Shown here one piece after another: positions 1 through 45,113 of a stretch of 45,113 bases of DNA. Location of the stretch: NCBI GenBank assembly GCA_027013295.1, contig JALUXP010000093.1, forward strand, positions 1-45,113, in the 5' to 3' direction. Position numbers and translations under genes: made by a program. Numbering within the stretch: the first letter of the stretch is position 1; each line of letters begins with the position of its first letter. The notes under the pieces are model-generated. The model ran no database searches, was not told the DNA's origin, and saw only the letters and a list, made by a program, of their open reading frames with translations. This stretch comes from Sulfurimonas sp. GTDB taxonomy: Bacteria > Campylobacterota > Campylobacteria > Campylobacterales > Sulfurimonadaceae.

Positions 1-1189
1 CAAACTCATCACAGCGAGTAAAAGAAGTAAATTTGCAATAAGAGCAATATTTGCGATCACTCCAGCCATACGGTAATACACCATCATAAAGAGTATAACC
101 AATACAAATCCACCAACAAGAGCGATTAATGATGCTTTTATGGAGTCAGCACCCAAGCTAGGACCTACTGAGCGTTTTTCCATCATATATACAGGTGCAA
201 GAAGTGCCCCTGAACGAAGGGCTATGGCTAAGTCTTTTGCTTCAACTACCGAGTAGTTTCCAGATATCTGTCCACTACCACCACCAATACGCTCATTGAT
301 ATTTGGAGCAGAATAGACCTTGCCATCTAAAACAATAGCGAGTCTTTTACCCACATTTCTACCAGTAAAATCACCAAATATCTCTGCACCCTCTGCATTG
401 AGTTTAAAGTTTATTTGAGGACGATTATTTTGATCAAAACCAACATACGCATCCGTCAGCATAGCACCATCTAAAACAGGGATCTCTTTAATAAGATATT
501 TCCTCTGTGGATTCGTTGCATCTTCAAGTATAACATCGCCTAAAGCTGCCGCTTCGCTTTCACTCATCACACTGACACGAGCCGCTCTCTCTTCATCTAC
601 AGCCATCATCTCAAGTTTTGCCGCACGAGAGATAAGTTCTCTTGCGCGTTGTTCTTCTTCTTGAGTTTTGATACCCGCTAACTGAACGAGAATCTTATCT
701 TTACCTTGTTTAGCAACAACAGGCTCAGTTAAACCAAACTGGTCAAGTCTATTTCGTATAGTCTCTATAGCTTGGTTGATAGCTTCTTTTTTTGTTTTTT
801 CAATCTCTTTTGGAGTAAGTGCTAACGAAAAAGATTCCCCTTTAACTACAAGTTTCAAACCTTCGAGTTTTCCAAGGTACTCTTTCACTTGTTTTACATC
901 ATCAGAATCAAGCACTTCAAAAGAGATACCCTCTGCATTAAAACTTAATGCATCAATTAAAATATCATGTTTATTTGTAAAATACTTAATGCTTGCAGCT
1001 ATAGACTTGATGCGAGATACTGTAGCTTCCTCAGTTTTAACACCAAGGAGCATATGAAGACCACCTTGCAAATCTAAACCTAAAGTAACTTTTTTTCCAT
1101 CTTGAGTATTTAGAAGTGATGGTATAGAAAAAAATATCCCAAAGACAATAGCTATTGCAAATATTACAATACGATAATTAAGCTTCATC
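1..1189 (-). CDS. secD: Protein translocase subunit SecD (3' part missing, runs off window start)
   Basis: Own reverse-strand translation from ATG at 1189: MKLNYRIVIFAIAIVFGIFFSIPSLLNTQDGKKVTLGLDLQGGLHMLLGV...; DLQGG motif, and IRNRLDQFGLTEPVVAKQGKDKILVQLAG is typical SecD. Adjacent to yajC. Absent from the ORF track because the stop is outside the window. Confidence 0.95.
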
Positions 1190-1444
1190 CTCATACTTTC
1201 TAGCGATAGCATCTTTAACGATTTTTACAATTGTATCATCGTTTACTTTTACGCTTAAAAAACTTTCTTCGACTTTATGAACAACGACAACAAAACCACC
1301 TGTAGTAACAAGTTTATCTCCCTTTTTGAGAGCCTCTATCATCACTTTTTTCTTTTTTGCCTCTTTTTGTTGCGGGCTAATAATCACAAAATACATAATT
1401 GCTATTAAAAATATAAACGGCAACAATTGACTAATAATCTCCAT
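1178..1444 (-). CDS. yajC: Preprotein translocase subunit YajC
   Basis: ORF 1178..1531; likely start at internal Met 1444 (MEIISQLLPFIFLIAIMYFVIISPQQKEAKKKK...LKKGDKLVTTGGF). Overlaps the secD start. Confidence 0.93.
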   Translation of the reverse strand: MEIISQLLPFIFLIAIMYFVIISPQQKEAKKKKVMIEALKKGDKLVTTGGFVVVVHKVEESFLSVKVNDDTIVKIVKDAIARKYEDEA

Positions 1445-1587
1445 TATATGCTTCCTTAAAATAAAATTGAGTGGATTATACAGAAATATTTCTAATATTA
1501 CGATAAAAGTATCTTTTAAGTAGTTATTCACAAGAGATTTGCTATTGTGTTAGACTTTAAATCAAAAAACAACAGGTAGGCTATAGT

Positions 1588-4188
1588 TTGAAAACAATCA
1601 ATCATCTTTTTTCTTCTAAAAATCAATTTGAAACTTTCCTAGTACAACAAAAATTTGATCTGGTGAAAGAGTGTTTTATTCAAGTATTTATTGGTCACAA
1701 CGACCAACAAAAACTACGCAATACACTGAGCATTATCTCTGAAGTTTTACCAAACGCTTCTATTATCGCTACCTCTACTGCTGGAGAGATTATTGATGGT
1801 GGTATGACAGAAAATACTATTGTAGTTTCCATCACTACATTTGAAGCCACCAAAGTCAAACTCAAACTCATCGAAGGTGACTCTGAAGAGGCTATGGCTA
1901 AAGAGATACTCTCTAGCATGGTTACATCAAAAACAAAACTCATTTTAATGTTCAACAATGTTTATGCAAATGATGCAGAGATTCTCATAGAGAGTCTTCA
2001 AGAGGAGCTTCTTAACATCAAAATCGCTGGTGGAAATGCTGGGGACAATGGAGAATTTTCCTTCTCATCTGTAGTTGGCATCAACAAAGAGGTCTCCACA
2101 ACAGCAGTTGCCGTCGCTACATTTGACTCTGATCTCTTGCAAGTGCACAACGAATACCTGTTCAACTGGGATACAATCGGTGAGGCAATGACTATTACTC
2201 GTGCTGATAAAAATATTGTTTACGAGATCAATCATCAAAAGGTCGTTGATATTTATAGAAAATTTTTAGGGGATGAAGTTGTTGAGAACCTACCTCTCTC
2301 TGGAGTAGAGTTTCCATTGATTTTCAATAAAGACAATATCGACATCGCCCGTGCACCAGTTGCTCTAGGTGAAGATGGCTCCCTTGTAATGGCAGGGCAT
2401 ATAGAAGAGGGAACTACTGTAAGATTTGGATTTGGTGATCTTTCTAAAAATGATGCCTGTACCATAAACAAGGTAGCATCGTTTGCCAAAAACCCTATAG
2501 AGAGTATCTTTATTTATTCTTGTTCAGCAAGAAAATATTTTTTACAAGACCATCTAAACAATGAGTTTGAGATGCTCCAGCAGATAGCACCAACTGCTGG
2601 TTTCATAACATATGGAGAGTTTTTTAAAAAGAACAGATGCAACAAACTCCTCAATGTATCTTCAACTTTCATAGGTCTTAGTGAAACAAGCAAACATAAT
2701 CATAAAGTAGAACTTAAACGAAAAGTTACATCACCTGCGACAAAAACACTCAATGCTCTTACACATCTCATCAAAGTAACCTCAAAAAATCTAGACCAAC
2801 AAAACAACCGCCTCCAGCAGTTTAAACATCTCATTAAAGAGTCCACACTCTATTCAAGTACAGATCTCAAAGGTACAATCACTAATGTCAATAAACAATT
2901 TGAAGAGCTATCTGGCTACACAAGAGATGAACTCATCGGCAAAAATCACAATATAGTGCGGCATGAGGATATGCCAGCTCAAGTATATAAAGAGATGTGG
3001 CAAACAATTCAAGATAAAAAAAGTTGGCAAGGCATCATAAAAAATAAAAGTAAAAATGGCAAAGCCTACTATGTGCGTTCCAATATTTACCCTATACTTG
3101 ATGCAGATTCCAACATTGTAGAGTATCTTTCTATTCGTGATGACATCACTAAAGAGATACAAAAGCAAGAGCAACTTGAGGGTTCTTTATATACCTTAAA
3201 AGAGAAAACTAAGGAAAAAGAGTATCTTCTTAGCCAATATGAAAAGATTATCAATCTAAGTAGTGCCTTTTTTCGTATGGATTCTGAGTATAAAATACTC
3301 TATGTTAACGATGTCTTTTGTGACATCTATTACTGTAGTAACAAAAAAATGCAAGAAAAAAAACTCTCTGAGATCTTAGACTCAGATTTTTTTACAACAC
3401 ACTTCCAATCTATTAACGATGAGATGAAATCTAATGGCACATGGCATGGGGTAGTCCCTTTTAAACGCGAAGATGGCTCCATCATCCACATGAGCACCTC
3501 AGCCAATACCATCTATGACAAAAACAATAAACTGATAGAAATTATGGTAGTCCTTCATGATATTACAGACCTTATCACTGCACAAAAAGAGATAGAAGAC
3601 ACACAAAAAGATGTTGTTTTTACTATGGGTTCCATAGGGGAAACGAGAAGCAAAGAGACAGGTAACCATGTAAAACGAGTAGCCGAATACTCTTACATCC
3701 TTGCACTTGCTTATGGACTCAGCGAAGAAGATGCTCAACTGCTTAAAATGGCAAGTCCAATGCATGACATAGGGAAGGTTGGCATCCCTGATGCTATTTT
3801 AAATAAGCCAGGCAAGCTCACAGATGATGAATGGAAAATCATGAAAACACATGCAGCACTTGGGTATCAGATGCTCAAAAATTCTAAAAGAGAGATTCTC
3901 CAAGCTGCTGCAATAGTCTCTCATACCCATCATGAACAATGGGATGGAAATGGTTACCCAAAAAAGCTCAAAGGGGAAGGTATCCATATCTATGGACGGA
4001 TTACCGCGATTGCCGATGTTTTTGATGCACTAGGAAGTGATAGATGTTACAAAAAAGCTTGGGAGGATGAAAAGATATTTGAACTTCTTAAAGATGGCTC
4101 TGGTAAACATTTTGACCCAAAACTCGTTGAGATCTTTTTTAAGCATTTAGATAGTTTTTTAGAAATTCGATCAAAATTCATAGATTAG
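1588..4188 (+). CDS. FIST sensor - PAS - PAS - HD-GYP domain protein (putative c-di-GMP phosphodiesterase)
   Basis: N-terminal FIST-like region (STAGEIIDGGM, FIYSCSARKYFL, GFITYGEFF); Aer-type PAS (GYTRDELIGKNHNIVRHEDMPAQVYKEMWQTI); second PAS; HD-GYP signatures ETRSKETGNHVKRVAEYS, HDIGKVGIPDAILNKPGKLT, HHEQWDGNGYP. Starts with TTG. Confidence 0.88.
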   Translation: MKTINHLFSSKNQFETFLVQQKFDLVKECFIQVFIGHNDQQKLRNTLSIISEVLPNASIIATSTAGEIIDGGMTENTIVVSITTFEATKVKLKLIEGDSEEAMAKEILSSMVTSKTKLILMFNNVYANDAEILIESLQEELLNIKIAGGNAGDNGEFSFSSVVGINKEVSTTAVAVATFDSDLLQVHNEYLFNWDTIGEAMTITRADKNIVYEINHQKVVDIYRKFLGDEVVENLPLSGVEFPLIFNKDNIDIARAPVALGEDGSLVMAGHIEEGTTVRFGFGDLSKNDACTINKVASFAKNPIESIFIYSCSARKYFLQDHLNNEFEMLQQIAPTAGFITYGEFFKKNRCNKLLNVSSTFIGLSETSKHNHKVELKRKVTSPATKTLNALTHLIKVTSKNLDQQNNRLQQFKHLIKESTLYSSTDLKGTITNVNKQFEELSGYTRDELIGKNHNIVRHEDMPAQVYKEMWQTIQDKKSWQGIIKNKSKNGKAYYVRSNIYPILDADSNIVEYLSIRDDITKEIQKQEQLEGSLYTLKEKTKEKEYLLSQYEKIINLSSAFFRMDSEYKILYVNDVFCDIYYCSNKKMQEKKLSEILDSDFFTTHFQSINDEMKSNGTWHGVVPFKREDGSIIHMSTSANTIYDKNNKLIEIMVVLHDITDLITAQKEIEDTQKDVVFTMGSIGETRSKETGNHVKRVAEYSYILALAYGLSEEDAQLLKMASPMHDIGKVGIPDAILNKPGKLTDDEWKIMKTHAALGYQMLKNSKREILQAAAIVSHTHHEQWDGNGYPKKLKGEGIHIYGRITAIADVFDALGSDRCYKKAWEDEKIFELLKDGSGKHFDPKLVEIFFKHLDSFLEIRSKFID

Positions 4189-4192
4189 TCCT

Positions 4193-5431
4193 ATGTCTGT
4201 AAGTAACATATTGCAAAATAAGCAACTTCGTAGAGATATAGTTTATGGACTCACTACTGCCCTTTTGTTTAGTGCTTTCATCTATTTTGAGCATTATTTA
4301 ACAACCATAAAATTACTCAATACTTTTTTTGCTCTTCTTGCAATAGGTGGTTTTTTATATATCCCAAAGCGTGCTGTTTTAGTAGCAGGTTTTTTTATTG
4401 GTCTCTTTTGGTTTTACTGGGTAGGCTATAGTTTTGAGTACAATGGTGTTGGCTTCATGGCACCTATCATCACCTTTTTATTCTGCATCATATGTATGCT
4501 GTTTTTTGGGATACTCGCACTTACAAACAAAGTCTATCTCCGTGCACTCTTACTCTTTGCTTTGAGCTATGTTGCACCCTTTGATTGGAACTGGTTGCAG
4601 ATAGAACTTGTATTTATTGAGAGTTATATCGGCATCATGAAATACCAACTTATCATAGTTCTCACTGCCCTCACTTTACCAAAATATATAAACAACAAAT
4701 ACAAATTCACCCCTCTCTTTCTCATCATCTTTGCTTCAAACTTGATGCCCTATGCACAAACAACACAAAAACTCGCCCCTCTTAAGATAAAGCTTGTAGC
4801 TACAGATATAAAACAAGAGCTAAAATGGAAAAGAGAAACATTTAACCCTACAGTAAATATGACATTTGTAGAGATAAAAAAAGCAATACAAGACAACTAT
4901 GATGTTATAGTTTTTCCTGAATCTGTTTATCCTATCTTTATGAATAAATATCCTATGCTGCTAGATACACTCAAAAAAGCTTCAAAAAAGATTACTATTG
5001 TGGCAGGTGCTCTTGTTGCAGAGGGCAAGAACCACTACAATGTTACCTATATCTTTAACGATGGAAAATCTCAATTTGCCAAAAAACTTGTACTTGTCCC
5101 ATTTGGAGAGTACATCCCACTTCCAAAATTTGCACAAGAGTTCATAAATAAAACTTTTTTCGGCGGTGCATCTGACTTTAAAACTGCTAGTAAACCAACT
5201 GATTTTATCATAAAAGGGATCAAGTTTCGCAACGCTATCTGCTATGAAGCTACCTGCGATGAGATATATCAGGATGCACCTGATTTTGTCATAGCATCTA
5301 GTAATAATGCTTGGTTCACTCCATCAATAGAACCAACACTGCAGAATCTTTTAATGCGTTACTATGCACGCAAATACGGTGTGAGCATCTATCATAGTGC
5401 AAATTATAGGGGCACTGGAATCGTCCAGTAA
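4193..5431 (+). CDS. lnt: Apolipoprotein N-acyltransferase
   Basis: N-terminal TM helices, then a nitrilase-type domain: VFPESVYP, LVPFGEYIPLP, ICYEATCDEIYQ, SNNAWF. Short form (412 aa). Confidence 0.9.
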   Translation: MSVSNILQNKQLRRDIVYGLTTALLFSAFIYFEHYLTTIKLLNTFFALLAIGGFLYIPKRAVLVAGFFIGLFWFYWVGYSFEYNGVGFMAPIITFLFCIICMLFFGILALTNKVYLRALLLFALSYVAPFDWNWLQIELVFIESYIGIMKYQLIIVLTALTLPKYINNKYKFTPLFLIIFASNLMPYAQTTQKLAPLKIKLVATDIKQELKWKRETFNPTVNMTFVEIKKAIQDNYDVIVFPESVYPIFMNKYPMLLDTLKKASKKITIVAGALVAEGKNHYNVTYIFNDGKSQFAKKLVLVPFGEYIPLPKFAQEFINKTFFGGASDFKTASKPTDFIIKGIKFRNAICYEATCDEIYQDAPDFVIASSNNAWFTPSIEPTLQNLLMRYYARKYGVSIYHSANYRGTGIVQ

Positions 5432-5444
5432 CTCCTGTGCTTAT

Positions 5445-7502
5445 TTAAGTTTTATATGAACTCAATAAGTTGTTAAGCTCTACAGTCATTGAAGAGAGAT
5501 GATTGGATGCTGATGCTATCTCTTCAACGCTCTTAACATTTGATACTGAGAGTTCGTTTACCACTGCAACCTTATCTATCATTGATTGAATCTCTTCACC
5601 ATTTTTGATGTAGCCCACAACCATCTCATCCACTTTAATCACGGCTGTATTCATAATATCTACACTAGTAGTAATCGCTTCTTGTGCACTCACTGCATCT
5701 GTAGAGAGTTTTTCTATGGCTGTAGCATTAATAGCGATAGCCTCACTCGCCTCAGCGATGGCATGTACTATAACACTGATGGTTGCATTGATCTCGGTTA
5801 AGGATTTTTGTGTACGCTCTGCAAGCTTTCTTACCTCATCCGCAACTACAGCAAAACCTCTACCGTGTTCACCAGCACGAGCCGCTTCGATGGCTGCGTT
5901 GAGTGCAAGAAGATTTGTCTGTTCAGCGATATCTGAGATCACTTCAAGAACAACTTTTACCTCTTGTGCATCTGTACTTAAACTTTGAAGTTTATCGGCA
6001 AGTTCTGTTTCTGCTTCACTTCTTGTAATAATCTCACCCGATAAACTTACAATGATCTTATTTGTCTCTAAGAGTGTTGACTCAACAGAGTCTATCTCAT
6101 CTTTTGTCTCTTTCGCCCCAACTATAGAATCTTTTAAAACCACTTGAAGACCTTGCCCTTGTGCACTTACTTCACCTACAATACTTGATTCTTCTTCTGC
6201 CTTTCGCCCAATCTCTACAGAGGTAGAAGCAAGTTTTTCTGCAACAGTAGCATTCTCATGACTTGTTCTTTTTGCATGGACAATAGTGTCTTGCACCTTC
6301 TTGATAAAATCATTGATAGATCCACTTACAGAAGCTATCTCATTTTTTCCAACTATTTGAAGTCTTTGTGTTAAGTCTCCCTCTCCATGTGCCAAATCCT
6401 CAGCCCTATCTTCTAACTCTTTAAGTGGTTTAACCATGGCAAGATTCAGTAAAAATGATGATATAACCAAAGCAAATATAAATATTATCATTGCAGATAT
6501 AATCATCGTCTTTCTAAAATCATTAGGAGCTTTCATCACTTCATCTTCACCTATCTCACTTATCAATGCCCAAGTAATATCATCTGCAACTTTAACAGGT
6601 CTATAAGCAGATATCACAGGTCTATGTGCATAGTTCATAGTGAGTTCAATACCTGTTTTTCCTAAAAGGGCTTCCCTGCTCGCTTGTGTATCAACAGAGC
6701 CTTTAGAGGGATTGCCAAAAGATGCCTTCAAAGAGTGTTCCTTTGGGTCAAGAAAACTATCACTTCTCATCAGCTTGTCTTTTCCTACAAGATAATCTTC
6801 TTGGGATACACTATAACCCTTTCTAAATGTCATAATTTTATCAATAGCTTTATTGGATATTTGAAAAACAACAACACCTTTTAAAAAGCCTCCCATCATA
6901 ACAGGTGCACCTAAAAACATTGTAGGTTTGCCCCCGTTTGCTGCATAGGGTTCCATATCAACAAATACAGGTCGCTTCAACTTTCTCACTTTTTGCCATG
7001 TTTTTGCTAGAACAGAATCTTTTAATTTTCCAGAACTCAAGTTAGTACCAAAATCAGATTTTTTTGCTTGAGAGTACATCACATGACCATGTTGTGGACA
7101 AATCACATATATATCATCATAACCATACTCTTTAGCATAAAACTGGAAAAAACCATCATATTTATCATAGACATCATCCACATCCATCTCATCAACAGGA
7201 TATGGTTCTGTAGGCGAAACTTCTAGTTCTCTATGTAGAGATATAAGTTCTGCCAATATCTTGGACACATTGGCATTAACAGACAAAACATTAATATCGC
7301 CAATGCGTTCTTTAAAAAAAGTCTCAATCTGATTTGTCTTAATCTCTCTTGCAGATATCAACGAGTCGTAACTTTTTTTTAGAAGAACCTCTTTGCTTTG
7401 CTTGGAGACAATGACTGTCATTGCTACTGCCATAAAGACCATAGAAGCTATCAGCAAACCTATTGTTTTAGCTTTTAATGAAATATCAAATATTTTATTC
7501 AT
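5445..7502 (-). CDS. Methyl-accepting chemotaxis protein with Cache-type sensor domain and HAMP
   Basis: Two TM segments flanking an extracytoplasmic domain; HAMP-like region ([26 protein letters not shown]); conserved MCP hairpin [50 protein letters not shown]. Confidence 0.95.
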
Positions 7503-7652
7503 CCACTCTTCTTTATTTTAGATTAATTATTCAAAATAATTATACACCATATAGCTTTACAATTTCTTTACCGCTGATTTATAAATTTTCTCAATAACTT
7601 TAGCCTAAGTATAATTAGATATAATATAAAAAATATCTTTTGGAAATCAGCT

Positions 7653-9749
7653 ATGTTAAATTTTAAAAATCCTCAACTTTATAATAACCGTGAGCTATCT
7701 TGGCTACAATTCAACACGAGAGTCCTTAAGCAGGCACAAGATGAGACTCTTCCACTCCTAGAGAGGTTAAAATTTTTAGCGATTTATGGTACAAATCTTG
7801 ATGAGTTTTATATGATTCGAGTAGCAGGCTTAAAAAAACTTTTTGCTGCAGGTATTATAGTATCTGGTGCAGATAAACTAACCCCACTGCAACAACTCAA
7901 AGAGATAAGAAAATACTTACATCAAGAGCAACAAGTCCTAGAACACTGCATGAGGGGCATCTTATCTTCACTTGAAGAAGAAGGTATCTCCATAAAATCT
8001 TATGCAGAGGTCAACCAACATCAAAAAAATGCTCTCAGAAGATTTTTCAATGAACAAATATACCCTGTAATTATCCCGATTGCAGTAGATGCAACGCATC
8101 CTTTTCCACATCTTAACAACCTTAGTTTTGGAATCATTGTAAAACTTAACGATACGGATGATGAGTCTATTGAACGCTTTGGAATAGTGCGTGTACCTCG
8201 TGTCATCGATAGGTTTGTTGAGATTGAAAAAGGTCTTTTTATCCTTGTAGAAAGTGTAGTCGCTGAACATATAAAAGACCTTTTTCCTGGATATACTCTT
8301 AACAAATATGCAGCCTTTCGAGTGACAAGAAACGCTGATATGGAGATAGAAGAGGAGGAAGCTGATGACTTTATGGAGATCCTAGAAGAAGGTCTAAAAC
8401 TGCGCCGTAAAGGTGCTATGGTAAGACTTGAAGTTGGGATAAATGCTGATGAAGAGATTATCAACTTTTTCAATCGCCATACAAATGTTTACAAGGATGA
8501 CATCTACAAGTTTCACACTTTTTTAAATCTTCCATCTTTATGGCAGATTGTTGGAAATAAAGATTTCGCACATCTTTTATCTACACCATTTAAACCAAAA
8601 TCACTCCCGCCATTCCACAATAATGAAGATATATTTTGTGTCTTAGAAAAACAAGATGTCCTCATGTACCACCCTTATGAAAGTTTTGAACCCGTTGTCA
8701 AACTTATCCAAGATGCTTCCAAAGATAAAGATGTAGTCTCTATCAAGATGACACTCTATCGCTCAGGGACAAATTCACCCATAGTTCAAGCACTCATGAA
8801 TGCTTCTGAAAGTGGGAAACAAGTTACTGTTATGGTTGAACTTAAAGCAAGATTTGATGAGGAAAACAACCTTATCTGGGCAAAAGCACTCGAAAAAGCA
8901 GGAGCTCATGTTATCTACGGTATCAAAGGTTTTAAAGTTCACGCTAAAGCAGCCCTTGTTACAAGGCGTACAAATGGTCGATTAAAACAGTACGCACATC
9001 TAGGCACTGGTAACTACAACCCAGTAACAGCAAAGATATATACCGATTTTTCTTATCTGACTTCCAAAGATGAAATAACCAATGACCTCACAAGATTTTT
9101 TCACTTTTTAACTGGTTTTAGTAAAAAAGGAAAACTCAACGAACTCTATATGTCACCATCACAGATCAAGCCAAAGGTTTTATCACTCATCCAAAATGAG
9201 ATGCGAAAAGGCACAGATGGACAAATAATAGCCAAAGTAAATTCACTTGTTGATGAAGATGTTATCCGTGCACTCTACAAAGCAAGCCAAGCTGGAGTTA
9301 AAATCGACCTTATAGTACGCGGAATATGTTGCTTAAAACCTAGTATTGAAGGTGTGAGTGAAAATATCCGTGTTATCTCCATTCTTGGCAAATACCTAGA
9401 GCATCCAAGAGTTTTTTACTTTAAAAATGATGCAGTTGGTGTTTACATCTCCTCGGCAGACTGGATGCCGAGAAACTTAGTGCGTAGGATAGAGCTACTC
9501 ACAGGGATAAAAGATGAACTCTCCAGAGATAAAATCATACAGATACTTAAACTACAACTTGCAGATAATACCCTAGCTCATGAGCTACAAAGTGATGGCT
9601 CATACATCAAGATTAAAAAAGAGAACAGCAAATGGATAAACTCGCATAAACTCATAGAGGATTATGTTAACCGTATCGTTAAAGCAACAAAAAAAGAGTC
9701 TTCTAGCTCTATTGAACAACTTGCTTCTAGATTATTTTTGGAGTCCTAA
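7653..9749 (+). CDS. ppk1: Polyphosphate kinase 1
   Basis: YNNRELSWLQFNTRVLKQAQDETLPLLERLKFLAIYGTNLDEFYMIRVAG; ALEKAGAHVIYGIKGFKVHAKAALVTRR; AHLGTGNYNPVTAKIYTDFSYLT; 698 aa. Confidence 0.97.
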   Translation: MLNFKNPQLYNNRELSWLQFNTRVLKQAQDETLPLLERLKFLAIYGTNLDEFYMIRVAGLKKLFAAGIIVSGADKLTPLQQLKEIRKYLHQEQQVLEHCMRGILSSLEEEGISIKSYAEVNQHQKNALRRFFNEQIYPVIIPIAVDATHPFPHLNNLSFGIIVKLNDTDDESIERFGIVRVPRVIDRFVEIEKGLFILVESVVAEHIKDLFPGYTLNKYAAFRVTRNADMEIEEEEADDFMEILEEGLKLRRKGAMVRLEVGINADEEIINFFNRHTNVYKDDIYKFHTFLNLPSLWQIVGNKDFAHLLSTPFKPKSLPPFHNNEDIFCVLEKQDVLMYHPYESFEPVVKLIQDASKDKDVVSIKMTLYRSGTNSPIVQALMNASESGKQVTVMVELKARFDEENNLIWAKALEKAGAHVIYGIKGFKVHAKAALVTRRTNGRLKQYAHLGTGNYNPVTAKIYTDFSYLTSKDEITNDLTRFFHFLTGFSKKGKLNELYMSPSQIKPKVLSLIQNEMRKGTDGQIIAKVNSLVDEDVIRALYKASQAGVKIDLIVRGICCLKPSIEGVSENIRVISILGKYLEHPRVFYFKNDAVGVYISSADWMPRNLVRRIELLTGIKDELSRDKIIQILKLQLADNTLAHELQSDGSYIKIKKENSKWINSHKLIEDYVNRIVKATKKESSSSIEQLASRLFLES

Positions 9750-9750
9750 A

Positions 9751-10284
9751 ATGATTATTAATTTTAAAAACTATACACCTAAACTAGGAAAAAACACTTG
9801 GGTAGCTCCCTCAGCCGACATCATTGGAGATGTAGAGTGTGGGGAAGAGTGTTCCTTTTGGTTTGGAACTGTCACACGAGGCGATGTTCACTACATCAAG
9901 ATTGGAGATAGAGTGAGCATACAAGATTTGAGTATGATTCATGTCACTCATCACAAAGGCAAAGAGCGTGCTAACAATGGCGATGGAAACCCTACTATAA
10001 TTGGTGATGATGTCACTATTGGTCATAGAGTGATGCTTCATGGTTGTACGGTAGAAAACGCTTGTCTTATAGGGATGAGTGCTACCATACTTGATGGTGC
10101 TGTCATAGGCAAAGAAAGCATTGTGGGTGCAAACTCCCTCGTAACGAAAAATAAAATATTCCCACCAAGAAGTCTCATCATGGGAGCTCCTGCAAAAGTG
10201 ATCAGAGAACTTACAGAGGCAGAAGTAAAAGAACTCTATGCATCTGCTTCAAGATATGTAGAATTTAAAAATGAGTATCAGTAA
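9751..10284 (+). CDS. Gamma-carbonic anhydrase family protein (left-handed beta-helix)
   Basis: From Met 9751: MIINFKNYTPKLGKNTWVAPSADIIGDVECGEECSFWFGTVTRGDVHYIKIGDRVSIQDLSMIHVTHHK...GHRVMLHGCTVENACLIGMSATILDGAVIG. The ORF-track start at 9664 overlaps ppk1 and is unlikely. Confidence 0.93.
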   Translation: MIINFKNYTPKLGKNTWVAPSADIIGDVECGEECSFWFGTVTRGDVHYIKIGDRVSIQDLSMIHVTHHKGKERANNGDGNPTIIGDDVTIGHRVMLHGCTVENACLIGMSATILDGAVIGKESIVGANSLVTKNKIFPPRSLIMGAPAKVIRELTEAEVKELYASASRYVEFKNEYQ

Positions 10285-10448
10285 TCATGTTATAGCATGT
10301 AAACCAAGAGTTTTTACAGCCCTTGTCTTTATCTCTTCCTTGCTTTTTTTAAGCTCTACTTATAAAAGGTGTTTTTAATCAAGAAAGAGCGATAATAGCT
10401 GTAGGTATTAAAGTCTAATACACTATTTTAAAGACAAAAAGGTTATTT

Positions 10449-10706
10449 ATGAGTAAACATAAAGCAAAAATAGAAAAGTTATATGAGCACCCTCTCTCAG
10501 GCAATATTGACACAACAAAATTGATACATGCACTTGAGCATTATGGAGCAGAGGTAGATATAAACAAACAACATCGCGCACTTGTGCATCTTAATGGTAA
10601 GGAGCATTCTATAACTCTCTCACATAGAAATGAACTCTCTAAAGATGCGGTAGTGAAACTTCGTCATTTTCTTGAAGAAGTTGGGTTAACACAAGATAAA
10701 CTTTAA
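10449..10706 (+). CDS. Small protein, possibly HicA-like fold (function unknown)
   Basis: 85 aa; IDTTKLIHALEHYGAEVDINKQHRALVHLNGKEHSITLSHRNELSKDAVVKLRHFLEEVGL resembles the HicA layout (N-terminal helix, basic beta hairpin, C-terminal helix ending near 'GL'). No obvious HicB partner. Confidence 0.6.
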   Translation: MSKHKAKIEKLYEHPLSGNIDTTKLIHALEHYGAEVDINKQHRALVHLNGKEHSITLSHRNELSKDAVVKLRHFLEEVGLTQDKL

Positions 10707-10724
10707 GAGTAAATCTTCGTGTAA

Positions 10725-12644
10725 CTATTTGATTTTATTTAAGATTGCTTCAACAGTAAAACCAAATTTCTCAAACAGTTGCCCAGCTGGTGCTGATGCA
10801 CCAAAAGTGTCCATAGCGATCACTTCATCAGCTAGCTTGTACCATTCTAAGCCTCGTGCCGCTTCTATAGCTACTTTCTTTGTATCTTGTTTGATAATGC
10901 TCTCTATGTAGGCTTTATCTTGTTCTATAAAAAGGTCATAACAAGGTACAGACACTACATTGACAGGGACATCTTTAGCATTGAGTGCATCTTTGGTTTT
11001 AAGTGCTAGTTCCACTTCACTCCCTGAAGCCATAAGTGTGATGAGAGCATTTTCATCAGAAGCTACCAAGTAGCCACCCTGTGATGCACTACCACTCACA
11101 GCACTTGGAACTACTGCTAAGTTTTGACGAGAACATACAAATGCTGATGGAGATTTACTCATAGTAAGTGCCGTTTTCCAAGCTTCTACATTTTCTGCAC
11201 CATCTGCTGGTCGCCATACATAAAAGTTAGGAAGAGCACGAAACTGAGAAAGATGCTCTATAGGTTGATGGGTTGGTCCATCTTCACCCACACCGATACT
11301 ATCATGTGTCCAGATAAAGAACTGTTGGATGCCAGTGAGTGCTGCGATGCGAGCTGCTGGTTTGAGATAGTCTGAGAACACAAAAAATGTCGCTGAAAAA
11401 GGGAGCAGTGGACCATAAAGTGCCATCGCATTGACTATGGAAGCCATCGCATGTTCACGGATACCAAAATAGATATTACGCCCTTTTGGATAGATACCCA
11501 TATCGTTCAAGTTAGTCTTATTTGATGGTGACAAATCTGCACTCCCGCCCAAGAAAGAGGGAATACCCCTTGCAATAGCATTCATAATCTTACCATTTGT
11601 TCCACGAGTAGCTTCTGCTTTGTCAAATACAGGATACTCGATACGAGAAAAATCAGGATTTTGCAAGGCATCTAATGTCTCATTTTGCTCCATCAAAGGC
11701 ATAGTTTTAAGTGAATGGTTCCACTCTCTCTCAAGCAAGTCACCCTCTTCTATAGTGCATCTAAATCTTAACATCACATCCTCAGGGACAAAGAATTTTT
11801 TATCAGGGTCAAAACCTGCATCTTTTTTCGCTTGAGCAATAACATCTTCACCGAGTGGTGCTCCGTGAGCATGATGTGAACCCTCTAGTTTTCCAGCACC
11901 CTTCGCGATGATAGTATGTGCTATGATAATAGTTGGTTTTGTATTTGCTTTTGCACTTGTGAAGGCTTTGTCTATCGCATCATAATTATGTCCATCACAC
12001 TCTAGCACATCCCAACCTTGTGACTCAAATCTTTTTGTAATGTCTTCAGAGATAGAGAGATCAGTTGAGCCTTCGATAGTGATACGGTTAGAATCATAAA
12101 TAAGGATGAGATTATCAAGTTTGTTATGTCCAGCGATAGAACAAGCTTCATAAGAGATGCCCTCTTCTAAGTCGCCATCACCACATAGGCAGTAAACATT
12201 ATGATCTATCATCTTTGCTGTTTCACTATTTACCTGTTCACCCATAAACTTACTTGCCATAGAAAAACCAACAGCATTTGCAATACCCTGACCAAGTGGA
12301 CCAGTTGTAATCTCTATCCCCTTAGTATGACCATATTCTGGATGCCCTGGAGTGCGTGAATCTAGTTGACGGAAGTTTTTAAGATCCTCCATCTCTAAGC
12401 CATAACCCCAAAGATAATAAAGAGAGTAGATAAGCCCTGTCGCATGACCACCAGAAAAAACTAAACGATCACGATTTAAAAAGTCTGGGTTTTTAGGGTT
12501 ATGATTTAAATGTTCACTAAGAACTACTGCAATATCTGCAAGTCCCATCGGTGCACCTGGGTGTCCAGAGTTTGCCGCTTGAACCATATCTGCTGCTAAA
12601 AATCTTATAGTGTCTGCCATTTTTTGGCGAATAACATTGCTCAT
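10725..12644 (-). CDS. tkt: Transketolase
   Basis: RFLAADMVQAANSGHPGAPMGLADIAVVLSEHLNHNPKNPDFLNRDRLVFSGGHA; GDGDLEEGISYEA; DSIGVGEDGPTHQPIEHLSQFRALPN; 639 aa. Confidence 0.97.
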   Translation of the reverse strand: MSNVIRQKMADTIRFLAADMVQAANSGHPGAPMGLADIAVVLSEHLNHNPKNPDFLNRDRLVFSGGHATGLIYSLYYLWGYGLEMEDLKNFRQLDSRTPGHPEYGHTKGIEITTGPLGQGIANAVGFSMASKFMGEQVNSETAKMIDHNVYCLCGDGDLEEGISYEACSIAGHNKLDNLILIYDSNRITIEGSTDLSISEDITKRFESQGWDVLECDGHNYDAIDKAFTSAKANTKPTIIIAHTIIAKGAGKLEGSHHAHGAPLGEDVIAQAKKDAGFDPDKKFFVPEDVMLRFRCTIEEGDLLEREWNHSLKTMPLMEQNETLDALQNPDFSRIEYPVFDKAEATRGTNGKIMNAIARGIPSFLGGSADLSPSNKTNLNDMGIYPKGRNIYFGIREHAMASIVNAMALYGPLLPFSATFFVFSDYLKPAARIAALTGIQQFFIWTHDSIGVGEDGPTHQPIEHLSQFRALPNFYVWRPADGAENVEAWKTALTMSKSPSAFVCSRQNLAVVPSAVSGSASQGGYLVASDENALITLMASGSEVELALKTKDALNAKDVPVNVVSVPCYDLFIEQDKAYIESIIKQDTKKVAIEAARGLEWYKLADEVIAMDTFGASAPAGQLFEKFGFTVEAILNKIK

Positions 12645-12647
12645 AAA

Positions 12648-13496
12648 TTAATTCCTATGTCTGTTTATGTATTTTGTAAGTAGTGACGAAAGTTCTTTTT
12701 TCAAGTTTTCATCAAGATTGCTCAACTCATCTTCGAGTTCATCCGCTAAAGTATTTGCTTCTCTCATAGTCTCATCCAAGCCTATCAAAGTAACAAAACT
12801 ATTTTTATCTTCATCATTTCCTGTAAGTTTTCCAGCTTCCTCACAACTCTGAGTTACATCAAGTATATCATCTTGGATTTGAAACAACAACCCAAGTTTT
12901 ATACCAAACTCATAAAGTTTTTCACCTAGTTTTTCTTGACCTACAATTATCGCACCCATCTTGAGTGAAGCCGCTATAAGTTTTGCGGTTTTATTTGTAT
13001 GGAGCACTTTTACATCTTCGATGCTAAGAGGTGTATTTTCAAAGTAACAGTCTATGGCTTGACCCAATACCATACCATTTAAACCACCATTTGATGATAG
13101 TTCTTTGATAAGTTCTACACGAGTATAGTCAGAAAAAGGTGCATTTGCTAAAACTTCAAAAGAGTAGGTATTGAGAGCATCACCGACAAGTATCGCTGTT
13201 ACTTCATCATATACCACATGCAAGGTTGGTTTACCACGGCGAAGAGGTGAATCATCCATAGCTGGTAAATCATCGTGAATAAGAGAGTAAGTGTGAAGCA
13301 GTTCAACTGCATATGCAACATCTCTTGCACCATCAAGCAAGAGAGGGTTAAAAGCTTTTACAACACCTAGCAACAGTGCAGGACGAAACCTTTTTCCACC
13401 AGCGATAAGCATCTCTTGAAGAGCCTTTTCATAAGTAGGGTGGATAGAGTTTGAAATTGGTAAGTTGTCTAATAAAAAGCTCTCAAATTTATGCAT
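12648..13496 (-). CDS. Polyprenyl synthetase family protein (farnesyl/geranyl diphosphate synthase type)
   Basis: First Asp-rich motif LIHDDLPAMDDSPLRRGKPT; second Asp-rich motif FQIQDDILDVT; GKRFRPAL; IspA-sized at 282 aa. Confidence 0.93.
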   Translation of the reverse strand: MHKFESFLLDNLPISNSIHPTYEKALQEMLIAGGKRFRPALLLGVVKAFNPLLLDGARDVAYAVELLHTYSLIHDDLPAMDDSPLRRGKPTLHVVYDEVTAILVGDALNTYSFEVLANAPFSDYTRVELIKELSSNGGLNGMVLGQAIDCYFENTPLSIEDVKVLHTNKTAKLIAASLKMGAIIVGQEKLGEKLYEFGIKLGLLFQIQDDILDVTQSCEEAGKLTGNDEDKNSFVTLIGLDETMREANTLADELEDELSNLDENLKKELSSLLTKYINRHRN

Positions 13497-13559
13497 TTGA
13501 AATTTTAGTGTTTTCTATGTTAATTTGGGGTTAATTTAGAGGAATCTCTTTTAGGTAAA

Positions 13560-13823
13560 TTAAAAAGAGAGTTTCATTTTTTGTGTAACATACTGATGAA
13601 TTAAAGAAGAAAGTATCGTTTGATACGGAATGTTTAACTCCGCACTTCTTCTTTTTAACATGAGCATATCAAATTCTGGTATTCGAATATTTACATTTTT
13701 AGTTTTTTTCAAAAAATTATTTGCTGCAATTTTTGCTTCTAAAAGTTCCTCTTCAAAGTTTTCAACTCTTGAAAATTCAGATGTTGTTTCAATAGCTTCT
13801 AAAAGGTCTAACCTGGATTCACA
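13560..13823 (-). pseudogene. Remnant of an RHH/CopG-type antitoxin gene (BrnA-like), missing a start codon
   Basis: Reverse-strand open frame: ...ESRLDLLEAIETTSEFSRVENFEEELLEAKIAANNFLKKTKNVNIRIPEFDMLMLKRRSAELNIPYQTILSSLIHQYVTQKMKLSF*. The 'NIRI...LKRRSAELNIPYQTILSSLIHQYV' block is typical of ribbon-helix-helix antitoxins. Frame is closed by TGA at 13824-13826 with no N-terminal ATG. Confidence 0.6.
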
Positions 13824-13864
13824 TCACTAAGGAATAACCCCAAAACAATTGACTATAAAAATAT

Positions 13865-14857
13865 CTAATATCTCAGAGGATTGATATTTACAAAAAACTG
13901 AAAGTGTTTTCTTGTAAAAAGCAAAGATGCAAAGTGTTTAAAATCATCAATAGTTTCTCTAATATCGGAAATTGAACTTACTTTCTTTCCATTTACTTGA
14001 ATAAGTCTATCTCCTATATCTAAACCATACTTTTCATATTTTTTGCCTATTCTGATGATAGTAAGATTATCGCTAAAATAAAGTCCATTTTGTTCTAAGA
14101 AAGTATCACTAACAAAACCACCACCAAAGCGCTGAGTAGTTTTTGTTGTAATAGATAACTTTTTTCCATCTCTTATGATTTTAATATCAAATTTAGTGCC
14201 GAGTTTACTAAATAAAATTGCCATCATGAAGCTCGAAGCATTTTTAACTCTTTTGCCATTTAAGTGAGTAATGCAGTCATCTTTTTTAAACTTCATATTT
14301 TTATCAAAAGGGTTTACTCTTTTGATGATGATAAGTTTACCCTCATCTATCACCCTAACACCTATGTCTGAATAATATTTGTTTTTTGAATTAATGAAGT
14401 GATCTAAGTATTCTTTTTGGATAATTCCATTTGGAGTAACTAAACCCTCTAAATTACAGCAACTTCCAAGTAGTAAACTAGGAGCAGAGACTACTTTTGT
14501 GTATGTAGCCAAAGTATTTAGACCTATCTGATTAGTTCTTAGTTTGCCTTTTATGACTCGTTTGTCATTAACACTTGCTCGACCTTTTGATATAGAGTTA
14601 TTTATACGAAATGGATATCTAACATAGTTTTTATTTTCAACAAGATAAAGGTTTAAAAATGGATCGTGTTTTATGACTTTTGCATTTGGTAGTGAAGTTG
14701 AATAAATAAGTTTTTGATGATTTTTTAGTGGTATAACTATATTTTGATTTTGAAGAACATGAAGTGAAGATGTTTTGGCTTTGCAGGCTTTGTAACCACC
14801 ATTACAAGCGAGTAGGCTAAGGATAAAAAGATTAAGAGCGAGAAACACTCTTAACAT
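13865..14857 (-). CDS. Secreted/exported PDZ-domain-containing protein
   Basis: N-terminal signal-like hydrophobic stretch; two PDZ-like segments (FKKDDCITHLNGKRVKNASSFM..., YGLDIGDRLIQVNGKKVSSISDIRETI); no protease catalytic motif recognised. Confidence 0.65.
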   Translation of the reverse strand: MLRVFLALNLFILSLLACNGGYKACKAKTSSLHVLQNQNIVIPLKNHQKLIYSTSLPNAKVIKHDPFLNLYLVENKNYVRYPFRINNSISKGRASVNDKRVIKGKLRTNQIGLNTLATYTKVVSAPSLLLGSCCNLEGLVTPNGIIQKEYLDHFINSKNKYYSDIGVRVIDEGKLIIIKRVNPFDKNMKFKKDDCITHLNGKRVKNASSFMMAILFSKLGTKFDIKIIRDGKKLSITTKTTQRFGGGFVSDTFLEQNGLYFSDNLTIIRIGKKYEKYGLDIGDRLIQVNGKKVSSISDIRETIDDFKHFASLLFTRKHFQFFVNINPLRY

Positions 14858-15175
14858 TTATTTTGCTCCAAACGGATTCATACCGCCCATATTTCCAAGC
14901 ATGCCCATGGCACTACTTTGTTGGTTTTGTTGCACCATCTTGTTTGCGTCGTTTATAGCGCCGATTAAAAGTATTTGAAGCATATCTTTATCTGTTAAAG
15001 TAGTCTCATCTATCATCAAGTCAACTACCTCCCCATTTCCATTTACACTTAACTCTATCAGACCGCCACCAGTTTTTACACTAAAGACTTTGGATGCTAG
15101 ATCAGATTTTAGTTTCTCTGCATTTTCTTGCATACCCTCTAACATCTTAGACATATCACCCATGTTGCCAAACAT
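14858..15175 (-). CDS. YbaB/EbfC family nucleoid-associated protein
   Basis: [60 protein letters not shown]; about 105 aa. Confidence 0.9.
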   Translation of the reverse strand: MFGNMGDMSKMLEGMQENAEKLKSDLASKVFSVKTGGGLIELSVNGNGEVVDLMIDETTLTDKDMLQILLIGAINDANKMVQQNQQSSAMGMLGNMGGMNPFGAK

Positions 15176-15540
15176 TAGATTGAGTTCACAATTTCGTCTA
15201 TGTTGTTGTCTTCATTTAAGAGTACAACTTTTGGTTGGTAAGTCTCTAGGTCTTTTTCATTGTACGAGGCATAAGCCACAATGATGATTTTATCGCCCTT
15301 ATGAACTTTTCTAGCAGCAGCACCATTTAAGCAGATGTCACGCTTGCCTCTCTCACCAAGGATAGTATAAGTTGAAAATCTCTCACCATTATTGATATTA
15401 AGAATTTCTACTTTTTGACCTATTCGTAAATTTGCAGCTTCTAAAAGTTCTTCATCTATAGTGATTGAACCAACATAGTTAAGATTTGCATCTGTAACAG
15501 TTGCACGGTGAATTTTGCTATAAAGCATCTCAATATTCAT
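15175..15540 (-). CDS. panD: Aspartate 1-decarboxylase
   Basis: [56 protein letters not shown]...[19 protein letters not shown]; includes the GS self-processing site. Confidence 0.97.
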
Positions 15541-15559
15541 TATTTACCCTTGACCTTTT

Positions 15560-15943
15560 TTACATACCCATCTGTTTTTTCATATCCGTTGGAGAGATAG
15601 GCTCATCCCACAGTTGAGCATCAATGACAAACTCTTCGACTACATTTCCACCAATAATATGTTCACTTACAATTTTATCAATTTTTTCTTTAGTTAGAGC
15701 TGTATACATTGTATGACCTGGTTCAACAAGCATAACGGGACCTGAAGAACAACGATTCATACACCCAGTACGAATAGGTTGCACTGTCCCCATGATGCCC
15801 TCTTGCATAAGCTTTTGAGAAAGATATTGAAAAAGTTGTTGGGACTCTGGATTTTGTTGGCTAACACACGATGGTTTTGGCATTCCTGGAGGAGCTGACT
15901 GCTCACATTTAAACATATAAAAAGCTGGTTGTGGGATTCCCAT
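15560..15943 (-). CDS. Thioredoxin-like [2Fe-2S] ferredoxin domain protein
   Basis: Four-Cys pattern FKCEQSAPPGMPKPSCV ... TGCMNRCSSGPVMLVEPG typical of thioredoxin-like 2Fe-2S proteins. Confidence 0.85.
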   Translation of the reverse strand: MGIPQPAFYMFKCEQSAPPGMPKPSCVSQQNPESQQLFQYLSQKLMQEGIMGTVQPIRTGCMNRCSSGPVMLVEPGHTMYTALTKEKIDKIVSEHIIGGNVVEEFVIDAQLWDEPISPTDMKKQMGM

Positions 15944-16094
15944 ATTTGTTTCCTTTGTATTTTTTGCACATGACTCGTAATAAATGAGTCATATCTATTT
16001 TTCGTGAAATTATAGCAAAATATAAATCCTCTTTGATTAAGAAATAACTTTTTAGATATAATTCAACAAATATTAAGTACCTAGGAACATTTAT

Positions 16095-16649
16095 TTGAAA
16101 AAAATTATACTTTTCTTTTTATTTTGTATAAACTTATTTGCTGAGCCACAAACTTACATAGGTATGAATTATGGTGGAACATATGAAAAATTTACTACTG
16201 CCAAAGCAACAGAGTCTTCACCATTTCTAAATCTAAAAGCAGGGTATGGAGTTCGTGACGGCTATGGGGTTGAAATCTATTTTGAATATGTCCAAAACAA
16301 ATCAAAGATTTTTTCATCCGACCCAGCTACAAAATATGATGGAAATAAATATGCTATCAATATTGCACTTGTCAAATCATTTGACTTTGATATATATGTA
16401 TTACCTTTTGTTAAAGCAGGTTTTGGAGCTGGTTCTTTTAAGGTAGCTAGAACTCTGGATAAACGCCTCTCTTATGGCTCATTTAATCTTGGAACTGGTA
16501 TTTATATTCCCATCACTAAACATTACGATATAGAGTTAGGATATAGGTACAAGTCAATTTCCCACGAAGGATTGAACCTCATATCTCAAACCATAATCCA
16601 TACTGCAAATGCTTATTCAGCTTATGTTGGCTTCAACTTTAGATATTAA
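16095..16649 (+). CDS. Outer-membrane beta-barrel protein (porin-like family)
   Basis: Signal peptide-like N-terminus (TTG start), alternating amphipathic strands (YGVEIYFEYVQN, YDIELGYRYKSI), terminal aromatic (YVGFNFRY*). Confidence 0.7.
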   Translation: MKKIILFFLFCINLFAEPQTYIGMNYGGTYEKFTTAKATESSPFLNLKAGYGVRDGYGVEIYFEYVQNKSKIFSSDPATKYDGNKYAINIALVKSFDFDIYVLPFVKAGFGAGSFKVARTLDKRLSYGSFNLGTGIYIPITKHYDIELGYRYKSISHEGLNLISQTIIHTANAYSAYVGFNFRY

Positions 16650-16658
16650 GGAAGATTT

Positions 16659-17333
16659 ATGAAATATATAAAAAGTTTATCATTTATCATACTAACACTT
16701 CTTCTGAACTCATGTGGAGACAACACAACAACTCCTGTTACAAAAGATGTAAATAGTATAGGTATAGACAATGGATCACCCATTTATAAGATTTATTCAA
16801 CAGACTTCTATGCTCCTAGTGCTACGGTTTACTTTAATGACAACACGAGTGCAACTATAACTGACAAAGTTGACTGGACTCGATCAGATTCAACCATGCT
16901 TGATATTTCCACAGACTCGACTATACTACCGCTAGTCAATGAAGGAAACTCTACCTTATCTATAAGCTACAAATCTTTTAAAGGTATGGAGGATTCTGTT
17001 ACAGTAGAGATAATTGGTTTAGACTCCAATACCTCTTGGAATATTGTATCAGATATAAATACTACAGGGGAGACAGTTGTATTAAAAGCTGAAGGCAACT
17101 TTACGGATGGAAACAATAGTAAAACCATCATACAAAATATATCTTGGACATCATCAGACATAGCAATAGCTTCTATCACGAGTGAAACTATCGCAGATGT
17201 TACAAAAATTATCAATCCTACCTATACGAAATACACCCTAAAAGCACTCAAAGCAGGTGATGTCAACATCACAGCGACCCTTAAGTTTAACGATATAAAT
17301 GCAAGTCTAAGCAAACACTTTACAATCAATTAG
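16659..17333 (+). CDS. Lipoprotein with Ig-like (BIG-type) repeats
   Basis: Lipobox-like LLLNSCGDN; repeat-like segments with VDWTRSDSTMLDIS and ISWTSSDIAIASIT; 224 aa. Confidence 0.65.
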   Translation: MKYIKSLSFIILTLLLNSCGDNTTTPVTKDVNSIGIDNGSPIYKIYSTDFYAPSATVYFNDNTSATITDKVDWTRSDSTMLDISTDSTILPLVNEGNSTLSISYKSFKGMEDSVTVEIIGLDSNTSWNIVSDINTTGETVVLKAEGNFTDGNNSKTIIQNISWTSSDIAIASITSETIADVTKIINPTYTKYTLKALKAGDVNITATLKFNDINASLSKHFTIN

Positions 17334-18625
17334 AGGGTTATTAAAAACTCTCTTACAATCTCTCTATCATCAAAAGGAAACTCTTTATCATAGATGATCT
17401 GTGTAACCTCATCACCTTTACCAAGTATCACTACAACTTCATCTTCTTCTTGTGCATCAAGTGCCATCTTGATAGCTTTTTTTCTATCTAACTCCACACT
17501 AAGGATAGTTTTGTCTTCTATCCCTGCTACAATATCATCAACTATGGTTTGAGGGTCTTCGTTGCGAGGGTTGTCACTTGTCACATAGACTCTCTTGGCT
17601 AAAGAAGCTGCAACTTTTCCCATCATAGGACGCTTTTGTTTGTCTCTATCTCCACCAGCACCAAAAACAACTAAAAGCTCTTTTTCTTTAAGGGCATTAA
17701 GCACTTGAGCCATCCCATCGGGAGTATGTGCAAAGTCAACTATAACATTTGGGCTCTCACTCACCTGCTCCATCCTACCACTTACACCAGCGAAATTATC
17801 TACAACATTGGCAACATCTTCAAGTTTGCCACCAACGAGCATATGTGTTGCAGAGATTGCGGCCATGAGATTGTAAAGGTTGAAAAATCCATGTAAAGAT
17901 GCAGTAAAAGGGACTACCTCTTGAAAATGCTGGATAATCCCACTTGAAGCGTTATTGAGAGAGTAAGCGATAAGTCTATAGGTTGCAGAGTTTTCTATCC
18001 CGTAAGTCATTGTGTTTTTAAAGTTAAAAGAGGCTTTGTCCTCATCTTTATTGATAAGTTTTTTACCTTCATCTTGAAAAAAACTATTTTTTACAGCTGT
18101 GTATTCACCCATAGTTTTATGATAATCAAGATGGTCTTGAGTGATGTTAGTGAGTATCTTCAGCTCAAAGTTTAAGCCTTCTACTCTTTTTTGTACGATA
18201 GCATGGGAGCTTACTTCCATGATAAAAAATTCACACCCCGCAGAGACCGCTTGATAGATATGGATGTAAGTATTTAAAACAGATGGCGTAGTGAGGCTTT
18301 TACCCTCCACTATCTCATCATTCATAAAAAAACCACGAGTACCTTGAAGTGCTGCTTTTTTGCCTAAATCTAGTAAAAAAGAATAAATCGCACTTGCTGT
18401 AGTTGTTTTGCCATTTGTTCCCGTAAGCCCAACTATCTTTATCTTATCGATACCAAAGATAGTTGCTACCTCACAAATGTTAATAATAGAGTGTGCAGCA
18501 TTATCTTTTGCATTTTGAAGGTATTTTTCATTTTGTGAGGTGAGGACAAAAGCTGTTTTCGCATCACATTGGGTAGAATTTTCTGTAATATAGTTAAAGG
18601 CAAAACCTGGTAATTCAACCTTCAA
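17330..18625 (-). CDS. murE: UDP-N-acetylmuramoyl-L-alanyl-D-glutamate--2,6-diaminopimelate ligase
   Basis: VGLTGTNGKTTTAS; ITQDHLDYHKTMGEY; VDFAHTPDGM; TSDNPRNEDPQ (DAP-type signature); 431 aa. Confidence 0.95.
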   Translation of the reverse strand: MKVELPGFAFNYITENSTQCDAKTAFVLTSQNEKYLQNAKDNAAHSIINICEVATIFGIDKIKIVGLTGTNGKTTTASAIYSFLLDLGKKAALQGTRGFFMNDEIVEGKSLTTPSVLNTYIHIYQAVSAGCEFFIMEVSSHAIVQKRVEGLNFELKILTNITQDHLDYHKTMGEYTAVKNSFFQDEGKKLINKDEDKASFNFKNTMTYGIENSATYRLIAYSLNNASSGIIQHFQEVVPFTASLHGFFNLYNLMAAISATHMLVGGKLEDVANVVDNFAGVSGRMEQVSESPNVIVDFAHTPDGMAQVLNALKEKELLVVFGAGGDRDKQKRPMMGKVAASLAKRVYVTSDNPRNEDPQTIVDDIVAGIEDKTILSVELDRKKAIKMALDAQEEDEVVVILGKGDEVTQIIYDKEFPFDDREIVREFLITL

Positions 18626-19208
18626 TGAGTTTGCCTTTTGAAAGTTTTTTTAGTAGTCTTCTTAGCTGTGCATCACTTGGGTAAGCAACAAGGGCACTTT
18701 CCAAATAACTGATCGCCATGGAACGAAAATCATACTCTATAAGATTTTCTAAAAAATCTATAAAATCATTTTTTGCTGTAATAATCACACGAGTAGAGAA
18801 CATTATATTTTCAAAAGTTTCGCGGAATTCTGCCCCCTCATCTAAGAGTTGTTTAAAATCTTGATAAAGAATCCCATCTTCATAATCTATCTTATCTCTC
18901 AGTGGTTGAGAAAATATCTCACCCAGTGTATCTAATGTCCCATCTATATTTTCTAATATATCACCCATAATAAGGTCAGCTTGTTCTTTATCTTCTTCTT
19001 GAAGTATTTCATAATAATCAAAAAGTGCTTCAGCTCCACCCTCCCCACTCATAGCCATCTCTGCAAGGATAACACCATTGTATGCTTCTTTTGAATTTGG
19101 ATAATTTTGTAAAACTGTAGCAAATTTTTGTAAAGCTTGTTCATACTCCGCTTTTGAGAAACTGTCTTTTGCTTGTGTTAATGTCTTATATTTACTAATT
19201 ACACCCAT
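18615..19208 (-). CDS. TPR-like repeat protein of unknown function
   Basis: KAEYEQALQKFATVLQNYPNSKEAYNGVILAEMAMSG and SYLESALVAYPSDAQLRRLLKKL; overlaps the murE start. Confidence 0.7.
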   Translation of the reverse strand: MGVISKYKTLTQAKDSFSKAEYEQALQKFATVLQNYPNSKEAYNGVILAEMAMSGEGGAEALFDYYEILQEEDKEQADLIMGDILENIDGTLDTLGEIFSQPLRDKIDYEDGILYQDFKQLLDEGAEFRETFENIMFSTRVIITAKNDFIDFLENLIEYDFRSMAISYLESALVAYPSDAQLRRLLKKLSKGKLIEG

Positions 19209-19221
19209 AATCTACTCTTTA

Positions 19222-19497
19222 TTATAAATTTTCTATATCATTTTCCATGCCAACTGGCACATTGATAACTGTTAACTCAGGATGAATATCCATACGAAGT
19301 TGTCTTTGCACTCCATACTTCAAAGTGCTTCCACTGCTAGCACAACCCAAGCATGCTCCCTTGAGCTGAACATAGACAGTTCCATTTTTTACAGTTATAA
19401 AATCAATGTCACCACCATCTAAAGCGATAGATGGTCTTACTTTATCAATAACATTTTTAACTGGTTCAACCAGTTCTTCATCACTAAACGGAATCAT
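19222..19497 (-). CDS. NifU-like (Nfu-type) Fe-S scaffold domain protein
   Basis: VRPSIALDGGDIDFITVKNGTVYVQLKGACLGCASSGSTLKYGVQRQLR; CxxC motif. Confidence 0.93.
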   Translation of the reverse strand: MIPFSDEELVEPVKNVIDKVRPSIALDGGDIDFITVKNGTVYVQLKGACLGCASSGSTLKYGVQRQLRMDIHPELTVINVPVGMENDIENL

Positions 19498-19634
19498 AAT
19501 CTTACCTTTAATATTTTTACAGTATTTATTTCAATTACATAAAATAGAGTAATATCGCTTAACAAGTGATAAAAGTAATAGGCATATCGGCAAAAGTTAG
19601 TTATATTTAATGTTTGGAGTAAAATGTTTGGGGG

Positions 19635-19658
19635 AATAGCCTCTATCTGGAGGCTATT
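19635..19658. terminator. Strong hairpin downstream of tsf
   Basis: AATAGCCTC-TATCTG-GAGGCTATT, 9-bp perfect stem located between tsf and nfu; no clear T-run beside it, so a rho-independent terminator is not certain. Confidence 0.45.
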
Positions 19659-19681
19659 ATGACTAAAAAGTTAAAAAAGCT

Positions 19682-20734
19682 TTATTGACCCATTTGTGCA
19701 GCTACTTCTGCTGCGAAGTCATCTTCTTTTTTCTCTATTCCCTCACCAACTTCAAGGCGAATAAATTCTGTTATGGTGGCAGTACCACCGAGAGCTTTAG
19801 CGGCAGCTTCTACAGCCTGTGCTACTGTTTTTTTATCGTCTAAAACATATTGTTGATCAAGGAGTGCTTGTTCTTTATCTAGCATTGTGTTGTCTAAGAT
19901 AAAACGAGCTACTTGACCTGGTACAATTTTGTCCCAGATTTTTTCAGGTTTACCTTGCTCCTTAAGAGCAGCTTTTATATCTTCCTCAGCTTGAGCCATT
20001 ACAGCATCAGTGAGTTGCATCATAGAGATATACTTAGGTACATTTTTAAGAGGTTTTTTAAGACGAGCTAACTCTTCATTTTCTTTCTTAAGTGCCTCAA
20101 TGCGACCTTTTGTTTCACTCTCTACATAAGCAGGATCTAAATCTGTGTAAGATAATGTTGTAGGTTTCATAGCAGATGCATGCATAGCAACTTGCTTCAT
20201 AACCTCTCTCATACCCTCAACAGTTTTTACTGAATCACACTCAGCTTTAACAATAACCGCGATACGGCTGTTAGAGTGGATGTAACCATTGAGTGCTTCA
20301 GTAGCAGATGCTGTAAGTGTACCAAAACGGCGAAGTTCAATCTTTTCACCGATTTTACTTACTGCTTCAGCAAAAGTAGCACCAAATGCAGAACTATTAA
20401 AAGCTGCAACATCCGCTGGTTGGTTGTCAAAAATTTCTTTTGCAGAATCTTTTACAAGATTTTGGAAACCTTCATTTTGTGCAACAAAGTCTGTTTCCGA
20501 GTTAATCTCAATAACAGTTGCTTTAGAAAAGTCATCAGCGATAACTAGACCAGCAAGACCTTCAGCTGCAACTCTATCAGCTTTTTTAGCTGCTTTTGCG
20601 ATACCGCGTTCTTTAAGCCACTCTGTTGCTTTTGCCATGTCTCCATCGTTTTCAACAAGTGCTTTTTTACAGTCCATCATCGGAGCATCAGTTGATGCTC
20701 TTAGTTCTTTAACTTGTGCTGCTGTAACTGCCAT
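19682..20734 (-). CDS. tsf: Elongation factor Ts
   Basis: [53 protein letters not shown]; 350 aa; downstream of rpsB. Confidence 0.97.
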
Positions 20735-20736
20735 GA

Positions 20737-21534
20737 TTATGCTTCCTCAGTAGTAGCAGTTTCTTCTGCCTTAACTTCTTCAACTGGAGCTTCTTCAGTA
20801 GTCTCTGCAGTTTGAGCCTCCTCTATTTGAGCTTGGGCTTCTTCAGTTTGACCATCTCTTAACGCTTTACCTTCATTAATAGCTTCAGCCATCTCTTTAC
20901 AGAAAAGTTGGATAGAACGGATAGCATCATCATTACCTGGGATTGGGTAGTCGATAATATCAGGGTTACAGTTAGTATCCAATGGAGCCACAACTTTGAT
21001 GCCAAGTCTGTTAGCTTCAAGAACTGCAGTATGCTCTTTTACAGCATCGATGACAAACATCAAGTCAGGGATAACTTTCATGTTTCTGATTCCACCAAAA
21101 TAAGACTCAAGTTTCACTTTTTTACGAGAAAGCATTAATGCTTCTTTTTTTGTAAGTAGATCAATTTGACCATTTTCTTGCATCTCAGTGATGATATCAA
21201 GTTTACGGATTGATTTTTGGATAGTTGGGAAGTTAGTAAGCATACCGCCTAACCATCTGTTATCTACATAAGGCATACCACAAGAGATGGCTGCATCTCT
21301 AACAGAGTTACGCGCTTGTTTTTTTGTACCAACGAAAAGAACAGTTTTTCCTTCGTGTGCAGCATCCATAACTATTTGGTATGTGTTACGAAAGTAACGA
21401 AGAGTTTTTTGTAAATCTATAATATAGATATTTTTACGAACACCGAAAATGTATTTTTTCATTTTTGGGTTCCAACGACGAGTTTGGTGTCCGAAGTGTA
21501 CACCACATTCTAAAAGGTCTTTCATAGTTACCAT
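20737..21534 (-). CDS. rpsB: 30S ribosomal protein S2
   Basis: [45 protein letters not shown]...; the ORF track start at 21699 is over-extended. Acidic C-terminal tail. Confidence 0.97.
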
Positions 21535-21856
21535 AGGGTAATCCTTAAATCGCATTTTTGCGAAGAATTTATTAGTTTTACTTTGAGGATGTCGGACAAT
21601 TTCCACTAAAAAGAGGAGTTGCACTAATTTTTGACATAATCTGTTTAATACTTCCTTATCTACATTTAAAGAGAAGAAAAATCGGCGAATTATACTCAAT
21701 CTTCCTTTAATTAAAGCTTTTAGCTAAGTTTTAGAAGCATATTTAGAGATTTATAATAAATTTATCACATTTTAAAATAAGTTTTATCTTTTATCTTGTA
21801 TAGTGTTTTATTAAAAAGTATTATAGTTGATAAAGTCAATTATAAAAAGGGAAATC

Positions 21857-23512
21857 ATGAGAACACATCTTCTACTATCTTTAATATTGGCAACAATATT
21901 ATCGACCAACCTCAATGCAAAAAACATGTATGATCGAATCCAATCTATGGAAGCACAGATGAGATCTCTGCAAAAAGAGATTACAACACTTAAAGAAGCA
22001 AATGAAAAAGTTTTAGAAGCTGCTACAAAAGTCGATGAAGAAGCTGCTGCTCAAGAGGTTCAAGAGGATACTCCTGAGAATGTCTCTTCTATCGAAGATG
22101 TTTTAGCTGAAAAAGAAGATGCTGAGGATGATGCTTCTGAGGAAGAGAATAACGATGAAGAGAGTGCAGACAACGAAGATGAAGATGAATTTGAAGATGA
22201 AACTTCCATAGCAGATTTAGAGGAGAGCATCTCTGAACTTAACCGTGCTACAGGCGGAAATCACTTAAAATTTCAAGTTGACTATAGATTTGCTGCAGAT
22301 AACATTCAGTATAAGATGGCAGATGGCTCCACAGCAAAAAACAATGCCTTGCTTACCAATAGACTTTGGCTCAACATGGGCTACAAAGCAACAAACAACC
22401 TTACTTTTAAAGGGCAATTTGCTTATTATAAAGCTTTTGGTGCCCGTACAGGTATAGCTTCAACAGCTAGGATGGAAGACTTTGACTGGATAGCAAGCGA
22501 AAATCCTTATAATGATACTTTGCGTGTCCGTCAAGCCTATTTTCTTTGGCAAAGCAGAACATTTTTAGGTGCTCAGATCCCTTGGACATTTAGTATAGGG
22601 CGTCGTCCATCTACAAACGGACATCTTATAAACTTTAGAGATGATAACCATGCTTCTTCACCATTAGCACATGGTATCAATGTTGAGTTTGATGGTTTAA
22701 GCTCTAAGTTTACTTTTATCCCAGATTGGGGAACATCTATAAAACTCTGTCTAGGGCGAGGAATGAGTAATGCACAAGCAAAATTTAGCTCTACACCTTA
22801 TGCAACAAACAAAGCGACAAATCCAGCTATAGATTTAGCTGGATTGATCTTTGTACTTTATGATGATAAACAATACTCTTTCAATACAATGTATTATTTT
22901 GCAAACAATCTTATCGATGCAAATAGTGCCAACCCTGCTAGTGTTACTGGTTTTGACACTGTTGGTGGGATGCACAGTGGAACTGCAAATATCACTATAA
23001 AAGGTATTGGTGATGAGTGGAGTGACTTCCTCGATGAGAGTATCTTTTTTATCAGTGGTGCTTTTAGTAAAACAGTTCCTAACAATAAAACAAACTCACT
23101 CGGAACGAAAGGGATGCTCGGTTCAACTGACTCCAAGGTAGGTTACTCTTACTGGATTGGTACACAGTTTCCTTCCCTTCTCACAGAAGATGGAAGATGG
23201 GGACTTGAGTATAACCATGGTAGTAAATACTGGAGAGCCATCACTTATGGTGAAGATACTTTAGCAGGGTCTAAAATAGCCGCTCGTGGTGATGCGTATG
23301 AAGCATACTTTACAGAATATCTTGTTGAAGATATTCTCTCTATGCAACTTCGCTATACATACATAGATTATAAGTATAGTGGCAGTAATGGATTTTTTGG
23401 AAACACAACGGGGACGCCGATGACAATGGCTGAAGCTAAAGCTGCAGGGTATGGATCTCAGATAGCCAACAAAGCACAAGATATCCGTTTTTACATTAGA
23501 TATAGATTTTAA
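21857..23512 (+). CDS. DUF3373-type outer membrane/porin-like protein with N-terminal coiled coil and acidic linker
   Basis: Signal peptide MRTHLLLSLILATILSTNLNAKN; YDRIQSMEAQMRSLQKEITTLKEANEKVLEA coiled coil; acidic stretch; long beta-strand-rich domain ending in DIRFYIRYRF*. Confidence 0.75.
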   Translation: MRTHLLLSLILATILSTNLNAKNMYDRIQSMEAQMRSLQKEITTLKEANEKVLEAATKVDEEAAAQEVQEDTPENVSSIEDVLAEKEDAEDDASEEENNDEESADNEDEDEFEDETSIADLEESISELNRATGGNHLKFQVDYRFAADNIQYKMADGSTAKNNALLTNRLWLNMGYKATNNLTFKGQFAYYKAFGARTGIASTARMEDFDWIASENPYNDTLRVRQAYFLWQSRTFLGAQIPWTFSIGRRPSTNGHLINFRDDNHASSPLAHGINVEFDGLSSKFTFIPDWGTSIKLCLGRGMSNAQAKFSSTPYATNKATNPAIDLAGLIFVLYDDKQYSFNTMYYFANNLIDANSANPASVTGFDTVGGMHSGTANITIKGIGDEWSDFLDESIFFISGAFSKTVPNNKTNSLGTKGMLGSTDSKVGYSYWIGTQFPSLLTEDGRWGLEYNHGSKYWRAITYGEDTLAGSKIAARGDAYEAYFTEYLVEDILSMQLRYTYIDYKYSGSNGFFGNTTGTPMTMAEAKAAGYGSQIANKAQDIRFYIRYRF

Positions 23513-23575
23513 TTCCATTGGCGTAAGCGTATGGAATACTTTTCTTTACTCGTTCCCAAGTTTCACTTGGGAATG
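23512..23575. repeat. Composite of two hairpins, the second resembling widespread REP-like palindromes
   Basis: ATTCCAT (23512-23518)/ATGGAAT (23531-23537), then TTCCCAAG-TTTCA-CTTGGGAA (23553-23573) within CTCGTTCCCAAG...CTTGGGAATGCATA, in the gap between convergent genes. Confidence 0.55.
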
Positions 23576-23585
23576 CATATAAAAC

Positions 23586-24053
23586 CTAAGCTTGTAAAGC
23601 CTCTAATTCAGCTTTCACCTTAGCTACATGATCTTTAACACGCACTTTAGCAAAGACAGCTTTTACCATGCCCTCAGGGTTGATGATGAAAGTGGTGCGG
23701 ACTATACCCATATACTCTTTTCCATAGTTTTTCTTCATCTGCCAAACACCATATTCCTGCATCATTGTAGTATCTTCATCACTTAAAAGTGTGATGCCTA
23801 AACTTTTCTTCTCTATAAAACTACGATGTTTTTTAGTAGTATCAGCACTTACACCCAAGATGATAGCATCTAACTCACTAAAATCAGGTGCAGCTTCTGT
23901 AAACTCACAAGCTTCAGTTGTGCATCCGGGGGTATTATCACGAGGGTAGAAGTAGAGCACTATCCACTTACCCTTTAAGTCACGCATACATATCTCAACA
24001 TCATCTTGGTTTGCTAAGCAAAACTCTGGTGCTTTATCATCTATTTTTATCAT
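23586..24053 (-). CDS. bcp: Thioredoxin-dependent thiol peroxidase (peroxiredoxin, Bcp/PrxQ type)
   Basis: KAPEFCLANQDDVEICMRDLKGKWIVLYFYPRDNTPGCTTEACEF; 155 aa. Confidence 0.95.
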   Translation of the reverse strand: MIKIDDKAPEFCLANQDDVEICMRDLKGKWIVLYFYPRDNTPGCTTEACEFTEAAPDFSELDAIILGVSADTTKKHRSFIEKKSLGITLLSDEDTTMMQEYGVWQMKKNYGKEYMGIVRTTFIINPEGMVKAVFAKVRVKDHVAKVKAELEALQA

Positions 24054-24120
24054 TTATAAATTCCTTAATTTTATTATATTTAAAATATCTCATCTTTGTT
24101 AATTTTAACCCAATTTATTA

Positions 24121-24903
24121 TTAAAAGCTGATGCACTCTCTCTTTCTTTTTCTATAAATAGCACACTGAGAGTAACCAGCATCTTTTGCCATCTCTATTA
24201 TCTCATCACTGAACATCGCAACTTGCTCTGGTTTATGTGCATCAGAGCCAAATGTGATAGGGATATCCAACTCATAAGCTTTTTGAAGCAGAGATGCACT
24301 AGGGTAAGCCTCTTTGATAGGTTTTCTAAAACCTGAAACATTAAGTTCAAGTGTCATATCTGCTTTTTTTATCGCCATGAGTGCATCGTGGGCAAGTTCA
24401 TTGATATCTTTTTTTGGCATATATTTAAAAACCTTTATGAGGTCAAAATGCCCTACTATATCAAATAAGTTTGATTTTGCCATTTTTTCTATACTATCAA
24501 AATATTTTTGCCAAATCAGATCAATATCTTCATCTTCATAATGACCGATAAACTCAGGATTATCAAAACCCCACTCATCTATGAAATGCACTGAACCGAT
24601 AAGATAATCTACATCGGCATGTAAAACACGCTCATCCATATGTCCTGCAAGATAATCAACCTCATATCCGAGTAAAATCTCTATCTTGTCTTTGTAACGC
24701 TCTTTAACTTCTAAGATCTCTCTATAGTAAGTAAGCATCTCATGAAATTTCATACGATACTTTTGGTCAAAGTCCATGGGAGCATGGTCTGAGAAACCAA
24801 AATATTTTGTACCCATAGCTATAGCTTTTTCTATGTACTGGGAAATCTCACCCTCTGCATGGTTACAAAGAGTTGTATGGTTATGTAAATCAACTATCAT
24901 CAA
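24121..24903 (-). CDS. PHP-domain phosphatase (histidinol-phosphatase HisJ-like)
   Basis: MIVDLHNHTTLCNHAEGEISQYIEKAIAMGTKYFGFSDHAPM; DYLIGSVHFIDEWGFD; DIVGHFDLIK; FGSDAHKPEQV. Confidence 0.9.
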   Translation of the reverse strand: MMIVDLHNHTTLCNHAEGEISQYIEKAIAMGTKYFGFSDHAPMDFDQKYRMKFHEMLTYYREILEVKERYKDKIEILLGYEVDYLAGHMDERVLHADVDYLIGSVHFIDEWGFDNPEFIGHYEDEDIDLIWQKYFDSIEKMAKSNLFDIVGHFDLIKVFKYMPKKDINELAHDALMAIKKADMTLELNVSGFRKPIKEAYPSASLLQKAYELDIPITFGSDAHKPEQVAMFSDEIIEMAKDAGYSQCAIYRKRKRECISF

Positions 24904-24978
24904 ATAATCTTTTGCTTAATATTTTTATGCTATTATAGTGACAATAAATAAATTTAGCGAATTTGTAAGGGAATATAC

Positions 24979-25668
24979 ATGACTCAAGAAGAACTCGATG
25001 CGATGATGAATGGTGATATTAATGATATAGATGGGCTGGAGGTTGAAGAGGAATCTTCCTCTGAACCTTTAGCTTCAGGGGATACAAGCAAACACGATGA
25101 TAAACCTGAGGGTTACAGTGATGAAACATCACACCAGTGGCCACTTCCTGCGACTGATGAAAACAAGATGGTGCATCAGTTAGATGATGTTACAAAAGAG
25201 AGTGAAGAGAAAGCAAGTGAGATTTTTGACATCATTGAAGAGATCTCAAACAATCTAATGGAAAAAGAGGAGACACTTGCAAATATTACGAAAGCTCTGG
25301 ACTCAAATATAGCATTGTTTAAAACGCTCACTGCAAAATTTCCTGAGGTAGATACTTTTGCCTCACAACTCGCACAAAATGAATTTGCACTCAAAAATGC
25401 TGAGGATGCAGTAGAAACATTACAAACGAGTGGTGATTCTATCATGAGTGTGATGGACATCATGCAGTATCAAGATATACACCGCCAAAAGATAGAACGA
25501 GTTATAAATGTTATGCGTGCTCTTTCAAAGTACATGAGCACACTTTTTGAATCATCTGTAAAAGATGAAGACCGTGTAAGTTCAGCACAACATATTGCTG
25601 GTGATACACACAATGATGTTGCCTCAACAGATGATATTGAAGCACTCCTTGCTCAATTTGGAAACTAA
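24979..25668 (+). CDS. cheZ: CheZ-like chemotaxis phosphatase (Campylobacterota type)
   Basis: Central helix SVMDIMQYQDIHRQKIERVINVMRALSKYM carries the CheZ-like acidic/Gln active-site pattern; N-terminal MTQEELDAMMNGD and C-terminal DDIEALLAQFGN short motifs. Confidence 0.8.
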   Translation: MTQEELDAMMNGDINDIDGLEVEEESSSEPLASGDTSKHDDKPEGYSDETSHQWPLPATDENKMVHQLDDVTKESEEKASEIFDIIEEISNNLMEKEETLANITKALDSNIALFKTLTAKFPEVDTFASQLAQNEFALKNAEDAVETLQTSGDSIMSVMDIMQYQDIHRQKIERVINVMRALSKYMSTLFESSVKDEDRVSSAQHIAGDTHNDVASTDDIEALLAQFGN

Positions 25669-26960
25669 TGGATAGAGTTGAGTTACTCTCCCCTGCAGGG
25701 ACTTTAGAGAAGTTAAAAATTGCTTTTGATTTTGGTGCTGATGCAGTCTATGGTGGAGTGAGTCACTTTTCTCTTCGCATCCGTTCTGGAAAGGAGTTCT
25801 CTTTTGAAGATTTTGAGGAGGGCATCAGCTATGCTCATTCGCGTGGTAAAAAAATCTATGCAACCATCAATGGTTTCCCCTTTAATTCGCAACTTTCACT
25901 TTTAAAAAAACATATTTTAAAGATGGCTGCGTTAGCTCCAGATGCTTTCATCGTAGCTACCCCAGGTGTACTCAAACTTTGCCATCAACTCGCTCCGCAA
26001 ATCCCTTTGCATCTCTCAACACAAGCCAATGTTATGAATGTTCTTGATGCACAAGTTTATGTCGATATGGGTGCAACTCGTATCATCACAGCTAGAGAGA
26101 TAAGTCTTAAAGACTTAGTGGAGATAAAAAAAGAGTTACCAGATTTGGAACTTGAAGTATTTGTTCATGGCTCTATGTGTTTTGCGTACAGCGGAAGATG
26201 CCTTATCTCAACACTCCAAAGTGGACGCGTACCCAACCGCGGAAGCTGTGCAAATGACTGTAGATTTGAATACGAAATGTACGCAGCTAACCCTGAGACA
26301 GGGACACTTTTTCGACTTGAAGAGGATGAGGGTGTGGGGACATACATTATGAATGCAAAAGACTTAAACCTTGCTTCACATATGAAAGAGATACTTGATA
26401 GTGGAGTGGTTGACTCTGTGAAGATAGAGGGGCGTACAAAAACTGCTTATTATGCAGCGACAACGGCAAAAGCGTATCGCATGGCAATAGATGATTATTA
26501 TGCTGGAGAGTTTGATGAGCAAAAATACCAATACGAACTCCAGTCTCTGCAAAATCGTGGTTACACAGATGCTTACTTAGTGTCTCGACCTTTTGAGAGA
26601 AATGACACACAAAGCTTAGATTTTTCCATGCAACTAGGCACCCATCAAGTGAGTGGACAAGTCACGGAAGATGGGACACACTTTATGTGCAAGTATAAAA
26701 CCCTACCAAATGATGAACTTGAGATTGTAGCTCCTTTTGATGCAAAGATTAAGTTAGTTGACAATGATGTTGGCTCTATCTATGAGAGAGAGGGGAAAGT
26801 CTATCTCAAACTCAAACAACTTCTAGCCTTAAATGGAAAGATTTTAGAATCTGTCCATAGTGGAAATACTAATCCCATAACACTTCCAAGTTCCTTGCCC
26901 CCATATACTTTTTTAAGAGTGGCTTCAACCCAGGAAATGGGTACGAATCCAAAGAAATAG
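25668..26960 (+). CDS. Peptidase U32 family protein (TrhP/RlhA-like RNA hydroxylation family)
   Basis: VELLSPAGTLEKLKIAFDFGADAVYGGVSHFSLR; EVFVHGSMCFAYSGRCLISTLQSGRVPNRGSCANDCRFEYEM; VDSVKIEGRTKTAYYAA. Confidence 0.95.
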   Translation: MDRVELLSPAGTLEKLKIAFDFGADAVYGGVSHFSLRIRSGKEFSFEDFEEGISYAHSRGKKIYATINGFPFNSQLSLLKKHILKMAALAPDAFIVATPGVLKLCHQLAPQIPLHLSTQANVMNVLDAQVYVDMGATRIITAREISLKDLVEIKKELPDLELEVFVHGSMCFAYSGRCLISTLQSGRVPNRGSCANDCRFEYEMYAANPETGTLFRLEEDEGVGTYIMNAKDLNLASHMKEILDSGVVDSVKIEGRTKTAYYAATTAKAYRMAIDDYYAGEFDEQKYQYELQSLQNRGYTDAYLVSRPFERNDTQSLDFSMQLGTHQVSGQVTEDGTHFMCKYKTLPNDELEIVAPFDAKIKLVDNDVGSIYEREGKVYLKLKQLLALNGKILESVHSGNTNPITLPSSLPPYTFLRVASTQEMGTNPKK

Positions 26961-27003
26961 AAATTAATGTATAATTTTGAAAATAAAATAGAGAAGAGGC
27001 AAG

Positions 27004-27504
27004 ATGAAATTTGTATCAATAATAATGGGTTCTAAGAGTGACTTTGAGGTGATGAAATCATGTTCAGACACATTTGAAGCATTTGGTGTAAACTATGAGA
27101 TGATTATCTCTTCAGCACACCGCTCTCCTGAGAGAACAGCTGAATATATAAAAACCGCCGAAGCTAAGGGTTCTCAATGTTTTATAGCAGCAGCTGGTAT
27201 GGCTGCACATTTAGCAGGTGTACTTTCATCAAAAACTGTTAAACCTATCATCGGTGTACCTATGAGTGCATCGGCACTTAGCGGCATAGATGCACTTCTC
27301 TCCACAGTACAGATGCCAGCTGGAATGCCAGTTGCTACAGTAGCCATAGGAAAAGCAGGTGCTATCAACTCAGCCTACTTAGCGATGCAGATGTTAGCAC
27401 TAAACAATGAAGAGTTGAGTGTAAAGTTAAAAGAAGATAGGATCAGTAAAGCAAAAAAGGTTGAGATGGATTCTATGGAGATTGAGACCATAATCGAACT
27501 ATAA
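27004..27504 (+). CDS. purE: 5-(carboxyamino)imidazole ribonucleotide mutase
   Basis: [81 protein letters not shown]; 166 aa. Confidence 0.97.
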
Positions 27505-27597
27505 GTAAGTCTTGATGGTACTAGTACCATGGGCTTCCTGCCGAAGGAAACTAAGCGTTAGCGTAAACAAAGGGATTTGTTCCTTTGTTGTACTTAT
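27501..27597. other. Potential structured intergenic element after purE
   Basis: Possible closing stem ATAAGTA (27501-27507)/TACTTAT (27591-27597); perfect 16-bp palindrome ATGGTACTAGTACCAT (27515-27530); hairpin ACAAAGGGA-TTTG-TTCCTTTGT near the 3' side. Confidence 0.45.
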
Positions 27598-27638
27598 AAT
27601 GAAAGAGGTTCCCTTAAATTTATGAAATAAATTAAAGG

Positions 27639-28115
27639 ATGAGTATGAAGTGGATGCGTGATGAAGAGTATATGGAGTTAACGGGTTTAGATTTGGATTC
27701 TATAGAAGATATGTGTGACCGTGGGAAACTCACTGTCAAAGTTGAAGATGGTGTGCGTTACATAGACCCCTCAAAAGGGACAAGCACAGTTGTTCCTGCA
27801 AAGCTTCAAGAACTCTCTGCGCGTAATACAAGTGAACTTGTTGTGCAACCAGAGTTCATAGAAAAAACAATAGGCACGATCATCAACTTACATGAGAAAG
27901 TATTAGACTCCAAGGATGAGACACTTGAAGCAGTACGCGCTGAAAATAGTTTTTTAAAAGAAGCACTTAACTCACTTCAAGAGTTATATGATGAAGACAG
28001 AAAAACTATAGCTACACTCACAGAGCAGTTAAAACTTTCTCAACATGAGGTCGAATTTATGAGAAGAAAATATAAAATGATGTGGAACAAGGCAATCGAC
28101 GAGCATACTAAATAG
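27639..28115 (+). CDS. DUF3972-type protein
   Basis: N-terminal helix-turn-helix-like WMRDEEYMELTGLDLDSIEDMCDRGKLTVKVEDGVRYIDPS followed by a long coiled coil; known in Campylobacterota. Confidence 0.7.
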   Translation: MSMKWMRDEEYMELTGLDLDSIEDMCDRGKLTVKVEDGVRYIDPSKGTSTVVPAKLQELSARNTSELVVQPEFIEKTIGTIINLHEKVLDSKDETLEAVRAENSFLKEALNSLQELYDEDRKTIATLTEQLKLSQHEVEFMRRKYKMMWNKAIDEHTK

Positions 28116-28118
28116 ACT

Positions 28119-28184
28119 AAAATGAGCTAAGCTCATTTTGACGGCATGGACTAAAGTCCCTACAACCCCCTAAAGCTACAAAAA
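28119..28184 (+). repeat. Intergenic element copy 1: palindrome - small hairpin - CAACCCCCTAAAGCTACAAAA core
   Basis: AAAATGAGC-TAA-GCTCATTTT (28119-28139), GGAC-TAAA-GTCC, then CAACCCCCTAAAGCTACAAAA (28163-28183), identical to copy 2 on the other strand. Confidence 0.7.
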
Positions 28185-28202
28185 TAAATTTTTGAGAATA
28201 TA

Positions 28203-29060
28203 ATGACTATAGATAAAGAGTGTATTGAGTGCATCATTAACCAAAGTGTTAAAGTTTCACAAGCGATAGCTGCTGATGAAAATCTCTCCAAAAAATTAAC
28301 CACTACTGTTCGCAATATGTCAAAAGATTTTTCTTTTAACGATACACCTCCAGAGATCGCTTCCTATGTTTACGAGAAGATGGCTCTTCTAGCAAATAAA
28401 ACTGACCTTTATGATGCAGTGAAAGCTCTCTCAACACAAAAAGCTCTCTCTTTTGTCCCTTTAGTCAAAGAGCATCTTAAAAACTCTCACGATAAACTTC
28501 TCACGGCAACCAAAACAGCAGTCGCTGGAAATGTCATAGACTTAGCTGCTGCTGTAGAATTTGACTTGGAAGAGGAATTGGAAAAGATTTATGATGTCGA
28601 TTTTACCTATGATGATTTGGAGAGTTTGAGATTAGAACTGCAAAGTGCTAAGAGTGTCTTAGTGATTGGCGATAATGTAGGGGAACATATCTTTGACTAT
28701 GTTTTTATCCAGACACTTCAAAACTTATATCCTAAGATAGAGTTCTCTTATATGGTGAGAGGTAACCCTATCATCAATGATGTTACGATGAAAGAAGCAT
28801 TAGAAGCTGGTTTTGACAAGCTTTGTAACTTAGTAGATAGTGGTGTAAATACACCAGGGTTTACTTATGAAAGAGCATCTTCACAAGCTAAAAAACTTTT
28901 TGATGAAGCAGACTTAGTGATAAGCAAGGGGATGGGAAATTATGAATGTATGAGTCCATCTCATAGAAAAGATATCTGTTTTTTACTCAAAGTAAAGTGC
29001 AATGTAGTTGCTGCATCTCTAGGTAAAAATCTTGGTGATATTGTTTGTAAAATGGTCTAA
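28203..29060 (+). CDS. DUF89 / damage-control phosphatase (ARMT1-like) family protein
   Basis: IDKECIECIINQSVKVSQ; SVLVIGDNVGEHIFDYVFIQTL; MVRGNPIINDVTMKEALEAGF; DLVISKGMGNYECM. Confidence 0.88.
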   Translation: MTIDKECIECIINQSVKVSQAIAADENLSKKLTTTVRNMSKDFSFNDTPPEIASYVYEKMALLANKTDLYDAVKALSTQKALSFVPLVKEHLKNSHDKLLTATKTAVAGNVIDLAAAVEFDLEEELEKIYDVDFTYDDLESLRLELQSAKSVLVIGDNVGEHIFDYVFIQTLQNLYPKIEFSYMVRGNPIINDVTMKEALEAGFDKLCNLVDSGVNTPGFTYERASSQAKKLFDEADLVISKGMGNYECMSPSHRKDICFLLKVKCNVVAASLGKNLGDIVCKMV

Positions 29061-29425
29061 TGGTGATTTACATAATCCATTTTAAGTCTATTTGCCTCTC
29101 TTTTTTTTCTCCACAACTTTAGAACAGATTTTGTTGAGAGAGAGTGTGCATTACGGCTGCTAGCTCTTTTTACTCCACTAATATATTTTTTACCAGATGG
29201 GGCTAGGCTATTGCCTCTTATCTCTGCAAGTTCATAGTTTTTTGTAACTGGGTTATACCGAAGTATCTCACCATCGGCACTCTCTATCCAATGCAAGTGT
29301 TCATCACCCCTTGGATGTCCACTAAATATCTCACCGTTTTTTTGTGTATAAACTCTTGATCCGTCTCTTGCTGGTGCACTAAAGAGTACACTTACTAAGG
29401 TAAATAAGATAAATATATATTTCAT
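29057..29425 (-). CDS. Secreted protein resembling a free-standing M6 metalloprotease N-terminal (pro)domain
   Basis: Signal peptide MKYIFILFTLVSVLFSA, then PARDGSRVYTQKNGEIFSGHPRGDEHLHWIESADGEILRYNPVTKNYELAEIRGNSLAPSGKKY, which resembles the N-terminal region of M6 metalloproteases ('TQ.DGt.f....GDE..HW.et.DGy'). Confidence 0.7.
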   Translation of the reverse strand: MKYIFILFTLVSVLFSAPARDGSRVYTQKNGEIFSGHPRGDEHLHWIESADGEILRYNPVTKNYELAEIRGNSLAPSGKKYISGVKRASSRNAHSLSTKSVLKLWRKKREANRLKMDYVNHH

Positions 29426-29433
29426 AATTTCTC

Positions 29434-30723
29434 CTAATTTATATCTAAAGTCATGGCAACACCTTGCGCACTTATGTTTGAGATATTTGCATCTGCTGTA
29501 TATAGTGCATCAACATTGCCACTGTAAAAAAGAGTATTCCCGTTGCCATTTTTACCACCATCTACATAACCACCCTGTTTTGCATCAACTATACTGACAC
29601 CTTTGTTGTTCTTATCTGCATTGACACTATTGTTATCAAGATATGCTTGTGTGGTTTTTGTGTCATCTATCTCCCAGATAGCAAGCCCTCCGCTAAAGTT
29701 GCCATCAAGAAAGTAGAAACCCTTATCGTAGCCACTATTGTCTCTGTTTTCAAGCAAGTAGTATTTTGAGCCATTTTGTACTTTTACTACATTGTAACTT
29801 GTGAGTGAAGTTGCATTCATCACCTTTGTCCCTTTTGTCTCATCTGGCATTACCCACTTGTTATAGACTTTAGACCAAGCACTCATATGTACAGGGGATT
29901 CTCCAGGATACTGTGTATCATTAGCATACGCCCAAATCCCTGCACCCATCAAGCCAAAAGCACCTATCCCTCCACCAAAGTAAAGGTCCGGAAGGTTAAA
30001 AGCAGAGTGACCTAACTCGTGAGCAATGATACCAATAGTTGCATCATGGGGTGCATGAATATCATGTTTTTCTCCAAAAAGTGCAAAATTACCCTGACCG
30101 CTACATTTTAGAAGGCTTACTCCATCAACAATGGGTGCTATGGAACTATCATCAATACAGCCTTTTTGTGCCCAGATGCCGTTGGTAACATGTTGTCCCT
30201 CATAAGCATCTTCATAACCAGCGATGATAAAAGTGATGAGAAGTTCATCGTAGCTAATATAGCCATCTCCATTATTGTCATAAGCACTAAAAGAGATTTT
30301 ATTTTTTAGTGCACTTAAGGCTAAGGCTAGATCTGGATAGATATTTGCTATATTTTCAGCATTTGGATGATTTTTTCCTAGATTGATAGAGGCTATTCCG
30401 TTGCACCCAGTTGCTTCAGAAAATTCAAATTGATTTTGACTTATTTCTCGATAATAATTGTTAAGTTGTCCTTGTTTTTTCCCAAAAATTTTTGAAGCCC
30501 AAGTTGTTAAATCTGAAGAAATTTGAACATTTTTGTAACTAAGAAGAACAACAAGCATCGGTCTATCTGTCGCACTACTAACAGTTGTTATCTTGGAACT
30601 AGCACACTGGCTTGAAAAAGGGATGGAAGCTGTATAGATATTTGTCACAGCACTCTGATTTGCATCATTCGAACAGCTATTGAGAAACAATAAAGAGAAA
30701 AATAATAACAATAACTGACTCAT
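29434..30723 (-). CDS. M6 family metalloprotease-domain lipoprotein
   Basis: Lipobox-like LFLNSC; EF-hand-like YDNNGDGYISYDELLITFIIAGYE; zinc site GIIAHELGHSAFNLPDLYF; LMGAGIWAY; WSKVYNKWV. Confidence 0.9.
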   Translation of the reverse strand: MSQLLLLFFSLLFLNSCSNDANQSAVTNIYTASIPFSSQCASSKITTVSSATDRPMLVVLLSYKNVQISSDLTTWASKIFGKKQGQLNNYYREISQNQFEFSEATGCNGIASINLGKNHPNAENIANIYPDLALALSALKNKISFSAYDNNGDGYISYDELLITFIIAGYEDAYEGQHVTNGIWAQKGCIDDSSIAPIVDGVSLLKCSGQGNFALFGEKHDIHAPHDATIGIIAHELGHSAFNLPDLYFGGGIGAFGLMGAGIWAYANDTQYPGESPVHMSAWSKVYNKWVMPDETKGTKVMNATSLTSYNVVKVQNGSKYYLLENRDNSGYDKGFYFLDGNFSGGLAIWEIDDTKTTQAYLDNNSVNADKNNKGVSIVDAKQGGYVDGGKNGNGNTLFYSGNVDALYTADANISNISAQGVAMTLDIN

Positions 30724-30761
30724 TTTAAACCTTGTATTCTTTATTATACTATAATCGTGTT

Positions 30762-31352
30762 ATGAAAATGTTAATCATAATTTTATCTACACTTTTAAGC
30801 CTAAGTCTTTTTGCAAATGATGACAATAATGTAAGTGCAGATGCTGGAAAAAGAGCTGGTTTTTTTGTAGGGCTTAGTGCTGGGTTCGCTTACCAGAATA
30901 TGAACTTTTTAAGTAACTCGAAGTCAGAAAGAGAAGACTTATATAGTGGTGCTAGTAGCAGTTTTAAGGCTGGTCTTTTTTTAGATGAGCATTTTGCAAT
31001 TTTTTATAGTAACTATACAACTTTTTTTAGTGCACCATATAAAAATGCTAACTCATATACAGATAAAATATATCTTGATACACTTAGCGGTATAGGGGTG
31101 AGCTATTTTTTTACCGAGAATAAGAGTTATTTTATCTCAGGAAGTGTAGGCAGTGCTATATTTAACACATTAGGTAAAAATAATTTAAACTTTGGAAGTG
31201 CCTATTTACTCTCTTTTGGATATGAATTAGATAACAATATAAATATAGAACTCGTTGTAAAAAAAGCAAGCAAGTACAACTCTCGAGAGTATGATTTTTT
31301 GTCCGTAGATGCACAAAGTACGCAAATCTTGGTTGGTTATACATTTTATTAG
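30762..31352 (+). CDS. Outer-membrane beta-barrel protein
   Basis: Start at internal Met (MKMLIIILSTLLSLSLFAN signal peptide); amphipathic strands, ends LVGYTFY*. Confidence 0.65.
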   Translation: MKMLIIILSTLLSLSLFANDDNNVSADAGKRAGFFVGLSAGFAYQNMNFLSNSKSEREDLYSGASSSFKAGLFLDEHFAIFYSNYTTFFSAPYKNANSYTDKIYLDTLSGIGVSYFFTENKSYFISGSVGSAIFNTLGKNNLNFGSAYLLSFGYELDNNINIELVVKKASKYNSREYDFLSVDAQSTQILVGYTFY

Positions 31353-31387
31353 TGCTATAATGTCATAAATAAAAAACGGAAAAACCT

Positions 31388-32245
31388 ATGCAAAAAAAAG
31401 TACAAAATGAGCATTTAGAGCTCGGACAACTCAACATACTTCGTGTTGAGCGATACTCCCCTCACGGTCTGCATCTTCATGCACTTGATGAAAAAGATGT
31501 CTTGCTTCCAAAAGCTTATGAGACAAAAGAGATGGTTGTTGACTCTTTAGTAGATGTGTTTTTATACACAGATAGTGAGGATAGACTCATCGCTACGACA
31601 CTTAAACCAAAGGCGATGCTTGATGAGTTTGCTTTTTTTGAAGTTGTAGATGTAGCAAAATTTGGTGCTTTTGTGGACTGGGGACTTTTAAAAGACCTGC
31701 TTGTTCCAAACATGCTCCAGCGTAGTCCTTTCAAAGTGGGTGAGAAACGCTTTTTAAAAGTGATCTATGATGAAAAAACACATAGGCTTGTAGGAACTGA
31801 AAAAACACAATCATATTTTAAAGAAAAGCCAAAAGGTCTTAAACTGCATCAAGCGGTAAAGATTGTCATCATTGCCAAAACTCCACTTGGTTTTAAATGT
31901 ATAGTTGAGAATAAATACGAAGGTCTTATCTACAAAAATGAGGTATTTGAAGCACTTGATATTGCTCAAGAGCGACAAGCGTTTATAAAAGCAGTGCGTA
32001 AAGATGGTGGTATAGATATTAAGCTACAAGCAAGTGGTGCTGTGAAAAAAACTGATGATGCACAGAAGGTTTTAGAGATATTAAAACAAAACGGTGGTAA
32101 AATGCCCTACAACTATAAAAGTGATGCAGATCTCATCAAAGATGTTTTCTCTTTAAGTAAAAAAGCATATAAGCGTTCACTCACAAAACTGCAAGATGAT
32201 GAACTCATCGAAGTTAAAGATACGGGAATATATATAAAGGGCTAA
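31388..32245 (+). CDS. S1-like RNA-binding protein (CvfB/YitL-like)
   Basis: LGQLNILRVERYSPHGLHLHALDEKDVLLPKAY; FFEVVDVAKFGAFVDWGLLKDLLVP; C-terminal winged-helix-like KRSLTKLQDDELIEVKDTGIYIK. Confidence 0.85.
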   Translation: MQKKVQNEHLELGQLNILRVERYSPHGLHLHALDEKDVLLPKAYETKEMVVDSLVDVFLYTDSEDRLIATTLKPKAMLDEFAFFEVVDVAKFGAFVDWGLLKDLLVPNMLQRSPFKVGEKRFLKVIYDEKTHRLVGTEKTQSYFKEKPKGLKLHQAVKIVIIAKTPLGFKCIVENKYEGLIYKNEVFEALDIAQERQAFIKAVRKDGGIDIKLQASGAVKKTDDAQKVLEILKQNGGKMPYNYKSDADLIKDVFSLSKKAYKRSLTKLQDDELIEVKDTGIYIKG

Positions 32246-32249
32246 GCAT

Positions 32250-32936
32250 ATGACATTCAATCAAATAAAAATGGCACTCTATTCAACCTTTCTTACAAAT
32301 TGGTATGGGTTGAAACTGAGAAAACTAAAAACTTTAAAAGAGCAAAAAACTGTGAGAGCACAATATTGTGCCTCTTTACTTGAAACTCTCAATATAGAAG
32401 TAAAAGTGATCAATGAACAAAATATTCCGCAAACTGGAAACTACCTTTTAGCATCAAACCATCGTACAATCATTGATCCACTGATAGTAGAAGTTGCTAC
32501 AAGATTCCATAATATACAGGGCTATTGGATATCAAAAAAAGAGCTTTATGACTCTTTTTTCTTTGGTTTATTTGTAAGAAATGCTGGCACTCTTTTGATA
32601 GATCGTGAAGCATCACAAATGAGTGCTTTTTTCAAAGAGATCAAGGAAAAAGTAAAAGAGGGTGATAGTATCTACATCTTCCCAGAGGGTACAAGAAACA
32701 AATCTGATGAGCCTTTAGGGGAGTTTAAATCAGGATCACAGCTTATAGCCATAAAAAATCGCCTTGATATCCTACCCATATATATTCGTAATCGTGCAGA
32801 TAAAATCTTAGAAGATGCTATTGCTGATTCTAGCGTGAGAAGAGTTGTTGAAGTTGAGTTTGGTGACTTGATAAGTTATAAGGATAGAGAATTACCACTT
32901 CAAGAGGCATATAAGAAAACATTTAATATAACTTAA
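32250..32936 (+). CDS. plsC: 1-acyl-sn-glycerol-3-phosphate acyltransferase family protein
   Basis: ASNHRTIIDPLI (variant of NHxxxxD); GTLLIDREA; IYIFPEGTRNKSDE. Confidence 0.85.
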   Translation: MTFNQIKMALYSTFLTNWYGLKLRKLKTLKEQKTVRAQYCASLLETLNIEVKVINEQNIPQTGNYLLASNHRTIIDPLIVEVATRFHNIQGYWISKKELYDSFFFGLFVRNAGTLLIDREASQMSAFFKEIKEKVKEGDSIYIFPEGTRNKSDEPLGEFKSGSQLIAIKNRLDILPIYIRNRADKILEDAIADSSVRRVVEVEFGDLISYKDRELPLQEAYKKTFNIT

Positions 32937-32971
32937 CTATAATATTTAAAATGAATATTAAGGAATGTTAG

Positions 32972-34189
32972 ATGTCAAAGTCATATTTAGAATCACACCC
33001 AGATGAAAATGGTTTTTTTGGAAAATTTGGTGGTGCTTTTCTACCACCACCATTAGAAGGTCCCTTTGCTGAGATCACCAAAGAGTATCAACGGCTTAAA
33101 AATGACCCTGAATTTATAGCTGAACTTAAATATGTTCGTAAACACTATCAAGGTCGTCCAACTCCCATCTCCTATGCTAAAAATCTCACCGAACATTGTG
33201 GGGGTGCAAAAATCTTTTTAAAGCGAGAAGATTTGAATCACTCAGGTGCACATAAACTCAACCACTGTATGGCAGAAGTTATCCTTGCTAAAAAGCTTGG
33301 TAAAACTAAGGTTATAGCCGAGACTGGTGCTGGTCAGCATGGGGTTGCTTTAGCTACTGCGGCGGCATACTTTGGTTTAGAATGTGAAATCCATATGGGA
33401 CAAGTTGACATAGAAAAGGAGCATCCAAATGTAGTGCGTATGAAGATTCTTGGTGCGAAAGTTATCCCTGCAACCCATGGGCTTCAAACACTCAAAGAAG
33501 CGGTTGACAGTGCCTTTGAAGCGTATGTACCTCAGGCAGATACAGCTCTTTTTTGTATAGGAAGTGTTGTTGGTCCACACCCTTTCCCGCTGATGGTAAG
33601 AGATTTCCAATCAGTAGTAGGGCATGAGGCGAAAGAACAGTTTTTAGAGATGGAAGATGCCTTGCCAAATCATGTAGTGGCCTGTGTAGGTGGTGGCTCA
33701 AACGCTATGGGAATCTTTGCTGGTTTCATTGATGAAGAAGAGGTGAACCTTACGGGAGTAGAGCCGATGGGGCGTGGCGATAAACTAGGTGAACATGCTG
33801 CTTCACTTACTTATGGAGAAGAAGGCATTATGCATGGTTTTAATTCTATCATGCTCAAAGATGCCAAAGGTGAACCAGCTCCTGTTTATTCTATAGGGAG
33901 CGGGATTGATTATCCATCTGTTGGACCAGAACAAGCCTATCTTTCTTCGATAGGGCGTACCACTGTCGGTCTATGCAATGATGAAGAAGCAGTTGATGCT
34001 TTTTATAAACTCTCACAACTAGAAGGCATCATCCCAGCCTTAGAGTCTGCTCACGCTGTAGCTTATGCTATGAAGTTAGCTAAAGAGATAGGACCAGAGA
34101 AAACTATACTCATCAATCTTAGTGGACGCGGAGACAAAGATATTGATTTTGTTGTAGAGCATCATCGTGTTCCAAATGCAAAGTTTTAA
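32972..34189 (+). CDS. trpB: Tryptophan synthase beta chain (no trpA adjacent)
   Basis: [33 protein letters not shown] (PLP Lys); [60 protein letters not shown]. Confidence 0.93.
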
Positions 34190-34222
34190 TGAATTATATT
34201 GTGAAGTATCTGTTTGAGGGTT

Positions 34223-36610
34223 TTACTGCTCCACAATGCTCTTAGCATCTTTTGCTAAAGTAGCCCATGAGCTTGATGGTGCAAGTTTCATCACCTCTTG
34301 GAAAGCTTTTATGGCATCTTTATCTCGCCATAGTTTTGTATAGACACTTCCAAGTAGATACTGTTGTCTTGCTTTGTCTTTTGTTGATAATTTAACCATA
34401 TTCAAGGACTGCATAATATCTAATGCTTTATTGTAGTCCTCTTTTTCCATATATGCTTCAAATACACTAAACTCTACAAAAGGGCTTTGTGTATTTGTTT
34501 TATATTTTCTTTGTAATTTTATCACATCTGTTGCATATTTGATAACTATATTGTCATCATTCATTTTTATCCCAACATTCATCACTGCTATATATCGTTG
34601 TATATCTTTATAGTCCAATCCAAATATTTTTTGAAGATTCACCATGGCTTTGAGCATATTATTATCTTGTTCAACTCGCTGATAAGTATCAAATATAATT
34701 CTATAGATATCTAAATATTTTGAATTTTTATCATCTTGTATCAATTCTTTGAGTTCATTAGAAGCTTCTATTACATCGCTATAATTCCCTGTAGCAAAAT
34801 CTATTTTTATATACCTATAAAGCCATTTTTTTCTATGCCCTAGATTCAAAGACTTGAGATTTTTTTGTGCAGTTGCTCTAGCTAGTGCATAGTCAGCACC
34901 CTTCATAGAGCATGCATAAACACCATCATCCCATCTATCCGAAAGAGTAATATTGTACTCATTTGAAGTGGCCAACACTTGATTGCATTCATTATCTTTT
35001 AAAGATTGCTCCATAAGACCTACCGCAGCATCGTGAATCAATGCAGAAGTATCAGTGTACTTTTTCTTATCAAGAGCTAAGATTTTATTCTTAAACTTCA
35101 AGAGATCCTTGTACTTAGCATTTTGTAATAATAATTTTGCTTTTTCATATACCGCTCTATCCCCAATGGTATCACCTTGATATGTCTGTTCAAGAGAATC
35201 AAGTTTCGCAAGTTTTGCACTGACATTATCATCTGTATCTACATCAAAAAACAGAGAATCTTTTGCAACTTCAACTTCAGGCTCATAAGTCCCTCCCTCA
35301 TAGTTTTTGAGATATTTATTGAGAACATTAAGAGCTTCAAGCTTTTTATCTGTTTTTGAAAGCCATATACCCTCATCCTTTAGCAATATCTCGGCATCAT
35401 CATCTTGGTATTGATCAAGACCTACTAAAAGGACTTTTGCGATACTTGCTGCAGTGAGATAATCTCCCTCTTGGGCAAACTGCTTCATAGTTTCTCTTGA
35501 TATATCGTATTGTGATTTGAAAAAACTTGGTTTTGCTTTGAGTATTTTTGTGATGTAGGCAGCCGCTTTTATATGGTTACCATAGTTGATCTGATATCTA
35601 GCTATTTGAAATGCTGCAGTTGCTGCGACATCTAAATCATTGGTTAGCTTCAGAGCTTTTTCATAGTAACCTAAGGCTCTGTTATTATCTCCATTTGCTT
35701 CGAGCATCTCTGCCTTATATATGTATCCCCATTGAGCAAATTTACTCTCTTTATACTCACTAAATAGTCTCTCAAAAAAGTAGTCCGCATCACTTGATTG
35801 TCCTAATTTTGTATAGGCTTTTGCGATAAGAGATAAAACTTCAGCCATATTATTATTTGAAGAATAATCTTGCAGATAGGTTTTTCCTAAGTCTACTACT
35901 CCCTCATAATCTTTATTTTGAGTTTGTAGTTTTATTTTATAATAATATAACTCTGGTTTAAAAAGGGTATTGGGATACTGAGCTAATGTTTCTTCAAGAA
36001 GATCATAACACAACTCATATTTTTTATCTTTATAAAGTTTTTTGATTTCTAAGTAGTCTGTAACATCTTGGACTTGTTTCACCTTTACAGGTTTTCCATC
36101 AATATCCAAACCTCCTACATAAGGTAATAGATCTTCATTTATAGTAATTGGGAAATTAATAGCTTGTGGGGAATAGGACTCTTTTTTTTCAAAAGGCAAC
36201 TCCTTGATGTATCCTGTTATCATCCAATGCTTTGCTAATTTTATGTTTGATGTATAAGTTGTATCATCGCGTTTGAGATCAAAGACTATAGGTATTAACT
36301 TCATTTTTTGAAATGGCTTGATAATGATAAAAAAAGTTTTATTATTTACTTGTGTATCTATATCAAAAAAATTATTTTTTATCTCTTTTATTTTTTGAGA
36401 TGGTTTTTGACTAAAAGCACAAATAATTTTTGTTGTCACATCAAATTCATTTTTTTGACTTTGACATAAAAATTTATCTCTATCTTTTAGATGAAGTATT
36501 GAAAATTTCTGATGATTTTGTTTTGCACCCTCAAGAGTGATCTCTAAAGCAGAGATTTTTAGAACAAGGAGGGAAAATAAACTAAAGAAAAATAGTACCT
36601 GTTTTAGCAA
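34223..36610 (-). CDS. pflA: TPR-repeat exported protein, probable paralysed-flagellum protein PflA
   Basis: 795 aa with N-terminal signal sequence and multiple TPR-like repeats; directly downstream of nuoN, the position of pflA in Campylobacter jejuni and Helicobacter pylori as I recall it. Confidence 0.75.
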   Translation of the reverse strand: MLKQVLFFFSLFSLLVLKISALEITLEGAKQNHQKFSILHLKDRDKFLCQSQKNEFDVTTKIICAFSQKPSQKIKEIKNNFFDIDTQVNNKTFFIIIKPFQKMKLIPIVFDLKRDDTTYTSNIKLAKHWMITGYIKELPFEKKESYSPQAINFPITINEDLLPYVGGLDIDGKPVKVKQVQDVTDYLEIKKLYKDKKYELCYDLLEETLAQYPNTLFKPELYYYKIKLQTQNKDYEGVVDLGKTYLQDYSSNNNMAEVLSLIAKAYTKLGQSSDADYFFERLFSEYKESKFAQWGYIYKAEMLEANGDNNRALGYYEKALKLTNDLDVAATAAFQIARYQINYGNHIKAAAYITKILKAKPSFFKSQYDISRETMKQFAQEGDYLTAASIAKVLLVGLDQYQDDDAEILLKDEGIWLSKTDKKLEALNVLNKYLKNYEGGTYEPEVEVAKDSLFFDVDTDDNVSAKLAKLDSLEQTYQGDTIGDRAVYEKAKLLLQNAKYKDLLKFKNKILALDKKKYTDTSALIHDAAVGLMEQSLKDNECNQVLATSNEYNITLSDRWDDGVYACSMKGADYALARATAQKNLKSLNLGHRKKWLYRYIKIDFATGNYSDVIEASNELKELIQDDKNSKYLDIYRIIFDTYQRVEQDNNMLKAMVNLQKIFGLDYKDIQRYIAVMNVGIKMNDDNIVIKYATDVIKLQRKYKTNTQSPFVEFSVFEAYMEKEDYNKALDIMQSLNMVKLSTKDKARQQYLLGSVYTKLWRDKDAIKAFQEVMKLAPSSSWATLAKDAKSIVEQ

Positions 36611-36647
36611 ATTAATTTTCCTTTTCTACTCTATTCTCAAAACGAAG

Positions 36648-36718
36648 TTTTGTAGCTTTAGGGGGTTGCAGGAAGATATTTGTCCCTGCAAATATAATGG
36701 GCTTAGCCCATTATATTT
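36648..36718 (-). repeat. Intergenic element copy 2: palindrome - small hairpin - CAACCCCCTAAAGCTACAAAA core
   Basis: On the minus strand: AAATATAATGGGC-TAA-GCCCATTATATTT (36718-36690), then TGCAGGGA...TTCCTGCA hairpin, then CAACCCCCTAAAGCTACAAAA (36668-36648). Confidence 0.7.
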
Positions 36719-36727
36719 AGTAAATAA

Positions 36728-38236
36728 CTAATACCCGCTATTGTATACGAAGCTAGTTACAAATTCTAAGATTGGATTTACTGCTAAAAAAGCAAATATA
36801 GTTCCTATTGTAGCAAAACCAATGATTGTTTTAAGCGCACCTGTTGCATTTGTCACATAAACCGCACCACCTAAACTTCTTGTCTGAGGTTCTTTCATAA
36901 ACATAAACACAATAAGTTTCAAATAGTAATAACCTGCTATTGCAGAGTTAAGTGCCATGATAAGTGCTAACACTGGGTATCCACCAGTTACAGCAGAACT
37001 TATCATATACATTTTACCCCAAAACAGAGCAAAAGGTGGAACACCAGCAAGACTTAACATAAATAGAGCCATGACAGAAGCTGCCATTGGTGATGTTTTT
37101 ATCATCCCTGAAAATTTTTCAAATGAATGGTCTGAACTTTGGTGTGTTGGAAGATTTTTCTGTCTTGAAATCCAAAGCATAGAGAAAGCTCCAAGGTTAG
37201 TAAAACTAAAAAGTATCCAGTAAAGAAACAGTGCTGAATTTGACTGCGTGGTCCCTATAAGAATCGCAGCCATAACAAAACCAGCATGACTTACGGAAGA
37301 ATATGCCAACATCCTTTTCACATCTGTTTGCACTAGCGCCCAGATATTTGCAGCAGTCATAGTCACAACAACTAAGATATAAAGTACAACTTCAAGCCAA
37401 ACTACACCACTATGAATTAGAAACTCAAAGAAACGCATTGAGACTACAAATCCAGCTATCTTAGGTACGATAGACATATATCCAGCAAGTGCTGCTGAAC
37501 TTCCCTCGTATACATCTGGTGTCCAAGTATGAAAAGGAACCATAGAGAGTTTGAAACCAAATGAAGCAAGCATAAAAGCTACACCGATAAGAACAAAACC
37601 TATATCTGCATATCCGTTTGCACTGAGTACAGCGGCAATCTGATTAATCTCGATTGAACCTGTTAATGCGTAAAAAACCATAGCTCCAAAAGAGAAAAAA
37701 CCAGCGGCTAAGGCACCCATAGTAAAGTACTTAATAGCTGCTTCAAAACTTTTTTCACGGTTATGCATAGCTATAAGCGTGTAGAGGGCAAGAGAAGCTG
37801 TCTCTAAACCTACAAAGACAAGGATTAAGTTGTCTGTTGCGACCATAAACTGAAATCCAGCAATCATAAACAAAAAGAGTGCAAAAAATTCAGGGTATGA
37901 AAATTCATGGAATCTTTTATGGGTAAGTGCAAGTGGGATAAAAAGCATAGATGCACCAACAATGATAAACTGCGAAAGTATCGCTAAGCCATCGATAAGC
38001 ATCACATCAAATACACCTGACATTGTACCATTTTGATTAAAAACACCTGCAGAATTTAACAAGGCATTAAAGTCTATGAAGAGGATAAGTAAAGAAAGCA
38101 TTACATACAAACTCTTATCAAGTCCACCTTTAAACATATCTATAATTAAGATTAATAAAGCTCCAACGATAGGGATCAACATTGGTGCAAGAGTCACAAG
38201 GTTGAGTGACTCTACTGAAATATTTACTGGGCTCAT
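36728..38236 (-). CDS. nuoN: NADH-quinone oxidoreductase subunit N
   Basis: Multi-TM antiporter-like; [49 protein letters not shown]. Confidence 0.96.
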
Positions 38237-38237
38237 A

Positions 38238-39791
38238 TTAGTGACCTCCCTGTTGTGAAATTGTTATTATCTCTACACCTTCTGAAAGGTTAGGGATTCT
38301 TATTTTTGCTTCATGGCTCACAGCTTTGTCATGCATAAGTTGCACAATAGATTCCACTGAATTACTAATAGGACCGAGAAGCACTTTAGGATAGATACCT
38401 AACCAAATAGTAATCATTACTAAAGGTATTAAAGCGATAAGTTCTCTTTTGTTTACATCTGGAAGATGTTTATTTTCCTCTTTTGTAACTTTGCCAAAGA
38501 ACATTTTTTTATATGCCGTTAACATGTAGATAGCACCTACGATGATAGCTACCCCTGCAAGTAATGTTAAGATGTGTGACTGCTGATAAAAACCTAGTAA
38601 TGATAAAAACTCACCTACGAAGTTAATAGTAAGTGGAAGACCCACTGAAGCCATCATCATAATACCAAATATAGTTGCATATTTCGGCATGACAGAAGCG
38701 AGTCCACCAAATTCACTCATAAGTTTTGTATGGCGTCTATCATAGATAACACCAACAAGTAAAAATAATGCACCTGCAACTACCCCATGCCCAATCATTA
38801 AAAATACACTACCAGAGATACCCTCTACATTTAAAGCAAATGTACCTAGTATGATAACACCCATATGTGATATGGATGAGTATGCCACAACTTGTTTCAC
38901 ATCTTTTTGGGCATATGCGACCATTGCTGTATATATAATCATGATGATGGCAAGAACAGCAATCGGGATCATGAAAAATGTTGATGCATCTGGAAACAAT
39001 GGTAATGAAAAACGGATAAAGGCATATGTACCCATTTTAAGGAGTATTGCGGCTAGTATCACCGAACCAATAGTTGGTGCTTGTCCATGTGCATAAGGTA
39101 ACCAAGTGTGGAATGGAAACATAGGCACTTTGATAGCAAAACCTAAGAAAAATGCTGCAAAAAGCCATAATTGAAAGCTCTCTGGTAAGATAAGTCTATA
39201 CCAATCAAGTATAGCAAATGACCATTGACCTGTTGCTTGATAATAAAAATATGCCATAAAAAGCACACCCACAAGCATTACTAATGAACCTGCAAATGTA
39301 TATAAGAAGAATTTAATAGATGCATAGATTCTTTTTTCTCCACCCCATGCACCGATTATATAAAGCATAGGGACAAGAGAAAGTTCCCAAAATACATAAA
39401 AAACCATTGCATCAAGTGCTGCAAATACACCCACCATTGTCATTTGTAAAAATAACAATGTAACTATCATATTTTTTACATCTTTTGTATCTGTAAGCGA
39501 AGCGATACCTATCATAGTAAAAAATGCAGCTAAAATGATAATAAACAATGAGATGCCATCTACACCTAAGATATAGTTAACACCAAATGCTGGGATTAAT
39601 GGTAACTGTTCCATAAATTGCATACCAGACACACCATTGTCAAATGCAAACCAAAGCCATAACGAGAGTGCAAATTCAATGATTGATACTGCAATACCAT
39701 AAGCTCGCATACTATCTTTATGCACTACAAATCCAAGCACACCTGCGAGTGCTGGAAAGAAAATTAAAATTGATAAGATATGATCTAACAT
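38238..39791 (-). CDS. nuoM: NADH-quinone oxidoreductase subunit M
   Basis: [93 protein letters not shown]. Confidence 0.97.
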
Positions 39792-39794
39792 CTA

Positions 39795-41720
39795 TTAAAC
39801 TCCTAAACCAGATAGCATAATCACTATACTATCAGAATGTCTAGCTGCAAGTCCGAAAACCACAGCTAATGATAGTAGTCCGATTAAACCTGCTACCATC
39901 CATTTAAGCATAGTAGATAAGTTTCCACTTTGCATCCCTCTTGTTTGTTCAGCAGTCGTGTAAAATGCGTTTGCGATTCCATCAACTGTTGCATCTACAA
40001 CCTTCATATCTATTTTTTCCCAGAATATGGTAGAAAGTTCTCTATATGGTTTTACTAAATACTCTGCATAAAAATGAGGAATATAGTATTGGTTAATAAG
40101 AAGTTTATATTTAAAACTTTGCTCCATTGCACTTGTACCATCTGGAACTTTTATATCTGGCGACATATATTTTTTATATGCATAGAAGATTGAAGCAATT
40201 ACAAATACTTGTGTACCAATAGTCATAATCCAATATGTTAAATGATCGTGTATATGATACTCTGTAGCTGGCAATAGAGTAGTTACCATCTCAAAGAATC
40301 CACCTTTAAAAAGAAATCCAGAGATGATCGCCAATAAAAGTAATGGACTCATCGCAATAAGCATAAACTTGTACGCTTCGTGAGGATGAAAACCAAGTGC
40401 AGTATGTCTATCTTTACCATGAAAGATGAGGGCAATGATTCTAAAACTATAAAAAGCTGTTAAACCAGCAGTAAGGAGTAAGACTCCATAGATAATGAGG
40501 TGATGATCAACAAAAGCAGCCTCAAGAATAAGATCTTTTGAAAAGAAACCAGCTAATGGGAAGATTCCAGCTAATGCAACAGAAGCAAGAGTCATCATAA
40601 TCATAGTCCATTTCATCCCCTTGCCAAGTCCACCCATTTTAAATGGGTCTAACTCACTATCCATAGCGTGCATAACATTACCAGCACCTAAGAAAAGAAG
40701 TGCTTTGAAAAATGCGTGAGCCATAAGGTGAAAGAGTGCTACCCAGTAAGCGCCTAAGCCCGCAGCAGCAAACATATATCCAAGTTGAGACAATGTTGAG
40801 TAAGCGATAACTCTTTTAATGTCACGATTTACCAATGCCATAGTAGCTGCAAAGATAGCAACAAAAGCACCAAGACTCGCGATAAATAAACCAACATTGG
40901 GGATAAGTGCATAAAGTTCGTTTGAGCGAACTACTAAGTAAACCCCAGCAGTTACCATTGTCGCTGCGTGAATAAGTGCAGAAACAGGAGTTGGACCTTC
41001 CATTGCATCTGCAAGCCAAGTATGAAGTGGAAACTGTGCTGATTTACCCATAGCTCCAATAAATAAGAAAATTCCTATCCAAACTAAGGTAGTCGTATCA
41101 AGTGTAGCCATTGCAGGGAATACAATATCATACTGCAAAGAACCAGTGTTCCAATAGATTAGGAATATACCGATAAGCATACCCAGGTCAGCAATACGGT
41201 TCATAATAAATGCTTCGTTTGCTGCCCATGTAGCACTCTCTTTTTGATACCAAAAGCCAATGAGACCCCATGAACAAAGACCAACACCTTCCCAACCTAT
41301 GAAAAGACCAGCGAAATTATCACTCATAACGAGAATCATCATAGAAAAAACAAATGCTGAAAGCCATGCAAAGAAACGGTTAAAACCTTTATCGTGATCC
41401 ATGTAACCAATGGCATAGACATGCACAACAGTTGAAACTAGAGTAACAACCATCATCATTGTAACACTCACTTGATCAACAACAAAACCAAATGGGATAT
41501 ACAATCCCCCAGTTTCCATCCAAGTCATCATCTCAACATGAAGTGTTGAATTTGTACCGAGTACAAAAAATAAAAGAATCGTTGAACTTGTCAGTGAAAC
41601 ACCAAGTAAGATACTTGGAACTATGCCAGCCCACTTTGTCTTAGCAGACATACTAAAAAGTGCAGCAAACAAAGAGCCAACCAATGGTGAGAACAGTGCT
41701 GTATATAAAAATAATTCCAT
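39795..41720 (-). CDS. nuoL: NADH-quinone oxidoreductase subunit L
   Basis: GWEGVGLCSWGLIGFWYQ; AQFPLHTWLADAMEGPTPVSALIHAATMVTAGVYLV; AYSTLSQLGYMFAAAGLG; 641 aa. Confidence 0.97.
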   Translation of the reverse strand: MELFLYTALFSPLVGSLFAALFSMSAKTKWAGIVPSILLGVSLTSSTILLFFVLGTNSTLHVEMMTWMETGGLYIPFGFVVDQVSVTMMMVVTLVSTVVHVYAIGYMDHDKGFNRFFAWLSAFVFSMMILVMSDNFAGLFIGWEGVGLCSWGLIGFWYQKESATWAANEAFIMNRIADLGMLIGIFLIYWNTGSLQYDIVFPAMATLDTTTLVWIGIFLFIGAMGKSAQFPLHTWLADAMEGPTPVSALIHAATMVTAGVYLVVRSNELYALIPNVGLFIASLGAFVAIFAATMALVNRDIKRVIAYSTLSQLGYMFAAAGLGAYWVALFHLMAHAFFKALLFLGAGNVMHAMDSELDPFKMGGLGKGMKWTMIMMTLASVALAGIFPLAGFFSKDLILEAAFVDHHLIIYGVLLLTAGLTAFYSFRIIALIFHGKDRHTALGFHPHEAYKFMLIAMSPLLLLAIISGFLFKGGFFEMVTTLLPATEYHIHDHLTYWIMTIGTQVFVIASIFYAYKKYMSPDIKVPDGTSAMEQSFKYKLLINQYYIPHFYAEYLVKPYRELSTIFWEKIDMKVVDATVDGIANAFYTTAEQTRGMQSGNLSTMLKWMVAGLIGLLSLAVVFGLAARHSDSIVIMLSGLGV

Positions 41721-41724
41721 CGCT

Positions 41725-42033
41725 CTATCCTTTCATCGTATTGAGATAATCAAGATCAATGTTGTTGTAGCGTTTATGCCATACAATCAAAAGACCAAGT
41801 CCGACAGCAACTTCTGATGCGGCGATTGCAATAACAAAAAATGCAAACATCTGACCAGTCAAATCACCATAATAATGTGAAATCGCCGCAAAAGCGATAT
41901 TTACAGAGTTGAGTAAAATCTCTGTTGCAAAGAAGAGCATCAAAAGATTTTTTCTTCTCATCACACCAACTAAACCGATACTAAAAAGAATCGTCGATAA
42001 AACAAGATAATGATTTAGTCCAATTTCCATCAT
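41725..42033 (-). CDS. nuoK: NADH-quinone oxidoreductase subunit K
   Basis: NHYLVLSTILFSIGLVGVMRRKNLLMLFFATEILLNSVNIAFAA; AASEVAVGLGLLIVWHKR; 102 aa. Confidence 0.97.
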   Translation of the reverse strand: MMEIGLNHYLVLSTILFSIGLVGVMRRKNLLMLFFATEILLNSVNIAFAAISHYYGDLTGQMFAFFVIAIAASEVAVGLGLLIVWHKRYNNIDLDYLNTMKG

Positions 42034-42605
42034 AGAAGAGCCTTTTTACTTTTTTTCTCTTTACGCATATCTTGTATCTCTTTCTCAGTCATTAAAGTTA
42101 AAGATGCATCCATCTTCTTACCAGCGAGAACAATACCAGATATCATAGCGACAAGTAACATTATAGCTGCTACTTCAAAAGGTACAAGGTATTTTGTAAA
42201 CAATACAACTCCCACTTCTTGCGTATTTCCAGCTTCACCGATAGGGTAAAGAGCTATAATATTATCACTAAGAATTGGAGCTGAGAAAATAAGCACTACT
42301 AAAACAGCAGCTACAGTCGCTAAACCTACTACAATATACTTATTTCCTTGTTTCTCTTTTACCTCTCTTGTTGTGTCAAAGAACATCATACCAAATGAGT
42401 AAAGAGCCATAACAGCACCAGAATAAACAACTATCTGAACTGCACCTAAGAAATCAGCACCCAATATAAAGAAAAATGCCGATATAAAAATCATCCCTGC
42501 TGCTAACGCTGTTAGAGCGTATAACGCCTGTGATGTTGTTACAGTTATGTAAAACATCGCGATCGTTAAAAAAGCAAACAGATAAAAAGCAATAGCTTCA
42601 AACAT
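42030..42605 (-). CDS. nuoJ: NADH-quinone oxidoreductase subunit J
   Basis: AFFFILGADFLGAVQIVVYSGAVMALYSFGMMFF; overlaps nuoK by 4 nt. Confidence 0.96.
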   Translation of the reverse strand: MFEAIAFYLFAFLTIAMFYITVTTSQALYALTALAAGMIFISAFFFILGADFLGAVQIVVYSGAVMALYSFGMMFFDTTREVKEKQGNKYIVVGLATVAAVLVVLIFSAPILSDNIIALYPIGEAGNTQEVGVVLFTKYLVPFEVAAIMLLVAMISGIVLAGKKMDASLTLMTEKEIQDMRKEKKSKKALL

Positions 42606-42616
42606 ACCTAAACTCC

Positions 42617-43240
42617 TTAATATGCGAGAGGTGTTTTTTTAACACGCTCATCTTCATGTGGTGTAATAGCACCAAAACCTTCAAACTCAAGTTGTTTGCC
42701 CTCTTTCATCACATCGATCGGTGTAAGCATAGACTCAAAGTCTACAAAATGCTCCCTCTGATCACTTGCATTTTCATACTCACCACCATGCACTATCGCT
42801 AACTCTGGACAAACTTCTGCACAGTAACCACAATAGATACAACGACCTAAGTTAATAGTATATTCTGAAACCTCTTTACGAGAGTTCTCATCGATCTTTG
42901 TATCCATCTTGATACAGTTAGAGATACAGATCTTCTCGCAAAGACCACAACCAATACATCGCTCAGTATCACTCTCCCATAACCTCTGCATCTTATGCAC
43001 AGCACGGTAGCGAGGACCAATAGGCATCTTCTCTTCTGGATATTTTATTGTATGGGTGTCAAAACGAATCATCTCTCTCATAACTACCCATAAACCTACA
43101 AAAAGCTCTAGCTTAAAAGTTCTATCTATAACACGCTTAAATCTACCCCAGTTTGTAGTGGGATAATCAGCGATATCTACTTGAAAATAACCATTTTCTG
43201 ATACATTTCTATCATTCAATTGTTCTTGATTCATCATCAC
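42617..43240 (-). CDS. nuoI: NADH-quinone oxidoreductase subunit I
   Basis: Two 4Fe-4S motifs: CIGCGLCEKICISNC and CIYCGYCAEVCPELAIVHG. Confidence 0.97.
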   Translation of the reverse strand: MMMNQEQLNDRNVSENGYFQVDIADYPTTNWGRFKRVIDRTFKLELFVGLWVVMREMIRFDTHTIKYPEEKMPIGPRYRAVHKMQRLWESDTERCIGCGLCEKICISNCIKMDTKIDENSRKEVSEYTINLGRCIYCGYCAEVCPELAIVHGGEYENASDQREHFVDFESMLTPIDVMKEGKQLEFEGFGAITPHEDERVKKTPLAY

Positions 43241-43243
43241 CCC

Positions 43244-44224
43244 TTACATCATCACAAAGCCAGTGATTACTACATTAATCACGGCTATTGGCATGAGAAT
43301 TTTCCAACACAACATCATAAGTTGATCTGGTCTTACATCTGGCCATGCAGCTCTTGTCCACAAGAAAAAGAAGAAGAAAAATGCCATCTTACCTAAAAGT
43401 GCAAATGCACCCAACACTGAACCATCTCCAAAACCACCTAAAAAGATAAGTGGAATCACAAAAGAGATAAAGAACATATTTGCGTACTCTCCAATAAAGA
43501 AAAGTCCCCATCTCATACCCGAATACTCAGTACCAAAACCATCAATAATCTCATGATCATTTGCTACTAAGTGAAATGGTGTACGACCAGTTTCAGCAAA
43601 TGCAGCGATCCAAAAAAGGATGAATGCTACTGGCTGAGAAAAGACTAACCAACCATTTACTGCTTGATAGTTATTAAAATCCACAAGTGAAAGTGAACCA
43701 ACTATCATAATTGGAGCAAGTATAGAAAGTCCTGTAACTACCTCATAAGAGATAAATACAGCAGCACCACGAGCAGCAGAAAGTAGTGAAAACTTATTTG
43801 CTGAGGCCATACCACCAAGAAGTGGACCATAAAGACCAACCCCCATAATCCCAAGGATATATAATATACCGATGTTAATATCAGCGACAATAGGATGAAC
43901 CTCATATCCACCTATGCTAAATGATGGTAAAAATGGAATAGCTGCCGCTGCCATAAATGCAGTAGCTGCTGTGATAACTGGAGCTATCTTAAAGATACGC
44001 CCAACTACATTTGTTGGGATAATATCCTCTTTTGTAAAGAGTTTCACACCATCAGCTGCAACTTGAAGTAAACCGTATGGTCCAACATAGGTTGGTCCAA
44101 GACGGCGTTGCATAAATGCAAGTATCTTTCTTTCAAAGTAAGTACCAATACCAGCTAAAGCTGAAAATACGAGTAAAATGACAACGATTTTTATAACCGT
44201 TTCAATTAAATATGCTGTTTCCAT
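43244..44224 (-). CDS. nuoH: NADH-quinone oxidoreductase subunit H
   Basis: YFERKILAFMQRRLGPTYVGPYGLLQVAADGVKLFTKEDIIP; AETGRTPFHLVANDHEIIDGFGTEYSGMRWGLFFIGEY. Confidence 0.97.
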   Translation of the reverse strand: METAYLIETVIKIVVILLVFSALAGIGTYFERKILAFMQRRLGPTYVGPYGLLQVAADGVKLFTKEDIIPTNVVGRIFKIAPVITAATAFMAAAAIPFLPSFSIGGYEVHPIVADINIGILYILGIMGVGLYGPLLGGMASANKFSLLSAARGAAVFISYEVVTGLSILAPIMIVGSLSLVDFNNYQAVNGWLVFSQPVAFILFWIAAFAETGRTPFHLVANDHEIIDGFGTEYSGMRWGLFFIGEYANMFFISFVIPLIFLGGFGDGSVLGAFALLGKMAFFFFFFLWTRAAWPDVRPDQLMMLCWKILMPIAVINVVITGFVMM

Positions 44225-44227
44225 ATA

Positions 44228-45113
44228 TTACACCTTTTCTATCGAAGCTGTACTAAAGCGATAACCACTAAAGAGAGCCTCTGAGTTTAATTTTGAATCA
44301 AATGTTGGCAATATCACTATATCACCACCAATTTTATTATCACTTACCACATTTGCAACAAGTTCACCAGACGCAGTCTTCACTTTTACTATGTCACCTT
44401 CATTGAAATCACTTGCACTGAGATAATCAGCACTCATATAAACACCGCTCACTTCATCTAAGTTGGTTGTTTTATTTGTGAAATCACTAAATTGTCTTAC
44501 AGGGTTTGCTTTATAGATAAGCATACCCTCAAGTTTTTCTTCCTGAATTGGCTCTACTGTTTGCTTAGGAGATCTTCTTACTTTCATATTCTCAAGAACA
44601 TAGCCACGATGCTCTGTACCATCGTTATCATAATGATTTGGAAGTGCATCAAACTCCACAGCTTTAAACCCATTTGCAGTTGGAAGTTGCACTGTATAAT
44701 CAACTGTTAACTCTGCATTGAAGCCAAGCTTATTTGCAATATCATTAAGCACATAACCATTATAACCAAGTGCTGCATTGGTTGGGTTGACTCTTTTATT
44801 GATAGAAGTTAAAGTCCCCTCTTGTTGATTGAGTGCTGGCATATCTAAGTCACCATCACCTAGAGCAGACAAGGTAAAGTCCCCTTTTGTGTTATAACCA
44901 ACTGTATATGACCCCACCTCATCATCTAACTCACAAATCAAACTCACGCCAAGTGTATTTGTAAGATTTGGGATCATCGTAAGTTCAAACTCTGAGTATC
45001 TCTCAATGAGTCCAAGTAAACGAGCCAAGTTTTTAGAGTTTGGATGTGTATAAAGGTCAGGTCCAGCAATAAGAGCAAAAGTATCTTTCTTCTTAAGATT
45101 TTTCTCTAAAGTA
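44228..45113 (-). CDS. nuoG: NADH-quinone oxidoreductase subunit G, C-terminal part (N-terminus outside window)
   Basis: Frame remains open to the window end (LEKNLKKKDTFALIAGPDLYTHPNSKNLARLLGLIER...); C-terminal molybdopterin-oxidoreductase-like domain; position next to nuoH. Confidence 0.85.
   Translation of the reverse strand, partial: TLEKNLKKKDTFALIAGPDLYTHPNSKNLARLLGLIERYSEFELTMIPNLTNTLGVSLICELDDEVGSYTVGYNTKGDFTLSALGDGDLDMPALNQQEGTLTSINKRVNPTNAALGYNGYVLNDIANKLGFNAELTVDYTVQLPTANGFKAVEFDALPNHYDNDGTEHRGYVLENMKVRRSPKQTVEPIQEEKLEGMLIYKANPVRQFSDFTNKTTNLDEVSGVYMSADYLSASDFNEGDIVKVKTASGELVANVVSDNKIGGDIVILPTFDSKLNSEALFSGYRFSTASIEKV

Follow-up and report, generated by a model that had tools for sequence, protein, structure and literature searches.

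A predicted M6 metalloprotease lipoprotein of Sulfurimonas and its N-terminal domain appear to be encoded by two adjacent genes

The window analysed here, a stretch of 45,113 nucleotides from a Sulfurimonas sp. contig (JALUXP010000093.1), carries on its reverse strand a predicted protease gene followed directly by a gene for a small protein. The features of the locus are as follows:

29434..30723, (-) strand: M6-family zinc metalloprotease lipoprotein of 429 aa, predicted from a TIGR03296 match over the cut-off
29426..29433, (-) strand: intergenic gap of 8 nt, TAG-GAGAAATT-ATG, read from the sequence
29057..29425, (-) strand: putative stand-alone M6 N-terminal (pro)domain protein of 122 aa, assigned by homology to fused M6 N-termini

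The positions, strand and sizes of the two genes, as well as the 8-nt gap, had been given exactly in the original prediction. The ribosome-binding sequence of the small gene abuts the stop codon of the protease gene (TAG-GAGAAATT-ATG), which suggests that the translation of the two genes may be coupled. The small gene and a convergent gene (28203-29060), which appeared DUF89-like by eye, share 4 nt at their ends (29057-29060), where the stop codon of the small gene lies, and no terminator-like site was found there. On the other side of the pair lies a divergent open reading frame (30732-31352, with a TTG start as listed), which by eye resembles an outer-membrane beta-barrel protein. The ATG at 30762 is its likelier start, and would leave about 38 nt between the divergent starts of this gene and the protease gene.

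By its sequence, the 429-aa protein is a member of the M6 metalloprotease family, and it is predicted to be proteolytically active. It matched TIGR03296 over residues 58-336 with 113.3 bits (curated cut-off 110.8), and its zinc motif, HELGHSAFNLPDLY, consists of HExxH and a downstream Asp. The motif had the same 14-residue length in 76 of 77 distinct sequences, the remaining one being cut off at a contig end. Among solved structures, the protease profile best matched immune inhibitor A (InhA, PDB 4yu5; E 1.1e-8), which likewise has an M6 catalytic domain, and an EF-hand-like loop matched EF-hand_1 with an E of 1.8e-4, under the Pfam gathering score. An AlphaFold single-chain model of the protease, based on 3 sequences, was poor, with a pLDDT of 33.5. 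The protein had been described as starting as a lipoprotein and going quickly into its catalytic region, and this description held: the lipobox, LNSC, departs slightly from the typical form at -2, a lipobox pattern occurs in at least 40 of the 58 paired proteases described below and, by eye, in most others too, and the short N-terminus is real.

The secretion of the 122-aa protein, also predicted originally, is supported by a signal peptide I, in which the cleavage site was placed by eye between LFSA and PA. Behind it follow a beta-rich core (residues ~20-83) and a predicted C-terminal helix; a low-confidence AlphaFold model (4 sequences; pLDDT 57) shows beta-strands and then a helix at residues 98-121. 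Searches of 27 such small proteins against Pfam and NCBIfam gave no credible match, and membership in a known family was rejected, the scattered weak matches varying between members. A profile of the small proteins had no match in the PDB. A cysteine switch seems unlikely, since these proteins have no conserved cysteine (5 out of 60 contain one after residue 25). Two orphan copies of the small gene (L107, 1653-2186, and L111, 2228-2725) are located away from any protease, and they have in common an extra conserved C-terminal tail, ILNTKSS.WKEVLKEK.

The small protein had been thought to look like the segment usually fused to the N-terminus of M6 proteases, and this was confirmed by sequence comparisons. 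A tblastn search of 7.3 Gb of plasmid records with the single 122-aa query gave one match above noise, with an E of 2e-3, the rest having an E of 5 or worse. The matching region lay within the first 100 residues of a Monoglobus protein of 754 aa, whose residues 156-452 matched TIGR03296 with 75.1 bits (8.5e-21), below the curated cut-off. To this protein were added full-length M6 proteins encoded on Pseudoalteromonas and Acaryochloris plasmids, as well as one from L080, a divergent contig of our survey. When 518 open reading frames were searched by hmmsearch with profile A1, built from 27 small proteins, none of which was taken from fused M6 proteins, the five fused M6 proteins were the exact top five (E 1.6e-12, 1.1e-10, 5e-9, 6e-4 and a marginal 0.18), and all five matches were at the N-terminus, ahead of the catalytic domain. 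Four of these proteins still gave 31.5, 29.4, 19.3 and 13.2 bits with a core profile without the signal peptide, and the fifth one, from Acaryochloris, gave 3.9 bits, within noise. The maximum for 100 column-shuffled core profiles was 2.4 bits, which rules out that the small protein resembles M6 N-termini by chance. The alignment of the small-protein profile with the fused M6 N-termini by hhalign had a probability of 98.5%, and a pattern of roughly FTQ.DG-GDE-DG-YN-YEYA-L..SG is common to both. These comparisons show a clear homology between the small protein and the N-terminal part of full-length M6 proteases of other phyla, namely those of Monoglobus and Pseudoalteromonas and, marginally, that of Acaryochloris.

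The fused M6 proteases (TIGR03296-type proteins of Monoglobus, Pseudoalteromonas and Acaryochloris, and, by literature, presumably PrtV) are of the same catalytic family as the protease of the window, but in them a single chain carries the domain ahead of the catalytic part, whereas the split family has two genes, with that of the protease preceding that of the domain. The window and 57 other pairs of our family survey have the domain encoded by a separate downstream gene and not in the same chain as the catalytic domain. Searched with the small-protein core profile, the split-family proteases showed no significant copy of the domain, in agreement with the proposal that the N-terminal domain is missing from the protease chain. 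Within the family survey, only one M6 sequence, L080, contained the domain itself; L080 is a divergent fused protein and, together with L104, represents one M6 protein with this domain in N-terminal position, cut across contigs 377 and 517 of genome G026. In the catalytic-domain tree, the split-family proteases were placed apart from the fused M6 proteins and from two Alphaproteobacterial M6 proteins, and L080 grouped with the fused Pseudoalteromonas and Acaryochloris proteins. Given this grouping, L080 probably stems from a transfer or from contamination by a foreign contig. In the two Alphaproteobacterial M6 proteins the domain was not detectable, either fused or nearby, indicating that not every M6 enzyme needs it. 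No M6 relatives were found in viral contigs and phages. The spacing between HExxH and Asp in the split family (HELGHSAFNLPDLY) is one residue longer than that in a Phyllobacterium M6 protein (HEFGHFLGLPDLY); the longer form also occurs in the fused proteins of Pseudoalteromonas and Acaryochloris and in L080, and the shorter form in the Monoglobus protein.

The sequence comparisons indicate that the protease has lost a built-in N-terminal domain carried by its relatives, and that this domain is now a separate small secreted protein. A simple frameshift had been considered improbable in view of the protease-first order. A frameshift or a split gene can be ruled out not only by this order but also by the presence of a separate start and signal peptide in each of the two proteins, and by the recurrence of the arrangement in many genomes. 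As the pair recurs in dozens of genomes, it is not a chance one either.

The conservation of the pair was surveyed in 200 genomes of the family, with contigs 61 and 113 of G182, and contigs 377 and 517 of G026, counted as one gene each, cut by the contig end. The M6 gene was present in 59 of the 200 genomes, and 58 of these 59 contained the small gene as well, while none of the family genomes without the M6 gene contained the small gene. Directly downstream of the M6 gene and on the same strand were 58 of 60 small genes, and 0 of 60 were upstream of it; in 55 of the 58 distinct pairs the gap was from -4 to +18 nt. The expected co-occurrence and gene order in related genomes were thus both found. 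In an order-wide sample, an M6 match exceeded the cut-off in 14 genomes, and all of these, including members of two other families, also contained the small gene; it occurred without M6 in no genome, and was absent from two genomes with weak M6 matches only. A phylum sample was consistent with this pattern of co-occurrence in the family and the order. We regard the protease gene and the small gene, on the grounds of their layout, as a conserved operon, and infer that they are co-transcribed.

Eleven proteases had no adjacent small gene, and every genome with such a protease keeps a small gene elsewhere. In G048 the protease and the small gene are both present on different contigs, and on contig 3 of G003 (L064) two tandem M6 protease genes are followed by one small gene. 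All these cases fit a diffusible partner. The unaccompanied proteases were scattered through the tree, some of them beside a paired copy from the same genome. The trees of the two partners were congruent: the distances in the protease and small-protein trees correlated with r = 0.76 (2000 permutations, all ≤0.25), and the same nine-pair clade appeared in both trees, with support of 0.998 and 1.0. Species history alone would give some correlation. However, G150 has two pairs, one in each clade, and each of its proteases was placed with the small protein of its clade, indicating that the congruence does not reflect only species history.

We favour, with somewhat better than even confidence, the interpretation that the two genes encode one protease zymogen as two chains, the small protein being a trans-acting periplasmic prodomain that serves both as a folding aid and as an inhibitor. 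The M6 catalytic part would be exported as a lipoprotein without a prodomain, and the domain, encoded by the following gene of the same operon, would reach the periplasm on its own as a soluble protein. In the periplasm the small protein would bind the catalytic domain in trans, and the bound domain would aid the folding of the protease and block its active site, an effect that would end with the degradation or release of the domain. The function of the fused domain as a prodomain is suggested by its position and by the processing of PrtV. Purified forms of this M6 protease of V. cholerae start at residue 106 (PMC2613228), so there is a documented case among M6 proteases in which an N-terminal region of such a length is removed. 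In these Sulfurimonas-like bacteria it is probably a partner, and not a part of the enzyme itself, that folds the protease or keeps it in check. Since some genomes have two proteases and a single small gene, one may also imagine an obligate two-chain zymogen, in which the catalytic lipoprotein would be unable to fold alone and one soluble prodomain would serve several proteases per cell; this extended version is doubtful.

Propeptides normally act once, within the same chain, and that of InhA belongs to the same chain as the catalytic domain. SpeB of S. pyogenes and the staphopains are made with their own propeptide; as in the pair described here, the gene of the secreted protease is coupled to a neighbouring one that encodes a small partner (Spi and staphostatin, respectively). 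In contrast to the M6 zinc protease without the domain, SpeB and the staphopains are cysteine proteases of unrelated families. Spi and the staphostatins are characterized by a papain-like cysteine protease target with its own propeptide, and the split M6 pair includes no such enzyme. Following their logic, the small protein might be only a periplasmic inhibitor that protects the producer cell, with the protease folding unaided, which we consider unlikely. Protease-plus-inhibitor operons are known for SpeB-Spi, staphopain-staphostatin and the C10 proteases of B. fragilis (PMC3462683), and their downstream gene order and small partner resemble those described here, although inhibitors of the Spi/staphostatin type are thought to act on the premature enzyme in the cytoplasm (PMC3462683). 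The Plasmodium protein SUB1-ProM and further subtilisin-propeptide-like inhibitors are, similarly to the small protein, stand-alone propeptide homologues that have a signal peptide and whose genes lie near those of proteases, and SUB1-ProM is a potent inhibitor (PMC6993865). However, SUB1, which is a subtilase and not an M6 enzyme, keeps its own propeptide (PMC6993865), as do the C10 proteases (PMC3462683), whereas the split M6 proteases have none. If M6 catalytic domains need help in folding, an inhibitor-only role would leave this job to nothing else.

Still less probable is that the small protein is not a prodomain but a permanent accessory subunit, e.g., for substrate binding or stabilisation, and the enzyme a heterodimer. 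A stable complex would fit the very tight co-occurrence and the cognate pairing equally well, but in the fused relatives the domain is N-terminal, right before the catalytic domain, which is the usual place of a propeptide, and the secreted PrtV, by analogy, lacks its N-terminal 105 residues. That the small protein now acts on a target other than the neighbouring protease, the operon being a leftover of shared ancestry, is very improbable: the two orphan genes away from a protease, both with the extra tail, could be read in this way, but nearly every small gene comes right after an M6 gene, no genome lacking M6 contains one, and the two trees agree.

In the literature searched, which included few of the subscription journals, we found no report of an M6 prodomain acting in trans. 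What distinguishes the pair from the known operons and inhibitors is that its protease belongs to the M6 family, that this enzyme no longer contains the domain, and that the reversed order of the genes is conserved. With the putative prodomain encoded by a separate conserved gene and the enzyme devoid of its own copy, folding and inhibition can be tested with two clean components. The pair also illustrates how gene fission and a reversal of order can make a propeptide a possible regulator, and it provides a first annotation for an unnamed family of small proteins and for an unmodelled N-terminal domain of M6 proteases. If one prodomain did serve several proteases, it would be a shared cellular switch for surface proteolysis. 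Four unaccompanied family proteases (L077, L090, L092 and L102) have N-terminal extensions of ~360-500 residues, which by eye contain cadherin-like or other repeats and are unrelated to the small domain.
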